64,000 bases of DNA from Spiribacter curvatus (GTDB taxonomy: Bacteria; Pseudomonadota; Gammaproteobacteria; Nitrococcales; Nitrococcaceae): the NCBI RefSeq assembly GCF_000485905.1, contig NC_022664.1, positions 930,001 to 994,000 on the forward strand, written 5' to 3'. The translations under genes were made by a program, and so were the position numbers. Of the stretch, positions 1 to 64,000 are shown one piece after another (positions within the stretch are counted from its first letter, which is position 1; each line of letters begins with the position of its first letter). A model generated the notes under the pieces. That model did not search any database. It saw nothing but the letters and a program-made list of their open reading frames with translations, and had not been told where the DNA came from.

Positions 1-404
1 ATGGCAACCGCAGCCGACGGGGTCGTCGGGGCGGTCGTCGTCGGCGGCGCGGCGGTAGCAGCGGTAACGGCAGTGACGACAATGGCGCAGAGCAGGCACT
101 GGATTCGGAGTCCGCGTCCGCCGATCCGGCGCCGGCGGACGTCAGGCAGCCGTCCGAGCCGGAGCCAGAGTCGAAGCCGGAGCCGGAGCCAAAGTCGGAG
201 CCAAAGTCGGAGCCGCAGTCAGGGTCAGCGGACGAGCTGGCGCAGGATAAGCCCAAGCGGCGTCGCTCCCGGTCAGGCAGCGGCCGTCCCCGCAAGGCAG
301 AGACAACCGCCGAGACACCGGCGAGTGCCGGGCCGGCAGCGCCGGCGGGAGATCCGCGCCGCTGGTCGGGTCGCCCGCGTCTGCCCTCAGAGACGGGCGA
401 TTAG
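1..404 (+). CDS. rne: Ribonuclease E, C-terminal tail (partial, 5' end outside window)
   Basis: This is the end of a long gene entering from the left; the coding frame starts at base 3 and stops with TAG at 402-404. What is visible is low-complexity: an Arg/Gly-rich start (RRGRRGGRRRRRGG), an acidic Ser/Ala/Asp stretch, a Pro/Glu/Lys/Ser repeat (SEPKSEPKSEP type), then a basic KPKRRRSRSGSGRPRK segment. Such an unstructured Arg-rich and Pro/Glu-rich tail is typical of the degradosome-scaffold half of RNase E, which binds RNA and partner proteins. In Pseudomonas rne lies beside ptpA-kdsB-lpxK, as here. The catalytic half is not in the window, so the identification rests on composition and synteny. 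The stop overlaps the stop of the convergent phosphatase gene by three bases. Confidence 0.75.
   Translation, partial: GNRSRRGRRGGRRRRRGGSSGNGSDDNGAEQALDSESASADPAPADVRQPSEPEPESKPEPEPKSEPKSEPQSGSADELAQDKPKRRRSRSGSGRPRKAETTAETPASAGPAAPAGDPRRWSGRPRLPSETGD
153..219 (+). repeat. Short GAGCCGGAGCCAAAGTCG-type repeat inside rne tail
   Basis: Several near-copies of a 6-12 bp motif (gagccg / gagcca / aagtcg) follow each other in frame and encode alternating Glu-Pro-Lys-Ser residues. It is an expandable coding microrepeat in the disordered tail of the RNase E gene, not a mobile element. Confidence 0.6.
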
Positions 405-880
405 TCGTCGGCCGAGGCTCTCAGGTGATCCATCAGGCCATTCGCCGCGTTGTCGATGAGCTCGTAGACGCGGCGAAAGCCTGAATCACCGCCGAAATAG
501 GGATCCGGCACCCAGTCGACCTGCTGCGCCGATTCCGCGTAGCTCAGCATCGGCCGGATCTTCGCCCGTTGGGCACTGGGTGCCTCAGCCCGCAGCCACT
601 CATAATTGCCCTCGTCCATCGCCAGGACGACATCGAAGAACTCGAAATCGAAGCCATCCACCTGCCGGGCGCGCAGATCGCTGATGTCGATACCCTGCTC
701 TGCCATCAGCGCCTGTGCGCGTCGATCCGGTGCCTTTCCGAGGTGATAGCTGTGGGTACCGGCGGAATCGGTGGCGATCTGACCGGTCAGACCCTCAACA
801 CGCAGTCGCTCCCGGACAATCCCCTCGGCGATCGGTGAGCGACAGATATTGCCCATACATACAAACAGTACCCGCGACAT
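401..880 (-). CDS. Low-molecular-weight protein-tyrosine phosphatase
   Basis: A 159-residue protein of the LMW-PTP (Wzb/Etp/PtpA) family. The P-loop C8-MGNIC-R14-S gives nucleophile Cys8 and phosphate-binding Arg14, and the DPY motif around residues 126-128 carries the general acid Asp. Cytoplasmic phosphatases of this family dephosphorylate tyrosine kinases of polysaccharide export or other envelope enzymes. No Wzc-type kinase gene is visible here, so the substrate is unknown. It is the last gene of the lipid A/Kdo run, 3 bp after kdsB, an arrangement also known from Pseudomonas (ptpA-kdsB-lpxK). A GGAG 8 bases before the ATG supports the start. Confidence 0.9.
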   Translation of the reverse strand: MSRVLFVCMGNICRSPIAEGIVRERLRVEGLTGQIATDSAGTHSYHLGKAPDRRAQALMAEQGIDISDLRARQVDGFDFEFFDVVLAMDEGNYEWLRAEAPSAQRAKIRPMLSYAESAQQVDWVPDPYFGGDSGFRRVYELIDNAANGLMDHLRASADD

Positions 881-883
881 TGA

Positions 884-1648
884 TTACTCTCCAGTTGTCG
901 GTTTGGGACCGATGGCGGCTTCCGCCATCGCAAGGTCGGCAGCGGTATCAATACCCGGACCGGGGCGCTCCCTGGCATCGGCTACCTGAATGTGGATACC
1001 GGCCTGGAGCACACGCAACTGCTCGAGCTGTTCGATCCCTTCCAGTGGGCTGGGCGGCAGGGCCGGATAATCGCGCAGAAACCCCGCCCGATAGGCATAA
1101 ATCCCCAGATGCCGCCGCGCGACCGCGTAGAGCGCTTCAGCATCTCCATGACGATCCCAGGGAATGGCGGCGCGACTGAAGTACAGCGCCCGCCCGTTAT
1201 GGTCGGCCACCAGCTTGACCGCATGCGGATCATGCATCTCATCACTGTCCACGACCGCGGTCGCGAGCGTTGCCATGGCCGCTACTGGTGTCGATGCCAG
1301 TGTCGTGGCCACCTGGGCCAGCAGCACAGGGGGCATGAGGGGTTCGTCACCCTGAAGATTGACGACGATGGTGTCAGCGGCGAATCCACGCTGCCCCACT
1401 ACCTCGGCGATGCGCTCGGTACCACTCGTATGATCTGCAGCCGTCATGCAGCAGTCAGCGCCGAGAGCGGTGACCCGCTCGGCGATCGCATCATCATCGG
1501 TTGCCACGATGACCCGCTCAGCACCGCTTTCGATCGCCCGCCGCCAGACATGCTCAATCACTGGCCGCCCGCCCAGGGGCAGCAGCGGCTTACCCGGCAG
1601 CCGGACGGATGCGGAGCGTGCTGGGATCACTACGGTGAAGTCGGTCAT
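884..1648 (-). CDS. kdsB: 3-deoxy-manno-octulosonate cytidylyltransferase (CMP-Kdo synthetase)
   Basis: KdsB activates Kdo with CTP to give CMP-Kdo, the donor used by WaaA for the LPS inner core; it is cytoplasmic. The 254-residue length is normal. The N-terminal nucleotide-binding motif IPARSASVRLPGKPL and the QGDEPLM motif near residue 100 are present. Its ATG overlaps the lpxK stop in an ATGA junction, indicating translational coupling. The other Kdo gene, kdsA, lies about 48 kb away in the same window. Confidence 0.95.
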   Translation of the reverse strand: MTDFTVVIPARSASVRLPGKPLLPLGGRPVIEHVWRRAIESGAERVIVATDDDAIAERVTALGADCCMTAADHTSGTERIAEVVGQRGFAADTIVVNLQGDEPLMPPVLLAQVATTLASTPVAAMATLATAVVDSDEMHDPHAVKLVADHNGRALYFSRAAIPWDRHGDAEALYAVARRHLGIYAYRAGFLRDYPALPPSPLEGIEQLEQLRVLQAGIHIQVADARERPGPGIDTAADLAMAEAAIGPKPTTGE

Positions 1649-2637
1649 GGCATCCTCTGTCGATCATTGAATCGCTGTTGCGCCCGGTCCAGAAGCCGCA
1701 CGAGAAAGGCTGCGGATGCATCGTCCGGTCGAGCGGCAACCGGAAGATACCAGCTGGCTGGCGGCGCGATCGCCCGGCATTTAACGGCATCTTTTTCGGT
1801 CATGATCAGCGCTGCATCATCGGCCAACCGCAGATCAGAAGCCCGGTATCGGTGATGATCGTCGAATGCGTGCGCGACGACGTCGAATCCCATCGCCCGC
1901 AGGGTGTCGAAAAAGCGCGCCGGATGGCCGATTCCCGCTACGCCATGCACGCGATCGCCGCTGACCGGCGGCGCTGCGTGAGTGGGGCCGATGGGTTCGA
2001 GCTCATTCGCCATGAGCGCGAAACAGTGTCCGATCCCATCCACCGGCCCACCCTGGCCGATGACATCGTCCACCTCGCGGAGCCGCGCTAGGGGCTCGCG
2101 CAACGGGCCGGCGGGCAGACAGCGGGCATTGCCGTGACCGCGTCGGGCATCGACCACGACAATCTCGACATCGCGCGCCAGCCGGTAGTGCTGCAGACCG
2201 TCATCGCTGATGACCAGATCGACACCGCCGCCGGCGATCAGGGCCTCGGCCGCTGCGGCGCGGTCACGCCCAATCATGACCGGAGAGCCGGTGCGGCGCG
2301 CGATCAGGACGGCCTCATCGCCCACTTGCCCGGGATCACTCTCGGCGGTGACCGGTGTGATGTCTGCCGCACGGCCTCCGTAGCCACGCAGCACCACACC
2401 GGGTCGCCAGCCCCGGGCGGCAGCCGCTGACACCAGCCAGATTACTAATGGCGTCTTACCGGTTCCGCCCACCGCGAGATTGCCGACCACCACGACCGGC
2501 GCCGAGAGGGGGCGGGCGATCGGTTCAAGTCGGCGGCGCCGGCGTGCAGCGACATGACAGAAGAGCCATTCCAGCGGTCTGAGCAGCCTGGCGATCAGAC
2601 CATGACGGGCCCAGAAGCCGGGCCAGTGCCTAGTCAT
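1645..2637 (-). CDS. lpxK: Tetraacyldisaccharide 4'-kinase
   Basis: LpxK phosphorylates the 4' position of the lipid A disaccharide at the inner face of the inner membrane. The product is 330 residues if started at the ATG at 2637 (MTRHWPGFWARHG), which matches family N-termini and overlaps the msbA stop by 8 bp. A longer reading frame begins upstream but lies inside msbA. An N-terminal hydrophobic patch (LLRPLEWLFCHVAA) is the membrane-association region; the P-loop GGTGKT is at about 57-62, and the family motif SDDGLQHY follows. It sits between msbA and kdsB, coupling lipid A completion with flipping. Confidence 0.95.
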   Translation of the reverse strand: MTRHWPGFWARHGLIARLLRPLEWLFCHVAARRRRRLEPIARPLSAPVVVVGNLAVGGTGKTPLVIWLVSAAAARGWRPGVVLRGYGGRAADITPVTAESDPGQVGDEAVLIARRTGSPVMIGRDRAAAAEALIAGGGVDLVISDDGLQHYRLARDVEIVVVDARRGHGNARCLPAGPLREPLARLREVDDVIGQGGPVDGIGHCFALMANELEPIGPTHAAPPVSGDRVHGVAGIGHPARFFDTLRAMGFDVVAHAFDDHHRYRASDLRLADDAALIMTEKDAVKCRAIAPPASWYLPVAARPDDASAAFLVRLLDRAQQRFNDRQRMP

Positions 2638-4414
2638 CGTCCGCCTGCGACCACTCACTGCGGAACTGCAGCCGATGCAGTGCCGCGTAATGCCCGCGGC
2701 TCGCGATGAGTTCGGCATGCGTGCCCTGCTCCACCACCCGACCGGCATCAAGGACAACAATGCGGTCGGCGCGCTCAATCGTCGACAGGCGATGGGCGAT
2801 CACCAGCGTCGTACGGCCACGGATCAGTCGCTCGAGGGCCGACTGGATATGCTGTTCCGACTCGGAGTCCAGTGCCGAGGTGGCCTCGTCGAGGATCAGT
2901 ACCGGTGCGTCCTTGAGCAGCGCCCGGGCGATCGCCAGTCGCTGGCGCTGGCCACCGGAGAGCTGAACGCCATCGGCACCGATCAAGGTGTCGAATCCGG
3001 CCGGCAGCTCCTCGATGAAGCCACGGGCATTGGCCGCCTCGGCCGCGGCAACGATGGCCGAGCGCGGCGGCAGCGGATCCTGGCCATAGGCGATATTCTC
3101 AGCGATGGTGGTGTTGAATAGCACCACCTGTTGTCCCACCAGTGCGAGCTGCCGCCGCAGCGCATCCAGCCGATAATCCGATAGCGCTACGCCATCGAGG
3201 CGGATCTCGCCGTCCGTGGGCTCATAGAATCGAGGCAGCAGGTTGACGAGCGTTGTCTTGCCGCTCCCCGAGCGGCCGACAATGGCAACCGTCTCGCCGG
3301 CGGGGATCTCCAGGTCAATGGCATCGAGCACTGTGGTCGCCCCCGCGCCGTAGGCGAAACTCACGTGCCGGAACGTGATCTGCCCATCAACGCGATCCGG
3401 CGCGTAATCACCATGATCGACCTCGGGCGGCTCATCGATGATCTCGAAAATACTCTCGCCGGCGGCAATACCACGCTGTATTTCAGCGTGAACCCGGGTG
3501 AGTCGCTTGAGTGGCTGGAGCAGCAACATCATCGCAGTGATGAAAGACACGAACGTACCCACGCTGACGGTTGTCACGCTGCCCTGCGCCGTCGCCAGCC
3601 AGACCACGATGGATAACGCCAGTGCCGCGCAGAACTGCACAACCGGCGTACTCAGAGCCTGTGTGCTCGCGAATTTCATGAACTGATCGGTATTGCGCTG
3701 GTTCGCGGCCTCAAAACGTGTCCGCTCAACCGCCTGCGCGCCGTGCATGCGCACCTCGTCACTGCCCTCGATCGCCTCCTCGGCGACGTAGGCGATGCTG
3801 CCCACCGATTGCTGGATAGTGTGACTCAGGCGCCGGAAGCGTTTGCTGACGTAGAGCACCACTCCGATCACCACCGGGCCGAGCAGCATGAACGTGAGCG
3901 TCAGCGACCAGCTGAGCCAGGCCATGTAGGCGAGCAGGAAGATCACCGTCGCGCTGTCACGGATGATGATCACCATGGCATTGGTACCGGCCTGGGCGAC
4001 CTGCTCGACGTTGTAGGTCAGGCGTGACAGCAGCATGCCCGAAGAGATGTCGTCGAAATAGCGCCGCGGCAGGGTCAGCACCCGCGCAAACACCTCGCCA
4101 CGCAGCTGCGCGATGACCCGCCGACTCACCCAGGCCGTCCCATACTGCGCGGCGAAACTGCTGACGCCGCGAACCAGGAAAATGCCAAGGACCCCGAGGG
4201 GAATCAGCTGCAGCACCGCCGGATCGCGCTCCACGAAACCGGCATCGAGCATGGGTTTGATCAGCCAGGCGAAGCCCGCCTCGCTCGCCCCAGTGATCAG
4301 CATACCGACCACAGCCACCACCGCGACCCGCCAGTGGACAAGGACATAGCTGATCAGTCGGCGGTAGATCTGCATTCCCGTGGCGACCTGCGTACCGCTG
4401 GACGATCCGCTCAT
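2630..4414 (-). CDS. msbA: Lipid A export permease/ATP-binding protein MsbA
   Basis: A 594-residue half-transporter with an N-terminal six-helix membrane domain and a C-terminal ABC domain: Walker A GRSGSGKT at 380-387, signature LSGGQ at 485-489, Walker B LILDE at 506-510 and the switch His in IAHRLS near 541. MsbA flips core-lipid A across the inner membrane. Position between exbD and lpxK is the conserved gammaproteobacterial arrangement and supports MsbA over a generic multidrug exporter. Its ATG overlaps the exbD stop (ATGA). Confidence 0.94.
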   Translation of the reverse strand: MSGSSSGTQVATGMQIYRRLISYVLVHWRVAVVAVVGMLITGASEAGFAWLIKPMLDAGFVERDPAVLQLIPLGVLGIFLVRGVSSFAAQYGTAWVSRRVIAQLRGEVFARVLTLPRRYFDDISSGMLLSRLTYNVEQVAQAGTNAMVIIIRDSATVIFLLAYMAWLSWSLTLTFMLLGPVVIGVVLYVSKRFRRLSHTIQQSVGSIAYVAEEAIEGSDEVRMHGAQAVERTRFEAANQRNTDQFMKFASTQALSTPVVQFCAALALSIVVWLATAQGSVTTVSVGTFVSFITAMMLLLQPLKRLTRVHAEIQRGIAAGESIFEIIDEPPEVDHGDYAPDRVDGQITFRHVSFAYGAGATTVLDAIDLEIPAGETVAIVGRSGSGKTTLVNLLPRFYEPTDGEIRLDGVALSDYRLDALRRQLALVGQQVVLFNTTIAENIAYGQDPLPPRSAIVAAAEAANARGFIEELPAGFDTLIGADGVQLSGGQRQRLAIARALLKDAPVLILDEATSALDSESEQHIQSALERLIRGRTTLVIAHRLSTIERADRIVVLDAGRVVEQGTHAELIASRGHYAALHRLQFRSEWSQADDD

Positions 4415-4833
4415 GGTCTTTCGCCCTGCCCGGTCGTCGCGATGCTCACGCTTGCAAAGCCGCTCTGCCCCGCCTGATCCATCACCCGCAGTACCCGACC
4501 GTGGGGCACCGCCCGGTCGGCGCGGATGAGTAGACGATCAGCCGCTGCCGTTCGCTCAGCGCGGGCTGATGCAAGCGCTCGGCGAAGCGCTGTTGCGGTG
4601 TTGCCAATGGCTGATCCGTCAATGCGCAGATCTCCATCGGCACCAATCACGATCTCGACCGGCGAGGTCTGTACAGGTGCACCGCTCTGCGCGCTCGGCA
4701 GAGTGACCTCGAGCGCCTCGCGATCGGTGAACGTCGTGGTGACCACGAAAAAGACCAGCATCAGGAACACCACATCGATGAGCGGCGTGAGATTGATCTC
4801 GGGATCCTCAGGCTCGCGGGTGCTCAGCCTCAT
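4411..4833 (-). CDS. exbD: Biopolymer transport protein ExbD/TolR family
   Basis: A 140-residue single-span protein. The N-terminal cytoplasmic part is followed by a membrane helix starting at LTPLIDVVFLMLVFFVV, with Asp20 as the conserved proton-pathway residue of ExbD/TolR, and then a periplasmic domain. With ExbB it forms a proton-driven stator that energises an outer-membrane process through a TonB- or TolA-like partner; none is encoded nearby. In Pseudomonas this pair also lies between comEC and the lipid A genes, with unsettled function there. It overlaps both neighbours by ATGA junctions. Confidence 0.9.
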   Translation of the reverse strand: MRLSTREPEDPEINLTPLIDVVFLMLVFFVVTTTFTDREALEVTLPSAQSGAPVQTSPVEIVIGADGDLRIDGSAIGNTATALRRALASARAERTAAADRLLIRADRAVPHGRVLRVMDQAGQSGFASVSIATTGQGERP

Positions 4834-5453
4834 GCCGGTCCCATCGCAGTCGTATGCCGGGTGAGCACATCGGCGAGCTTCAGTGCCTCACGCTCGATGG
4901 CGACGACCAGGCGGTTGGCGCGGCCGCGCAGGTAGCGATGCGCCGCGACGCTCGGGATCGCGACACTCAACCCAGCTCCAGTGGTGATGAGCGCCTCGCC
5001 GATGCCTCCTGCGAGCGCACGATTGTCACCAAGGCCTTGAGCATCAATGGCGCTGAATACATCGATCATGCCGATGACCGTCCCCAGTAGGCCCAATAGC
5101 GGAGTCACCGCTGCGATGGTCCCCAGTGTATTGAGGTGCCGCTCGAGCTGCATGGCCTCGACACGGCCGACCTCTTCGATGCGCTCGAGCATCGCCGAAC
5201 GCGGGCCGTTCGCGTGGCTCACCCCGGCCGCGATCACCCGCCCCAGTGGCGAGCCCGCGCGCAGGCGGCGTAGATTGACCGGGCCCAGCGCATCGGTGGC
5301 CACCAGTCGCCAGACCTCGGGGACGAGGTCCGCCGGTGCCACGCGACGGCTGCGCAGTATCCACGCCCGTTCGATGATGATCGCGATGGCGAGGATGGAG
5401 CAGAGAATGATGGGGGCCATAACCCAACCACCGGTACCGATCAGTTCCCACAC
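4830..5453 (-). CDS. exbB: MotA/TolQ/ExbB proton channel family protein
   Basis: A 207-residue inner-membrane protein. It begins MWELIGTGGWVMAPIILCSILAIAIIIERAW, a typical ExbB N-terminus with first helix, and has two further helices around GTIAAVTPLLGLLGTVIGMI and the GGIGEALITTGAGLSVAIPSVAA segment characteristic of the MotA/TolQ/ExbB family. It is the partner of the following exbD. The start overlaps the comEC 3' end by 13 bp. Confidence 0.92.
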   Translation of the reverse strand: MWELIGTGGWVMAPIILCSILAIAIIIERAWILRSRRVAPADLVPEVWRLVATDALGPVNLRRLRAGSPLGRVIAAGVSHANGPRSAMLERIEEVGRVEAMQLERHLNTLGTIAAVTPLLGLLGTVIGMIDVFSAIDAQGLGDNRALAGGIGEALITTGAGLSVAIPSVAAHRYLRGRANRLVVAIEREALKLADVLTRHTTAMGPA

Positions 5454-7804
5454 GTTGGTTGGCGCGACTCCATGGATGCCCCAGGATAAGGTCGTTGATC
5501 ATAATGGATTCCCGGGCCGTCCTGAAAGCGTCCACGCCGGGGGTATGCATGGAGCAGGCCGCGCCCTGGTCCCCGTGCTGCCTGCCAGCGTGGCGACCGA
5601 CCGCCCACGAGCTCGAGTCGCAGCGCCCCCTGCAGACCGGTGTCGTGGATCGGGATGTTGCGACAGCGCAGACGCTCAATCACTGCCGTGTGCGGCATGC
5701 CATAGGCATTGCGATAACCCGCCGAGATAATGGTCCGCTGGGGCGCGGCGGCCGCCAGGAGTACCGGACCGCTCGCAGTCCGACTGCCATGGTGAGGGGC
5801 CTCCAGCGCGACCACCGGCGTCTCGATCCTGGCCGCAATGCGACGCTCGATGGCATGGTCGATATCACCGGTAAAAAGCACATCACCCGCCACCGAGCGC
5901 AGCCGCAGAACGCAGGAGGCCGCGTTGCCCTGCCTGAGCGCAGGGTCATCGGGCCAGAGATAGTCAAACCGGACGCCGTCCACGCGCCAGTGCTGGCCGG
6001 CACGGCAGCGCCGCGCTTCCGGGAACCGCTTGAGTGGCTCACCAACGTCAACCCGATCGATTGCCACCGCATCATCCAGCGCGGCGACACCACCGCGATG
6101 ATCCCGATCGGCGTGGGTGACGATCAACCGGTCGATTCGCTCGATCCCCTGCGCCTCAAGGAACGGAATCAACGAGAATGCCGCCGCATTGGCACCCCCT
6201 GACCAGGCCGGTCCAGTATCAATCACCAGGGTATGGCGCCGGGTCTCGATCACCGCCGCATTGCCCTGCCCCACCTCCAGCCAGGTGATCGTGGCCGCAC
6301 CGGGCTTGAGTGCATCGGGGCGCGCCAGGAAAAAGACCGCGATCAGGGGCAGCGCCAACGCGCGTAGGGGTGTCGCGCGCGGCAGGATCAGCAGGATCAG
6401 TCCCAGCACCAGTGCCACGATCGTGACTGCGCCGGCGGGATTGAGTGGCCAGTCCGCGACGCCGGCATCAAGCATCGCGCCACCGGCGGCCATCAACGCG
6501 TCGAGCAGTCGCGCAAGCAACGCGAGGATTGGGCCGCCCACGTCGGGCAGGACGAGACTGAGAAGCGCCGCGGTCAGTGCAACAGGTACGATGAAAAACG
6601 AGAACAGCGGCAGCACCAGAAGATTGACCAGCAGGCCCGCGGGGCTCCAGCTGCCGAAGAAAAGCCCCGACAGCGGCGCGAGCCCGATCAGCAGCGCGAC
6701 CTGGATCCGCCAGAGGCCAATGATCGGGCCAGAGCGCCGCCCCCGAAGCGCGGTCAGAATGATGGCGACGGCGAGGAAAGATAACCAGAATCCGGCACCC
6801 AGTGCAGCCGCCGGGTCGATCGACAGGACCGCAGTCGCAGCAATCAGCAGGACCCGCCAGGGCGTCACCCAACGTCCGAGCAGTGCCGCCAGCGCGAGCA
6901 CCGCAAACATCATCAGCGCACGAATCGTTGGCAGCGCGAATCCGGCCATCGCGGCATAGCTGAGCGCCGCCAGGACTGCCACGAGCGAGGCGCTCAGGCG
7001 GCGCCACCCGGGGAGCCGGCCGTACATCCAAAGCCAGCGCCCGACGCCATAACCAAACGCCGCCACCAGACCGATGTGCAGCCCCGAAATCGCCATCAGA
7101 TGGCTGGTGCCACTGGCGCGGAGAATCGCCCAGGTGCGGTCACTGAACCCTCGCCGATCGCCGGTGATCAGCCCTCTGAGCAGAGCGCTCCCCGATCCAG
7201 CGCTGGCACTCAAATGCTGGATATGCCGTGAGAGCCGAGCGCGCCAGTGGACAAGACCGGTCGCGGGTTCGAGTCGCCGGGCCCGGGCCGGGTCGGTGAC
7301 ATAGGCTGTAGCGTCGATATGCTCACTGGCAAGCCAGCGCTCGTAGTCGAATCGCACCGGGTTCATGAACCCGCGCGGTCGGCGTAGACGTAGCGGCAAC
7401 CGCCAGCGCTCACCGGCCGCAACGACTGGTTCATCGGCATACAGACTGATCCGGATGCGTCGCGGTATCCCCTGGCGACGGCCGTCGACTGCCTCGGGAC
7501 GGACAATGAAACGCTGGCGGCCATCGGATTGCTCGGGCAGTGAGATCACACGACCGGTCACCGGGACGGCCTCGTCAGGAGCGATCATCGGGCGTCGTTC
7601 AAGGGCGCTGGCCTGCCCGACGAGCGCGATGATGACACCAACGGCAAGCCAGCCGGGCAGCCGCCAGCCACCCGAGAGCGCCAGAGACGGAAGCAGGGTC
7701 GCGATGACGAGCAGCCCGGGCGCCAGCCACATGGGGCTGAGGACGGCGAGGATCAGTCCGGCAAGCAGTGCCGCAAGGGTGTCGCCAATACTCCCCACAG
7801 CCAC
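5441..7804 (-). CDS. comEC: DNA internalization-related competence protein ComEC/Rec2
   Basis: A 787-residue polytopic membrane protein. The order is an N-terminal helix pair with an extracytoplasmic DUF4131-type domain, a competence-domain membrane channel (ISGLHIGLVAAFGYGVGRW is the hallmark helix), and a C-terminal metallo-beta-lactamase-like domain with THADRDHRGG and FTGDID motifs. ComEC transports single-stranded DNA across the inner membrane during transformation. No pilus or comEA gene is visible here, so competence itself is not shown. It follows lolD by 46 bp. Confidence 0.92.
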   Translation of the reverse strand: MAVGSIGDTLAALLAGLILAVLSPMWLAPGLLVIATLLPSLALSGGWRLPGWLAVGVIIALVGQASALERRPMIAPDEAVPVTGRVISLPEQSDGRQRFIVRPEAVDGRRQGIPRRIRISLYADEPVVAAGERWRLPLRLRRPRGFMNPVRFDYERWLASEHIDATAYVTDPARARRLEPATGLVHWRARLSRHIQHLSASAGSGSALLRGLITGDRRGFSDRTWAILRASGTSHLMAISGLHIGLVAAFGYGVGRWLWMYGRLPGWRRLSASLVAVLAALSYAAMAGFALPTIRALMMFAVLALAALLGRWVTPWRVLLIAATAVLSIDPAAALGAGFWLSFLAVAIILTALRGRRSGPIIGLWRIQVALLIGLAPLSGLFFGSWSPAGLLVNLLVLPLFSFFIVPVALTAALLSLVLPDVGGPILALLARLLDALMAAGGAMLDAGVADWPLNPAGAVTIVALVLGLILLILPRATPLRALALPLIAVFFLARPDALKPGAATITWLEVGQGNAAVIETRRHTLVIDTGPAWSGGANAAAFSLIPFLEAQGIERIDRLIVTHADRDHRGGVAALDDAVAIDRVDVGEPLKRFPEARRCRAGQHWRVDGVRFDYLWPDDPALRQGNAASCVLRLRSVAGDVLFTGDIDHAIERRIAARIETPVVALEAPHHGSRTASGPVLLAAAAPQRTIISAGYRNAYGMPHTAVIERLRCRNIPIHDTGLQGALRLELVGGRSPRWQAARGPGRGLLHAYPRRGRFQDGPGIHYDQRPYPGASMESRQPTCGN

Positions 7805-7850
7805 ATATCGCCCCTGCCATCGTTCAGAGGCGCCAGACTAGCAGCGACGC

Positions 7851-8537
7851 TCAGACGGTCTGCAGCCATCCGTCGGCGAGATTCATCCGCCGGTCCATCC
7901 GCGCCGCAACCTCCAGATCATGAGTCACCAGTACGACACTGGTCTCATTGGCGCGATTGAGTGACTGGAACAGCGCCAGCACCGACTCGGCGGTCTGATC
8001 ATCAAGATTACCCGTGGGTTCATCGGCCAGCAGACAGGCAGGCTGGGTCACCAGTGCCCGGGCGATCGCGACCCGCTGGCGTTCACCACCGGAGAGCTCG
8101 CCGGGCTTATGCCGCAAGCGATGATCGAGCCCGACCGACTCGAGCATCGCCGCGGCCGCCGCGCGCGCATCGCGGATGGTCTCACCGCGGATGAGCAGCG
8201 GCATGGCGACATTCTCGAGGGCGCTGAATTCACCGAGCAGATGGTGGAACTGGTAGACGAATCCGAGCGCGCGGTTACGCAGCCGCCCGCGGGCCGCCGC
8301 TCCCAGGTGTTGCACCGGCTGATCGCAGATTCGCACTTCGCCGGCATCGGGATCCTCGAGTCCGCCCAGCAATTGCAGCAGTGTGCTCTTGCCGGACCCC
8401 GAGCGACCGAGGATGGCGATCTGCTCGCCAGGTGCCACCTCGAAATCCAGCTGGCGCAGCACATCAACGGCCAGGCCACCCTCGTGAAAGCCCTTGCCAA
8501 CGTTTCGGCATTCGAGAACCGGTGCCCGATCACTCAT
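7851..8537 (-). CDS. lolD: Lipoprotein-releasing system ATP-binding protein LolD
   Basis: A 228-residue ABC ATPase when started at the ATG at 8537 ([17 protein letters not shown]); a start at 8573 would run deep into the permease gene. Walker [10 protein letters not shown], signature LSGGE and the Walker B segment [13 protein letters not shown] are intact; [10 protein letters not shown] is typical of the LolD/MacB subfamily. It powers extraction of outer-membrane lipoproteins from the inner membrane to LolA. It overlaps the upstream permease gene by 8 bp and is clearly cotranscribed with it. Confidence 0.93.
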
Positions 8538-9777
8538 GGCGCAGCGCCTCCGCCGGTGCCGTCCGTGCCGCACGCCAGGCGGGATAGAGCGTGGCGAGTA
8601 GACTCAATCCCACCGCCGAGAGGCTGATCCGCCAGACATCGGCGGCGCGCAGATCGGAGGGCAGCTCACTGATCAGATAGATATCACCCGAGAGGAACTG
8701 GACGTTAAAAAGCTGCTCGATGGCCGGCACGATCGTTTCGACGTTGAGTGCCAGGGCGACACCGGCCGCGGTGCCGATCAGTGTCCCGACGATTCCAAGC
8801 AGGCTGCCCTGAATGATGAAGATGCCCATGACCGTTGCGGGTCGGGCACCAAGGGTGCGCAGGATCGCGATATCCGAGCGTTTATCCTGCACAGCCATGA
8901 CCAGCGTTGAGACGATATTGAAAGCGGCGACACCCACAATCAGCATCAGGATGATGAACATCACCGTTTTCTCCATCGCCACTGCGCGGAAGAAATTGCG
9001 ATGCTGCATCGTCCAGTCGCTGACGCGATAGCGCCCGGGTAGCTCGCTGGCGATCGTGCGCACACGCTCTGGCGCGGCCATCAGGTCTGTGAACTCGAGC
9101 CGTATGCCGGTCACTGCGCTCCCCATGCGCTGGAGGCGCTGCGCGTCGGCGAGATGGATCAGTGCCAGGGAACTGTCATACTGCGCCATATCCACCTCGA
9201 ATATGCCCGCTACCTCAAACCGACGCAGGCGCGGGAGGATCCCGGCGGCCGAGGCACGCACCTCGGGCGTGATCAGACTGATCGCATCCCCCCGCCCCAC
9301 GCCCAGCTCCGCGGCCAGACGTTGGCCCAGGATGATGCGGTAGGCGCCATCCTCGAGATCATCGAGACGACCGGCGACGAGGTTGTTGGCGATCCGCGAG
9401 ACCGACGCCTCACGGGCGGGATCGATGCCGCGCACCAGCGCCCCGGTGACGGCTGAGCCGCGGGTGAGCATGACCTCGCCGTTGACGAATGGCGCCGCGC
9501 CGATCACCGCCGAGCGTTCACTGAGCTGGGGCAGGAGCGTCTGCCAGTCCTCGAGCCCGCCATCGCCGCCCTGCACCGTTGCGTGGGATACCATGCCGAG
9601 AATGCGTTCACGAAGTTCCTTCTCGAAACCGTTCATGACCGAAAGCACCGTGATGAGCGCCATGACGCCCACCGCGATACCAAGCATCGAGCTTGCGGAA
9701 ATGAACGAGACAAAACCGTTGCGACGCCGGGCACGGGTATAGCGCAATCCAATGAAAAGCGGCAGCGGACGAATCAT
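8530..9777 (-). CDS. Lipoprotein-releasing ABC transporter permease (LolC/LolE family; possibly LolF-type)
   Basis: A 415-residue permease: the first membrane helix follows [36 protein letters not shown]-type sequence, a large periplasmic domain lies in the middle, and three C-terminal helices form the FtsX-like region ([31 protein letters not shown]). E. coli uses two permeases, LolC and LolE, around LolD. Here only one permease gene precedes lolD and comEC follows directly, so the complex may be a LolF homodimer with LolD, unless a second permease lies elsewhere. The gene overlaps sfsA by ATGA. Confidence 0.88.
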
Positions 9778-10475
9778 GTTGTCACCGGAATGCGCCGGTC
9801 GACCCGGATCCCGTCGCCGTTCGGGGTCGCACCGACGCCGATCACGTCGACGCCCGCGCTGCGTGACGCCCGCAGCGCAGACCCATAGGCGGGATCAATC
9901 TGATCGGCCGGCCGGATCTCGTCAACGTCAGGGCGTTGGGCGCAAAAGACCAGCATCGCACCCTGTCCACGTTCCACGAGCCGCTGCAGGACCTCAAGGT
10001 GGCGCACACCACGGCTGCTCGGAGCGTCGGGGAACACCGCCACGCCCGCATCAACGGCGGCGGTGACATTCTTGACCTCGATGAAACGGCCATCGCCCTC
10101 GAGCTGGAAATCGGCCCGCATCGGCTCATCCGGCACCTTGACCTCGGCCCGCGGCGCACCGCCGCCGCTAACCTCCGGGATCAGCGCCGGGTCGGTGAGC
10201 GCCTCGGCGACAAGGCGGTTGGTCCGCCCGGTGTGGATGCCGACCCGGATGCCGCGCGCTACCTCGACCTGCTCCCAGGTGTGGGCGTACTGACGGCTCG
10301 GTCGATCGCTGTGTGAGAGCCAGACACGCATCCCCGGTTCGGCACAGCCCACCATCGAGCCGGTGTTGGGGCAATGCACAGTGATCGTCTCGCCGCTATC
10401 CAGCACCACATCGGCGAGGAATCGCTTATAGCGGCGGTGCAGAATCCCGGTGGTGAGCGGCGCTTCATATTCCAT
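9774..10475 (-). CDS. sfsA: Sugar fermentation stimulation protein homolog SfsA
   Basis: A 233-residue SfsA-family protein with the conserved segments RRYKRFLADV, CPNTGSM and EVKNVTAAVDAG. E. coli SfsA was described as a DNA-binding protein affecting maltose genes; the fold contains an OB-like part and a nuclease-like part, and the exact biochemical role is unsettled. It is the first gene of the minus-strand run and is divergent from mfd, with about 100 bp between them. Confidence 0.9.
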   Translation of the reverse strand: MEYEAPLTTGILHRRYKRFLADVVLDSGETITVHCPNTGSMVGCAEPGMRVWLSHSDRPSRQYAHTWEQVEVARGIRVGIHTGRTNRLVAEALTDPALIPEVSGGGAPRAEVKVPDEPMRADFQLEGDGRFIEVKNVTAAVDAGVAVFPDAPSSRGVRHLEVLQRLVERGQGAMLVFCAQRPDVDEIRPADQIDPAYGSALRASRSAGVDVIGVGATPNGDGIRVDRRIPVTT

Positions 10476-10574
10476 CAGCTCAGTCTAACCGCTGCGGCAG
10501 AGGCGTTCATCCCGTTTCCCGCACCCGTTGCATTGGGTAGACTTCGGCTCTGACTTCCATTGATTACCGGGTTC

Positions 10575-13500
10575 ATGCCGAATACCAATCCGCTGCTTAT
10601 CCACCATGATCTGCCCACCCGGGCCGGGACCCGCCAGGACTGGCTTGGTCTGGCCGGCGATGCAGGCGCACTGGCGATTGCCGAGACGGCGGCGCGCCAT
10701 GATGGGCCGCTGTTGCTGATCACCACCGGGACCGCCGAGGCGGAAGAACTGCGTCGCGGGCTACGCTTTTTCGGCGTTGAGGACATCGAGCTGATGCCCG
10801 ACTGGGAGGTGCTGCCCTACGATGTCTTCTCACCCCACCAGGACATCACCTCCGAGCGGTTGCGCGCACTCCACCGCCTGCCCCGCAAACAGCGTGGGGT
10901 GGTGATCGTACCGGCGGCGACGCTCATGCAACGCATTGCGCCGCCGTCGTTCCTTGAGGGGACGGTGATCCGTCTCGCCAGTGGTCAGCGCCTGGATCTG
11001 GAGGCAATGCGCACCGCCCTGCAGGCCAGCGGCTACCGCTGCGTCTCCGAGGTGCTCGAGCATGGCGAATTCGCGGTCCGTGGGGCGATCCTCGATCTCT
11101 ACCCAATGGGCGCCGAGGCGCCGTTCCGCATCGATCTGTTCGATGACGAGATCGACACCATTCGCAGCTTCGATCCGGAAACCCAGCGCAGCATTGATCG
11201 ACTGGAATCAGTCGAACTGCTGCCTGCCCACGAATTCCCGACCGACGAGGCGGGCATCAAACGCTTCCGGCGTCAGTATCGGGCGCGCTTTGAGGGCGAT
11301 CCGACCGCGAGTCCGGTCTATCAAGCCGTGAGTGACGGGCATATCCCCAACGGTATTGAGGCCTATCTGCCGCTGTTTTTCGAGGCAACGGCGACGCTGT
11401 TTGATTATCTGCCAGCGGGCACACTGGCGATCCGCGTGGGGGCGGTGGACGAGCAGCTGGCCGCGGAATGGTCGCAGATTGGCGAGCGTTACGAGCAGCG
11501 CCGGCACGATCGCGAGCGGCCGCTGTTGCCGCCTGAAACGCTCTATCTCGATCCCGATGCCGTGCGCCATGGCCTGCATGCCGGCGGGCAGGTCGATCTG
11601 CCCACCGACACCCATCGTGAGCCATCGCGCAATCGCGATCGCGCCCTATCGGCCCGTCCCCTGCCAGATCTGCGCACCGCTCCCGGAGATGACACGGGTG
11701 TGGCATCGCTGCAGTCATTCATCGACGGCTTCGAGGGACAGGTGCTGCTCACCGCTGAGACCGCCGGACGCCGGGAGGCCTTCCGAGAGCGACTGCAGGC
11801 GGCCGGGATCCGCGTCCGCGATGTCAGTGACTGGGCCGCTTTTGTCGCCGATCCGCCAGCGCTCGCACTGACGGTCGCGCCATTGGACGTCGGGTTCCGG
11901 CTCGAGCAGGCAGGGCTGGCGGTCGTCCCGGAGTCGGCGCTGCTCGGCGAGCGTGCGGAACAGCGCCGGCGGCGCAAGTCATCACCCGATCGCGATCCGG
12001 ATGCGATCATCCGCGATCTCACCGATCTGTCCATCGGTGCGCCGGTCGTCCATGAGCAGCACGGCATCGGCCGCTATCAGGGCCTGCAGACACTGGCGGT
12101 GGATGGCATCGAGACGGAGTTTCTCACCCTCGAGTACGCGGCGGGCGATAAGCTTTATGTACCGGTCGCCTCGCTGCATCTGATCAGCCGCTATACCGGC
12201 GCTGACGATGACGGTGCGCCGATGCACCGGCTCGGCAGTGGCCAGTGGGAAAAAGCGCGTAAACGCGCGGCTCAGAAGGCCCGCGACGTCGCTGCTGAAT
12301 TGCTCGATATCTATGCCCGTCGCGAGGCCCAGCAGGGCGAACCGCATATCGTTCCGGCAGAAGACTACGCCCACTTCGCGAATCAGTTCCCGTTCGAGGA
12401 GACGCCCGATCAACAGACCGCCATTCACGCCGTGCTCCAGGATCTCCAGCAGATCCGCCCGATGGATCGTGTGGTCTGCGGTGATGTGGGCTTCGGCAAG
12501 ACCGAGGTCGCCATGCGGGCGGCGTTCGCCGGCATCCAGTCCGGACGTCAGGTGGCGGTGCTCGTCCCCACCACGCTGCTCTGCCAGCAGCATTATCAGA
12601 ACTTCAAGGATCGGTTCGCGGACTGGCCAGTGCGGATCGAGCAACTGTCGCGCTTTCAGTCCGCCAGGGACCAGTCCAAAACCCTCGAGGCAATCACTGA
12701 GGGCAAGGTGGATGTCGTCATTGGCACCCATAAGCTCCTCCAGCAGTCGGTCCGCTTCAAACGCCTCGGGCTGATGATCATTGATGAGGAGCATCGATTC
12801 GGGGTGCGGCAGAAAGAGGCGCTCAAGCGCCTGCGTGCGAACGTCGATGTGCTTACCCTGACCGCCACGCCCATTCCACGCACGCTGAACATGTCGCTCG
12901 CCGGGCTGCGTGACCTATCGATCATCGCGACACCGCCAGCGCGGCGGCTTGCGGTCAAGACGTTCGTCAACGAGTGGGACGAGACGACCATTCGCGAGGC
13001 ATGCCTGCGCGAACTCCATCGCGGCGGCCAGGTGTACTTCCTGCATAACGACGTCGATAGCATCCAGCGCACCGCCGAGGCGCTCGCGACCCTGATCCCC
13101 GAAGCCCGCGTCGGTACCGCCCATGGCCAGATGCCAGAGCGGGAGCTTGAGCGGGTGATGCTCGATTTCTACCACCAGCGATTCAATATCCTGGTCTGCA
13201 CCACCATCATCGAAAGCGGTATCGATGTGCCCACGGCGAACACCATCATCATCAACCGTGCCGATCGACTGGGCCTTGCCCAGCTCCACCAGCTCCGTGG
13301 CCGCGTGGGCCGCTCGCATCACCGCGCCTATGCCTACTTGATTGCGCCGCCACGGCGCAGCCAGACCGCGGATGCCGTCAAGCGGCTGGATGCCATCTCC
13401 TCGCTGGAAGATCTGGGCATTGGTTTTGCGCTGGCGAGTCACGACCTTGAGATCCGCGGTGCCGGTGAGCTGCTCGGTGAAGGACAGAGCGGCCAGATCC

Positions 13501-14045
13501 ACGAGGTGGGATTCAATCTCTACAGCGATCTGCTCGACCGCGCGGTGCAGTCACTCAAGGCGGGCAAGGAGCCGGCCCTCGAACAACCCCTGGAGCAGAG
13601 CGCTGACGTTGATCTGCACATCTCCGCCCTGCTGCCAGAGGACTATCTACCGGATGTCCACACGCGGCTGGTCATGTACAAGCGCATCGCCAACGCGCCC
13701 AACGCCGCGGCGCTGCGCGAACTGCAGGTGGAGATGATCGATCGTTTCGGCCTCCTGCCCGAGCCGGCGCGTAATCTCCTCGAGATCGCCCGGATCCGCC
13801 AGCAGGTCCAGGCGATGGGCATCAGTCGCTTTGAAGTCGGCCCCGGCGGTGGCGTCGTGCAGTTCGGCGCGTCGCCCCAGGTCGACGCGAGTGCGTTGGT
13901 CCGGCTGGTGCAGGAGCAGCCCGCGGTCTACCGACTGGAGGGTCAGGAGCGGCTGCGCATCAAGCGCGAGACGGAGACCGCCGAGGCGCGTATCGCTCTG
14001 GTCGATCGGTTGCTGGAATCGATGGCGCTGCGGGAGGCGGCATGA
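10575..14045 (+). CDS. mfd: Transcription-repair coupling factor Mfd
   Basis: About 1156 residues, the normal Mfd length. Order: UvrB-like N-terminal domains, an RNA-polymerase interaction domain (around GAPVVHEQHGIGRYQGL), the helicase motor with Walker A GDVGFGKTE and DEEHRFG box, the TRG region, and the C-terminal regulatory domain. Mfd pushes stalled RNA polymerase off damaged templates and recruits UvrA. I chose the ATG at 10575; the TTG 15 bp upstream is also possible, and neither has a strong ribosome site. It overlaps csiV by 4 bp (ATGA). Confidence 0.95.
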   Translation: MPNTNPLLIHHDLPTRAGTRQDWLGLAGDAGALAIAETAARHDGPLLLITTGTAEAEELRRGLRFFGVEDIELMPDWEVLPYDVFSPHQDITSERLRALHRLPRKQRGVVIVPAATLMQRIAPPSFLEGTVIRLASGQRLDLEAMRTALQASGYRCVSEVLEHGEFAVRGAILDLYPMGAEAPFRIDLFDDEIDTIRSFDPETQRSIDRLESVELLPAHEFPTDEAGIKRFRRQYRARFEGDPTASPVYQAVSDGHIPNGIEAYLPLFFEATATLFDYLPAGTLAIRVGAVDEQLAAEWSQIGERYEQRRHDRERPLLPPETLYLDPDAVRHGLHAGGQVDLPTDTHREPSRNRDRALSARPLPDLRTAPGDDTGVASLQSFIDGFEGQVLLTAETAGRREAFRERLQAAGIRVRDVSDWAAFVADPPALALTVAPLDVGFRLEQAGLAVVPESALLGERAEQRRRRKSSPDRDPDAIIRDLTDLSIGAPVVHEQHGIGRYQGLQTLAVDGIETEFLTLEYAAGDKLYVPVASLHLISRYTGADDDGAPMHRLGSGQWEKARKRAAQKARDVAAELLDIYARREAQQGEPHIVPAEDYAHFANQFPFEETPDQQTAIHAVLQDLQQIRPMDRVVCGDVGFGKTEVAMRAAFAGIQSGRQVAVLVPTTLLCQQHYQNFKDRFADWPVRIEQLSRFQSARDQSKTLEAITEGKVDVVIGTHKLLQQSVRFKRLGLMIIDEEHRFGVRQKEALKRLRANVDVLTLTATPIPRTLNMSLAGLRDLSIIATPPARRLAVKTFVNEWDETTIREACLRELHRGGQVYFLHNDVDSIQRTAEALATLIPEARVGTAHGQMPERELERVMLDFYHQRFNILVCTTIIESGIDVPTANTIIINRADRLGLAQLHQLRGRVGRSHHRAYAYLIAPPRRSQTADAVKRLDAISSLEDLGIGFALASHDLEIRGAGELLGEGQSGQIHEVGFNLYSDLLDRAVQSLKAGKEPALEQPLEQSADVDLHISALLPEDYLPDVHTRLVMYKRIANAPNAAALRELQVEMIDRFGLLPEPARNLLEIARIRQQVQAMGISRFEVGPGGGVVQFGASPQVDASALVRLVQEQPAVYRLEGQERLRIKRETETAEARIALVDRLLESMALREAA

Positions 14046-14632
14046 CAGGTCGGGCAATCATCGCGGCGCTGGCCGTCGCACTGCTACTGACCGCGGGCCG
14101 ATCCGTGGGTCAGACAACCGACGGAGCGGATGGGCCACCGCGCTATCAGGTGGAGGTGGTTGTGTTCACTCAGCCCCCCATTGGCGAGCGCCGTCAGGAG
14201 GCCCCCGCAACCGAACCCACACCGCTACCGCGTCGTCTCGCGTGGCCCTTGGGCGAGCCCGACGACGGGCTGCTTGGCTACGACCGCCTTCCTGCCTCCA
14301 GTCACCAGCTGACCGGCACGGCCCGTCGAATCGACGCTCAGGCGGGGTTTGATGTCCGCTGGCACGCCGCCTGGGAGCAGCCCGGTGTGAGCCGTGGTCA
14401 GGCTCAGCCGCTGGTGCTGCCGGCCATCGATTCGATCCCATCGCTGGAGGGCACCATCCAGATTTCCCGCGAGCGCTATCGGCATGCCCGCGTGGAGCTT
14501 CGATACGCCGAGTCAGCGGATGCCCATTGGACGCTGAGTGCCAGTCGCCGCCTGCGTGGCGAGGCGCCCCATTACTTCGACCACCCGGTCCTTGGCGTTG
14601 TGATTCGAGTCGACCCGCTGACGGTTGATTAA
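14042..14632 (+). CDS. csiV: CsiV family protein (exported)
   Basis: A 196-residue protein with a Sec signal peptide (hydrophobic IIAALAVALLLTAG, cleavage probably near GQTTD), followed by YQVEVVVFTQ, which matches the (Y/F)xVExxxF start of the CsiV family (PF10972). CsiV was described in enterobacteria as a peptidoglycan-binding division-related protein. In Pseudomonas the homolog also lies directly after mfd and before nagZ. A GGAGG sits just before the ATG. The TAA stop forms a TTAA palindrome with the stop of the convergent hpt gene. Confidence 0.75.
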   Translation: MTGRAIIAALAVALLLTAGRSVGQTTDGADGPPRYQVEVVVFTQPPIGERRQEAPATEPTPLPRRLAWPLGEPDDGLLGYDRLPASSHQLTGTARRIDAQAGFDVRWHAAWEQPGVSRGQAQPLVLPAIDSIPSLEGTIQISRERYRHARVELRYAESADAHWTLSASRRLRGEAPHYFDHPVLGVVIRVDPLTVD

Positions 14633-15204
14633 TCCTCGTCCGCTGGATCGGCGGCGTAGATCGCATCGACGTTGCGGAGATAGCCCTTGTAATCCATGCC
14701 GGCGCCGAATACATACCGCTCCGGGACCGTCAGGCCGACGAAATCCGCCGAGAGACCGGGCACCCGGGCGGGATTGGGCTTGTCCGCGAGGACGGCGGTA
14801 TGGACCGACGCCGCGCCATGCTCAAGGCACTCATCGATCAGACCGCGGAACGTGTGGCCTTCGTCGAGAATGTCATCAACGATCAGGATATGGCGGTCAC
14901 GCAGCGGCGTCTGCGGCCTTGCCAGCCACACCAGCTCCCGCCCGGTCGTGGTCTTGTGATAGCGGGTGGCATGGATGTAATCGATCTCCAGTGGGAAATC
15001 AAGCCGGTTGAGCAGTCGCCCCATGGGCACAATCGCCCCGGTCATCACGCCCAGCACCAGCGGTCGGTTATCCGCCATCACCGCCGTGATCTGCTCGCCC
15101 AGTCGATCCAGCGCGTCTTCGATGGCGCTGGCATCATGCAGACACTCTGCCCGCTCGAGCACCCCCGCCAGCTGTTCGGCGGTCAGTTCCACGCCCTGGG
15201 TCAT
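14629..15204 (-). CDS. hpt: Hypoxanthine-guanine phosphoribosyltransferase
   Basis: A 191-residue type I phosphoribosyltransferase. The PRPP-binding signature VDDILDEGHT and the hood motif region VLADKPNPARV are present. It salvages hypoxanthine or guanine to IMP/GMP in the cytoplasm; exact base preference cannot be read. In Pseudomonas a homologous gene lies between nagZ and the nucleoside phosphorylase. The ATG at 15204 has GGAG 8 bases upstream, better spaced than the ATG at 15210. Confidence 0.85.
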   Translation of the reverse strand: MTQGVELTAEQLAGVLERAECLHDASAIEDALDRLGEQITAVMADNRPLVLGVMTGAIVPMGRLLNRLDFPLEIDYIHATRYHKTTTGRELVWLARPQTPLRDRHILIVDDILDEGHTFRGLIDECLEHGAASVHTAVLADKPNPARVPGLSADFVGLTVPERYVFGAGMDYKGYLRNVDAIYAADPADED

Positions 15205-15248
15205 AGTCATCGCTCCGTTGTGTGTAGCGGCGCAGTATAGCGATCGCC

Positions 15249-16256
15249 CTAGAGGCCAGCCAGTAACGAACAGGCGCTACGATAGTCATCGCTGGCGTGC
15301 AGTGCATCGAGATCGGCGCCATCGCGACCGTGCAGCCGGGCGAGGCGGAACGCCGCCAGGGGATCGGGCTCGACCCATTGATCGAGAAACGGATCGATAC
15401 GGCGGCCCGCATTGCCGAATAACACCATGTCACAGCCGGCCGCCAGCGCCCTATCGGCGCGTTGCCCCGGATCGCCCTGAGTGGCTGCCGCCGCCATTTC
15501 GAGATCATCACTGAAGATCGCGCCCTGAAAGCCCAGCGAACGGCGCAGATAATCGATCCAGGGCGGTGCGAATCCGGCCGGTCGGGGATCCACCGATGCA
15601 AAACTGACATGGGCCATCATCATTCCGGCGAGGCCGTTATCGATCAGCCGTCGAAACGGCACCAGATCCTGATGGACCAGATCCGGCAGCAGGCGATTGT
15701 CCACGACGGCCTGTTGATGCGAATCCGGGGCGGTCCCGCCGTGACCGGGGAAATGCTTACCGATGGCGACCGAACCGGCCGCACGGACGCCCCGCTGCCA
15801 GGCAAGGCCCAGCGTTGCGACCGTCGGCGGATCGCCGCTGAAGGCCCGATCACCAATGACTTGACTGATTCCCCGATCGAGATCAAGCACTGGCGCAAAG
15901 CTGAAATCCACTCCCAGCGCCCGGAGCTCTGCGGCCATTATCCAGCCAGCCGTCTGAGCGGCCTCCCGCGCCAGTGCCGGATCCGCGGTGGCCGCACGCC
16001 CGATCGCCCCCATCGGCGGCAACCTCGTCAGACCTGCCTGAAAGCGTTGGACCCGCCCACCCTCCTGATCCACGGCGATCAGTAGCGGGGGCTGGCGCAG
16101 CGCCTTGATCGAGCGGGTCAGGGCAAGCAGTTGAGCGGGTGTCTCGAAGTTGCGGCTGAACAGTATCACGCCCCCCACGGCCGGATGCCGCAGCCGCCGA
16201 CACTCCTCGCCGAGCAGCTCCAGACCCTCGATACCGATCATCAGCGGTCCCAGCAT
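15249..16256 (-). CDS. nagZ: Beta-N-acetylhexosaminidase NagZ
   Basis: A 335-residue glycoside hydrolase family 3 enzyme. The motif KHFPGHGGTAPDSH contains the catalytic His of NagZ, and the nucleophile Asp lies in the IFSDDLEMAA segment. NagZ cleaves GlcNAc from 1,6-anhydro-muropeptides in the cytosol during cell-wall recycling. The ATG at 16256 shares one base with the stop of the upstream YkuD gene (TGATG), so a GTG 21 bp upstream is less likely. The coupling to a YkuD enzyme supports a peptidoglycan-recycling operon. Confidence 0.94.
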   Translation of the reverse strand: MLGPLMIGIEGLELLGEECRRLRHPAVGGVILFSRNFETPAQLLALTRSIKALRQPPLLIAVDQEGGRVQRFQAGLTRLPPMGAIGRAATADPALAREAAQTAGWIMAAELRALGVDFSFAPVLDLDRGISQVIGDRAFSGDPPTVATLGLAWQRGVRAAGSVAIGKHFPGHGGTAPDSHQQAVVDNRLLPDLVHQDLVPFRRLIDNGLAGMMMAHVSFASVDPRPAGFAPPWIDYLRRSLGFQGAIFSDDLEMAAAATQGDPGQRADRALAAGCDMVLFGNAGRRIDPFLDQWVEPDPLAAFRLARLHGRDGADLDALHASDDYRSACSLLAGL

Positions 16257-16744
16257 CAGTCCGGCGCTCCGATCCACACCGGCATACCGGGCCGGCAGGC
16301 GTTGAACAGCGCGATCATGTCGGCACTGTGCAGGCGAATGCAGCCATGCGAGCGAGGCACCCCCATGGGCTCGGTGTCGGGCGTGCCATGGATATAGATA
16401 AAGCGGCGCTGACTATCCACCGCCCCGCCGCGGTTCAGACCCGGCTCGTCGCCGCAGAGCCAGAGAATCCGGGTGAGAATCCAGTCACGCTCGGGGTGCG
16501 CGGCGGCCAGCGTGGCGGAGTGGATTTCACCGGTCGGACGCCGCGCCACGAATACGCTACCCGTTGGCGCCGTGGCGCCGATCATCGCGCGGACCCGATG
16601 CCACCCGCGCGGCGTACCGCCGCTGCCGTTGCGCTCACCGGCGCCAGCGGCGGCCGTCGACACCGACCAGCTCTGTATCGGCCGGTTTCGCTGGTGTATG
16701 ACCAGCCGTTGTTCGGGAAGGGAGATCGATATCCAGTCATCCAT
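16256..16744 (-). CDS. YkuD-domain protein without signal peptide (candidate cytosolic L,D-carboxypeptidase)
   Basis: A 162-residue protein formed almost entirely by a YkuD (L,D-transpeptidase) domain. The catalytic motif [20 protein letters not shown] gives His, Ser-His-Gly-Cys nucleophile and Arg. It starts [18 protein letters not shown] with no signal peptide or membrane helix, so it should stay in the cytosol, unlike the other two YkuD proteins of this window. Cytosolic YkuD enzymes such as ElsL of Acinetobacter and LdcV of Vibrio trim tetrapeptides to tripeptides in cell-wall recycling. Coupling to nagZ fits that role; the function is inference. Confidence 0.8.
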
Positions 16745-16821
16745 CCGCTATCTCTGGTGGCCTGTCGGTCGAATGCTATCCTAGCCGGCGACTCAAACAC
16801 CACGAAGGGGGCACTCCACCG

Positions 16822-17520
16822 ATGAAGCGATTGATCCTGCTGCGCCACGGCCAGAGCATCTGGAATCTCGAGAACCGGTTTACCGGCTGGCACGATGTCG
16901 ATCTCAGCGACAGGGGCCGCGAGGAGGCCACCGCCGCCGGCGAGCTGATGCGCGCCGCTGGCATTGCGCCTGATGCCCTCTATACCTCGGTGCTCACCCG
17001 TGCCATCCGTACCGGGTTCATGGGACTCGATGTCCTCGATCGGTTGTGGGTGCCGATGATCAAGGACTGGCGCCTCAATGAGCGTCACTATGGCGCGCTG
17101 ACCGGCCTCGACAAGGCCGAGACGGCGGACCAGTACGGCGATGAGCAGGTTCATATCTGGCGGCGCAGCTTCGCCACCCCGCCGCCGGCACTCAGCGACG
17201 ACGACGCCCGCCATCCCCGTCATGATCCGCGTTATGCCGGCCTGGAGCCCGGGCAGCTGCCTGCCACTGAATCGCTCAAGGACACGCTCGCACGTGTGCT
17301 GCCCTACTGGGAGAGTGATCTGGTACCGGCACTGGAGCGTTATCCAACGCTGCTGATCGCCGCCCACGGCAATAGCCTACGGGCCTTGGTCAAGCATCTT
17401 GAGGGGATCAACGATGACGCCATCACCGGCGTTGAGATCGCCACTGGCGATCCGTTGGTCTACGAACTCGGTGATGATCTCAGCGTCGAGCGCCAGTACT
17501 CGCTGAGGGAAAAGGCTTGA
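16822..17520 (+). CDS. gpmA: 2,3-bisphosphoglycerate-dependent phosphoglycerate mutase
   Basis: A 232-residue histidine-phosphatase-fold enzyme. [10 protein letters not shown] carries the phosphohistidine; [11 protein letters not shown] is the substrate-binding loop of the dPGM family, and [10 protein letters not shown] carries the second catalytic His. It interconverts 3- and 2-phosphoglycerate in glycolysis. Divergent from the YkuD-nagZ operon with 77 bp between; moaC starts inside its stop codon. Confidence 0.94.
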
Positions 17521-17990
17521 GCGAGCTACCCCACCTGAACGCCGCGGGTGAGGCGCATATGGTGGATGTTGGCGAGAAGCCCGACAGCGAACGAGTCGCG
17601 ATCGCGGAGGGCTGGCTGGTGATGACCGCGAGTACCCTTGCAGCGCTCGAGCGCGGCGAACTCAAGAAAGGCGACGCTCTCGGCACCGCTCGCGTTGCTG
17701 GCATCATGGGCGCCAAGCGCGCGGCGGATCTCATTCCGCTGTGCCATCCAATCCCGCTCTCGAACGTGGAGGTGTCATTGAGCGTGGACGCCGATGCAAC
17801 GGCGGTCCGCGCTGAGGTCATGGCAGCGACCCGCGGCGCGACCGGGGTCGAGATGGAGGCGCTGACCGCGGTGCAGGTCGCCCTGATCACGGTCTATGAC
17901 ATGTGTAAAGCCCTCGATCGTGGCATGACCATCGAGGGCGTGCGGCTCATCCACAAACGCGGCGGCCGCTCCGGCGAATGGCGGCGCTAG
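17517..17990 (+). CDS. moaC: Cyclic pyranopterin monophosphate synthase MoaC
   Basis: MoaC converts the MoaA product 3',8-cH2GTP to cyclic pyranopterin monophosphate in molybdenum cofactor synthesis. The 157-residue product starts at TTG 17517, overlapping the gpmA stop. The TTG is supported by [20 protein letters not shown], which aligns with the usual MoaC N-terminus; the internal ATG would cut this off. Motifs [12 protein letters not shown] and VYDMCKALD carry the conserved His and Asp/Lys catalytic residues. No other moa gene is nearby, so it is an isolated copy. Confidence 0.93.
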
Positions 17991-18319
17991 CCGTCCACGG
18001 CCTCGTTGACCTTGGCAGCGTAGATGAAGTCGTTTTCATGCAGACCACCGATCGCATGGGTGTGGATCTCAACCTCACACCAGCCATAGCCGAACCGGAT
18101 ATCCGAGTGATGGTCCTCCTGCTCAGCAACGTCGCCCGCCTTGTTGGCGACCGCCTGAGCCTTGGCGAAGTCACCCGTCTTGAATAAGCGGCTGATGCCC
18201 GTTGCATCGTCGTTGAGCACCCAGCCCGGGACATCCTCGAGGTAGCGCTCCGCCGTCTCGCGGGTCATCGGGTCAATGCCGCCCTGGCAGGGCGTGCAGT
18301 GCTTCTCGGTCAAGCTCAT
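17987..18319 (-). CDS. phhB: 4a-hydroxytetrahydrobiopterin (pterin-4a-carbinolamine) dehydratase
   Basis: A 110-residue protein of the PCD/DCoH family. The motif EDHHSDI (HHPDI-like, with Ser for Pro) and VEIHTHAIGGLHENDF hold the catalytic His residues. It dehydrates the carbinolamine formed by pterin-dependent hydroxylases; no phenylalanine hydroxylase gene is nearby, and roles with Moco or tetrahydrofolate have been suggested for such orphans. AAGGAG before the ATG at 18319 fixes the start. Its stop and that of moaC lie in one CTAG palindrome. Confidence 0.9.
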   Translation of the reverse strand: MSLTEKHCTPCQGGIDPMTRETAERYLEDVPGWVLNDDATGISRLFKTGDFAKAQAVANKAGDVAEQEDHHSDIRFGYGWCEVEIHTHAIGGLHENDFIYAAKVNEAVDG

Positions 18320-18386
18320 GATTACTCCTTCGCTATGCCCGGCGTCTCCGCCGGGGTTGGATCGCCTTTCAATGTTGGTCACCCAA

Positions 18387-19217
18387 TCACTGATTCGGTT
18401 CGATGTTCAAGCGCAGTTGTTCCTGGTCACGCTCCTTGGCCTGCTGGTAGGCGGCCTCAAGCCGATCGAACGCCGCTGCTTGGGGGTGTTCACCCGCATC
18501 CGCAAGAATCGCTTCCAGCCCTCTGAAACGCCGCTCGAATTTGGCATTGCCATCACGGAGTGCCTGATCGGCATCGACGCCGATCCTGCGCGATAGATTG
18601 ACGCAGGCGAGCAATAGATCACCCAGCTCCTCGTGGATATGTGCCTGATCCCGCGGTACGTCGCTCAACGCCTCTTCCAGTTCGCCAAGTTCCTCCCGGA
18701 CCTTGTCGATGACCTGATGGGGTTCTGGCCAGTCAAAACCAACCCGCGCCGCCCGCGACTGAAGCTTGCGACTGCGTGTAAGCGCCGGCAGCGCCAGTGG
18801 GACATCATCGAGGGCGCTGGGTGCGGTATCATCGGATGCGCGTTCGGCGCGCTCCTCGGCCTTGATGGCTTCCCAGGTCTCGCGCTGCGACTCGGCACTG
18901 AGCGGTGGATGATCCCCGAAGACATGCGGATGACGACGGATCAGCTTGTCGGTGACGCCCTGGGCGATCGAGTCGAAATCGAAGCTTCCTGCCTCGCGAG
19001 CGATCTCGGCATAGAACACCACCTGAAAGAGCAGATCACCGAGCTCGTCACGCATCGCCGGCCGATCATCGCGCTCGATCGCATCCGCGACCTCGTAGGC
19101 CTCCTCGAGCGTATGGGGGACAAGGCTGCGGAAACCCTGCGCACGATCCCACGCACAACCCTGCTCTGGGTCGCGCAGCCGCGCCATCACCGCTAGCAGT
19201 TCCTCCATTGCTGTCAT
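18387..19217 (-). CDS. mazG: Nucleoside triphosphate pyrophosphohydrolase MazG
   Basis: A 276-residue, two-domain MazG. The first half has the metal-binding EEAYEVADAI and RDELGDLLFQVVFYAEIA motifs; the second half repeats the pattern in REELGELEEAL and EELGDLLLACVNL. MazG hydrolyses NTPs to NMP and pyrophosphate as house-cleaning. It overlaps the end of the upstream GST gene by ATGA. Confidence 0.94.
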   Translation of the reverse strand: MTAMEELLAVMARLRDPEQGCAWDRAQGFRSLVPHTLEEAYEVADAIERDDRPAMRDELGDLLFQVVFYAEIAREAGSFDFDSIAQGVTDKLIRRHPHVFGDHPPLSAESQRETWEAIKAEERAERASDDTAPSALDDVPLALPALTRSRKLQSRAARVGFDWPEPHQVIDKVREELGELEEALSDVPRDQAHIHEELGDLLLACVNLSRRIGVDADQALRDGNAKFERRFRGLEAILADAGEHPQAAAFDRLEAAYQQAKERDQEQLRLNIEPNQ

Positions 19218-19906
19218 CGCCGCTGATACTGGCTGTTGCCGAATAGCTGCTCTTTAGCCGCATCATCGAGCGCGGGCGGGCGGGCATCGGCGAGCACCGC
19301 CAAACCGCGCTGAACGGCTGGCCGCTCGGTTATTGCCTCGTACCAGCGTTTGAGATGCGGATAGTCATCGAGCGACTGACCCTGGTCATCATGCGGGCGG
19401 ATCCAGGGATAGCTAGCGATATCCGCGATGGTATAGGTATCGGCGGCGAGCCATTCCTGATCAGCGAGGCGACGGTCCATCACCGCATACAGCCGGCTCG
19501 CCTCATTGGTATAGCGGTTGATGCCATATTCAATGCGCTCGGGCGCGTACTGGCGGAAGTGATGTGCCTGACCCAGCATCGGTCCCAGCCCACCCATTTG
19601 AAACATCAACCATTCCAGCGTGTTGTAGCGTTGTCTTGCGTCGCTCGGCAAGAGTGAGCCGGTCTTCTCGGCGAGATAGAGCAGGATGGCCCCCGACTCG
19701 AAGACTGAAATCGGCTCGCCATCGGGACCATCCGCATCCACTATCGCGGGGATCTTATTATTCGGGCTGATGCCCAGGAATGCCTCGCCGAACTGGTCCC
19801 CCTGACCGATGTTGATGCCGTGCGCGCTGTAATCGAGGCCCAGCTCTTCGAGCGCGATGTGGACTTTGTGACCATTCGGTGTCGGCCATGTGTAAACGTC
19901 GATCAT
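19214..19906 (-). CDS. yfcG: Glutathione S-transferase family protein, YfcG/YghU-like
   Basis: A 230-residue cytosolic GST. The N-terminal thioredoxin-like half starts [21 protein letters not shown]; the TPNGxKV motif and SPNNKIPAI match the Nu-class YfcG/YghU enzymes, which work as glutathione-disulfide oxidoreductases using Thr/Asn instead of a catalytic Cys or Ser. The [13 protein letters not shown] segment is the GSH gamma-glutamyl site. Divergent from ispG with a 27-bp gap. Confidence 0.85.
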
Positions 19907-19933
19907 GCGGATTCCATCCTTTATGATGAGGGT

Positions 19934-21175
19934 ATGAATGAAATACCCGGTTATCAGAGACGCCCCAGTGTGCCGGTGAAGGTGGGCTACGTCACGGTGG
20001 GCGGTGACGCCCCGGTGATCGTGCAGTCCATGACCAACACCGACACGGTGGATGAGATACGCACTGCGATTCAGGTCGCCGATCTGGCCCGCGCCGGATC
20101 CGAGCTGGTCCGCATCACCGTTAACAACGAGGAGGCGGCACGTGCGGTCCCGCGGATCCGGCAGCGCCTGGATGATATGGGCGTTGATGTACCGCTAGTG
20201 GGTGATTTCCACTTTAATGGCCATCGCCTGCTGAAGGCCGTGCCCGAGTGCGGGGAGGCACTCGGCAAGTGGCGGATCAACCCTGGTAATGTCGGCAAGG
20301 GCAGTCGCCGTGATCCGCAGTTCACCGAGATCATCGAGCTCGCCCGTGACATGAACCGCCCGGTTCGTATCGGCGTGAACTGGGGCAGCCTCGATCAGGA
20401 CCTGCTGTCACGTCTGATGGACGAGAACGCCAAACGGGCCGAACCGAAATCACCCGATGGCGTGATGCACGAGGCGGTGGTGGTCTCTTCGCTTGAGAGC
20501 GCCGAGCGCGCGGAGGAGATCGGACTGCCGCATGATGCGATCATCATCTCCTGCAAGATGAGCCGGGTCCAGGATCTGATCAGCGTCTACCAGGATCTGG
20601 GCGCACGCTGTGATCATCCGCTGCATTTAGGTCTCACCGAAGCGGGCATGGGATCAAAGGGCATTGTTGCCTCCACGGCCGCACTGTCGGTCCTCCTCCA
20701 GCAGGGAATCGGCGACACCATCCGCATCTCTCTGACGCCGGAGCCGGGCGGTGAGCGGACGCAGGAGGTCGTGGTCGCGCAGGAGATCCTCCAGACCATG
20801 GGGCTTCGCAGCTTCACACCCCTCGTAGCCGCCTGCCCCGGATGTGGACGAACCACCAGTACTTTCTTCCAGGAGCTCGCCGACGAGATCCAGAGCCACG
20901 TCCGAGAGCGCATGCCAGAGTGGCGCGAACACTACCCCGGGGTGGAGTCGATGAGCCTGGCGGTCATGGGCTGCGTGGTGAATGGCCCGGGTGAGAGCCG
21001 CCAGGCGGACATTGGCATCAGCCTGCCGGGCACCGGCGAAAAGCCGGTGGCACCGGTCTATGTGGATGGCGAGAAGACGGTGACACTCAAGGGTGAGAAC
21101 ATCGCCGGCGAGTTCAAGACGATCGTTGAGGAATACGTGGAGCGCCGCTACGGGACCGGCGGGGCCGATCGCTGA
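19934..21175 (+). CDS. ispG: 4-hydroxy-3-methylbut-2-enyl-diphosphate synthase (flavodoxin)
   Basis: A 413-residue IspG/GcpE, which converts MEcPP to HMBPP in the MEP isoprenoid pathway using a [4Fe-4S] cluster. The TIM-barrel half starts around [22 protein letters not shown]; cluster cysteines are in ACPGCGRT and [10 protein letters not shown]. The ATG at 19934 ([12 protein letters not shown]) gives the standard N-terminus; upstream starts would overlap the GST gene. IspD and IspF of the same pathway are at 46.5-47.7 kb. The neighbouring ferredoxin gene could provide electrons. Confidence 0.95.
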
Positions 21176-21187
21176 ATCGGCGCGGCA

Positions 21188-21511
21188 TCATTCCTCGATC
21201 TGATCGCGCTTGTCGGTGACTGACTCCCACGCCTCCGCGTCGTCGGGCGGCGCCTGACGGGTGCTGAGTACCGGCCACTGCTGGGCGAGCCGCGCGTTGA
21301 GCGCGATGAAGTCCTGCTGATCGGCCGGAACCTCATCATCCGGGTAGATTGCATCCACCGGGCATTCCGAAACGCAGACCGCGCAGTCGATGCACTCCAC
21401 CGGGTCGATCACCAGCATCGTGGGGCCAGCATGGAAACAGTCCACGGGACAGACTTCCACGCAGTCGGTATAGCGGCAGCGCACACAGGATTCGGTGACG
21501 ACGTAGGTCAT
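21188..21511 (-). CDS. fdxA: Ferredoxin FdxA (7Fe-8S type)
   Basis: A 107-residue ferredoxin starting MTYVVTESCVRC. The N-terminal half has the [3Fe-4S]-type spacing (CVRCRYTDCVEVCPVDC) and the second motif CIDCAVCVSECPVDAI binds [4Fe-4S]; the C-terminal part is the short acidic FdxA extension ending in a Glu-rich tail. Cytosolic electron carrier. The ATG overlaps the TGA of the Rrf2 regulator gene, so both are one transcription unit. A 12-bp gap separates it from the convergent ispG. Confidence 0.92.
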   Translation of the reverse strand: MTYVVTESCVRCRYTDCVEVCPVDCFHAGPTMLVIDPVECIDCAVCVSECPVDAIYPDDEVPADQQDFIALNARLAQQWPVLSTRQAPPDDAEAWESVTDKRDQIEE

Positions 21512-21993
21512 GCGCGCGACGCCCCCGCCGCGGGCTGCTGGCGCGTGGACAGGGCACCGCAGATATCGCAGCGCCAGCCACCGCCGGTGTACTGGTCGAC
21601 CAGGGCTTCGCGGACCTCTGGCCGAGCCGCGAAATCCGCCAGGGTTATCCCCCGCAGGAACGCCTCGATGCGATGGGCGAGCCCCGCCCACAGTTCACCG
21701 TCAAGGGCCGAAGTTGCGCGTCGCGGTCCACCCTGCCCGTCCATGAGCGTAATAACCTCTCCCATGGAAATGGCCTCAGGGGGACGGCCAAGCCGGTATC
21801 CCCCGCCAGGGCCCGGGGTACCCCGAACGAGCCCTGCCCGCCGCAGCTTCCAGAAGATCTGGTCAATGTAGGACATCGAAATCCCCTGGCAGACCGAGAT
21901 CTCTGCAAGCGGTACCGCCCCCGCCTGATTGTGAACCGCCAGGTGCAGAAGGGCGCTGACGGCGTAGCGGCTTTTCGCAGACAGTCTGATCAT
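21508..21993 (-). CDS. Rrf2 family transcriptional regulator, atypical
   Basis: A 161-residue protein with an N-terminal winged helix typical of Rrf2 (MIRLSAKSRYAVSALLHLAVH, SMSYIDQIFWKLRRAGLV, PGGGYRLGRP wing). In IscR the cluster cysteines are near residues 92, 98 and 104; here that region (MDGQGGPRRATSALDGELW) has none. The only cysteines are Cys35 in the recognition region and a C-terminal CDIC pair at 142-145. It may sense a different signal or a thiol state. It is translationally coupled to fdxA, which it probably autoregulates with. Confidence 0.85.
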   Translation of the reverse strand: MIRLSAKSRYAVSALLHLAVHNQAGAVPLAEISVCQGISMSYIDQIFWKLRRAGLVRGTPGPGGGYRLGRPPEAISMGEVITLMDGQGGPRRATSALDGELWAGLAHRIEAFLRGITLADFAARPEVREALVDQYTGGGWRCDICGALSTRQQPAAGASRA

Positions 21994-22000
21994 CGCGTTA

Positions 22001-22831
22001 TCACGTCCGGTACTGATCGGTGGCCGTCAATCGGTACGGCGACACCGTATGGGTATGGTTGACCGGCCCATGTCCGTGGCCCAGCGACGAGGCAGTGACA
22101 AGCGCCTCGTGCAGATAGTCCCTGCCACGGTGGACGGCCGCATCGAGCGGGAGTTCCCGGCCCAGCCCCTCGGCGATCGCCGAGGCCAGCGTACAGCCCG
22201 TGCCATGATCGCTGGTGGTGGCAATACGTGGATGCTCGAAGCGCTGATTACCACCGGCGGTGGCGAGAACGTCAATCAGGGTGTCGCCGTCTAGATGCCC
22301 CCCTTTAAGCAGTACCGCCTCACAGCCAAGCGCGAGCAGTGCCCGGGCCGCCTCGTCCATGGCGGCAGGTGACTCGATCGGCCGACCCAGCAGCGCCTGC
22401 GCCTCGGGAATGTTCGGCGTGATCAGTCGGGCGTTGGGGATGAGCCGATCGCGCAGATACGCCATGCCATCGTCCGCCACCAGGCGGGCGCCGCTCTGCG
22501 CGACCATCACCGGATCGATCACCCACGGAACGTGGCCCGCGAAGCGCTCGAGCTCATCGGCAACGGCATCGATCACTGCTCGGTCATGAAGCATGCCGGT
22601 TTTAACGCAGTCGACACCCAGATCATCGACTACCGAGCGGATCTGCTCACGGATAAACCCGGGCTCGATGCCCACAACGCCCTGGACACCCTCGGTATTC
22701 TGCGCCGTCAATGCGGTGACGGCGGTCATCGCATATCCACCCAGTGCGGTGACTGTCTTGATATCGGCCTGTATGCCGGCCCCACCACCGGAGTCGGAAC
22801 CGGCGATGATAAGGATACGTGCGGGGCTCAT
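22001..22831 (-). CDS. thiD: Hydroxymethylpyrimidine/phosphomethylpyrimidine kinase ThiD
   Basis: A 276-residue PfkB/ribokinase-like kinase that phosphorylates HMP and HMP-P in thiamine synthesis. Motifs: IAGSDSGGGAGIQADIKT at the N-terminus, the anion hole and catalytic Asp in SDHGTGCTLASAIA. No TPP riboswitch-like element is visible upstream, where the CoA ligase gene overlaps by ATGA. Confidence 0.93.
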   Translation of the reverse strand: MSPARILIIAGSDSGGGAGIQADIKTVTALGGYAMTAVTALTAQNTEGVQGVVGIEPGFIREQIRSVVDDLGVDCVKTGMLHDRAVIDAVADELERFAGHVPWVIDPVMVAQSGARLVADDGMAYLRDRLIPNARLITPNIPEAQALLGRPIESPAAMDEAARALLALGCEAVLLKGGHLDGDTLIDVLATAGGNQRFEHPRIATTSDHGTGCTLASAIAEGLGRELPLDAAVHRGRDYLHEALVTASSLGHGHGPVNHTHTVSPYRLTATDQYRT

Positions 22832-24375
22832 GACGGCCCTCCCTGATGGGTCTGCTCATGGACGCGGCGGGCCTGACGCCGGTCAGGTTTGCCGGCACCG
22901 GTGAGTGGCAGGGTATCTACCACCTCAATCATCGCCGGGTGTTTGAAGCGTGCGAGGCGCCCCTCGAGCCAGCCCGCCAGCGTGGCCACCGCATCATGCG
23001 CCGGGCCGGTGAGCCAGGCAACCGGCCTGGCGCCCCAGTGCGGATCAGACACCCCGAAAACGATCGCCCCAGTGACGTCGGGATGCTCACGCAGGACGGT
23101 CTCTACCTCTTCGGCGGCGATGTTCTCGCCACCACTGACAATGACATTATCGAGCCGGCCGACGATAAACACCTGCCCGGCGCGATCCTCACGGGCGAGA
23201 TCGCCGCTGCGGATCCAGCCATCGTCGGTCCAGCGCGCCGCCGTGCGCACCGGATCATCGAGGTAGCCGTCAAAATCATGGGGGCTGCGCATCTGTAGCT
23301 CACCGGGCTCGTCAACGGCCACTGGCTGCAGGGAATCTGGATTGACGATGCGGTAGTCGGTATGGAAAAAACTGGTACCCACACTGGCACGATCGGGCGT
23401 CTCCGCGTCCTCATCCGCTCTCGCTGCGGCATTGATGAAGTTCGATGGCCCCGCCTCGGTCAGGCCATATGACTGGCGCACATTGATGCCGCGTGCCAGA
23501 AATGGCGCCATGCTCGCCTCGGCACAGGGAGCGCCGGCGGTGGTGATGGCCTCGAGCGATCGCAGCGAATGGGTCGCGAAAGCCGGGCTGGCCGCGAGCG
23601 CCTGCAGCATGGCCTCGACCGCGCCGAGGTGGTTGATGCCATAGCGATCGATCGCGCGCAGTACCGCATCTGGCTCGAATGCCGCGGGGATCACCGCGCA
23701 CCCGCCGGCATAGAGGATCGGTACCAGCGTGTTCCAGCCGCCTATATGGAAAAGCGGGAACAGCACCAGCTCACGGCGCTGCGCCAGCGCACCATCAGCA
23801 GCCACTAGAAGCTCGATTGCATTCCAGAGCATCTGCCGGTGGCTGATTCGGCAGATCTTGGGCAGACCGGTACTGCCGCCGGTATGGACAAGAAGGCAGG
23901 GATCGGCCAGGGCAAGCGCCCGATTGATGGGATCTGTCGTCTGACGCGCCAGCGCCTGCTCGGCGGCGCTGTCGCGCGTACCAAAACCGAGTCTCGGGAT
24001 CGCTGTAGCGTCCATCGCCATGGCGTCGACAAAGTCATTCAAACTCTCATCGACCACCAGCCACTCCGGCGCGATCCGCTCGATGAGCGCACGCGCCTCG
24101 GTGGCCGTGAGCCGATGGCTGACCGGCGCAATGACAACGCCGGTCTTGCCCGCCGCTAGAAATAGCTCAACGGCCTCGAGGCGATTACCGGTAATCACTG
24201 CGATGGCCTGGCCGGGCACCAGCTCGGCCTCATCAACGATCCAGTGGGCCCAGCGCCGCGCCCGGTCATCCAGGGCCTGGTAGGTGAGGCGTTGATCCGT
24301 TGCCGGATCGATAAGCGCTGTCCGTTCCGGAGTGAGCGACCGTCGGCGGCCACTCCAGTCGCCGACCCAGTTCAT
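22828..24375 (-). CDS. AMP-dependent acyl/aryl-CoA synthetase (substrate unknown)
   Basis: A 515-residue adenylate-forming enzyme from the ATG at 24375 (MNWVGDWSGRRR). Core motifs: P-loop HTGGSTGLPK, SYGLTEAG, the hinge region SGDLAREDRAGQVFIVGRLD, SGGENIAAEEVE, and the C-terminal PLTGAGKPDRRQ with the catalytic Lys. The family covers fatty-acyl, aryl and o-succinylbenzoate ligases; I cannot tell which. Coupling to thiD is unusual and does not by itself suggest a thiamine role. It is divergent from tatD with 63 bp between, so the start could be slightly further upstream (ATG at 24411). Confidence 0.82.
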   Translation of the reverse strand: MNWVGDWSGRRRSLTPERTALIDPATDQRLTYQALDDRARRWAHWIVDEAELVPGQAIAVITGNRLEAVELFLAAGKTGVVIAPVSHRLTATEARALIERIAPEWLVVDESLNDFVDAMAMDATAIPRLGFGTRDSAAEQALARQTTDPINRALALADPCLLVHTGGSTGLPKICRISHRQMLWNAIELLVAADGALAQRRELVLFPLFHIGGWNTLVPILYAGGCAVIPAAFEPDAVLRAIDRYGINHLGAVEAMLQALAASPAFATHSLRSLEAITTAGAPCAEASMAPFLARGINVRQSYGLTEAGPSNFINAAARADEDAETPDRASVGTSFFHTDYRIVNPDSLQPVAVDEPGELQMRSPHDFDGYLDDPVRTAARWTDDGWIRSGDLAREDRAGQVFIVGRLDNVIVSGGENIAAEEVETVLREHPDVTGAIVFGVSDPHWGARPVAWLTGPAHDAVATLAGWLEGRLARFKHPAMIEVVDTLPLTGAGKPDRRQARRVHEQTHQGGPS

Positions 24376-24438
24376 CGGGCGTTGATCCCCGGATTCATCC
24401 ATATGCATCATGATGCGAAATTCCAGCAGACTGGCTGC

Positions 24439-25257
24439 ATGCAGTACAACGATCTCATCGACATTGGCGTCAACCTCACCCATGCGCGCTTCAATGGCGA
24501 CCGCGATGCGGTTATCGAGCGGGCGTCGGCCGCCGGCGTAGCGGGCATGGTCCTCACCGGCGTCAACATTGCGGAGTCGGAATCCGCCATCGCGCTGGCA
24601 AACGCCTGGCCCAACGTCATGGTTGCGACCGCCGGCGTCCACCCCCATCACGCCGACCAGTGGTCGAATACCGCCGCCAAATCACTCGAGGCGCTGATCG
24701 AGCAGCCATCAACCGTCGCTGTTGGCGAGACAGGCCTTGATTATAACCGCGACTTTTCACCACGTTCCGACCAGCGTGCTGCGTTCGTCGCACAGCTTGA
24801 AATCGCCGCTACCACGCAGTCTCCGGTATTCCTCCACCAGCGCGATGCCGATGCTGATTTTCTTGCCATCCTGCGTGAGCATCGCGCTGCCCTGCCCGCA
24901 GTCGTTCTGCATTGCTTTACCGGTGATCAGGCACTGCTCGAGGCCTGTCTAGCGCTCGATGTGCATATCGGCATTACCGGCTGGGTCGCGGATGAACGGC
25001 GCGGCGCCGAGCTCCGGCGCTGTGTGCCTCGCATCCCGGCCGACCGGCTGATGATCGAGACCGATGCACCTTTCCTGCTGCCCCGCAACCTGCCCGATCC
25101 GCCGGCGAAACGGCGTAATGAACCGGCATTCCTGCCCCATGTTCTGGAGGCCGTCGCGGCGCTCCACGATGAATCAGCCACTCGTCTGGCCGAGTCCACG
25201 GCCGCGACCAGTCGCTCTTTCTTCCGTCTGACCGGCAAGGCCCGATCAGGCGGTTGA
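24439..25257 (+). CDS. tatD: TatD family metal-dependent hydrolase (3'-5' DNase/RNase)
   Basis: A 272-residue TIM-barrel amidohydrolase-fold nuclease. Start MQYNDLIDIGVNLTH; metal ligands are recognisable in GVHPHHAD, VGETGLDYNRDFSP, FLHQRDAD, HCFTGD and ETDAPFLLPRNL. The N-terminal DIGVNL replaces the usual DTHCHL but is seen in true TatD. E. coli TatD degrades DNA and RNA in repair or apoptosis-like settings. Its end overlaps the convergent dusA by 12 bp. Confidence 0.92.
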   Translation: MQYNDLIDIGVNLTHARFNGDRDAVIERASAAGVAGMVLTGVNIAESESAIALANAWPNVMVATAGVHPHHADQWSNTAAKSLEALIEQPSTVAVGETGLDYNRDFSPRSDQRAAFVAQLEIAATTQSPVFLHQRDADADFLAILREHRAALPAVVLHCFTGDQALLEACLALDVHIGITGWVADERRGAELRRCVPRIPADRLMIETDAPFLLPRNLPDPPAKRRNEPAFLPHVLEAVAALHDESATRLAESTAATSRSFFRLTGKARSGG

Positions 25258-26256
25258 TGTCTCAGCCCCCGACGGGATCGCCGCGTGACGGGCCTCGAGG
25301 GCCTGGTCGATCACCTCGGGGCCGGCGCCGCGTACGGCACCTCGCTCGCTCAGCGTACGACGCCATATCCGGGCACCCGGCAGCCCCTGGAACAGACCCG
25401 AGAGATGCCGTGTGAAGCGGGTAATGGGAACACCCGATCGCCAGTGATCCACGACGTAATCGCGGTAGGCATGAACAACCGCCTCGCGCTCAGGCCTGGA
25501 ATCCGGCGACGCACCGAAGATGCGGTGGTCGGCCTCGGCCAGCAGCCAAGGGTTGTGGTAGGCCTCGCGGCCGATCATGGTGCCATCCAGGGTATCGAGC
25601 CACGACTTCGCGGTATCCAGATCCCGGATACCGCCGTTGAGTATGATCGGTATGCCAGGAAAGTCACCCTTCAGCGCCGCGACGCGGTCGTAGCGAAGCG
25701 GCGGGACATCACGGTTCTGCTTGGGTGAGAGTCCCTGCAGCCAGGCCTTTCGGGCGTGGACGACGAGCGCATGCGCGCCGCCATCGATCATCGCCTGTGT
25801 GAAACGACACAGCGCATCGTAGGAATCGTGATCATCGACGCCAATCCGCGACTTTACGGTCACGGGCAGTCGCGTCGCCGCTCGCATTGCTGCGACGAGT
25901 TCGCTGACGAGCGCGGGCTCGCGCATCAGACAGGCGCCAAAGCGTCCCGACTGGACACGGTCGCTGGGGCAGCCGACATTGAGATTGATCTCATCATAGC
26001 CCCAGGCCTCGGCCAGTTCGGCGCCATAGGCGAGTTGTGCCGGGTCACTACCCCCGAGTTGGATCGCAACCGGGGCCTCGCTCGGGTGCCCTTTGAGAAA
26101 ACGCGCTGCGTGGCCGTGCCAGAGCGCCTGGGCCGGTACCATCTCGGTGTAGAGCTGCGTGTGCCGACTGATCAGGCGCAGCAGATACCGACACGCCGGA
26201 TCGGTCCAGTCCATCATCGGTGCCACGCTGAGGCGCCGGTGTCCTGCCATACTCAT
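25246..26256 (-). CDS. dusA: tRNA-dihydrouridine(20/20a) synthase
   Basis: A FMN-dependent Dus enzyme of about 336 residues from the ATG at 26256. RRLSVAPMMDWTD, LNVGCPSDRVQSGRFGACLM (catalytic Cys) and the FMN phosphate site around GGI and GTMIGREAYHNPW match DusA. It reduces U20/20a of tRNA. A start further upstream (26316) would overlap the divergent glutaredoxin-like gene, so the internal ATG is preferred. Confidence 0.93.
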   Translation of the reverse strand: MSMAGHRRLSVAPMMDWTDPACRYLLRLISRHTQLYTEMVPAQALWHGHAARFLKGHPSEAPVAIQLGGSDPAQLAYGAELAEAWGYDEINLNVGCPSDRVQSGRFGACLMREPALVSELVAAMRAATRLPVTVKSRIGVDDHDSYDALCRFTQAMIDGGAHALVVHARKAWLQGLSPKQNRDVPPLRYDRVAALKGDFPGIPIILNGGIRDLDTAKSWLDTLDGTMIGREAYHNPWLLAEADHRIFGASPDSRPEREAVVHAYRDYVVDHWRSGVPITRFTRHLSGLFQGLPGARIWRRTLSERGAVRGAGPEVIDQALEARHAAIPSGAETSTA

Positions 26257-26309
26257 ACGCTCGGAAATCGCGCTACCCTCAGTGGTGTCCTCATATTGTT
26301 GAGTCTGCA

Positions 26310-26546
26310 ATGTCATCAATACGATTTTACACCACTTCCGGCTGTCATCTCTGCGATGAGGCGTATGCCATGCTCGTACCGGTCGCTCAGCGACGCGGAC
26401 ACAGCATTGAGCGGGTCGACATCATGGACGATCCGCGGGCGGAAGCGGCCTACGCCGAATCGATCCCTGTGGTTGAGTGTGAGGGCCGGGCTGAAGCGCT
26501 GCGCTGGCCATTCGATACCGCATCGCTCTACCGGTACCTGCCATGA
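26310..26546 (+). CDS. Glutaredoxin-like protein (DUF836 family)
   Basis: A 78-residue thioredoxin-fold protein: beta strand IRFYTTSG, active site C-H-L-C, and the cis-Pro motif SIPVV. The arrangement matches the DUF836 small glutaredoxin-like family. No signal peptide, so cytosolic. Its last codons overlap the L,D-transpeptidase gene by ATGA. The function is unknown beyond probable thiol-disulfide exchange. Confidence 0.85.
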   Translation: MSSIRFYTTSGCHLCDEAYAMLVPVAQRRGHSIERVDIMDDPRAEAAYAESIPVVECEGRAEALRWPFDTASLYRYLP

Positions 26547-27127
26547 GCTTGCGGCGTCGGGTCGACGGGCTCCTCGCGATTGTTGCGGCTCTCTGCGTAA
26601 CGGGGCTGATGGGGGTTCAGACTGCTGCCTCGTCAGCGCCGTCCGCGGATGTCTGGGTGCGGGTGGATACCGGCAGCGAGATAACGGAGGTCTGGCGAGG
26701 CGATGAACGACTGCTACGGCTCGATGATATTGCCTTTGGACGCGGCGGCATTTCGGATCTGCACCTCAAGGGCGATCAGACCACACCGCGGGGCGAATAT
26801 CGGATCACTCACGTCAATGAGGAGAGCCGTTTCCACCGATTTATCGGAATCAACTACCCGACACTCGATCATCTCGATCGGGCAAGACAGCGCGGTGCGC
26901 TAACGGAAAGCCAATACCGTGCAATGCTGGATGATGGACTGAGGGATGGCCGATTCCCGCAGGATGGGATTCTTGGGGGGTATATCGGATTCCACGGCAT
27001 TGGCGACGGTGATCCTGATATCCACGCAGCCTTTCACTGGACCGAAGGCTGTATCGCAATGACGAATGCACAGATTGAGACCCTGCAATCGCTGGTTGGT
27101 GTGGGAACGCCGGTCGTGGTCGAGTAG
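26543..27127 (+). CDS. Exported L,D-transpeptidase (YkuD/YafK-like)
   Basis: A 194-residue protein with an N-terminal signal (RRRVDGLLAIVAALCVTGLMGVQTAASSAPSA region, cleavage near ASSA) and one YkuD domain. The active site is GYIGFHGIGDGDPD followed by HWTEGCIAMTN, giving the His and the Cys nucleophile; this spacing and TEGCIAM resemble the YafK/YkuD subgroup with broad roles, including DpaA-type cleavage of Lpp from peptidoglycan. It lies directly upstream of a Braun-type lipoprotein. Whether it attaches or removes the lipoprotein cannot be read. Confidence 0.85.
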   Translation: MSLRRRVDGLLAIVAALCVTGLMGVQTAASSAPSADVWVRVDTGSEITEVWRGDERLLRLDDIAFGRGGISDLHLKGDQTTPRGEYRITHVNEESRFHRFIGINYPTLDHLDRARQRGALTESQYRAMLDDGLRDGRFPQDGILGGYIGFHGIGDGDPDIHAAFHWTEGCIAMTNAQIETLQSLVGVGTPVVVE

Positions 27128-27173
27128 GGTCACAGGGGTTGAAAGACGTCCAGCGGCGCGCAATCATACTGAC

Positions 27174-27202
27174 GACATTTATGGCGTTGGATCGCTGATA
27201 AT
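27174..27202 (+). promoter_or_regulatory. Possible sigma70 promoter of the lipoprotein gene
   Basis: A -10 box GATAAT (5/6 to consensus) at 27197-27202, with a weak -35 GACATT 17 bp upstream at 27174-27179. It lies about 47 bp before the lipoprotein ATG. The position in the only noncoding gap before a normally highly expressed gene favours it; the -35 is poor. Confidence 0.4.
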
Positions 27203-27248
27203 GTCAGGTCAGGAAAGAACGTCATATAAGAAATCAAGGAGTTTCATT

Positions 27249-27518
27249 ATGAGCCAGACACTTAAATCCATGCTTAAACTCAGTGCCGCAGCGGCCTCCA
27301 TGGGCCTGCTGGTTGGCTGTGCCTCGCAGACCTCGATGCAGGACCTGCAGGCCGAGATCGACGACGTCCGTGGCCTTGCCGATTCCGCGATGGATGAGGC
27401 GAGCACTGCCATGATGACGGCCGAAGGCGCGGAAACATCTGCCGCCAACGCCAACCGCAAGGCCGACGAGAACAGCGAGAAGATCGATCGCATGTTCGAG
27501 GAGTCGATGTACAAGTAA
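27249..27518 (+). CDS. lpp: Braun-type murein lipoprotein (Lpp/OprI-like)
   Basis: An 89-residue lipoprotein. AAGGAG precedes the ATG. Signal peptide KSMLKLSAAAASMGLLVGC ends with a lipobox LVGC; Cys is the lipidation site and the +2 residue Ala allows outer-membrane sorting. The mature part is one long Ala-rich helix with heptad-like spacing (DLQAEIDDVRGLADSAMDEA) that should trimerise, and it ends in MYK. A C-terminal Lys is the peptidoglycan attachment residue of Lpp. Flanking L,D-transpeptidases fit this. Sequence is closest in style to OprI of Pseudomonas. Confidence 0.88.
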   Translation: MSQTLKSMLKLSAAAASMGLLVGCASQTSMQDLQAEIDDVRGLADSAMDEASTAMMTAEGAETSAANANRKADENSEKIDRMFEESMYK

Positions 27519-27542
27519 GACCCTGTCGAAAGGTCAGACCCA

Positions 27543-27568
27543 AACCCCGCTTTTGCGGGGTTTTTTTA
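27543..27568 (+). terminator. Rho-independent terminator after the lipoprotein gene
   Basis: A GC-rich hairpin AACCCCGC-TTTT-GCGGGGTT followed by seven T residues, 25 bp past the stop codon. It is the clearest terminator of any protein gene here and separates lpp from the convergent L,D-transpeptidase. Confidence 0.93.
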
Positions 27569-27579
27569 TGTCCAGTGGG

Positions 27580-28566
27580 TTATTGCGCCAGCCCGATCCG
27601 GCTTGGTCGCGCATCCCGTGAGATGACGGCAGGCATCCCGCTCGCCGTATCGACCACCTGCGCCAGCTGCTGATGATCAACCCGCGCCGGACCACGGTCG
27701 ATCATAGCGGCAATCGCCTTGACAGCGTCGCGCATTGGCGGTGGTTTCATCGGGTCGTAGGCGTTCTCGGCCTCCGGGGGGAGCACTGGATGCGCCTCGA
27801 TCAGCAGCCGCCCCGTTGCCCATCCCGCCTTGACCGGTTGATTGACGATGCTCACCTGGGCGCCTGAGGGCACCCGATTGAACAACGACTCGACGTCTTC
27901 GGGAAACATGCGAATGCAGCCATGGGTCACCCGCATGCCAATACCGCGCGGCTCATTGGTACCGTGAATGAGATAGGCACCCCCGGGGATACTCAGGCGC
28001 ATCTTGTGCCGCCCCAGCGGGTTCTGAGGCCCGGGCGGGACCGCATCCGGCAACGGCCGACCCTGCTGAGCGCGCTCAGTGAGAATCGACTGTGGTGGGA
28101 ACCAGTATGGATCCTCGGTCTTCTCGGTAATACGTGATTCTCCGAGGGGGGTGCTCCAGTCCATACGGCCGACACTGATTGGGTAGGTTTCCACCTGTCG
28201 TACCTCCCCGTCTGCGGCATCCGGATAGTAGTACAGCCGCATTTCGGCGATATTCACGACAACGCCCTCGCGTGGGGCATCAGGAAGGACATAACGACTG
28301 GGAATAACAATCTCGGTACCCGCGCCGGGCAACCAGACATCAACTGATGGATTCGCGCGACGCATTTCCTCATAGCCAATACCGTGTTGGCGCCCGAGTG
28401 CGAGCAGCGTTTCCTCGCGCTCGGCCTCCACGCGCTTGATCTGACCGACGACATCGACGCCGGGAGGCGGCAGCGGGAAACTCAGTGCAGCGACCGGCGG
28501 TGAGAGCAGAAGCCACCCGATAAGCCAACCGATATTGATGATTGAGCGACCTTTCCGCGTAAGCAT
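27580..28566 (-). CDS. L,D-transpeptidase with LysM-like domain (ErfK/YbiS/YcfS/YnhG type)
   Basis: A 328-residue exported protein. Signal peptide around INIGWLIGWLLLSPPVAALS; a LysM-like segment at about 55-90 (LLALGRQHGIGYEEMRRANP, PGAGTEIVIPS); a YkuD domain starting GVVVNIAEMRLYYYP with the active site HGTNEPRGIGMRVTHGCIRM; then a Pro-rich and helical C-terminal tail. This architecture is that of the E. coli enzymes that link Lpp to peptidoglycan or form 3-3 crosslinks. Convergent with lpp, 12 bp past its terminator, which favours a role as Lpp-anchoring enzyme. Confidence 0.92.
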   Translation of the reverse strand: MLTRKGRSIINIGWLIGWLLLSPPVAALSFPLPPPGVDVVGQIKRVEAEREETLLALGRQHGIGYEEMRRANPSVDVWLPGAGTEIVIPSRYVLPDAPREGVVVNIAEMRLYYYPDAADGEVRQVETYPISVGRMDWSTPLGESRITEKTEDPYWFPPQSILTERAQQGRPLPDAVPPGPQNPLGRHKMRLSIPGGAYLIHGTNEPRGIGMRVTHGCIRMFPEDVESLFNRVPSGAQVSIVNQPVKAGWATGRLLIEAHPVLPPEAENAYDPMKPPPMRDAVKAIAAMIDRGPARVDHQQLAQVVDTASGMPAVISRDARPSRIGLAQ

Positions 28567-28681
28567 TCCCGCAACCCTGCTGTCCGTAATAAAGCCGCTC
28601 AGTGCGACCTGCCAACGCCGCTACTGTACCGCAGGTTTTTCGATCAGGGGGCTTCGCTTTCAATGGGGTTTGAGTAATAAT

Positions 28682-29266
28682 ATGCCTATGAGGCGTAAAC
28701 GCATGACAGCACGACCGTTACTGGCATTGGTGACCGCCATTGCAGCGGCATCGTATGTCCATGCGCAGCCGGCCGACTGGCAGCCGACCGGCGCGTCAGA
28801 GCTTGAACTCACCGCCCATCTCAACGACCGACTGGACATACGTTTCGGCGTCCCGGATCGCCGGGAAAGCCGGGCCGCGCTCCCGCACTCCACCTTCAGC
28901 CTGATGGGCGAGGAACTCGCTTTCTCGGCGCTGGTGGACTGGTCGTTCAACGACAACGGATTGCGGATGCGGGGTGGCGCGCGCTACGGCGACACACGGC
29001 CTGACGTCCAATCCTGGAGCTTCTCGGCCATCGAGCGCGAGAAGATCCAGACATACGTCGGCGTTGGTTGGGATAACGGGATCAGTAACGATGGGCGCCT
29101 GGGTCTATCGCTGGATATGGGACTGTCGTTCGAGAGTGTGGCCGATCCAGATAATGTCGACCCGGAGGCCGGCGCCATGCTCACCGATGACTCGGGACTC
29201 GGAAGCACATTCGAGAGCCTTCGATATACGCCGAGCGTCTCGGCGGGACTTGAATACCGCTTCTGA
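28682..29266 (+). CDS. Predicted outer-membrane beta-barrel protein
   Basis: About 194 residues. Signal peptide: basic MPMRRKRM, hydrophobic ARPLLALVTAIAAASYV, cleavage after HA-Q. The mature protein has alternating amphipathic strands (LELTAHLNDRLDIRFGV, YVGVGWDN, LGLSLDMGLSFESV, PSVSAGLEYRF) and ends in a C-terminal Phe as required by BAM. No specific family recognised. An alternative ATG at 28703 has GAGG 9 bases upstream and still leaves a signal peptide. Divergent from the LysM L,D-transpeptidase. Confidence 0.75.
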   Translation: MPMRRKRMTARPLLALVTAIAAASYVHAQPADWQPTGASELELTAHLNDRLDIRFGVPDRRESRAALPHSTFSLMGEELAFSALVDWSFNDNGLRMRGGARYGDTRPDVQSWSFSAIEREKIQTYVGVGWDNGISNDGRLGLSLDMGLSFESVADPDNVDPEAGAMLTDDSGLGSTFESLRYTPSVSAGLEYRF

Positions 29267-29420
29267 TCGATAATCGCCCCCGTCGGTTCCGAGGGAGGGA
29301 TTGATTCGGCCCTCCGGGCCTCACCCTTCGGGCGCATCGCTGCGCGACGCGTCCCAATCGCCAGCCGGCGATTGGTCGAACCCCATCTGCCTGGCTCCGG
29401 GGGTTCGAACCCCGTCAGTC

Positions 29421-29461
29421 AGACACAAAAAAGGGGCCTACGGCCCCTGTTCTGTGTCTGG
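29421..29461 (-). terminator. Terminator hairpin in the distal repeat unit
   Basis: Read on the minus strand: CAGACAC ... AGGGGCC-GTA-GGCCCCT followed by six T, closed by GTGTCTG. An identical structure occurs in the other unit 175 bp away. Confidence 0.8.
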
Positions 29462-29495
29462 CGGAGAGGGAGGGATTGATTCGGCCCTCCGGGCC

Positions 29496-29561
29496 TCACC
29501 CTTCGGGCGCATCGCTCCGCGACGCGTCCCAATCGCCAGCCGGCGATTGGTCGAACCCCAT
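29496..29561 (-). other. 21-codon open frame in the proximal repeat unit (uncertain)
   Basis: ATG at 29561 to TGA at 29496, beginning MGFDQSPAGDW and ending DAPEG. The copy in the other unit (29321-29386) differs by one base, which is synonymous (CGG/CGC, Arg). There is no convincing ribosome site, and the region also forms stable stems, so translation is doubtful. Confidence 0.25.
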
Positions 29562-29595
29562 CTGTCTGGCTCCGGGGGTTCGAACCCCGTCAGTC

Positions 29596-29636
29596 AGACA
29601 CAAAAAAGGGGCCTACGGCCCCTGTTCTGTGTCTGG
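29596..29636 (-). terminator. Terminator of tRNA-Ser in the proximal repeat unit
   Basis: Directly after the CCA on the minus strand comes a long imperfect hairpin, CAGACAC...AGGGGCC-GTA-GGCCCCTTTTTT...GTGTCTG. The inner stem with its T run (29602-29623) is a standard intrinsic terminator; the outer arms make one extended stem and could guide 3'-end processing. Confidence 0.85.
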
Positions 29637-29723
29637 CGGAGAGGGAGGGATTCGAACCCCCGGAGCCCTTTCGGACTCAGCGGATTTCAAGTCCGCCGCA
29701 ATCGACCACTCTGCCACCTCTCC
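29634..29723 (-). tRNA. tRNA-Ser (anticodon UGA)
   Basis: A 90-nt class II tRNA on the minus strand: acceptor GGAGAGG paired with CCTCTCC, D-arm GGCAGAGTGGTCGATTGC, anticodon loop CTTGAAA (UGA), a long variable arm, T-arm GGGGGTTCGAATCCC, and an encoded CCA (29634-29636). It reads UCN serine codons. Confidence 0.96.
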
Positions 29724-29733
29724 AGAGGAATGA

Positions 29734-29762
29734 ATTGTCCATCCGGTTGGCGCTGAGGGCAA
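29734..29762 (-). promoter_or_regulatory. Possible promoter of tRNA-Ser
   Basis: On the minus strand TTGCCC (29757-29762) and GACAAT (29734-29739) are separated by 17 bp, with the tRNA 5' end 10 bp past the -10 box. Both hexamers match 4 of 6 bases. It touches the end of pyrD; cotranscription with pyrD is the alternative. Confidence 0.45.
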
Positions 29763-29765
29763 GAC

Positions 29766-30797
29766 CTATCGGCGGTCACATTGATCGTGGATGGACCGGG
29801 CGGCGTCGCGGATGAGGCCTGGGCCTTCGTAGATGAGGCCGGTGTAGATCTGTATCAGGTCGGCGCCTGCGTCTATTTTCTCGACGGCGTCTTCGCCGCT
29901 CATGATGCCACCAACGGCAATGATGGGCAGGTCCGGGCCAGCGTGTTCCCTGATTCGCGCGACAACGTCGGTGGCTCGGGCCCGCAGCGGACGACCGCTG
30001 AGACCGCCGTTCTCATCGGCATGGCGGGCGCCCTCGACCAGGGTGTGATCGATGGTGGTATTGGTCGCGGTTATGCCGTCGATACCCGCTTCCTGGAGGG
30101 CATCCACCAGCCAGCGTATGGCGTCGTCATCGAGGTCGGGGGCGATTTTGACGACTAAGGGAACGTGACGCCCGCTCTCGGCCTGGAGTTCGTCACAGCG
30201 CCCACGCAGTCGATGAATCAGGCCAGTCAGATCGTCCCCCGCCTGGAGGGCACGCAGCCCCGGCGTATTGGGTGAGGAGAGATTGACGGCGATATAGTCG
30301 GCGATGCCGTGCACGGCCTCGAGACAGGCCTGATAGTCGTCGGCCGCGCGCTCGAGTGGGGTGTCACGGTTTTTGCCGATGTTCACGCCAATCGGAACGT
30401 CAATGCCGGGACTCGCATCGCGCACCGCGCTGCATAGGTGGCTGAGCCCTTCGTTATTAAAGCCGAGGCGGTTGATGAGTGCCTGATGCGCTGGCAGACG
30501 GAACAGTCGTGGCGTCGGATTACCGGGCTGGGCCACGGGTGTAACAGTGCCCAGTTCAAGGAACCCAAAGCCCAGAGCCGCCAGGCTGCGGATATGGTCA
30601 CCGTTCTTGTCGAGTCCCGCAGACACTCCCACGGCGTTCGGAAAGCGCAGCCCGAGGACCTCACGCGGTGCCTCGATGCGTTTCGGGAAAAGCCGGCCGC
30701 CGCCGGCCCTGACCAGCCAGTCCAGTGACCCAAAGGTAACGTCATGCGCGCGCTCGGGGGGTAGCGTGAAGAGCAGGCGCCTGGCAGCACTGAACAT
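29766..30797 (-). CDS. pyrD: Dihydroorotate dehydrogenase (quinone), class 2
   Basis: A 343-residue membrane-associated FMN enzyme of de novo pyrimidine synthesis that passes electrons to quinone. The N-terminal helical extension (FSAARRLLFTLPPERAHDVTFG) is the class 2 quinone tunnel; VGVSAGLDKNG, GTVTPVAQPGN, INRLGFNNEG, VNLSSPNTPGL with catalytic Ser, and VGGIMSGEDAVEKI for FMN binding are all present. Followed by tRNA-Ser on the same strand. Confidence 0.95.
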   Translation of the reverse strand: MFSAARRLLFTLPPERAHDVTFGSLDWLVRAGGGRLFPKRIEAPREVLGLRFPNAVGVSAGLDKNGDHIRSLAALGFGFLELGTVTPVAQPGNPTPRLFRLPAHQALINRLGFNNEGLSHLCSAVRDASPGIDVPIGVNIGKNRDTPLERAADDYQACLEAVHGIADYIAVNLSSPNTPGLRALQAGDDLTGLIHRLRGRCDELQAESGRHVPLVVKIAPDLDDDAIRWLVDALQEAGIDGITATNTTIDHTLVEGARHADENGGLSGRPLRARATDVVARIREHAGPDLPIIAVGGIMSGEDAVEKIDAGADLIQIYTGLIYEGPGLIRDAARSIHDQCDRR

Positions 30798-30869
30798 AGG
30801 AACCCTCGACCCGGATGGTGGACGTGCCTAGACTGATGTCAGGCTGAAAATTGTAGCAGGAGTTCGTGC

Positions 30870-31637
30870 ATGCGTCGGGTCATCTTCAACCAGAAAGGCG
30901 GCGTCGGGAAATCGACGATCACCTGCAACCTGGCGGCCGTCGCCGCCCATCGGGGGCTGCGCACGCTGGTGATTGATCTGGACACGCAGGCGAATGCCAC
31001 CCAGTACCTGCTGGGTGAGTCACCCAGTGAGCCCGCCGACACCATCGCCGGTTATTTTGAAGATACATTGAGTTTTCGCATCTATCCGCGCGATATTCAT
31101 CGCATTGCCCAACCGACGGGGTATAAAAATCTGGCGGTGGTACCCGCCCATCCGGCGCTTGAAACACTTCAGGGACGGCTCGAATCCCGCTATAAGATCT
31201 ACAAACTCCGTGAGTCACTGACCGCGCTTGAGGGTTATGACCGGATTTATATTGACACGCCGCCGGCGCTCAATTTCTACACCCGCTCGGCGCTGATCGC
31301 CGCCGATCGCTGCCTGGTCCCGTTTGACTGCGACGCCTTCGCGCAACAGGCACTCGATGAACTGATCGCCGCGGTCGACGAGCTCAGAGTGGATCACAAC
31401 CCCGAGCTCACGGTCGAGGCAATCATCATCAATCAGTTCCAGTCGCGGGCACGGCTGCCGGGAGAGTTAGTGGATGGTTTGCGGGATCAGGGGCGCCCCG
31501 TCGCCGAACCGTTCCTGCCATCGTCGGTCAAGGTCCGCGAATCCCATCAGGCGGCACGACCGCTGATTGATCTAGCGCCCCGGCACAAGCTGACGGCCGC
31601 GTTCAAGGAACTGCATGATCGTCTGGAGGCGCAATGA
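30870..31637 (+). CDS. Orphan ParA-family ATPase
   Basis: A 255-residue deviant-Walker ATPase: KGGVGKST at residues 9-16, DLDTQANAT, and IDTPPALNF as Walker B. No ParB-like gene follows; the next gene is an unknown protein with a 4-bp ATGA overlap. Chromosomal soj/parA normally sits with parB near the origin, so this is a separate ParA-like protein, possibly positioning a cellular cargo. AGGAG precedes the ATG. Confidence 0.88.
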   Translation: MRRVIFNQKGGVGKSTITCNLAAVAAHRGLRTLVIDLDTQANATQYLLGESPSEPADTIAGYFEDTLSFRIYPRDIHRIAQPTGYKNLAVVPAHPALETLQGRLESRYKIYKLRESLTALEGYDRIYIDTPPALNFYTRSALIAADRCLVPFDCDAFAQQALDELIAAVDELRVDHNPELTVEAIIINQFQSRARLPGELVDGLRDQGRPVAEPFLPSSVKVRESHQAARPLIDLAPRHKLTAAFKELHDRLEAQ

Positions 31638-32116
31638 GCGAGCACTCCGTGGACACCCTCGACCGACTTCGCGACGCCGTGGCGGCTGCGCAGGACAACG
31701 GCGCGCTGGTCATTACCGATGATGACGCGCTCTCGACGCCCCTGTCCGCGGAGACTGTGGCGATCGTCGCTGCGCGCGAGGCGCAGGCAGGACTCGAGAA
31801 CCTGCCCCAGGTGGAACTCGCCGTGGTGGACGGCGCCGCGGCGTTCGCCGACGAAGCCGCAGCCATCCAGCTCGTCAGCCGCCTGCGCGACGTCTGTGCA
31901 AGTCGGGTCCTGGTGATCGGCGCGCCGCAATCCGGTGCGTTGCTCGGTCGCCAGCAACTGATCGGGCTGGGATTCCGTCGCTGGGAGACCACCGGCGAGG
32001 GCGACGATCGCCGCCGCTGGTACGAATTCAGCCTCGCCGATTACAAGGTCACGCCGGATTGGCTCAATGCCAGACACTGGGCGAACCCCGAACTCTGGGA
32101 CCGGTATCGTTGGTAG
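31634..32116 (+). CDS. Conserved hypothetical protein coupled to parA (DUF6231-like)
   Basis: A 160-residue acidic soluble protein with no signal peptide. The middle part (VELAVVDGAAAF, ASRVLVIGAP) looks like an alternating alpha/beta fold, and it ends with an aromatic segment DWLNARHWANPELWDRYRW. It may belong to DUF6231, a gammaproteobacterial family I recall beside ParA genes, but I cannot verify this. Translational coupling to parA suggests partnership. Confidence 0.65.
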   Translation: MSEHSVDTLDRLRDAVAAAQDNGALVITDDDALSTPLSAETVAIVAAREAQAGLENLPQVELAVVDGAAAFADEAAAIQLVSRLRDVCASRVLVIGAPQSGALLGRQQLIGLGFRRWETTGEGDDRRRWYEFSLADYKVTPDWLNARHWANPELWDRYRW

Positions 32117-32119
32117 GCC

Positions 32120-32971
32120 TCAGTCAATATTCCTTGAGTCGAGCCACTCAATAATGGCATCCGCTGATCGCTCCCAGCCCGGCTCGATCATCATCGCATG
32201 GGCAAGGCCCGGGAGTGCCTCCCACGTCGCGTCCCAGACATTGGCGACCGCCTTCGTCTCGCGGGCATTGAACAGTGCGTCTTCGGCGCCGGCGATGACA
32301 TGCATTGGGACATCACCGCTCACCAACCGGGGTCGGCCACGGGCATGGACATTCATATCCCAGAGCGCCCGCTGCGACTCGCGCTGGACGAGCTCAGCAT
32401 AGCTTTCAAGGTCTTCGCGCGGCGTGGTCTCGGAGAAGACCGCGCGCTGGGCGACACTGCTATCCACGGTGCCTGCGCCGAAGAACTGCATCATCCCGAA
32501 CTGCCAGTAAAGCATCGGATCGGTGGTCATCATCCGCAGGGTCGATGGCATGAGACCATGTGGTGGCACCGGCGCCATCAGCACCGCGGCTGAGACTGTC
32601 GCCCGTTCCATATAACGCTGCACGACCAGTGCGCCCATTGAATGGCCGACCAATATGGGCGGCGGGCCGTTCAGCTCACCCACCACTGTCGCAAGATCGT
32701 TGACGTAGTCGTTGATGCTGGCGCTGTCGAGACGCTCGATCCCCTCGCTGCCGCCATGCCCACGCAGACTCGGCGCGATCGCATGAAAGCCCTGACTGGC
32801 GAAGTAATCGAGAAAGTTTGGCTGCCACGACCATGCGCCCATGAAGGCCCCATGCACGAACACGATCGGCGTCCTTCGGGCGGCGCGTGCAGCCGGGGGC
32901 TGCGATGTCAGGATCTCGAGCGCCGGATCGCTGGATTGCACCCAATTCGGCCAATGGAAATGCGCAAACAT
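32120..32971 (-). CDS. Alpha/beta hydrolase
   Basis: A 283-residue alpha/beta-hydrolase-fold protein. Oxyanion motif FVHGAFMGAWSW, nucleophile elbow GHSMG with Ser, an acid in the AGAEDALF segment, and His in LPGLAHAMMIEP complete the triad. No signal peptide. Substrate unknown; the sequence is in the general lysophospholipase/esterase group. Only 3 bp separate it from the end of the parA-linked gene. Confidence 0.85.
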   Translation of the reverse strand: MFAHFHWPNWVQSSDPALEILTSQPPAARAARRTPIVFVHGAFMGAWSWQPNFLDYFASQGFHAIAPSLRGHGGSEGIERLDSASINDYVNDLATVVGELNGPPPILVGHSMGALVVQRYMERATVSAAVLMAPVPPHGLMPSTLRMMTTDPMLYWQFGMMQFFGAGTVDSSVAQRAVFSETTPREDLESYAELVQRESQRALWDMNVHARGRPRLVSGDVPMHVIAGAEDALFNARETKAVANVWDATWEALPGLAHAMMIEPGWERSADAIIEWLDSRNID

Positions 32972-33081
32972 TGGTTTCCCCTATTTCGTGAAGCCGATAC
33001 GCTAACAGAACGAGTAATGAATTTTCCTGTGTCGTAGCGTGTCTGAGAATCAGTCGCCAACGATTGGATCAAGGTGGAACA

Positions 33082-35151
33082 TTGAGAAAAGCCAACAGAA
33101 TGACGCGCCTTCTCGGCTTCCTGGTCTTGCTCATCAGCGCACCAGGGCTGCTCGCGGCAACCTCCATCGAGCCGGATGCGATACAGGAGGAATCCGCGCA
33201 GGTGGTCGGTGAGTTATTGTCGCGCTACCACTACAATGACCGCGATGCCGGCGATGGGCTCTCACGGGCCGTCTTCGATGCCTACTTCGACGCCCTCGAT
33301 CCGCAGCGCGTCTACTTCACCCGCGACGATATCCGTGCATTCGCTGATGAGCGCCGCGAGCTTGATGACCAGGTCAGCAATGGTGAGCTCGATACCGCCT
33401 ACGCGATCTTCCAGCGCTATCGCCAGCGGGTGCGCGAGCGCAGTGAATTCGCCCTGGAAATGCTCGACGATGGTCTTGTCTTTGACCGTGACGAGGAATT
33501 TGAAGTCGACCGCTCGGATGCCGACTGGGCGACATCAACGTCAGGACTCGATGCCATCTGGCGCAAGCGCGTGACCAACGATGCGCTCAAGCAAAAGCTC
33601 AGCGGCCGTGATATGTCCGCGATCAAGGAATCGCTCCGCGGCCGATATGAACGCCTCCCGCGAACGCTATCGCAGTATGAGCCGGAAGATGTCTTTCAGA
33701 CGTTCATGAGTGCATGGGCCGGTGAATACGACCCTCACAGCAGCTACATGTCGCCACGTCGTTCGGAGAATTTCGACATTAATATGCGCCTCTCGCTCGA
33801 GGGCATCGGTGCGCTACTCGGGAGTGAGGGGAACTTCGTCGAGATCGTCGAGCTTATCCCCGGCGGCCCGGCTGAGGGCAGCGGCGAGCTCAGCGCGGGC
33901 GACCGGATCGTGGGTGTCGGGCAGACACCGGACGCCATCGAGGACGTAGTAGGCCGGCGGCTTGCCGATGTCGTTGACCTGATCCGTGGTCCCAAGGGGT
34001 CAGAGGTGTACCTGGAAATCCTGCCACCGAGTGGCGCTGGCGACAGCACACAGGATGTCGTCTCCCTGACGCGCAACACCATTGAGCTTGAGGAGCAGGC
34101 AGCCCAGGCCGAGATCCGCGAGGTGAAGCGCGACGAGGACAACCGTCGCATCGGTGTGATCGAGATCCCGACATTCTATGCCGATATCGAGGCCGCCAAC
34201 GCCGGTGACGCCGACTATCGAAGCACCACCCGCGACGTGCGTGAGCTGATCAACAGTGATCAGCTTGAAGGGATCGATGGTCTTATCATCGATCTGCGCG
34301 GTAACGCGGGAGGCTCGCTGGATGAAGCCGTCCGTCTCAGTGGTCTATTCATCGACGAAGGTCCAATCGTGCAGGTCCATCGGCGTAATGGTGAGCGTCG
34401 CGTCCTCAACGATCAGGAAGCGGAGGATGCGATGTACGACGGCCCGCTGGGCGTTCTCGTTGACGGTCGCAGCGCCTCGGCATCGGAGATATTCGCCGCC
34501 GCCATGCAGGACTATGGCCGCGGCGTAGTGATGGGGGATCAGACATTTGGCAAGGGAACCGTGCAGACGCTCATCAATCTGGATCGATTCGGGGTGGGCA
34601 ACGAAGACAACCCCAGTGGCCGTCTCAAGCTGACCATCGCCAAGTTCTATCGCATCAACGGCAATAGCACGCAGCTGCAAGGCGTAACGCCCGATCTGGA
34701 GATGCCCTATCCCCACGGCAATGACGCGATGAGTGAGCGCGCTGCAGATAATGCCCTTCCCTGGGACACGATTCAGACTGCCGATTATCGGCGACTGGAT
34801 CGGCTGGACGGATTGATGGGCGAACTACGCCACCGCCACGAGCGTCGACTCCGCCGGGACCCTGCTCTGACAGCGGTTTCCGACGAGGCCAGCCGCCTGC
34901 GAGAAGCACGTGAACAGACCACGGTCTCACTCAATGAAGACGAGCGCGAGGCATCAATGGATGCAGCCGCTGAGAAGCGTCTGGAGGCGATCAATTCACA
35001 GCGAGCGGCGTACGATCTGGCGCCCATTGAAGATCTATCCGCCATGACCGCCGATTCGGTGCCCGACGTACTCCTCGACGAGAGCGCAGCGGTGATTGCG
35101 GATCTCGCCGAGCTCAGGGCGGATGACGGTGCCCGCATCGCCGGGCGGTAA
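33082..35151 (+). CDS. prc: Carboxy-terminal processing protease Prc (Tsp)
   Basis: A periplasmic S41 protease of about 689 residues. Signal peptide RLLGFLVLLISAPGLLAA; an N-terminal helical domain; a PDZ domain (EGIGALLGSEGNFVEIVELIPGGPA); the S41 core with GRSASASEIFAAAMQDYGR (Ser nucleophile) and GDQTFGKGTVQ (Lys general base); and a C-terminal DUF3340-type region. It degrades proteins with nonpolar C-termini and cell-wall hydrolases with NlpI-like adaptors. TTG 33082 has AGGTGG 5-6 bases upstream and is preferred; ATG at 33100 is too far from that site. Confidence 0.93.
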   Translation: MRKANRMTRLLGFLVLLISAPGLLAATSIEPDAIQEESAQVVGELLSRYHYNDRDAGDGLSRAVFDAYFDALDPQRVYFTRDDIRAFADERRELDDQVSNGELDTAYAIFQRYRQRVRERSEFALEMLDDGLVFDRDEEFEVDRSDADWATSTSGLDAIWRKRVTNDALKQKLSGRDMSAIKESLRGRYERLPRTLSQYEPEDVFQTFMSAWAGEYDPHSSYMSPRRSENFDINMRLSLEGIGALLGSEGNFVEIVELIPGGPAEGSGELSAGDRIVGVGQTPDAIEDVVGRRLADVVDLIRGPKGSEVYLEILPPSGAGDSTQDVVSLTRNTIELEEQAAQAEIREVKRDEDNRRIGVIEIPTFYADIEAANAGDADYRSTTRDVRELINSDQLEGIDGLIIDLRGNAGGSLDEAVRLSGLFIDEGPIVQVHRRNGERRVLNDQEAEDAMYDGPLGVLVDGRSASASEIFAAAMQDYGRGVVMGDQTFGKGTVQTLINLDRFGVGNEDNPSGRLKLTIAKFYRINGNSTQLQGVTPDLEMPYPHGNDAMSERAADNALPWDTIQTADYRRLDRLDGLMGELRHRHERRLRRDPALTAVSDEASRLREAREQTTVSLNEDEREASMDAAAEKRLEAINSQRAAYDLAPIEDLSAMTADSVPDVLLDESAAVIADLAELRADDGARIAGR

Positions 35152-35158
35152 CCGGCGC

Positions 35159-36904
35159 TCAGCGCGGCGCGAGGTGGTCGATGATCAACTGAGGGCGTTC
35201 GACACCACGGAACTGGTTGACCTCGAGCCGGAAGACCGCCTCGATCATCTGGCCCGGGGCCAACGCGATGTCCGCCGCAGCGTTGAATGCAATGGCGTCA
35301 ATGGCCGTTGCAGGGGCCTCAAGCGGGCTCAGCGAGAGCTTGAGATGATACTCGCCGACAGTCCGTTGACTCTGGACCCGGAACCAGTCGTGGAACTGGG
35401 GCTCTGGAAACGCTGCCCCCCAGGGACCGGCGTAACGGATCAGCGATGCCGTCTCGAGCGTGTAGGCATCGGCAGGTGGCGCCCCATCGGTCCAGAATAC
35501 CTCGGCATCCGGCTCATCTCCCACTCGCTCGCGGGCACATTCGACAAGTAGCGTCTTGAAGGCCTCAAAGGAATCACCCTTCAGCGTCAGCCCCGCGGCC
35601 ATCGCATGGCCGCCGAAGCGCTGGACCAATCGGCCTTGACTGCGGGTGTTCACGGCATCGAGCAGGTCCCGCATGTGCAGTCCTGGCACCGAACGGGCGG
35701 AGCCCTTGATCTCACCGGATTCGCCGGGTGCGAAGGCGACCACCGGCCGACGGAACCGGTCCTTCAGTCGTGAAGCGACAATTCCAACCACACCCTGGTG
35801 CCAGCGCGGGTTGAACAGACACAGGATCGGCGCAACCTCCCCGTCCGCTTTCAGTGATTCCGCCTCGACATCGGCCACGGCCGTATCCCGCATCTCCCGT
35901 TCCAGATGGCGACGCTCACGATTAAGACGTTCGAGATGCCCGGCGCATTGCTGCGCCGTCGTGGCATCGGCGGCGATCAACGTCTCGATACCCAGACTCA
36001 TGTCATCCAGCCGCCCCGCTGCATTCAGCCGTGGCGCCGCACCGAATCCCAGGTCGGTGGCGTTGGCGCGGGCGGGCTCGCGACCGGCGGCGTCGAGCAG
36101 TGCCTGAATACCGGGGGTACCGCGCCCCGAGCGAATCCGGCGCAACCCCTGTTCGACCAGCAGACGATTGACACGGTCAAGTGGCACCACATCGGCCACC
36201 GTCCCGAGGGCGACCAGATCCAGGTGCTCAGCGAGGTTGGGCTCGGGGCGCCCGTCGCTGAACCATGCCGCAGCCCTGAGCCTGGCCCGGGTCGCGAGGA
36301 GGACGTAGAAACAGACACCAACACCGGCGAGATGATGACCTTCAAAGCCCTTCGACCCGACCTGTGGATTAACGATGGCAAGCGCTGGGGGCAGTGTCTC
36401 GCCGGGTAGATGGTGATCGGTCACCACCACACCGATGCCCGCCGCCGCGGCCGCCTCCACGCCATCGTTGGCACTGATGCCGTTATCCACCGTAAGGATG
36501 AGATCGGGCCGGCGCTCCCGGGCAACCGCCACCAGCTCGGGCGAGAGCCCATAGCCGAATTCAAAGCGATTGGGCACAAGGTAGTCGACATGACCGGCGC
36601 CCATGGACTGCAGGCCCTTGACCGCCAGTGCCGTGCTGGTCGCCCCATCAGCATCGAAGTCACCGACCACCAGAACCCGCTGACCGGCCATGATGGCCGT
36701 GGCCAGTGTCTGCGCCGCCCGATCAGTGCCCGTGAGTGCGGTTGGTGACGGCATCGAGCCGAGCCCATACTCGAGCGCCTGCGCTGATGTGACACCCCGC
36801 GCCCGGTACAGATCCCGCAGAATGGTGGGGAGTGTATCCGGCAGCCCATCGGCTGCGTCCGCCGGCTGACGCTGGCGGATCCGCGGGCCGGGCGTATCAA
36901 TCAT
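35159..36904 (-). CDS. recJ: Single-stranded-DNA-specific exonuclease RecJ
   Basis: A 581-residue DHH-family 5'-3' exonuclease. DFDADGATSTAL and DHHLPGE hold the metal-binding Asp/His residues; DHHA1 motif GGHAMAAGLT appears in the C-terminal half, followed by an OB-fold. RecJ acts in recombination, mismatch repair and RecF-pathway resection. Convergent with prc (7-bp gap), and its ATG overlaps the end of the rpfE-like gene. Confidence 0.95.
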   Translation of the reverse strand: MIDTPGPRIRQRQPADAADGLPDTLPTILRDLYRARGVTSAQALEYGLGSMPSPTALTGTDRAAQTLATAIMAGQRVLVVGDFDADGATSTALAVKGLQSMGAGHVDYLVPNRFEFGYGLSPELVAVARERRPDLILTVDNGISANDGVEAAAAAGIGVVVTDHHLPGETLPPALAIVNPQVGSKGFEGHHLAGVGVCFYVLLATRARLRAAAWFSDGRPEPNLAEHLDLVALGTVADVVPLDRVNRLLVEQGLRRIRSGRGTPGIQALLDAAGREPARANATDLGFGAAPRLNAAGRLDDMSLGIETLIAADATTAQQCAGHLERLNRERRHLEREMRDTAVADVEAESLKADGEVAPILCLFNPRWHQGVVGIVASRLKDRFRRPVVAFAPGESGEIKGSARSVPGLHMRDLLDAVNTRSQGRLVQRFGGHAMAAGLTLKGDSFEAFKTLLVECARERVGDEPDAEVFWTDGAPPADAYTLETASLIRYAGPWGAAFPEPQFHDWFRVQSQRTVGEYHLKLSLSPLEAPATAIDAIAFNAAADIALAPGQMIEAVFRLEVNQFRGVERPQLIIDHLAPR

Positions 36905-37926
36905 TCGCGCTCGATCCAGGCGCTCAGGGGCCGGACCGATTGCCAGAACCGCCGCCGAGCGCCCGATCCAAACGTGAATTCATGATCGCCACCGACCTGT
37001 AGACGCACCGCCCGGCCGGATTCAAGTGCAAGATCATGGAGCACCGGGGCCCAGATAGCCTCGAAGCGCTGAAGGGCCGCGAGCCAACCCTCGACATCGC
37101 CACCGAGCAACGCCCGCTCCGCATCCGTCCAGACGATCACGGCGGTATCCGCACCCGCGAGCATCTGTTGATTAACGGCATCCGGGGCGCTGACCTCGGC
37201 ATTCAGCGCTCGGCCGACGCCAAGCGCCAGCGGATCGTCGCTGATGATCCAGGGAGTACCATTGCGGCCAGCGTGGATCGGGCCATGTGAGACCTCACCG
37301 CCACCCCAGAACCACAGTCCGTTGACGGGCAGCTCGCCGCGTGTTTCACGGGCCCGATTGACTGGATGGTCATAGAGAAACATCTGCGCTTCATTGAGCA
37401 GCTTCCGCCACGGCCGGGTCGCTGCATCATCCGGAATCACAGTATCCAGATAGCGACCAGCCACCGCAGAGAGCGATGGAAGATCCGGACCCAGCGGTGT
37501 ATCGGCGACCAGCAGCCATTCGCCGTCCCGGCTGTGGAGCTCGAGTCCGTCGTCGGCGAAGGCACGATTGAAGTCCGTGCAGATCGAGGCGGCGTCATCG
37601 GCGCTTGGACGAACCGCATCACCGGCGAAGAGCAGCAGTCGGTCACGGTCGGGGCGCATATGCGCGGGGGCGGCCCGGTAGCCGATCCGACCCGGCTCAA
37701 TCCCGAAACCACTCGCAAGCATCCCCCCCGGCGGCACATCGCTTCCAGCGATGCGCCGGATCAGCGCCTCGCCATCAGCCCGCGAGGCCCCCTGGCGACG
37801 GGATTTACCGAGAACGTACTCCAGCGCCGGAAACGGTCCCGCTGAACCGGCCGCCTCGGCGAGCGTCGCTGGCACTGGCCCCAGTAGGGCTGGCGCCAGG
37901 CATTGGATCCCGGTGCGAGCCGTCAC
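36901..37926 (-). CDS. RpfE-like protein of unknown function (COG4255 type)
   Basis: About 341 residues, started at GTG 37926, 5 bp after the thrC stop. A reading frame from 37980 would overlap thrC by 50 bp. Recognisable blocks are FNRAFADDGLELHSRDGEWLL, KLLNEAQMFLYDHPVNRARE, and PVNGLWFWGGGE. These match the protein family named after Xanthomonas RpfE, sometimes labelled a phosphoglycerate-mutase-like regulatory protein; its gene is beside recJ in Xanthomonas too. Soluble, with no signal peptide. Molecular activity is unknown. Confidence 0.75.
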   Translation of the reverse strand: MTARTGIQCLAPALLGPVPATLAEAAGSAGPFPALEYVLGKSRRQGASRADGEALIRRIAGSDVPPGGMLASGFGIEPGRIGYRAAPAHMRPDRDRLLLFAGDAVRPSADDAASICTDFNRAFADDGLELHSRDGEWLLVADTPLGPDLPSLSAVAGRYLDTVIPDDAATRPWRKLLNEAQMFLYDHPVNRARETRGELPVNGLWFWGGGEVSHGPIHAGRNGTPWIISDDPLALGVGRALNAEVSAPDAVNQQMLAGADTAVIVWTDAERALLGGDVEGWLAALQRFEAIWAPVLHDLALESGRAVRLQVGGDHEFTFGSGARRRFWQSVRPLSAWIERE

Positions 37927-37930
37927 CGGC

Positions 37931-39067
37931 CTAGCCCATCTTGCCGAGGATCGCCTGGCGGACGGAGGAGCCGTCCGCATCCACCGTGGTCACCGCGGAA
38001 CCGGCATGGCGCTGGGCGACATCAGTATCTTTCAGGCCGTGACCGGTCAGTGTGCATACCACCCGGCTCCCCGGTGGGATCCTGCCCTGCTCGATGTCCT
38101 GCATCGCACCGGCAACGGAGACGATTGAGGCGGGTTCGCAGAAAATCCCCTCGTGACTCGCCAGTTGGAACTGCGCATCGAGGATCGCCTCGTCGGTGAA
38201 CTCGTCGAACCAGCCGCCCGACTCCTGCGAGGCGGTGCGCGCATAGTCCCAGCTCTGCGGTGCGCCGATGCGGATCGCGGTGGCCAGGGTTTCGGGGTGA
38301 CTGACCGGTCCGCCACGCAGGAACGGCGCCGAGCCGCTCGCCTGATAGCCCAGCATGACCGGGCGGTTGCGGACGAGGCCCTCATGGAAAGCGCAGTCGC
38401 CGCCGCAGAACCCGCAGGCTTCGGTACCCGGATCCCCCGGGGAGAGTGCCATCTCGCTATAGCCCATCCAGTAGGCGGTAATGTTGCCAGCGTTCCCCAC
38501 TGGCAGGCAGTGATAGTCCGGTGCCTCGCCGAGTGCCTCGCAGATCTCGAACGCTGCGGTTTTCTGACCCTGCAGGCGGTAGGGATTGACTGAATTGACG
38601 AGGCTGACCGGTGCCTGCTGCGCCATTTCCTTGACGATCCGCATGCCGTCGTCGAAGTTGCCGCGGATCTGCAGCACATCGGCACCATGCATGATCGCCT
38701 GGGCGAGCTTGCCCATCGCAATCTTGCCATCCGGGATGAGCACGAATGCCTTGATCCCGGCGCGGGCGGCATAGGCCGCCGCCGAGGCCGACGTGTTACC
38801 CGTTGAAGCGCAGATGATCGCCTCACTGCCCTCGGCCACTGCCTGGGTCACCGCGACCGTCATGCCCCGATCCTTGAACGAGCCGGTGGGGTTGAGCCCC
38901 TCGTATTTCACATACAACTCGATATCCCGCTCTCGAGCCAGCGGCAGGTTATCGAGCCGGATCAGCGGTGTGTTGCCCTCGCCCAGACTGATCGGGCGGG
39001 CCCCGGCATCCAGCGGCAGTCTTGACCCGTACGCGCCAATGAGCCCGGTGTAACGATTGCCTTTCAT
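37931..39067 (-). CDS. thrC: Threonine synthase
   Basis: A 378-residue PLP enzyme. SFKDRGMTVAV holds the Schiff-base Lys; SLGEGNTPLIRL and GNAGNITAYWMGY are typical. It converts O-phosphohomoserine to threonine. The ATG shares one base with the hom TGA (TGATG). The homoserine kinase thrB is not in this window. Confidence 0.95.
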   Translation of the reverse strand: MKGNRYTGLIGAYGSRLPLDAGARPISLGEGNTPLIRLDNLPLARERDIELYVKYEGLNPTGSFKDRGMTVAVTQAVAEGSEAIICASTGNTSASAAAYAARAGIKAFVLIPDGKIAMGKLAQAIMHGADVLQIRGNFDDGMRIVKEMAQQAPVSLVNSVNPYRLQGQKTAAFEICEALGEAPDYHCLPVGNAGNITAYWMGYSEMALSPGDPGTEACGFCGGDCAFHEGLVRNRPVMLGYQASGSAPFLRGGPVSHPETLATAIRIGAPQSWDYARTASQESGGWFDEFTDEAILDAQFQLASHEGIFCEPASIVSVAGAMQDIEQGRIPPGSRVVCTLTGHGLKDTDVAQRHAGSAVTTVDADGSSVRQAILGKMG

Positions 39068-40377
39068 CAGAGTAGCGCCTCCACGCGGATCCGCGTCACA
39101 TGACCGTGAATCGCTTCCATGGCCTCGATTCGGTCGCAGGCCTCATCCATGCGCGCCTCCTGGACCCGGTGGGTGAGCAGGATGACCGGGACGGTCTCGG
39201 CGGCGGGCGCGGGCTGTTTCTGGATGACCGCCTCGATGCTGATACCGGCGGTACTCAGAATACCGGTGATGTCGGCGAGCACGCCGGGCTGGTCCTGAGC
39301 CTCGACCCGAAGGTAGTACGCGGTCTCCACTGACTGCATCCCGACAACCGGCTCATCGGAGAGGGAGTGCGACTGGAAGGCCAGATAGGGCACCCGGTTC
39401 TCTGGTTCGAGTGTGAACTCGCGGACCACGTCCACCAGATCGGCGACCACGGCAGAGGCGGTGGGCTCGGCGCCCGCCCCCGCGCCATAGTAGAGCGTCG
39501 GTCCGAGCGGGTCGGCGTTCACCATCACCGCGTTCATGACACCGTCGACATTGGCCAAGAGCTGGCGTTCGGGCAGCAGCGTGGGGTGGACCCGCAGGGC
39601 GATACCCTCACCCTCGCGGCGGCAGATACCGAGGTGCTTGATACGAAAGCCGAGTTCCGCCGCATAGGCGACGTCGTCAGTACTGACCTGACCGATGCCC
39701 TCAGTGTAGACCTTGTCGAACTGTAGCGGGATGCCGAACGCAATCGAGGCGAGGATGGTGAGCTTGTGGGCCGCATCGATCCCATCGACATCAAAGGTCG
39801 GATCGGCCTCGGCGTAGCCGAGCCGCTGGGCCTCGGCGAGCACATCACCGAAAGCGCGACCGGCATAGCACATCTCGGTGAGGATGAAATTGCCAGTGCC
39901 ATTGATGATGCCAGCGAGCCATTCGATGCGATTGCCGACCAGTCCCTCACGGACTGCCTTGATGATGGGGATGCCACCGGCCACGGCGGCCTCGAAACCA
40001 ACCGTCACGCCGTTCGCCCGCGCCCGCGCGAAGATTTCGTTGCCATGCAGCGCGATGAGCGCCTTGTTCGCGGTTACCACATGCTTGCCATTGTCGATGG
40101 CACGCAGCATGAGGTCCTTCGCGAGGGTCTCGCCGCCGATCAGCTCAACGATGATCTGTATATCCGGATCGTCGACCACCGCCTGGGCGTCATAATCGAG
40201 CTGGATCCCCTCAGTGCTGCAGGTCCGCGGGCGATCGGGATGCCTCGCCGCAGCCCGGATCACATCCACCGGCCGACCGGCCCGTCGTGTGATCTCGTCT
40301 CGATTGCGCTCGAGCAGATTGACGGTCCCACCGCCAACCGTACCCAGCCCAAGTACCCCGACCTTTACCGGCTCCAA
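39067..40377 (-). CDS. hom: Homoserine dehydrogenase
   Basis: A 436-residue enzyme with N-terminal Rossmann fold VGVLGLGTVGGGTVNLL, a catalytic domain (TANKALIALHG, GGIPIIKAVREGL), and a C-terminal ACT domain (YYLRVEAQDQPGVLADITGILS) for threonine feedback. I start it at TTG 40377 (MEPVKVG), which has AGGGGAG 8 bases upstream and the family N-terminus; ATGs at 40407 and 40413 would overlap alaC and lack a spaced ribosome site. It reduces aspartate semialdehyde to homoserine. Confidence 0.93.
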   Translation of the reverse strand: MEPVKVGVLGLGTVGGGTVNLLERNRDEITRRAGRPVDVIRAAARHPDRPRTCSTEGIQLDYDAQAVVDDPDIQIIVELIGGETLAKDLMLRAIDNGKHVVTANKALIALHGNEIFARARANGVTVGFEAAVAGGIPIIKAVREGLVGNRIEWLAGIINGTGNFILTEMCYAGRAFGDVLAEAQRLGYAEADPTFDVDGIDAAHKLTILASIAFGIPLQFDKVYTEGIGQVSTDDVAYAAELGFRIKHLGICRREGEGIALRVHPTLLPERQLLANVDGVMNAVMVNADPLGPTLYYGAGAGAEPTASAVVADLVDVVREFTLEPENRVPYLAFQSHSLSDEPVVGMQSVETAYYLRVEAQDQPGVLADITGILSTAGISIEAVIQKQPAPAAETVPVILLTHRVQEARMDEACDRIEAMEAIHGHVTRIRVEALL

Positions 40378-40396
40378 GTCGCTTTCTCCCCTGTTA

Positions 40397-41587
40397 TTAC
40401 TGCCCATAACCATCCCGCCGGAACATCTGTTTGATCCCCCGCACGGCCTGTCGTGTCCTGTGCTGATTCTCGATGAGCCCGAAGCGCACATGGGTATCGC
40501 CATATTCGCCAAAGCCCACGCCCGGTGACACCGCCACGCCGGCATCGCTGATCAATTTCTTGGCGAATTCCAGCGAACCCATCGCCTGATAGGGCTCAGG
40601 GATGCGCGCCCAGGCGAACATGGTGGCCTGGGGGCGATTGATCGGCCACCCGGCCGCCTCAAGCCCGTCGCAGAGCACGTCGCGCCGACCCTGATAAGTG
40701 TCGCGGATGTCCGTCACGCAGTCCTGGGGGCCCTCCAGGGCATGGATGGCGGCCACCTGTATCGGGGTGAACATTCCGTAGTCGAGGTAGGATTTCATGC
40801 GCGCCAGTGCGGCGATCAGCTTGTCATTGCCGCACATGAACCCGACCCGCCAGCCGGGCATGTTGTAGCTCTTGGACAGCGAGAATGATTCCACTGCAAC
40901 CTCGCGGGCGCCAGGCACCTCGAGGATCGACGGCGCGCGGTAGCCATCGTAGACCAGGTCGGCGTAGGCAAGATCGTGAACGATCCAGATCCCGTGCTCC
41001 CGACAGATATCCACCACCCGCTCGAAGAACGCCAGATCCACACACTGGGCTGTTGGATTGGCCGGGAAGTTGAGGATCAGCATCTTCGGCTTTGGCCAGG
41101 TGTCCTTGATCGCCTTCTCGAGCTCGGTGAAGAAATCACCATCCTCGATCAGCGGCACATGGCGGATATCCGCTCCGGCGATCACGATGCCGTAGGGATG
41201 GATTGGATAGGCGGGGTTGGGGACCAGCACCGCATCGCCTGGACCCAGGGTCGCCAGCGCCAGATGCGCCAGGCCTTCCTTTGATCCGATGGTGACGATC
41301 GCCTCCGTCTCCGGATCGATTGGCACGCTATAGCGGGTCTCGTACCAGCGCGCGATCGCCTGCCTCAGTCGAGGGATGCCCCGCGAAACGGAGTAGCGGT
41401 GGGTGTCCGGCCGTTGGGCCGCCTCGGCGAGTTTATCGACGATGTGCCGCGGCGTCGGCTGATCCGGATTGCCCATGCCGAAGTCGACGATGTCCTCACC
41501 GCGGGCCCGCGCCTCCGCCTTGAGTTCATTGACGATGTTGAACACATAGGGCGGCAGGCGCTTGATGCGCTGGAATTCCTCGTTCAA
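40397..41587 (-). CDS. alaC: Alanine transaminase AlaC
   Basis: A PLP class I/II aminotransferase of about 396 residues. [15 protein letters not shown] at the N-terminus, [11 protein letters not shown], the substrate segment [11 protein letters not shown], and the PLP Lys in [17 protein letters not shown] match AlaC (YfdZ). It makes alanine from pyruvate and glutamate. TTG 41587 is chosen because GAGGGG lies 6 bases upstream; the TTG at 41614 has none. First gene of the alaC-hom-thrC-rpfE-recJ run. Confidence 0.92.
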
Positions 41588-41622
41588 AGCGATCCCCTCG
41601 GGCCGTTCGTCCAATCACGATC

Positions 41623-41655
41623 GGGATCATTTCCCGAAAGGCCGAATGATAACCC
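41623..41655 (-). promoter_or_regulatory. Inverted repeat in the alaC leader
   Basis: GGGATCATT ... AATGATAACCC forms a stem with a 2-nt bulge and a 13-nt loop about 35 bp before the alaC start. It could be an operator or an RNA hairpin; no leader peptide with Thr or Ala codons is evident. Confidence 0.35.
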
Positions 41656-41659
41656 CTGA

Positions 41660-41688
41660 ACGCTAAAATTGCCTCCCGGGACTGTCAA
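41660..41688 (-). promoter_or_regulatory. Possible promoter of the alaC-hom-thrC run
   Basis: On the minus strand a perfect -35 TTGACA (41683-41688) is followed 17 bp later by TAGCGT (41660-41665), a weak -10. It lies in the only intergenic space before the five-gene run. Confidence 0.45.
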
Positions 41689-41756
41689 ATCGGGGATTTT
41701 CCATCCACCAGCGCTGTGGCTTGCCGGCGGGGTCACTCAGTCGCTATCGTTCCGGC

Positions 41757-42137
41757 ATGAAAATGAGTCTTGACGGTGCCGACGGCACTTACCGCATCCA
41801 GGGATACGCCGATGGCGAAATCCGTATCAACGACGTCCGTTATGGACAGAGCCTGCTGGTCGCGCCTGACACCCTCATCACCGAATGGGGGCCCACCTCA
41901 CTGGAGGCGGTCGGGAGGACCGATTTCAAGCCAGTCCACGAGCTCGATCCCGAGGTGGTGCTGCTGGGAACCGGTGCGCGGCAGATTTTCCCCAGCCGCG
42001 AACTCATGCTCGGCATGTTCGAGAGCGGCATCGGCCTGGAGGTCATGGACACGGCATCGGCCTGTCGCACCTATAATGTCCTGATGTCAGAGGGCCGGCG
42101 GGTCGTCGCGGCGCTGATCATCGATCAGGGTAGATAG
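41757..42137 (+). CDS. Mth938-like domain-containing protein
   Basis: A 126-residue protein of the DUF498/Mth938 family (relative of mitochondrial complex I assembly factor NDUFAF3). YRIQGYADGEIRINDVRY, LLLGTGARQIFP-like (VVLLGTGARQIFPS) and the C-terminal ASACRTYNVLMSEGRRVVAALI are the signature blocks. Function in bacteria unknown. Its 3' end overlaps the convergent nlpD by 13 bp. Confidence 0.87.
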   Translation: MKMSLDGADGTYRIQGYADGEIRINDVRYGQSLLVAPDTLITEWGPTSLEAVGRTDFKPVHELDPEVVLLGTGARQIFPSRELMLGMFESGIGLEVMDTASACRTYNVLMSEGRRVVAALIIDQGR

Positions 42138-42895
42138 GCTGTCGGATTCACGGGCTGGCCACGCTCGCGCAGCTCGAAGTGTAGCTCGCCCGGGTAGTCA
42201 TCGCTGGCGCCCACCCGGGCGATGGACTCGCCGCGGTCGACGGCATCGCCCTCTCCCACCAGCAACTCGCGGTTGTAACCGTATGCGGTCAGGAAGCGCT
42301 CGTTGTGCTTGATGATGATCAGGTTACCGTAACCGGGTAGACCATCCCCGCTGTAGACGACATGGCCGCCCGCGGATGCGCTGACCGCGCTACCCGCTTC
42401 CGCCGCGATGCCGATGCCCTGTTTGCCTGGCGCGTTGGCGTTGTATTCACGGACGATCCGTCCTTCCAGCGGCCATTGCCAGCGATCCGGGTCGTCTCGA
42501 TCAGGGGCTCGTTCGGGCGTGGGTGTGGGCGTCGGGTCGCGCCGCGGATTCGCCGCCACACGCCGATCGCCTGCATCCTTCCCGGTCGGCGGGCGCAGAC
42601 GCAGGCGCTGACCGGGATAGATGACATACGGCGGATCGATACCGTTCCAGCGGGCGACGTCCCGGAAGTCGAGGCCGACCGCGAACGCGATCTGGTAGAG
42701 CGTGTCGCCGTCGCGAACGGTGTAGCTCGCCGGCGTGCCCGCGCTCACGCCCAGTTCACGCAACGCACGGTCAGCGGGATAGTCGAACTCGCTGCAACCG
42801 GCGAGCGCGAGTAAAAGCAGCCCCCACCCCGCCAGCAGCCGCCTTACAGCGACAGGTAGGCGACGATCCCGAGCAGCACGATGACGCTGCACCAA
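42125..42895 (-). CDS. nlpD: Murein hydrolase activator NlpD-like lipoprotein
   Basis: A 256-residue lipoprotein with a basic, long N-region, hydrophobic LLAGWGLLLLALAGC and lipobox LAGC. Then a LysM domain (YTVRDGDTLYQIAFAVGLDFRDVARWNGI), a Pro/Thr-rich linker, and a LytM (M23) domain. The LytM domain has lost metal ligands (KQGIGIA for HxGIDI; AYGYN for YAHN) but keeps LHFELR, as in NlpD, which activates AmiC rather than cutting itself. The GTG start overlaps the DedA-family gene by 52 bp. Usual partner rpoS is not downstream. Confidence 0.9.
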   Translation of the reverse strand: MVQRHRAARDRRLPVAVRRLLAGWGLLLLALAGCSEFDYPADRALRELGVSAGTPASYTVRDGDTLYQIAFAVGLDFRDVARWNGIDPPYVIYPGQRLRLRPPTGKDAGDRRVAANPRRDPTPTPTPERAPDRDDPDRWQWPLEGRIVREYNANAPGKQGIGIAAEAGSAVSASAGGHVVYSGDGLPGYGNLIIIKHNERFLTAYGYNRELLVGEGDAVDRGESIARVGASDDYPGELHFELRERGQPVNPTAYLP

Positions 42896-43422
42896 CCGAT
42901 CCGCTCCATATAACGTCGCAACCAGGGTTCAACCCGCGCCCCGCCCCAGCTGATCACAACCGCGACGAGGAAAAACCGCGCACCACGACCCAGCAGTGAC
43001 GCCAGCACGAACGGCAGCCAGGCCACCGCCATCGCCCCAGCGGCGATCGTGAAGACCTTGTAGGGAATGGGCGAGAAGCCGGCCACCAGTACCACCCAGA
43101 ACCCCCAGTCGGTGAACCAGCGGCGTGCCTGCTCATAGGCCGGCTCATAGCCCGCCTCCTGAATAAGCGGCAGCACAACCTCGAGGCCGACGAGTCCGAT
43201 CAGATAGCCGAGAATCCCGCCGACAACGGAGGCGATCGTTGTCAGCGCAGCGAGCCGCAGCGCACGCTGCGGTCGAGCCACGCACATCGGTGCCAGCATG
43301 ACATCGGGGGGTATGGGGAAGAATGACGACTCCGCGAAGCTCAGTCCAGCCAGCAGCCATGGCGCTCGTCGGTGACGCGCCCATCCAAGCACACGGTCGT
43401 ATAGCGAGGTGAAAAGCGCCAT
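42844..43422 (-). CDS. yqaA: YqaA family membrane protein (DedA/SNARE-associated)
   Basis: A 192-residue inner-membrane protein. FAESSFFPIPPDVMLAPMCVA and GFSPIPYKVFTIAAGAMAV are the re-entrant loop motifs of the SNARE-associated/DedA superfamily, with 4-5 predicted helices. Members act as lipid flippases or scramblases in some bacteria; the YqaA subgroup is uncharacterised. In many gammaproteobacteria it lies between pcm and nlpD, as here. TAATG overlap with pcm. Confidence 0.87.
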   Translation of the reverse strand: MALFTSLYDRVLGWARHRRAPWLLAGLSFAESSFFPIPPDVMLAPMCVARPQRALRLAALTTIASVVGGILGYLIGLVGLEVVLPLIQEAGYEPAYEQARRWFTDWGFWVVLVAGFSPIPYKVFTIAAGAMAVAWLPFVLASLLGRGARFFLVAVVISWGGARVEPWLRRYMERIGWCSVIVLLGIVAYLSL

Positions 43423-44084
43423 TACTCGATCCCACCACGCATCGGCACGAAACTCACCGACTCGATTGTCTCCTCGACCAGCGCCCCGTCCTGTCGGTGC
43501 CAGACGCGCAGCTCCTGTGCGCCACCCCCGCCCACCGGCGCGATCAGCCGACCCTCATCGGCGAGCTGGTCGAACAGCGCCGCGGGAACCGCCTCAGGGG
43601 CGGCGGTAAGAACGATCGCATCGAACGGCGCCGCGGCGCTCCAGCCCGCGTAACCATCGCCCAGTCGCTGCCGGACATTGTGGATGCCCAATTGGCGGAA
43701 CAGCCGCCGACTGCGCTCGTGCAGGGCGCCGATGCGCTCGATGGTATTGACCCGATCCACCAGCGCGGCAAGCACCGCCGCCTGATAGCCCGATCCGGTG
43801 CCGACCTCGAGGACATGTCGCGGTATACCGTCGCGGATCAGCACCTCGGTCATCCGGGCCACCACGAACGGCTGGGAGAGGGTCTGTCCGTGCCCGATCG
43901 GCAGCGCTGTGTCTTCGTAGGCGCGCGATGCGAGCGCCTCGTCCACGAATAGGTGACGCGGGAGCTGACGAATGACGTTGAGCACCCGGGAATCCTGAAC
44001 ACCGGCGCTCTCGAGCCGCGCTGCGAGTCGCTCGCGGGTGCGGCGGGAGGTCATGCCGATCCCCTGCATCCGCTGGGTATCCAT
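43422..44084 (-). CDS. pcm: Protein-L-isoaspartate O-methyltransferase
   Basis: A 220-residue SAM methyltransferase. LPRHLFVDEALASRAYEDTALPIGHGQTLSQP is the PCMT signature, and LEVGTGSGYQAAVLA binds SAM. It repairs isoaspartyl residues. ATG 44084 overlaps the surE TAA (TAATG); a frame open further upstream lies inside surE. Confidence 0.95.
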   Translation of the reverse strand: MDTQRMQGIGMTSRRTRERLAARLESAGVQDSRVLNVIRQLPRHLFVDEALASRAYEDTALPIGHGQTLSQPFVVARMTEVLIRDGIPRHVLEVGTGSGYQAAVLAALVDRVNTIERIGALHERSRRLFRQLGIHNVRQRLGDGYAGWSAAAPFDAIVLTAAPEAVPAALFDQLADEGRLIAPVGGGGAQELRVWHRQDGALVEETIESVSFVPMRGGIE

Positions 44085-44833
44085 TAACGCAGCCCCTCGA
44101 TCCATCCAGCCACCGAGTCCAGTGCCTGATACCGGGTCAGGTCGACCTGCATCGGCGTGATGGAAATGGCGTTGCGCTCGATGGCATCGAAATCGGTGCC
44201 GGGTCCGGCGTCCTGTCTTGCCCCGGGTGGACCGATCCAATAGATCGTACGACCTTTTGGATCGCGGTCGCGGATGGCCGCCTCGGCCCGGTGGCGGCTG
44301 CCAAGACGCGTCGCCTCGATACCGCTGATCGCCGCCCAGGGCACATCTGGCACATTGACGTTGAGGATCGTATCCGCCGGTAGCGGGTCATGATGGAGCT
44401 GGTCGATCAACCGCCGGGCGATGATCGCCGCGGTTTCATAATGCTCGGGCATATCACCCACCAGCGAGATGGCAATGGCGGGCAGGCCGAGCGTGCGTCC
44501 CTCGACAGCGGCCGCGACAGTACCGCTGTAGAGGACATCGTCACCAAGATTGCCCCCGGCATTGATGCCGGACACCACCATGTCCGGCAATGCCTCGAGC
44601 AGACCCGTGGTCGCTAGATGCACGCAGTCAGTGGGTGTACCGTCAACGCGGAATACACCGGTGCGGATCTCCTCGACCCGGATCGGCTGATCCAGTGTCA
44701 GGGAATTGCTGGCCCCGCTGCGGTCACGCACCGGTGCCACCACGGTCACCGTGCCCTGCTCCGCCAGCCCCGCGGCGAGCGTCCCGATACCGGTGGACTC
44801 ATAGCCGTCGTCGTTACTCACCAGGATTCTCAT
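44084..44833 (-). CDS. surE: 5'/3'-nucleotidase SurE
   Basis: A 249-residue metal-dependent nucleotidase. [13 protein letters not shown] carries the metal-binding Asp pair, and [27 protein letters not shown] the second ligand region. Cytosolic, linked with stationary-phase survival and paired with pcm as in E. coli. Divergent from the Smr gene, 70 bp apart. Confidence 0.95.
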
Positions 44834-44903
44834 GTAAGGTCCTTTTCGCCTTGTGCTTTTGCCCGTGTACTATACCGATCCGGAGGCGCTGCGGGAGACA
44901 GCC

Positions 44904-45440
44904 ATGGAAGATCATGATTCAGATACCGCGCTTTTCCGGGCGGCCATGGAGGATGTCAATCCGCTCGACCGCGACGACGCGCCGGATCTGCGCCGTCGCC
45001 GCCCACCGCCCGTCCCGGGACAGCGGCGTGCCGATGACCGCGCGGTCCTGCGTGAACTCGCCGAGGGTGAGCGCGACGGCTCGGAGCTGGGTGCCGAGCT
45101 TGGCGAGGCACTGGCCTGGTCGCGGGCGGGCCTGCATCGCAAGACGCTGCGACGGCTGCGGCGCGGTGAGTTCAGCGTGATGGCCGAGCTTGATCTACAT
45201 GGCCACACCGCTGATTCCGCGCGCCGGCTGATGCACGACTTCCTCAATGAATGCCATCGCCGCCACATGGGGTGCGTCCGTGTCATCCATGGCAAGGGAC
45301 GCCGCTCATCGAACGCGGGACCGGTGCTCAAGGGCCAGGTCGATCGCTGGCTCCGACAGCGCGACGACATCCTTGCGTTCTGCTCCGCCCGGCCGGTGGA
45401 CGGCGGCACCGGTGCGCTCTACGTCCTGCTGAGGCGTTGA
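44904..45440 (+). CDS. Smr domain protein (SmrA/SmrB-like endonuclease)
   Basis: A 178-residue protein with a disordered, acidic/basic N-terminal half and a C-terminal Smr domain: LDLHGHTADSARRLM, VIHGKGRRS, and GGTGALYVLLRR. Smr domains of E. coli SmrB cleave mRNA at collided ribosomes; SmrA is less characterised. The DLHG and HGKG motifs are both intact. GGAG lies 7 bases before the ATG. Its TGA abuts the truD TGA on the other strand as TGATCA. Confidence 0.85.
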   Translation: MEDHDSDTALFRAAMEDVNPLDRDDAPDLRRRRPPPVPGQRRADDRAVLRELAEGERDGSELGAELGEALAWSRAGLHRKTLRRLRRGEFSVMAELDLHGHTADSARRLMHDFLNECHRRHMGCVRVIHGKGRRSSNAGPVLKGQVDRWLRQRDDILAFCSARPVDGGTGALYVLLRR

Positions 45441-46493
45441 TCAGCGTTCACGTGCGGCCACCAGCTCGCGGAGCACAACCGTTGCATAGGCGCCGCGCGT
45501 CAACCAGAACCGAAGTCGCCAGGTCGATCCATCGAGCTGCCGGGCCGCAAGGCCGTGGACACTGAGGCGTAGCGCACGCCGGTCCGCCACCACCCGGCGT
45601 GCCTCCAGCGATTCGATCCAGGAAGCCCAGTCCCCCAGCAGACCCGCCTCGCGCGCCGTGAGTCGATCCGAGAGCGCCTGGCGGCGGTTGAGCGCACCTG
45701 GCAGCGGACCGGTGGGATGGATGCGCAGACCGGCCGCACGGCGGCGGTTGAAGGCAGCTTCCTCCACCTCGGCCGTAAAGAGGCTGCCGCGTCCATCAAG
45801 GGTCAGCGCATCGCCGGTCTGTGGCCAGCGCCAGTCACCGTCCTCGACCCGCTGCGCCAGAACGGCATTGAACATCGCTGAACGCGCGGCTGAAATCAGC
45901 ATGCTGCGATCATTGCGCGACCGCGGTCGGATCGTCCCGGCAAACCAGTCGCGGGCTCGAGTGAGATTCTGCTCGTCATGCCCGAACCGCTGGCCACCGA
46001 AGTAGTTGGGGACGCCGTGGCGGGCCAAGGTCACTACCCGGCTCGCCATCGCCTCGGGTGGGAGCTCGACGTCGCGCAGGGTGAGTGTGAACTGATTGCC
46101 GCTCAGCGCGCCGACCGGCAGCTTACGTCGATGACGCTCGACACTGAGAACCTCGAGCCATGCTGCCCCGTCATCGAACACCCTACCGCCCGCCGGGGTG
46201 GGCGCATTCACCGGCCAGGGTACGGACAGCCACTGAGTGGTCACCGCAACCCGATCCTTTCGGCCGGCATAGCCCATGCCACGACGATCCACCTGCCATT
46301 GGTCGGCAAGCATCTGGATCGCGCGCAGCGTCGTCAGACCGCATTTACGAATGTGCACCAGTAGATGGGGGCCGGCCCCCTCGGCGGCAAAGCCGAGGCG
46401 CTCATCGACCTGGAAATCCTCGGGGGCCGCAGCCACGGTCGCCGCCCCCAGGGCCGGCCCCCAAGCACGGGGCAATCGGTCGGTGGCGTTCAT
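45441..46493 (-). CDS. truD: tRNA pseudouridine(13) synthase
   Basis: A 350-residue pseudouridine synthase. AGRKDRVAVTTQWLS contains catalytic Asp; FQVDERLGF at the N-terminus and GVPNYFGGQRFG are TruD hallmarks. Start at 46493 (MNATDRLP), overlapping the ispF stop by ATGA. The order ispD-ispF-truD-surE is the common gammaproteobacterial one, here interrupted only by the inserted Smr gene on the other strand. Confidence 0.94.
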   Translation of the reverse strand: MNATDRLPRAWGPALGAATVAAAPEDFQVDERLGFAAEGAGPHLLVHIRKCGLTTLRAIQMLADQWQVDRRGMGYAGRKDRVAVTTQWLSVPWPVNAPTPAGGRVFDDGAAWLEVLSVERHRRKLPVGALSGNQFTLTLRDVELPPEAMASRVVTLARHGVPNYFGGQRFGHDEQNLTRARDWFAGTIRPRSRNDRSMLISAARSAMFNAVLAQRVEDGDWRWPQTGDALTLDGRGSLFTAEVEEAAFNRRRAAGLRIHPTGPLPGALNRRQALSDRLTAREAGLLGDWASWIESLEARRVVADRRALRLSVHGLAARQLDGSTWRLRFWLTRGAYATVVLRELVAARER

Positions 46494-46966
46494 GCGCGCT
46501 CGATCATTGCAACGGCGGTGGTGGCGATGCCCTCGCCGCGGCCGGTGAATCCCATCCACTCAAGCGTTGTCGCCTTGAGATTGACCGCCGTCGCGTCGAC
46601 TCGAAGATCCGCAGCGATATGATCGATCATCGCCGGCAGATAGCCCGCGAGTTTAGGGCGCTGGGCGATGATCGTGGCATCGATATGACTGACGTCCCAG
46701 CCGCGATCGGCGAGCGTGGACTGCACGCGGCGGAGGAGCAAGCGACTGTCGATATCCGTGAAGGCCGGGTCAGTGTCAGGGAAATGATGGCCGATATCCC
46801 CCATGCCGGCGGCACCGAGCAATGCATCACAGATGGCATGAAGCAGTGCGTCGCCATCGGAATGGGCGTCAAGCCCGTAATCGAAAGCAATCTCGACGCC
46901 GCCCAGCACCAGCGGCCGCCCGGTGACCAGTCGATGGGCATCGACGCCCTGACCGATTCGTATCAT
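46490..46966 (-). CDS. ispF: 2-C-methyl-D-erythritol 2,4-cyclodiphosphate synthase
   Basis: A 158-residue MEP-pathway enzyme. IGQGVDAHRL (metal Asp/His), HSDGDALLHAICDALLGA, GDIGHHFPDTDP, and KATTLEWMGFTGRGEGI are all present. ATG 46966 overlaps ispD by ATGA; a start 6 codons upstream is inside ispD. Confidence 0.95.
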   Translation of the reverse strand: MIRIGQGVDAHRLVTGRPLVLGGVEIAFDYGLDAHSDGDALLHAICDALLGAAGMGDIGHHFPDTDPAFTDIDSRLLLRRVQSTLADRGWDVSHIDATIIAQRPKLAGYLPAMIDHIAADLRVDATAVNLKATTLEWMGFTGRGEGIATTAVAMIERA

Positions 46967-47673
46967 GCGCCCTCTCCTGTCCATTTCCGGTCGAGCGCCC
47001 AGGCAAGCCAGTACGCGTCCTGCGGATAGGTATATTTGATATTGCCCGGATCACCGGCCACCAGGCGGGGCCTGGCGCCCAGCCGCTCCATGGCCTGTGC
47101 TTCATCGGTGACCGCATCATCCGCCACCATGGCGAGCGCCGACTCAAGCCGACCCAGGGGAAAGAGTTGTGGGGTCATCGCCTGCCACAGCCCCTCCCTT
47201 GAGGGCGTTGATGCGACGCGCCGGTCACGATCCGCGCGCTTTAGCGTGTCACGGACCGGCGCGGCGAGGAGCCCGCCATCCGGGTCGTCCGCCACCTGCT
47301 CGATCAGCCGACGGATATCATCCCGGCGCACCGCAGGGCGAGCGGCATCGTGCACGAGCACCCGGTCGTCGGCATCAGCCCCCCAATGGCGCAGCGCTGC
47401 CAGCCCGGCCCGGACTGACGCCTGGCGCTGGGCCCCGCCGACACAATCGCTGCACCGCGAATCGCCTGATGGCAGGACCGTTTCGAAATACCGGTCATCA
47501 GCGTTGCGCACGACCATGACACCAGTGACATCCGGCATGCCAAGCAGAGCATCGATCGACCAGCCAAGCACCGGGCGCCCGGCGATTCGGTGATACTGCT
47601 TCGGACCCTCCGAGTCCATCCGCTGACCGACGCCAGCCGCCGCGATCAATCCCCAGAGCCGGTAATCAGTCAC
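46963..47673 (-). CDS. ispD: 2-C-methyl-D-erythritol 4-phosphate cytidylyltransferase
   Basis: A 236-residue CTP-dependent enzyme. LIAAAGVGQRMDSEGPKQYHRIAGRPVL is the nucleotide-binding N-terminus, and VLVHDAARPAVRRDDI the central motif. GTG start, overlapping the ftsB 3' end by 8 bp. Confidence 0.95.
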   Translation of the reverse strand: MTDYRLWGLIAAAGVGQRMDSEGPKQYHRIAGRPVLGWSIDALLGMPDVTGVMVVRNADDRYFETVLPSGDSRCSDCVGGAQRQASVRAGLAALRHWGADADDRVLVHDAARPAVRRDDIRRLIEQVADDPDGGLLAAPVRDTLKRADRDRRVASTPSREGLWQAMTPQLFPLGRLESALAMVADDAVTDEAQAMERLGARPRLVAGDPGNIKYTYPQDAYWLAWALDRKWTGEGA

Positions 47674-47944
47674 GTGGAATGACGACCCGATAGAATTGCT
47701 CGTCGGTGCCGATCATGCCCATGTCGCGACGCGCCCGTTCCTCGACACTCTGCAGGCCACCGCGTAGATCCGCGACATCAGCCGCCAGCGCACGATTCCG
47801 CTCATCGAGGCGTTCATTCTCGGCACGCTGCTCGGCGACAGCGGCCTGCATCCGACGCATCGCCGGGATACTGCCCTCGCCCAGCCACAGTTGCGACTGC
47901 AGCACCAGTATCAATAGCACCAGGCCGACCGCGATCCAGCGCAT
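47666..47944 (-). CDS. ftsB: Cell division protein FtsB
   Basis: A 92-residue bitopic protein. N-terminal membrane helix (IAVGLVLLILVLQSQLWLG) and a coiled coil (MQAAVAEQRAENERLDERNRALAADVADLRGG), with the short C-terminal EERARRDMGMIGTDEQFYRVV motif. With FtsL and FtsQ it activates septal peptidoglycan synthesis. Directly after eno as in E. coli. Confidence 0.93.
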   Translation of the reverse strand: MRWIAVGLVLLILVLQSQLWLGEGSIPAMRRMQAAVAEQRAENERLDERNRALAADVADLRGGLQSVEERARRDMGMIGTDEQFYRVVIPRD

Positions 47945-47952
47945 GACCGGCT

Positions 47953-51847
<3,895 letters not shown>

Positions 51848-53158
51848 TCATTGCGGCGGCGCTGACAACCACGCCCAGTCTGCACCAGTGGCCGATGGCG
51901 AGGGCGTGAACTCGAGCCCCATCGCTAAAGCCTGCGGTGCACGCTCAACACCAGACCGCGTCAGACCGAGGCCCGCCACGGCCAGGCACTCATCGCGCGC
52001 GTCCACCAGCGCCGGCAGGCGATCGCGCCACCACGGCGTAATCCCCCGCTCACGGTACAATTCGCGGATCGGCCGGGTCCGCCGTCCTGGTAGGGCGATC
52101 CGCTCCCCGGGATGAGGCGCGCGCAGCCAGAGCGGCCCGCCGAGGGCGGGTGGCCAGGAGACCTCGCCCAGAGCGCCCCAACTCGCTCGATCCGCTCCCG
52201 ACGGCACCGGCACGGGCACCGGCACCTCGGGGAGCGGGCGGGGCAGACGGAACAGCCAGCCCCGGTGTCGCCGGATCGCGAAATCGAGGCCCGTCATAGT
52301 CGGGTCGCGGTCCCGGGCGGCATTCACTAACGCCGCCCTTCCAACGGCGAGACGACGCGCCCCCGGCGGTCGATGGCCGCCATCGCGGATCCACATCCTG
52401 AGCATGGCCCGATCGAAGGGCTCATCGCCGGACGCACAATCCGCCACGGCCAGCGGACCATTGATCGCTGCTGCAGCGGACTGGCGGCGATCCCTGAGCA
52501 GATCATCGGTCAGCCCGCACTGCTCCCGGGCATGAGTCGCCAGACGCGCGGCGGCGGCATTCGCCCTGGGCCAGCGCGCCTCAATCGAGGGAATGACGCG
52601 GTGTCGGAGATAGTTTCGATCATGATCGAGCGAGGCGTTGCTGGGATCATCGATCCAGTGCAGATCGTTGGCTCGGGCATGAGCCTCAAGCTGCGCGCGG
52701 GGTGTCGCCAACAGCGGCCGGATCAGCCAACCGTGCCCGAACGGCATGCGCGGCTGAATACCGCCCATCCCGGACGGTCCAGTCCCTCGCAGCAAACGAT
52801 AGAGCAGGGTCTCGAACTGATCGTCGGCATGATGTGCAGTGAGCAGGCACTCATCGCCCTGCAGCGCATCGCCGAGAACACGATAACGCTCGGCCCGGGC
52901 CGCCGCCTCAAGCCCCTCTCCGTCACCATTGATGCTGCTGATCGACCGTGTATCAACACTGACGCCGAGCCGGTCACCGGTCCGCCGACAGTGATCCGCC
53001 CAGCGATCGGCATTTTCATGGAGGCCATGGTGGACATGCACCGCGCGGACGGGCCATCGGCTCTGCACGGCGAGATGCAGGAGCACCGTGGAATCGACCC
53101 CGCCACTGAACGCGACCACCAGTCCCGTGGTGCTCACCGGCAGGGCGGGCTCGATCAC
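51848..53158 (-). CDS. tilS: tRNA(Ile)-lysidine synthetase
   Basis: A lysidine synthase with the PP-loop VAFSGGVDSTVLLHLA, HHGLHENADRWADHC, and HHADDQFETLLYRLLRGTGPSGM. The C-terminal part is the tRNA-binding region of the longer gammaproteobacterial TilS. It modifies C34 of tRNA-Ile2. The start is uncertain: GTG 53158 puts the P-loop at the usual distance (436 aa), while GTG 53206, overlapping accA, would add 16 residues. Confidence 0.9.
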   Translation of the reverse strand: MIEPALPVSTTGLVVAFSGGVDSTVLLHLAVQSRWPVRAVHVHHGLHENADRWADHCRRTGDRLGVSVDTRSISSINGDGEGLEAAARAERYRVLGDALQGDECLLTAHHADDQFETLLYRLLRGTGPSGMGGIQPRMPFGHGWLIRPLLATPRAQLEAHARANDLHWIDDPSNASLDHDRNYLRHRVIPSIEARWPRANAAAARLATHAREQCGLTDDLLRDRRQSAAAAINGPLAVADCASGDEPFDRAMLRMWIRDGGHRPPGARRLAVGRAALVNAARDRDPTMTGLDFAIRRHRGWLFRLPRPLPEVPVPVPVPSGADRASWGALGEVSWPPALGGPLWLRAPHPGERIALPGRRTRPIRELYRERGITPWWRDRLPALVDARDECLAVAGLGLTRSGVERAPQALAMGLEFTPSPSATGADWAWLSAPPQ

Positions 53159-53189
53159 GCGGGCACTCAGCCCGTCGGCGGATCGCGGG

Positions 53190-54155
53190 TTACTCCTTGA
53201 ACTCACCAAGCGCCATCAGTCGCTCATAACGCTCGGCGCAGAGACGATCGGTAGCCAGTTCGCTCAGCTCCGCCCAGTGTCGTCTGAGTGCCTCACCGAG
53301 TCGCTGGGCAGTGTCGGCCCAGTCCCGATGCGCCCCGCCGAGGGGTTCTTCGATCACCTCGTCAGTCAGCCCCAGCTCGGCCAGCCGCGTCGCCGTGATG
53401 CCCATGGCGTCCGCGGCGTCCGCCGCCTTATCGGCGCTCTTCCAGAGAATCGACGCGCAGCCCTCGGGCGAGATCACCGAATAGGTGCTGTACTGGAGCA
53501 TCAGCAGCCGGTCACCCACACCAACGGCGAGGGCCCCACCGGACCCGCCCTCGCCGATCACCGTGCAGATGATCGGTGTACGCAGGCGCGACATCGCGAA
53601 CAGATTGTGGGCAATGGCCTCGCTCTGACCGCGTTTTTCCGCCTCGACACCGGGATAGGCCCCGGGGGTATCAATGAAGGTGAACACCGGCAGTGAGAAG
53701 CGCTCGGCCATCTCCATCAGCCGTTTCGCCTTGCGATACCCCTCGGGCCTTGGCATGCCGAAATTACGGGCAATCTTCTCGCGCGTATCGCGCCCCTTCT
53801 GCTCACCGATGACCATGACCGGCACGCCGTCAAGGCGCGCGAGCCCACCCACGATCGCCGCATCATCGGCGAACGCCCGGTCACCATGGAGTTCCTCGAA
53901 ACCGGTAAAGATCGATTCGATATAGTCCAGCGCGTAGGGCCGATGGGGATGCCGCGCGAGTTGCGATACCTGCCAGGGTGTGAGGTTGCGGAAGATCTGC
54001 TCGGTGAGTTGCCGGCTCTTCGCACGCAGGCGTGTAAGCTCGTCACTGATGTTGATCTCAGCGTCATCGTTGACGTAGTGCAGCTCTTCGATCTTCGCCT
54101 CGAGCTCGGCGATGGGACGCTCGAATTCGAGGAAATTCAGATTACTCGCCGCCAA
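53190..54155 (-). CDS. accA: Acetyl-CoA carboxylase carboxyltransferase subunit alpha
   Basis: A 321-residue subunit. [49 protein letters not shown] and [16 protein letters not shown] are diagnostic. Start is TTG 54155 with AGGGGAG 7 bases upstream; no in-frame ATG gives a proper N-terminus. Makes malonyl-CoA with AccD and biotin carboxylase, neither in the window. Directly follows dnaE as in E. coli. Confidence 0.95.
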
Positions 54156-54198
54156 TGCTGCACTCCCCTAACCAAAGATCAGCGATATTATCACGCGC

Positions 54199-57100
54199 CT
54201 AGCGCCGGTAGTCGACGGCCACCCGATCACTCGCCAGAAGGCGGGTCAGCGCATCAATCAACTCCGGCTCGGGGCGAACCCGCCATTCATCGCCCAGTCG
54301 CAGCCGGGCCAGCGCACCATCGGTCTCGTAATCGATGCAGACCCGGCAGTCACCCTTTTGATAGGGCGTGAGGGCCTGTTGGAGGGCTGGTACAAAGCCA
54401 TTACCGGCCTCGGCCGCCCCAACGCGCAACACCAGCCGGCGTGCGAACTGCAGTCGGGCTCCCGTCAGATCATGGACGCGCTCGGCCGAGACCCGATAGC
54501 CGTCACTGAACTCGTCATAGCCGAGATCGCCCTCGACCACAATCAACTGATCCTTTTCAAGCAGGTGGCGATGACGCTGATAGACATCACCGAAGAGGAT
54601 GACCTCCATCCGCGCGGTTCGATCATCCAGCGTGACAAATCCGAGCCGGCGACCACTTTGGGTCACGCGGCTGCGCACGGCAACGACCAACCCGGCGAGG
54701 ATCACGCGCGGCTCGCTGTCGCCTCGCCCACTGCCCCGCTCGAGTCCTGCCGCCGCCTGATTGAGACGACAGGTGACAAACCCGGACAGCTCCGACTCGT
54801 GCTCCTCGATGGGATGCCCGGTGAGATAGAGACCCAGGGTTTCCTTCTCCGCGCTCAGGCGGTCACGCTCTGCCCATTCCGACCGATGCCGTACGGCCTC
54901 GTCGCCCTTCGGCGCGGCGTCCCCGGTTGAACCCAGCCCGAACAGATCATTCTGACCGACTTCGGCGTTGCGACTCTGCTGCTCGGCCGCCTGAAGGGCG
55001 GCCGGCAGTGTCGCCATGGCCGAGGCGCGGTTCGGACTCAGTGCATCCAGGCTGCCGGAGCGGATCAGTGCCTCGAGCACGCGTCGGTTGACGCGGCGCA
55101 GATCGATCCGCCGGCACAGATCATAAAGATCGGTGAATGGGCCACCGGCGCGGCGCGCCTCGATGATCGCCTCCACCGCGGCATGCCCGACGCCCTTGAC
55201 TGCCCCCAGGCCATACACCACACCGCCGTGATCGGGCGCCTGGAACATCCAGTCGGAGCGATTGATATCCGGCGGCGCCACCTCCAGTGACATCGCCCGA
55301 CATTCATCGATCAGCGTGACAACCTTGTCTGTGTTGTCCATATCCGATGACAGCACGGCGGCCATGAAGGCTGCCGGATAGTGCGCCTTCAGCCACGCTG
55401 TCTGATAGGAAAGCAGTGCATAGGCCGCGGAGTGCGACTTATTGAAGCCATAACCGGCGAATTTCTCCATCAGGTCAAACAGACCCTCGGCCTGCTCCGG
55501 CGGCAGTCCCTGATTGCGTGCACCGGCCAGGAAAATGCTCCGCTGCTTGGCCATCTCCGAGGCTTTTTTCTTCCCCATCGCCCGGCGCAGGAGATCCGCC
55601 TCGCCCAGACTGTAACCGCCCACAGTCTGGGCGATCTGCATGACCTGCTCCTGGTAGAGGATAACGCCATAGGTGGGCTCGAGGATCGGCTTGAGATCGG
55701 CGTGATGCAGCTCAGGCGTGGGATAGGCAACCGGCTTGCGGCCGTGTTTGCGATCGATGAAATCCTCGACCATGCCCGACTGCAGCGGTCCGGGCCGGAA
55801 CAGCGCCACCAACGCGATGATGTCCTCGAAGGTGTCGGGGCGCTGACGGCGGATCAGGTCCTTCATCCCCCGCGACTCAAGCTGGAACACCGCCGTGGTC
55901 TGGCAATCCTTGAGGCGGTTGAAGGTCGTCTGATCATCAAGCGGGATCGTGGCGATATCGAGTGGGGTTTCGCCCTGCTGTTCGCGCAGCGCATTCACCG
56001 CGCGCACCGTCCAGTCGATGATGGTCAGGGTACGCAGGCCGAGGAAATCGAACTTGACCAGTCCCACCGCCTCAACATCGTCCTTGTCGAGCTGAGTGGC
56101 GAGCCCACCGCCACCCGGCTCGCAGAACAGTGGCGAGAAATCGGTCAGATCGCTGGGAGCGATAACCACGCCGCCGGCGTGCTTGCCGACATTGCGTGAC
56201 AGTCCCTCGAGCCGCTGCGCCAGATCGAGCAGGAAGCGGACATCCTCATCCTGCTCCCCGAGCTGGCGCAGATCCGCCTCCTGGGCCAGCGCCTTGTCGA
56301 GCGTCATGCCGACCTCGAAGGGAATGAGCTTGGCGATCCGGTCGACATAGCCATAGGCATGCCCGAGGACGCGTCCCACGTCACGCACCACCGCCCGAGC
56401 GGCCATTGTACCGTGGGTGGCGATCTGCGAGACCTTCTCCCGCCCGTAACGCTCGGCGACGTAGTCGATCACGCGGTCGCGCTTTTCCATGCAGAAGTCG
56501 ACATCGAAGTCGGGCATCGAGACCCGCTCGGGGTTGAGGAACCGCTCGAAGAGAAGATCGTAGCGCAGCGGATCGAGATCGGTGATGTCGAGCGCATAGG
56601 CGACCAGCGAGCCGGCACCGGAACCGCGGCCGGGACCGACTGGAATGTCCTGCGACTTCGCCCAACGGATGAAATCGGCAACAATCAGGAAGTAGCCGGG
56701 AAAGCCCATCTCGATGATGACACCCAGCTCGTGCTCGAGCCGTTCACGATAGTCCGCCTCGCGCCCGCCTGGCGTCCCCAGCCGCTGGAGTCGCTGATCG
56801 AGGCCAGCGCGCGCCTGATCACGCAGATAATCCTCGATGCCCTGATCGGCCGGCACCGGGAAATCCGGGAGGACGTTCTGGTCGAGCGTCAGCGAGAGGT
56901 TGCAGCGGCGGGCAATGGCGAGGGTATTGTCGAGCGCCTCAGGGATATCAGCAAACCGTGCGGCCATCTCGTCGGGGCTACGCAGGAATTGCGAATCGCT
57001 GTAGTGGCGCGGACGGCTGTCGTCCTGCAGCACCCGACCATCATGGATGCACACGCGCGCCTCATGAGCCTCGAAATCGGCCGCTTCGAGAAAGCGCACA

Positions 57101-57696
57101 TCATTCGTGGCCACCACTGGCATATCGGCCTCACCCGCCAGCGCGACGGCGGCATGGACATGGGCATCATCACCGGGACGGCCGGTGCGTTGGAGCTCGA
57201 GATAATAGCGATCACCGAAGCGGGCCTGCCAGAATGCCAGCCGCCGGCGGGCAAGATCACCATTGCCGGCGACCAGTGCCTCGCCGACGTCGCCACGCGC
57301 CCCACCGGAGAGAACGATCAACCCGGCGTTCCACTCATCAAGCCATTGCCGGTCGACCAGCGGCAGACCCTGTGCCTGCCCCTGGAGATAGCTGGCGGTG
57401 ATCAGCCGGGTGAGGTTGGCATACCCCGTGTCGTTCATGCACAGGAACGTCATCGTGTGATGATCATCCCGCTCGCTGTCAGCGACGCGCAGATCGGCCC
57501 CGATCAGGGGCTTGACCCCGGCCGCCACCGCGGCGGTATAGAACTTCACCATACCGAACAGATTGCCCTGATCGGTGACGGCCACGGCCGGCATACCCTG
57601 TCGGGCGGCGGCCTCGACCAGCGGCTTCACCCGCACCGTGCCATCGATCAGGGAGAATTCCGTGTGCAGATGGAGATGAACGAAACCTGATGCCAT
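54199..57696 (-). CDS. dnaE: DNA polymerase III subunit alpha
   Basis: A 1165-residue replicative polymerase (E. coli 1160). PHP domain from VHLHLHTEFSLIDG; polymerase catalytic Asp pair in MPDFDVDFCMEKRD; a helix-hairpin-helix region, the clamp-binding-like QNDLFGLG, and a C-terminal OB-fold. Start at ATG 57696 (MASGFVHLHLHTEFS); the open frame extends 94 codons further upstream without homologous sequence and overlaps rnhB. Confidence 0.96.
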   Translation of the reverse strand: MASGFVHLHLHTEFSLIDGTVRVKPLVEAAARQGMPAVAVTDQGNLFGMVKFYTAAVAAGVKPLIGADLRVADSERDDHHTMTFLCMNDTGYANLTRLITASYLQGQAQGLPLVDRQWLDEWNAGLIVLSGGARGDVGEALVAGNGDLARRRLAFWQARFGDRYYLELQRTGRPGDDAHVHAAVALAGEADMPVVATNDVRFLEAADFEAHEARVCIHDGRVLQDDSRPRHYSDSQFLRSPDEMAARFADIPEALDNTLAIARRCNLSLTLDQNVLPDFPVPADQGIEDYLRDQARAGLDQRLQRLGTPGGREADYRERLEHELGVIIEMGFPGYFLIVADFIRWAKSQDIPVGPGRGSGAGSLVAYALDITDLDPLRYDLLFERFLNPERVSMPDFDVDFCMEKRDRVIDYVAERYGREKVSQIATHGTMAARAVVRDVGRVLGHAYGYVDRIAKLIPFEVGMTLDKALAQEADLRQLGEQDEDVRFLLDLAQRLEGLSRNVGKHAGGVVIAPSDLTDFSPLFCEPGGGGLATQLDKDDVEAVGLVKFDFLGLRTLTIIDWTVRAVNALREQQGETPLDIATIPLDDQTTFNRLKDCQTTAVFQLESRGMKDLIRRQRPDTFEDIIALVALFRPGPLQSGMVEDFIDRKHGRKPVAYPTPELHHADLKPILEPTYGVILYQEQVMQIAQTVGGYSLGEADLLRRAMGKKKASEMAKQRSIFLAGARNQGLPPEQAEGLFDLMEKFAGYGFNKSHSAAYALLSYQTAWLKAHYPAAFMAAVLSSDMDNTDKVVTLIDECRAMSLEVAPPDINRSDWMFQAPDHGGVVYGLGAVKGVGHAAVEAIIEARRAGGPFTDLYDLCRRIDLRRVNRRVLEALIRSGSLDALSPNRASAMATLPAALQAAEQQSRNAEVGQNDLFGLGSTGDAAPKGDEAVRHRSEWAERDRLSAEKETLGLYLTGHPIEEHESELSGFVTCRLNQAAAGLERGSGRGDSEPRVILAGLVVAVRSRVTQSGRRLGFVTLDDRTARMEVILFGDVYQRHRHLLEKDQLIVVEGDLGYDEFSDGYRVSAERVHDLTGARLQFARRLVLRVGAAEAGNGFVPALQQALTPYQKGDCRVCIDYETDGALARLRLGDEWRVRPEPELIDALTRLLASDRVAVDYRR

Positions 57697-57733
57697 TGCC
57701 TGATCCGGACCCGTGGGGAGCTGTGTCCGTATG

Positions 57734-58342
57734 TTACCGCCCGGAGTGTTCCCGATGATAGGTGCCATCCGCCGCACGGACCGGTGCAAAGCTGTGTCGG
57801 TGCGCGGCGCATGGGCCGTGACGCAGCAGTCGTTCACGATGCAGGGCGGTGGGGTAACCCCGGTGCCGGTCGAAGCCGTATTCAGGGAATCGGGCGTGCA
57901 GCTCGAGCGCGCACTGATCGCGGTAGACCTTGGCGATGATCGAGGCCGCGGCGATCGCCGGAACCTGATCGTCGCCACCGATCACCGCTGTCACGGGACA
58001 GGCCACCACCGGACAGTCACGGCCGTCGACGCGGACGGACGCCGGTGCTGGATCAAGCCCCTCCACCGCACGCTGCATCGCCAGCAGGCTGGCCTCGCGG
58101 ATGTTCAGCCGATCAATCTCCTCGACGTCCGCGGACGCGATCCGCCAGGCCAGCGCCGCTGCCCGGATCCGCTGATCGAGCGCCTCGCGACGTTTCGCAG
58201 ACAGGCGTTTGGAGTCGCGCAGCATGGACCAATCCGTGCGCGCATCGAGTATCACCGCCGCGGCAACGACTGGACCGGCCAGCGGGCCCCGCCCCACCTC
58301 GTCGACGCCGGCCACCGCCGGATCGATGTCATCCGATCGCAT
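57734..58342 (-). CDS. rnhB: Ribonuclease HII
   Basis: A 202-residue RNase H2-type enzyme removing ribonucleotides in [23 protein letters not shown] (catalytic Asp-Glu) and [13 protein letters not shown] are hallmarks; a third acidic residue is in [30 protein letters not shown] 58342, overlapping lpxB by 14 bp. Confidence 0.95.
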
Positions 58343-59486
58343 GGTCGATCCCCCGCCCGGCAAGGAGATCGGTGACCGCATCGGCGGCGCGCTCACTGGC
58401 ATCGCGGCGAAGGCATTCATGAAGACTGGCAAAGCGGGCTGCGATTTCGGCACGCTGATCCGGCGCCTCGAGCAACCCCGCCAATGCGTCGGTGAGGTGA
58501 TCGGGGTCGGCCTCGTTCTGGACGAACTCCGGCATCAACATCTCATTGGCCATTAGATTGGGCATGGCGAAATACGAGATACGCAGGCTGCGTCGTACCA
58601 GCATCGCGGTGATGCGATGAACGCGGTAGGCCATCACTGATGGACAACGCAGCAGCATGGCCTCGAGCGTTGCCGTACCGGATGCAATCAGACCCGCGTC
58701 GGCGGCCGCCAGTATCGTTCTCGCCTGGCCGTCGACCACCTCGATCGGCAGCCGCTCGGCGCGCGCATCGATCCGCGCCCGGATGCGGGCATGCAGCGCG
58801 GGGGTCGCGGCCGGGACCAGGAAGCGGACATCTGGAAAGCGTTCGGTAATCCGCGCCGCCACCGCGAGGAACACCGGCAGCAGTGTGTTCACCTCGCTAC
58901 GACGGCTGCCGGGAAGGATCGCGATGGCGGTCTCGTGCGCTGCGATGCCGAGCTCCCGGCGCGGGGCTCGGGGATCGGTCATGGGCTCGATCGCATCGGC
59001 CAGCGGATGACCCACAAACCATGCATCGACGCCCTGATCGATGAGAAAGCGCTCCTCGAACGGGAATATACAGAGCATGCGATCGACGGCCTTGCGGATC
59101 CGTCGAATCCGTCCACCCCGCCAGGCCCAGACCGTGGGACTGACATAGTGCAATGTGGGGACGCCTGCGGCGCGCAACGCCTGCTCGAGCCCCAGATTGA
59201 AGTCTGGCGCGTCGATACCAATGAAGACATCCGGCGGATCGTCGAGCCAGCGCCACCGAAGGTCCCGACGGATGCCCAGAATACGCGGCAGGTGGCCCAG
59301 CACTTCCACCAGTCCCATTACCGAGAGCGCCTCCAGGGGGTGGTCGCTATGCAGGCCGGCCGATTGCATGGACGGCCCGCCGATCCCCTCGAATCGGGCT
59401 GTTGGATAGCGCTTTGCCAGGGATCGGATCAGTCCGGCGCCAAGGAAATCACCGGATAGTTCACCCGCAACCAGCGCGATTCGCAT
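58329..59486 (-). CDS. lpxB: Lipid-A-disaccharide synthase
   Basis: A 385-residue GT19 glycosyltransferase joining UDP-diacylglucosamine with lipid X at the inner membrane. [46 protein letters not shown] and GSRRSEV are typical. 12 bp after lpxA. Confidence 0.95.
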
Positions 59487-59498
59487 AGCGCCGGCGGT

Positions 59499-60275
59499 TC
59501 AGCGGACGATGCCGCGGGGAGAGGCCTGCAGGAACGCCACGAACCGCTGCAATGCGGGATCATCCGTGGCCTCTGCGCTGATCGACTCGATCGCTTCCTG
59601 TAGCCGCAGACCGCGTTTATAGAGCGTGCGATAGGCCGATCGAAAACGGCGTTGGCCATCGGCATCAAAGCCCCGACGGCGCATCCCTTCGCTGTTGGTG
59701 CCATGCGGCGCCGCCGGATCGCCGGCCACCATGACCCATGGTGGAACATCACGGCGAATGCAGCTCCCCATCGAGGTAAAGCAGCCCTCACCCAACCGAC
59801 AGAACTGGTGAACCAGCGTAAATCCGCCCAGTGTCGCCCGATCGCCGACACTGACATGCCCCGCCAGGGACGCACCGTTGGCGAACACAACGCCCTGCCC
59901 GATCTGACAGTCATGGGCGATGTGGACATAGGCCATGATCCAGTTGCCATCACCGATCGTTGTCACACCGCCACCATCCTGAGTACCACGATTGATCGTG
60001 ACAAACTCGCGGATGGTGTTGTCACAACCGATGTCCAGCCGGCTGTCCTCACCCTCGAACTTCTTATCCTGCGGCTGCTCGCCCACCGAGGCGAACTGAA
60101 ATATATGCGTACCGGCGCCGATCCGGGTCGGACCATTGATGACGGCATGCGGGCCGATCGTACAACCTGCCTCGATCTCCACACCCGGCCCGATCACTGC
60201 GTAGGGACCCACCGTTGCAGTCGGCGCCACATCAGCAGCGGGATCGATGATCGCGGTGGGATGGATGTCCGTCAC
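59499..60275 (-). CDS. lpxA: UDP-N-acetylglucosamine acyltransferase
   Basis: A 258-residue left-handed beta-helix trimer enzyme, first step of lipid A synthesis. Hexapeptide repeats from IHPTAIIDPAADVAPTATVGPYAVIGPGV; the catalytic His is in the MAYVHIAHDCQIG segment. GTG start, overlapping fabZ by GTGA. Confidence 0.95.
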   Translation of the reverse strand: MTDIHPTAIIDPAADVAPTATVGPYAVIGPGVEIEAGCTIGPHAVINGPTRIGAGTHIFQFASVGEQPQDKKFEGEDSRLDIGCDNTIREFVTINRGTQDGGGVTTIGDGNWIMAYVHIAHDCQIGQGVVFANGASLAGHVSVGDRATLGGFTLVHQFCRLGEGCFTSMGSCIRRDVPPWVMVAGDPAAPHGTNSEGMRRRGFDADGQRRFRSAYRTLYKRGLRLQEAIESISAEATDDPALQRFVAFLQASPRGIVR

Positions 60276-60760
60276 GCTGCCTCCATCGTGCAGCGGATGC
60301 CCGCGCTCGTGACGAGCCGGTCGTTGAGGTCGACCCGCGCCTTGAATAGCCAGATCCCGCGGACCACCCGATCCAGCGTGGCGGTAATCCGTGGGCTGTC
60401 ACCGGGGCCGACCGGTTGCTTGAAGCGCACGTCATCGACGCCCACCAGATAGAAAAGCGGGGGTGTGGACGGCATTTCGGCCGCCGGCTCGGCCTCGCGG
60501 GTGACGTAGGCCAACAGACCGCAGGCCTGGGCCATCGACTCGACCAGCAGGACACCCGGCATAACCGTCTTTTCAGGGAAGTGTCCCGGCACCCAGGGTT
60601 CGGCGGCGCTGACATTCTTCACTGCGCTCAGGGACTCGCCCGGTGTGTAGTCGAGCACCCGATCGATCATCAGGAACGGATATCGATGCGGCAGTCGCTG
60701 CCGGATGGCCTCGGGCCCAAGCTGGCGGTTGGTTGTACCGTTGGTCTGTTCAGCGCCCAT
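60272..60760 (-). CDS. fabZ: (3R)-hydroxymyristoyl-ACP dehydratase FabZ
   Basis: A 162-residue hot-dog-fold dehydratase. LPHRYPFLMIDRV has the catalytic His, and PGVLLVESMAQACG the Glu. It competes with LpxA/LpxD for hydroxyacyl-ACP. ATG 60760 has GAGG 6 bases upstream; the ATG at 60766 is too close to it. Confidence 0.95.
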   Translation of the reverse strand: MGAEQTNGTTNRQLGPEAIRQRLPHRYPFLMIDRVLDYTPGESLSAVKNVSAAEPWVPGHFPEKTVMPGVLLVESMAQACGLLAYVTREAEPAAEMPSTPPLFYLVGVDDVRFKQPVGPGDSPRITATLDRVVRGIWLFKARVDLNDRLVTSAGIRCTMEAA

Positions 60761-61814
60761 CACCATCCTCTGTGGTTGTCATTATTCGCTCAAGCGTATC
60801 CAGCCGGCGTGCCATGTCATCGAGCTGGCGGAATCTCACCGCGCTACGCCGCCACTCGCGGGTCGGCATCAGCGGGACACCCGAGGAATACACGCCTGAC
60901 TCGTGGATGCTACCGGTGATCATGCTCATTCCGGTAAACGTCGATCCATCGGCGATGTCGATATGCCCGGCAAAGCCGACACCGCCGGCAATCCGACAGT
61001 ATCGTCCGATGCGTGTACTGCCCGAGATCCCGGCATTCGCGGCGATCACGGTATGGTCGCCAATCTGCACGTTATGCGCGATCTGCACGAGATTGTCGAT
61101 CTTACAGCCGTTGCTGATTCGGGTATCGCCCTGCGAGCCCCGATCGACGGTCGTGTTGGCGCCGACCGAGACGTCATCACCGATCAGCACCCGACCCAGC
61201 TGGGGAACGGCCTCCCAGTGATCACCGGCATCGGCAAAGCCGAATCCGGCGCTGCCGATGACAGCGCCCGACATGATCTCGACCCGGTCCCCCAGCTGGC
61301 TCCCGGCCAGCACCGAGGCGTTGGCATCGATGCGGCATGCCGTGCCCATATGGACACCGGCGGCTACGACGGCGCCCGGGCCGATCCAACACCGAGGCCC
61401 CACCCGTGCACCTGCCTCAATCACCGCTCGCGGCGCGATGGTGGCACTGGCGTCGATGTCCGCCAACGCGGACACGGACGCGTCCGGGTCGATGCCGGGT
61501 TGCGGCGATGGCCCCGGATTCAGGAGCCAGCCCATCCGCGCGAACACCAGGTAGGGGTTGTCCGCCCGCAGCACTGTGAAATCGTACCCCGAACCGGTTT
61601 CCCCGCGGGACAGGATAACGGCGGCGGCGTGGGTATCCGCGAGCTGGTGGCGATAGCGGCGGTTGGCGAGAAAACTGACATCACTCGATCCGGCCGTTTC
61701 CAGTGCCGCCACGCCGGTGATCAAGGCATCACCCGGCCCCTCCAGATCGGCGCCGGTTAAACGCGCCAACTCAGCGAGCGTGTACCGCGTTCCAGCCACC
61801 GGCCCTTCCTCCAT
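60750..61814 (-). CDS. lpxD: UDP-3-O-acylglucosamine N-acyltransferase
   Basis: A 354-residue enzyme adding the N-linked acyl chain. N-terminal uridine-binding domain (YTLAELARLTGADLEG), hexapeptide beta-helix, catalytic His in KIDNLVQIAHNVQIGDH, and a C-terminal helix (RQLDDMARRLDTLERIM) for ACP. ATG 61814 overlaps skp by ATGA. Confidence 0.95.
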   Translation of the reverse strand: MEEGPVAGTRYTLAELARLTGADLEGPGDALITGVAALETAGSSDVSFLANRRYRHQLADTHAAAVILSRGETGSGYDFTVLRADNPYLVFARMGWLLNPGPSPQPGIDPDASVSALADIDASATIAPRAVIEAGARVGPRCWIGPGAVVAAGVHMGTACRIDANASVLAGSQLGDRVEIMSGAVIGSAGFGFADAGDHWEAVPQLGRVLIGDDVSVGANTTVDRGSQGDTRISNGCKIDNLVQIAHNVQIGDHTVIAANAGISGSTRIGRYCRIAGGVGFAGHIDIADGSTFTGMSMITGSIHESGVYSSGVPLMPTREWRRSAVRFRQLDDMARRLDTLERIMTTTEDGDGR

Positions 61815-62350
61815 CACTCATCGTCATCATCATTGCGCTGCTCGTACTGGCGCTCGAGGCGCTCGATGATCCGGTCGGTAATATTCACCGCATCGCTGGC
61901 GAAGACCACGCCATCGCTCACGACCAGATCATAGCCCTGCTCCTCTGCAAAGCGCTCGACGACCCGCAGGATACGTCGCTGGAGATCACCCAACGACTCG
62001 TTGCGCCGCAGGTTGAAATCCTCACGAAAAATCTCCTGCTGGCGCTGGATCTGCCGCCGCTGATTGACAATCCGACGGCGCAACGCCTGCTCTGCCTCGC
62101 TGTCGAGGCTCATCCGCTCGCTGGCGAGGCGATCCTCCAATGCCCGCAACGATTCCTGCAGGGCAACGATTTCCTCATCGCGGGGCGCGAATTCCTCCTG
62201 CAGGCGCTGGCGCGCCGCGTCGGCCTGCGGGGCTTCATCCGAGACCCGGCCGGGATTGACATAGCCGATGGTCATATCGGTATCCATCTGCGCCGACGTT
62301 CCTGAGGTCGCCAGCATTAGCAGGCCGGCTATGATCACGCGGACATTCAT
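61814..62350 (-). CDS. skp: Periplasmic chaperone Skp/OmpH
   Basis: A 178-residue exported protein: signal VRVIIAGLLMLATSGTSA, then IGYVNPGRVSDEAPQA and a long charged coiled coil with many Arg/Glu, and a short C-terminal beta part (YDLVVSDGVVFASDAVNITDRII). It holds unfolded outer-membrane proteins for the BAM complex. Directly after bamA. Confidence 0.92.
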   Translation of the reverse strand: MNVRVIIAGLLMLATSGTSAQMDTDMTIGYVNPGRVSDEAPQADAARQRLQEEFAPRDEEIVALQESLRALEDRLASERMSLDSEAEQALRRRIVNQRRQIQRQQEIFREDFNLRRNESLGDLQRRILRVVERFAEEQGYDLVVSDGVVFASDAVNITDRIIERLERQYEQRNDDDDE

Positions 62351-64000
62351 TCAGAAGCTGGCTCCGATGGTGAACTGGAAGCGCTGCGTATCATCCCGGT
62401 CCTTTTCATTGAGCGGCTCCGCGACACTGACGGTGAATGGGCCAATCGGCGAATAGTAGACCAGCCCGAGCCCCGCCGAGAAGCGCATGCCGGAAAAGGC
62501 GATATCTGACTTGTAATCGAGACTGTCGCGTTCACGGTCCCAGACCTGACCGGCGTCGACGAAGGTGGCGAATCGTAGATTATTGCCGTCCTCATCCTCG
62601 GCCAGCGGGAAGCGGATTTCCGCTCGACCCAATGCGCGCAGGTTTCCGCCGGTAGGGTCATCGTTCTCATCCCGTGGTCCCAGCGAATTCGCCTCGAAGC
62701 CACGCACGGTGCGGATACCACCGGCGAAGAAGTTCTCGTAGAACGGTAGCCGCTCGCCCGCGCCATAGGCGTTTCCATAGGAGAGCGTGCCATCGAGGAC
62801 CAGGGTGAACCGCTCACTGATCGCCAGATAACGCGACTGCTCGTAGCTGAAACGGTAATACTCGATATCCGAGACCTGTGGCAGGGCGACGGCGAGACCC
62901 AGCCGTTGCCGCGCACCGCTGGTGGGGAATATGGCGGTGTCCCGGGAATCCCGCGTCCACGACAGGTCGGTGAGGATGGCGCGATTGGACGTGCCGTTGC
63001 GCGCCTGGAAATCCTCCTGAAAATCCGTTGGATCGGCGAAGTCCAGGGACACGTCCTCGAAGGTGACATCGGCGCCGAGGCGATCCGTATCACTCACCGG
63101 GATGCGATAGCCGTAGGAGCCCCGCGCGGTCTTGACGCCGTAATCGGCCAGATCCGCCTCATCGGCGTCGCGATCCCGGAATGACAGCGCATAGCGGCGG
63201 TCGATGCCGCTCATGGTGTGATTGCGCTCGAGATAGGACAGGCGATAGACGGTATCGGCATCATCACTGTTCGCGACGAATTCGGCCCGGTCACCGGTGC
63301 CGAACACATTGTCCTGCTGGATACCGAGATTGAGCAGCAGCCCCTGATCACTGCCAAAACCGACGCCGGCGCGCAGGCTACCGGAGAGCCGTTCGGTGGT
63401 ATCGACCTCGACGTCCACCTGATCGGTGGTCCCGGGGACGCGTGGGGTATCGATGCTGACGTCGCTGAAAAAGCCGAGCCGCCCGAGCCGTGACTCGGAA
63501 TCGCTAAGATCGCTGGTGGACAGCCACGTCCCCTCGTACTGGCGGAGCTCGCCGCGGATCACATCGTCGCGCGTCGACTCGTTGCCACTGATACGGATGC
63601 GTCGGACATAGACCCGCTCAGCCGGGTCGACGAACAGTGTCATATCGACGATCCGCTCGGCGGCCCGCAGATCCGGCACCGGATTGACACGCGCGAACGC
63701 ATAGCCCCGCTCACCGAGCTTATCCTGGATCGCCTCCACGGTCCGGCTGATATTGCGCTGGTTATAGATCGCACCGCTGTCGATCTCGATGAGATCACGC
63801 AGCGTTTCCTCAGGGTAGATCAGATTGCCGGCCAGCTCGATGTCACCCACCGTGTATTGCTGCCCCTCATCGAGGTTGACGGTGATATTGATTCGCTGGC
63901 GGTCTGGACTGATCGTGACCTGCGTCGAATCGATGCTTAAGTCGGCATAGCCGCGGTCGCGGTAAAACGCCCGTAACCGCTGGAGATCGCCGGAGAGCCG
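62351..64000 (-). CDS. bamA: Outer membrane protein assembly factor BamA (partial; N-terminus outside window)
   Basis: The frame is open to the window edge. Visible are the later POTRA domains (FYRDRGYADLSI, TVGDIELAGNLIYPEETLRDLI, VYVRRIRISGNESTRDDVIRGELRQYEG) and the 16-strand barrel, including the insertion-type motif around FFAGGIRTVRGFEANSLGPRD with its VRGF lock, and a C-terminal strand ending in FQFTIGASF. BamA folds and inserts outer-membrane proteins. The stop leaves no gap before skp. Confidence 0.96.
   Translation of the reverse strand, partial: RLSGDLQRLRAFYRDRGYADLSIDSTQVTISPDRQRINITVNLDEGQQYTVGDIELAGNLIYPEETLRDLIEIDSGAIYNQRNISRTVEAIQDKLGERGYAFARVNPVPDLRAAERIVDMTLFVDPAERVYVRRIRISGNESTRDDVIRGELRQYEGTWLSTSDLSDSESRLGRLGFFSDVSIDTPRVPGTTDQVDVEVDTTERLSGSLRAGVGFGSDQGLLLNLGIQQDNVFGTGDRAEFVANSDDADTVYRLSYLERNHTMSGIDRRYALSFRDRDADEADLADYGVKTARGSYGYRIPVSDTDRLGADVTFEDVSLDFADPTDFQEDFQARNGTSNRAILTDLSWTRDSRDTAIFPTSGARQRLGLAVALPQVSDIEYYRFSYEQSRYLAISERFTLVLDGTLSYGNAYGAGERLPFYENFFAGGIRTVRGFEANSLGPRDENDDPTGGNLRALGRAEIRFPLAEDEDGNNLRFATFVDAGQVWDRERDSLDYKSDIAFSGMRFSAGLGLVYYSPIGPFTVSVAEPLNEKDRDDTQRFQFTIGASF

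Follow-up and report, generated by a model that had tools for sequence, protein, structure and literature searches.

An array behind tRNA-Ser(UGA) of Spiribacter curvatus belongs with RtT and is probably built around a hairpin-rich DNA element housed in tRNA-gene loops

The tandem array behind the tRNA-Ser(UGA) gene of the window (by which we mean the whole 64-kb stretch of DNA analysed) is probably a member of the RtT repeats, with a unit built around what is probably a short, hairpin-rich DNA element that has loops of tRNA genes as its home; we put this reading at about 65%, after lowering it slightly for a damaged Ser(GGA)-like gene and for the reported expression of RtT relatives (both described below). 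A bolder version, which we hold tentatively and at somewhat less than even odds, is that a widespread DNA element of about 73 bp targets tRNA-gene loops, probably as single-stranded DNA hairpins, and persists because its installation leaves the broken copy with an intact tRNA next to it. In this version, classical rtT would be the form found downstream of tRNAs, and arrays of broken 5' halves in front of tRNAs would be the mirror image. Both Rfam and the annotation of E. coli treat rtT as a small RNA; it may be a DNA parasite of tRNA genes. If the core is a DNA element housed in tRNA loops, three things would be accounted for: the presence in each repeat of precisely the 3' end belonging to its own tRNA, the recurrence of one core after Ser, Arg, Gln, Tyr, Lys and Glu tRNAs, and the variation in copy number. 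Two questions would then be open to direct test: whether RtT should count as a gene, and by what means tRNA genes withstand a parasite that breaks up the loop most conserved in them.

The tRNA-Ser(UGA) gene is on the minus strand, so that 'behind' means leftwards in the window. Read on that strand, the gene (29723-29634) is followed by unit 1 (29633-29459) and then by unit 2 (29458-29291), which is 7 nt shorter than a full unit. Tandem Repeats Finder placed the array at 29291-29652, with a period of 175, 2.1 copies, 98% matches and a score of 710, the highest among its four rows for the 64-kb window. Compared on the plus strand, the units 29291-29465 and 29466-29640 differed at two positions, 29342/29517 and 29390/29565, confirming two near-identical 175-bp units with two mismatches behind tRNA-Ser(UGA), as an earlier, sequence-only reading had described. 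The recurrence of the last 19 nt of the tRNA, noted in the same reading, was also found, exact in unit 1 and as 12 nt in unit 2 (Table 1); the source of this tail is the tRNA from position 58 to the 3' end (29634-29652). Each unit starts with a terminator-like hairpin right after the CCA or its copy, and continues with the inverted variable/T-arm, GGGGTTCGA, the 73-bp core and the tail copy. The core of unit 1 is placed between TTCGA and A58 of a copied T-loop, and three of its four predicted hairpins have GNA triloops closed by C-G.

Table 1. Features of the array behind tRNA-Ser(UGA), in window coordinates.
Feature	Position	Strand	Basis
tRNA-Ser(UGA) gene, CCA encoded	29634-29723	minus	ARAGORN, Rfam
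Unit 1 terminator-like hairpin, directly after the tRNA CCA	29597-29633	minus	
Unit 1 anti-arm, inverted copy of the tRNA variable arm/T-arm	29568-29588	minus	
Unit 1 second copy of the T-arm 5' half, GGGGTTCGA	29551-29559	minus	sequence
Unit 1 73-bp core element	29478-29550	minus	predicted four hairpins
Unit 1 exact 19-nt copy of tRNA positions 58 to 3' end, including CCA	29459-29477	minus	
Unit 2 terminator-like hairpin	29422-29458	minus	
Unit 2 anti-arm	29393-29413	minus	
Unit 2 T-arm 5' half, GGGGTTCGA	29376-29384	minus	
Unit 2 73-bp core element	29303-29375	minus	
Unit 2 tail copy, truncated (12 nt from tRNA position 58); array end	29291-29302	minus	

Two plus-strand open reading frames, 29301-29756 (151 aa) and 29476-29733 (85 aa), run antisense across the array and the tRNA. 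They were set aside as spurious proteins and could be a source of protein mis-annotation. Elsewhere in the window, a degenerate 12/18-bp tandem repeat is present near the start (156-226), and two YkuD (L,D-transpeptidase) proteins are encoded close together on opposite strands near the tRNA (26543-28566).

The RtT model of Rfam (RF00391) aligned over positions 1-130 of 130 to both units, with 28.7 and 22.2 bits, below its 45-bit cut-off. A copy behind tRNA-Gln(CUG) in the same genome, which carries the tail of tRNA-Gln in place of that of tRNA-Ser, reached 45.7 bits, above the cut-off. We also used R1, a covariance model trained on 19 cores from this genus and the order it belongs to. It matched all four repeats of E. 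coli K-12 tyrTV, one of which sits between tyrT and tyrV, with 35.6-40.5 bits, and these matches give a period of 178 for E. coli rtT, against 175 in the window. Judged by sequence similarity, the homology of the window array with the RtT families is firm. The view of the array as rtT-like on another tRNA, based on its period and 19-nt overlap, was thus borne out. The additional claim that its sequence is different did not hold: RtT aligns over its full length (below the cut-off), R1 recognizes E. coli rtT, and the core shared with E. coli means that the difference amounts to divergence. Finding RtT behind another tRNA is therefore no novelty by itself, given the earlier work on RtT relatives.

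We considered the possibility that slippage at tRNA 3' ends repeatedly makes unrelated tandem repeats, a mechanism with which the local tails and the varying array number are consistent. This is hardly credible: genomes from Spiribacter-like ones to E. coli share a homologous core, and this rules out independent births of unrelated repeats. The 'recurrent repeat birth' proposed earlier therefore survives in the sense that the unit recurs behind different tRNAs with flanks from the local tRNA, but with one homologous core rather than unrelated births.

The host genome (1.93 Mb, a single contig) had five matches to R1 and, at E ≤ 1, six to RtT, of which one was weak and fell on a tRNA-Arg gene. 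Behind tRNA-Ser(CGA) there is a stretch almost identical to that of the array (99% over 198 nt), and tRNA-Ser(GCT) and a damaged Ser(GGA)-like gene are each followed by a partial copy. The exact core pattern is also present in six MAG contigs assigned to uncultured Spiribacter or uncultured Ectothiorhodospiraceae. One unit of the host genome, L003 (G000:C1:175505-175646), has no tRNA upstream. This tRNA-less unit carries the tail and the following bases of tRNA-Ser(GCT), and the Ser(GCT) locus L005 (G000:C1:810360-810520) ends after the inverted arm; the two may be one array split by a rearrangement.

The Ser(GGA)-like gene (G000:C1:1210497-1210579; L004, L157) is the only one of its kind found in the host genome, and it has a unit behind it. 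Its T-arm is altered, reading GGGTCAATCCC against GGGTTCGAATCCC in a relative, and neither ARAGORN nor Rfam called a tRNA there. The letters of its T-loop resemble the right end of the core, and TCAATCCC, from the altered T-arm, is also present at that end. Exchange between the gene and its own repeat may have caused the damage. No intact Ser(GGA) copy was found in the host genome, from which it follows that an intact tRNA does not always remain.

R1 matches were found in 37 of 59 relatives (E ≤ 0.01), in 130 of 370 genomes of the class, representing 109 of 272 genera (E ≤ 1e-3), and in 43 of 299 genomes of the phylum (E ≤ 1e-4), some of them outside the class; many of the sampled genomes are drafts. 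Behind tRNA-Ser(UGA), ten genomes of the genus contain one or two core copies, three of them two. The earlier reading had proposed to see whether the unit always sits behind tRNA-Ser and varies in copy number: copy number does vary, and the unit is also found behind other tRNAs.

Units located in the fetched loci made up 266 rows after filtering, corresponding to 260 distinct units in 192 loci. Nine matches were dropped from a batch of 94 (three duplicates at L088, one at L059 and five below 26 bits), one from a batch of 61 (23.6 bits) and eight, below 32 bits, from a batch of 129. All 260 units derive from R1, which contains GGTTCGA and AATCC and favours T-loop contexts. A second model free of T-loop letters, R2, was built from R1 matches and run on 24 genomes only; it is a sequence-only model, as RNAalifold found no pair on the broad all-family alignment. 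A called tRNA lies directly in front of 145 of the 260 units and further in front (130-700 nt) of 47. For the remaining 68, no tRNA was called upstream within reach, and 18 of these are interrupted tRNAs. The 145 first units follow tRNAs for Ser (93), Arg (24), Gln (13), Tyr (10), Lys (3) and Glu (2), proportions that are biased because the loci are mostly the best-scoring matches of a mainly Ser-trained model. Within the sample examined, rtT arrays are the commonest form of the element.

The flanks of the core are made of the local tRNA, a conclusion that is firm. Positions 58 to the end of the host tRNA were present with at most one mismatch in 96 of the 145 first units, and at least 10 nt of them in 116. 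In 121 cases the tail of the unit's own tRNA was a better match than the best tail from any other amino acid; in 9 it was equal and in 15 worse. The mean own-tail match was 15.4, compared with 8.2 (maximum 9.2) in 500 label shuffles; for Ser units alone it was 14.6, compared with at most 12.5 in shuffles. The tail copy starts at A58, and the base before it was C in 51 and T in 49 of 100 near-full copies, never the G57 of the tRNA. On the other side, the left flank of the core is TYGA in 247 of 260 units, a count favoured by R1 itself, though two cases in which the core lies in an anticodon loop also keep TYGA.

These two cases (L132, Ser(UGA), and L170, Ser(CGA)) belong to a group of tRNA genes that are interrupted by the core. 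Among the 250 units with enough upstream sequence, a similarity search found 18 in which the 5' part of a tRNA passes directly into the core, 16 times in the T-loop and twice in the anticodon loop. Every one of the 18 is followed by an intact tRNA of the same kind, which lies 33-114 nt beyond the core, or 506 nt beyond it in L130. The shared 5' part was 100% identical to that of the intact tRNA at the same locus in 12 of the 18, the others ranging from 79.8 to 98.3%, and none of the 18 keeps the 3' part through CCA as in the intact copy. L130 consists of three tandem units, each with a promoter stretch, positions 1-57 of tRNA-Gln, the core and a partial tail, followed by the intact gene. Such arrays mirror those of rtT, in that the 5' side of the tRNA is repeated rather than the 3' side; in the anticodon-loop cases, too, it is the 5' part that is duplicated. 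The model free of T-loop letters added two further interrupted genes, L252 (Ser) and L257 (Val). ARAGORN run on the joined flanks found 9 of 260, a low yield that is probably due to the absence of a full acceptor stem from most broken copies. The existence of interrupted tRNA genes beside intact ones is firm, and in open-licence papers we found no description of tRNA genes interrupted by this core.

The unit could instead be an RNA gene, co-transcribed with the tRNA, cut at the CCA and released as a regulatory RNA of about 155-175 nt, as proposed for E. coli rtT RNA; an RNA set free by tRNA processing was also one of the suggestions of the earlier reading. To its credit, rttR is annotated as an ncRNA in E. 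coli and an Rfam model exists, and the RNA fold of the unit is better than that of shuffles (z = -4.1). Expression is reported as well: PMC4986893 describes two RtT relatives of Actinobacillus expressed by RT-PCR, and Northern signals for most of the set. Several observations nevertheless make an RNA gene unlikely. A terminator-like hairpin lies ahead of the core in both units of the window, the last units of arrays end at varied points, and some copies in other genomes have no tRNA nearby. Of 5,426 complete E. coli genomes, 4,692 had at least one place matching a query with the E. coli core (median 3, maximum 10 among these), and 734 gave no match at the sensitivity used.

The pairing of the core also speaks against an RNA gene. 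With G-U and A-C treated alike in the scoring, the 1,030 pairs of the first core hairpin (118 clusters) comprised 986 Watson-Crick, 15 G-U, 14 A-C and 15 other pairs, whereas the terminator-like hairpins after tRNAs at the same loci showed a clear G-U bias, with 87 G-U against 16 A-C (108 clusters). The pairing of the first core hairpin is thus DNA-like rather than RNA-like. In the next hairpin A-C exceeded G-U by 50 to 13; this excess, taken for a time as an opposite-strand signal, was dropped after it had been traced to a fixed GAC..GCC motif in the examples, a motif that leaves the first hairpin as the only clean test. Of 559 hairpins in 184 clustered cores, 198 are closed by a C(GNA)G triloop; base-shuffled cores gave 10 of 843, and the regions after CCA 5 of 116. 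Extraordinarily stable DNA minihairpins with GNA loops are the subject of Yoshizawa 1997, to judge from its title as cited in PMC6479982. Treated as single-stranded DNA, the core of the window is predicted to fold into four hairpins (z = -4.4). We judge the core likely to be a DNA element whose niche is the loops of tRNAs.

A further part of the unit is the inverted arm copied from the host tRNA. Among the 82 first units of the first batch, a reverse complement of the T-arm and the preceding bases (at least 16 of 20 positions) was found ahead of the core in 45 and was absent by this measure in 37, the search window possibly missing short arms. In the 45, the five bases beyond the T-stem matched the unit's own tRNA at 4.20 of 5, compared with 2.68 in shuffles (maximum 3.11, 1000 shuffles), a difference inflated because the 45 had been chosen for a good match to their own tRNA. 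Two loci, L165 and L198, have a broken tail followed by its own inverted copy, which suggests fold-back copying next to a broken loop. A simple insertion leaves the inverted arm unexplained.

The arm might act as a folding switch, capturing the T-arm and the variable arm in read-through transcripts while the acceptor strand pairs with the copied 3' end, so that the array would tune tRNA output. The predicted fold of a precursor made of the tRNA and the unit does pair the T-arm with the anti-arm (z = -7.6), and both the frequency of the arm and its agreement with the own tRNA beyond the T-stem fit such a role. We give the switch only a slim chance. Over a third of the first units (the 37 above) have no such arm by the measure used, and over all 82, without preselection for own match, the anti-arm scored 14.4 with its own tRNA, 14.1 with others of the same amino acid and 10.9 with those of other amino acids. 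Moreover, mismatches outside one position were 9 G-U to 8 A-C (29 distinct pairs), so that no RNA bias is apparent. We regard the inverted arm as a trace of templated copying, for which a regulatory role is possible.

Within the reading of the core as a DNA element, the observations may be assembled as follows. The core would be placed after 5'-TYGA and before an A, that of T-loop position 58 or, rarely, one in the anticodon loop, and would move or be copied as DNA, probably via a single-stranded hairpin form. It would be tolerated at sites where the tRNA has been partly duplicated in tandem, so that one tRNA stays intact. In arrays upstream of a tRNA the broken copy would lack its 3' acceptor end, and in downstream arrays of the rtT type, as in the window, its 5' body. 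Under this scheme the 175-bp unit of the window would consist of tRNA positions 58-76, a terminator, the inverted T-arm, the T-arm 5' half and the core. The number of units would be changed by unequal recombination. A benefit for the host would not be needed, and any RNA would be a by-product of read-through.

The sequence-only reading had held that a unit scattered away from tRNA genes in relatives would be an ordinary dispersed repeat. Scattered copies do exist in three other genomes (G428, G478 and G158); in the host genome one of the copies found, L003, has no tRNA upstream. G428, which is outside the class, gave 106 matches to R2 at E ≤ 1e-4 among the 24 genomes searched; in 20 of these that were checked, no tRNA was called in their 401-668 bases, and these 20 copies lie in mosaic palindromic surroundings. 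In G478 (8 matches) and in G158 (8 of its 17), copies are within longer conserved repeats, and no tRNA was called at the 7 and 6 copies inspected, respectively. In G158 (C1, e.g. 387661-387728), the core is part of a longer dispersed repeat with near-identical flanks in the five copies compared.

In genomes outside the genus, likeness was 0.684 (n = 43 pairs) between cores at different tRNAs within a genome and 0.583 (n = 289) between cores at the same tRNA in different genomes; in G104, for example, the Ser(GGA) and Arg(ACG) units are 82% alike. Inside the genus, the value for different tRNAs of one genome was 0.768 (n = 46) when Gln and Arg were included and 0.849 (n = 34) for Ser only, compared with 0.801 (n = 130) for the same tRNA across genomes. 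This mixed likeness within the genus makes both concerted evolution and old vertical inheritance possible. A Y1 (RAYT) transposase was considered as the mover and rejected: the host genome had no match at E ≤ 1e-5, and no association between Y1 transposases and the element was seen in 59 genomes (Fisher p = 0.79; 0.37 outside the genus).

The array can be compared with several known systems. Many integration sites have a direct repeat of the tRNA 3' end that starts at the T-loop. The array shares with such tRNA-gene attachment sites a duplicated 3' end of this kind, and its repeats could be attL/attR-like leftovers of a tyrosine recombinase that uses the T-loop. The eight neighbouring proteins (by Pfam a dihydrouridine synthase, the two YkuD proteins, one without a Pfam match, a dihydroorotate dehydrogenase, a ParA-type ATPase, a DUF6231 protein and an alpha/beta hydrolase) include no integrase match. 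Unlike attachment sites, the array also has a 73-bp core, whose model has matches in 109 genera, and in the two anticodon-loop cases it is the 5' part of the tRNA that is duplicated. We therefore consider scars of integrative elements very unlikely.

REP sequences and BIMEs are, like the present element, palindromic and partly dispersed. PMC2965389 notes rtT-like sequences in BIMEs, and PMC12306157, a 2025 survey of REPs, lists rttR among REP-containing sRNAs. The element differs from them in having a tRNA loop as its main site and copied tRNA as its flanks, and in that the host genome has neither a match to a Y1 (RAYT) transposase nor many dispersed copies, as seen from the small number of RtT and R1 matches.

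Elements of the IS200/IS605 type and their short non-autonomous relatives insert as single strands, next to a fixed short 5' flank, and have hairpins. The core resembles them in its hairpins, in its position 3' of a fixed TYGA and in the absence of a clear target duplication beyond one A. It differs in having no coding sequence and no Y1 partner found, and in the tandem tRNA duplication beside its site.

With E. coli rtT and RF00391 the array shares a homologous core, its place behind a tRNA, the tandem copies and the 19-nt tRNA 3' end in each repeat. A tandem G-A motif is described for RtT in PMC7657543. The units of the window differ in scoring under the Rfam cut-off, in having tRNA-Ser as host and in possessing a terminator-like hairpin, and they contain a long inverted T-arm/variable arm in place of the shorter GGATGAGAA form of E. 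coli.
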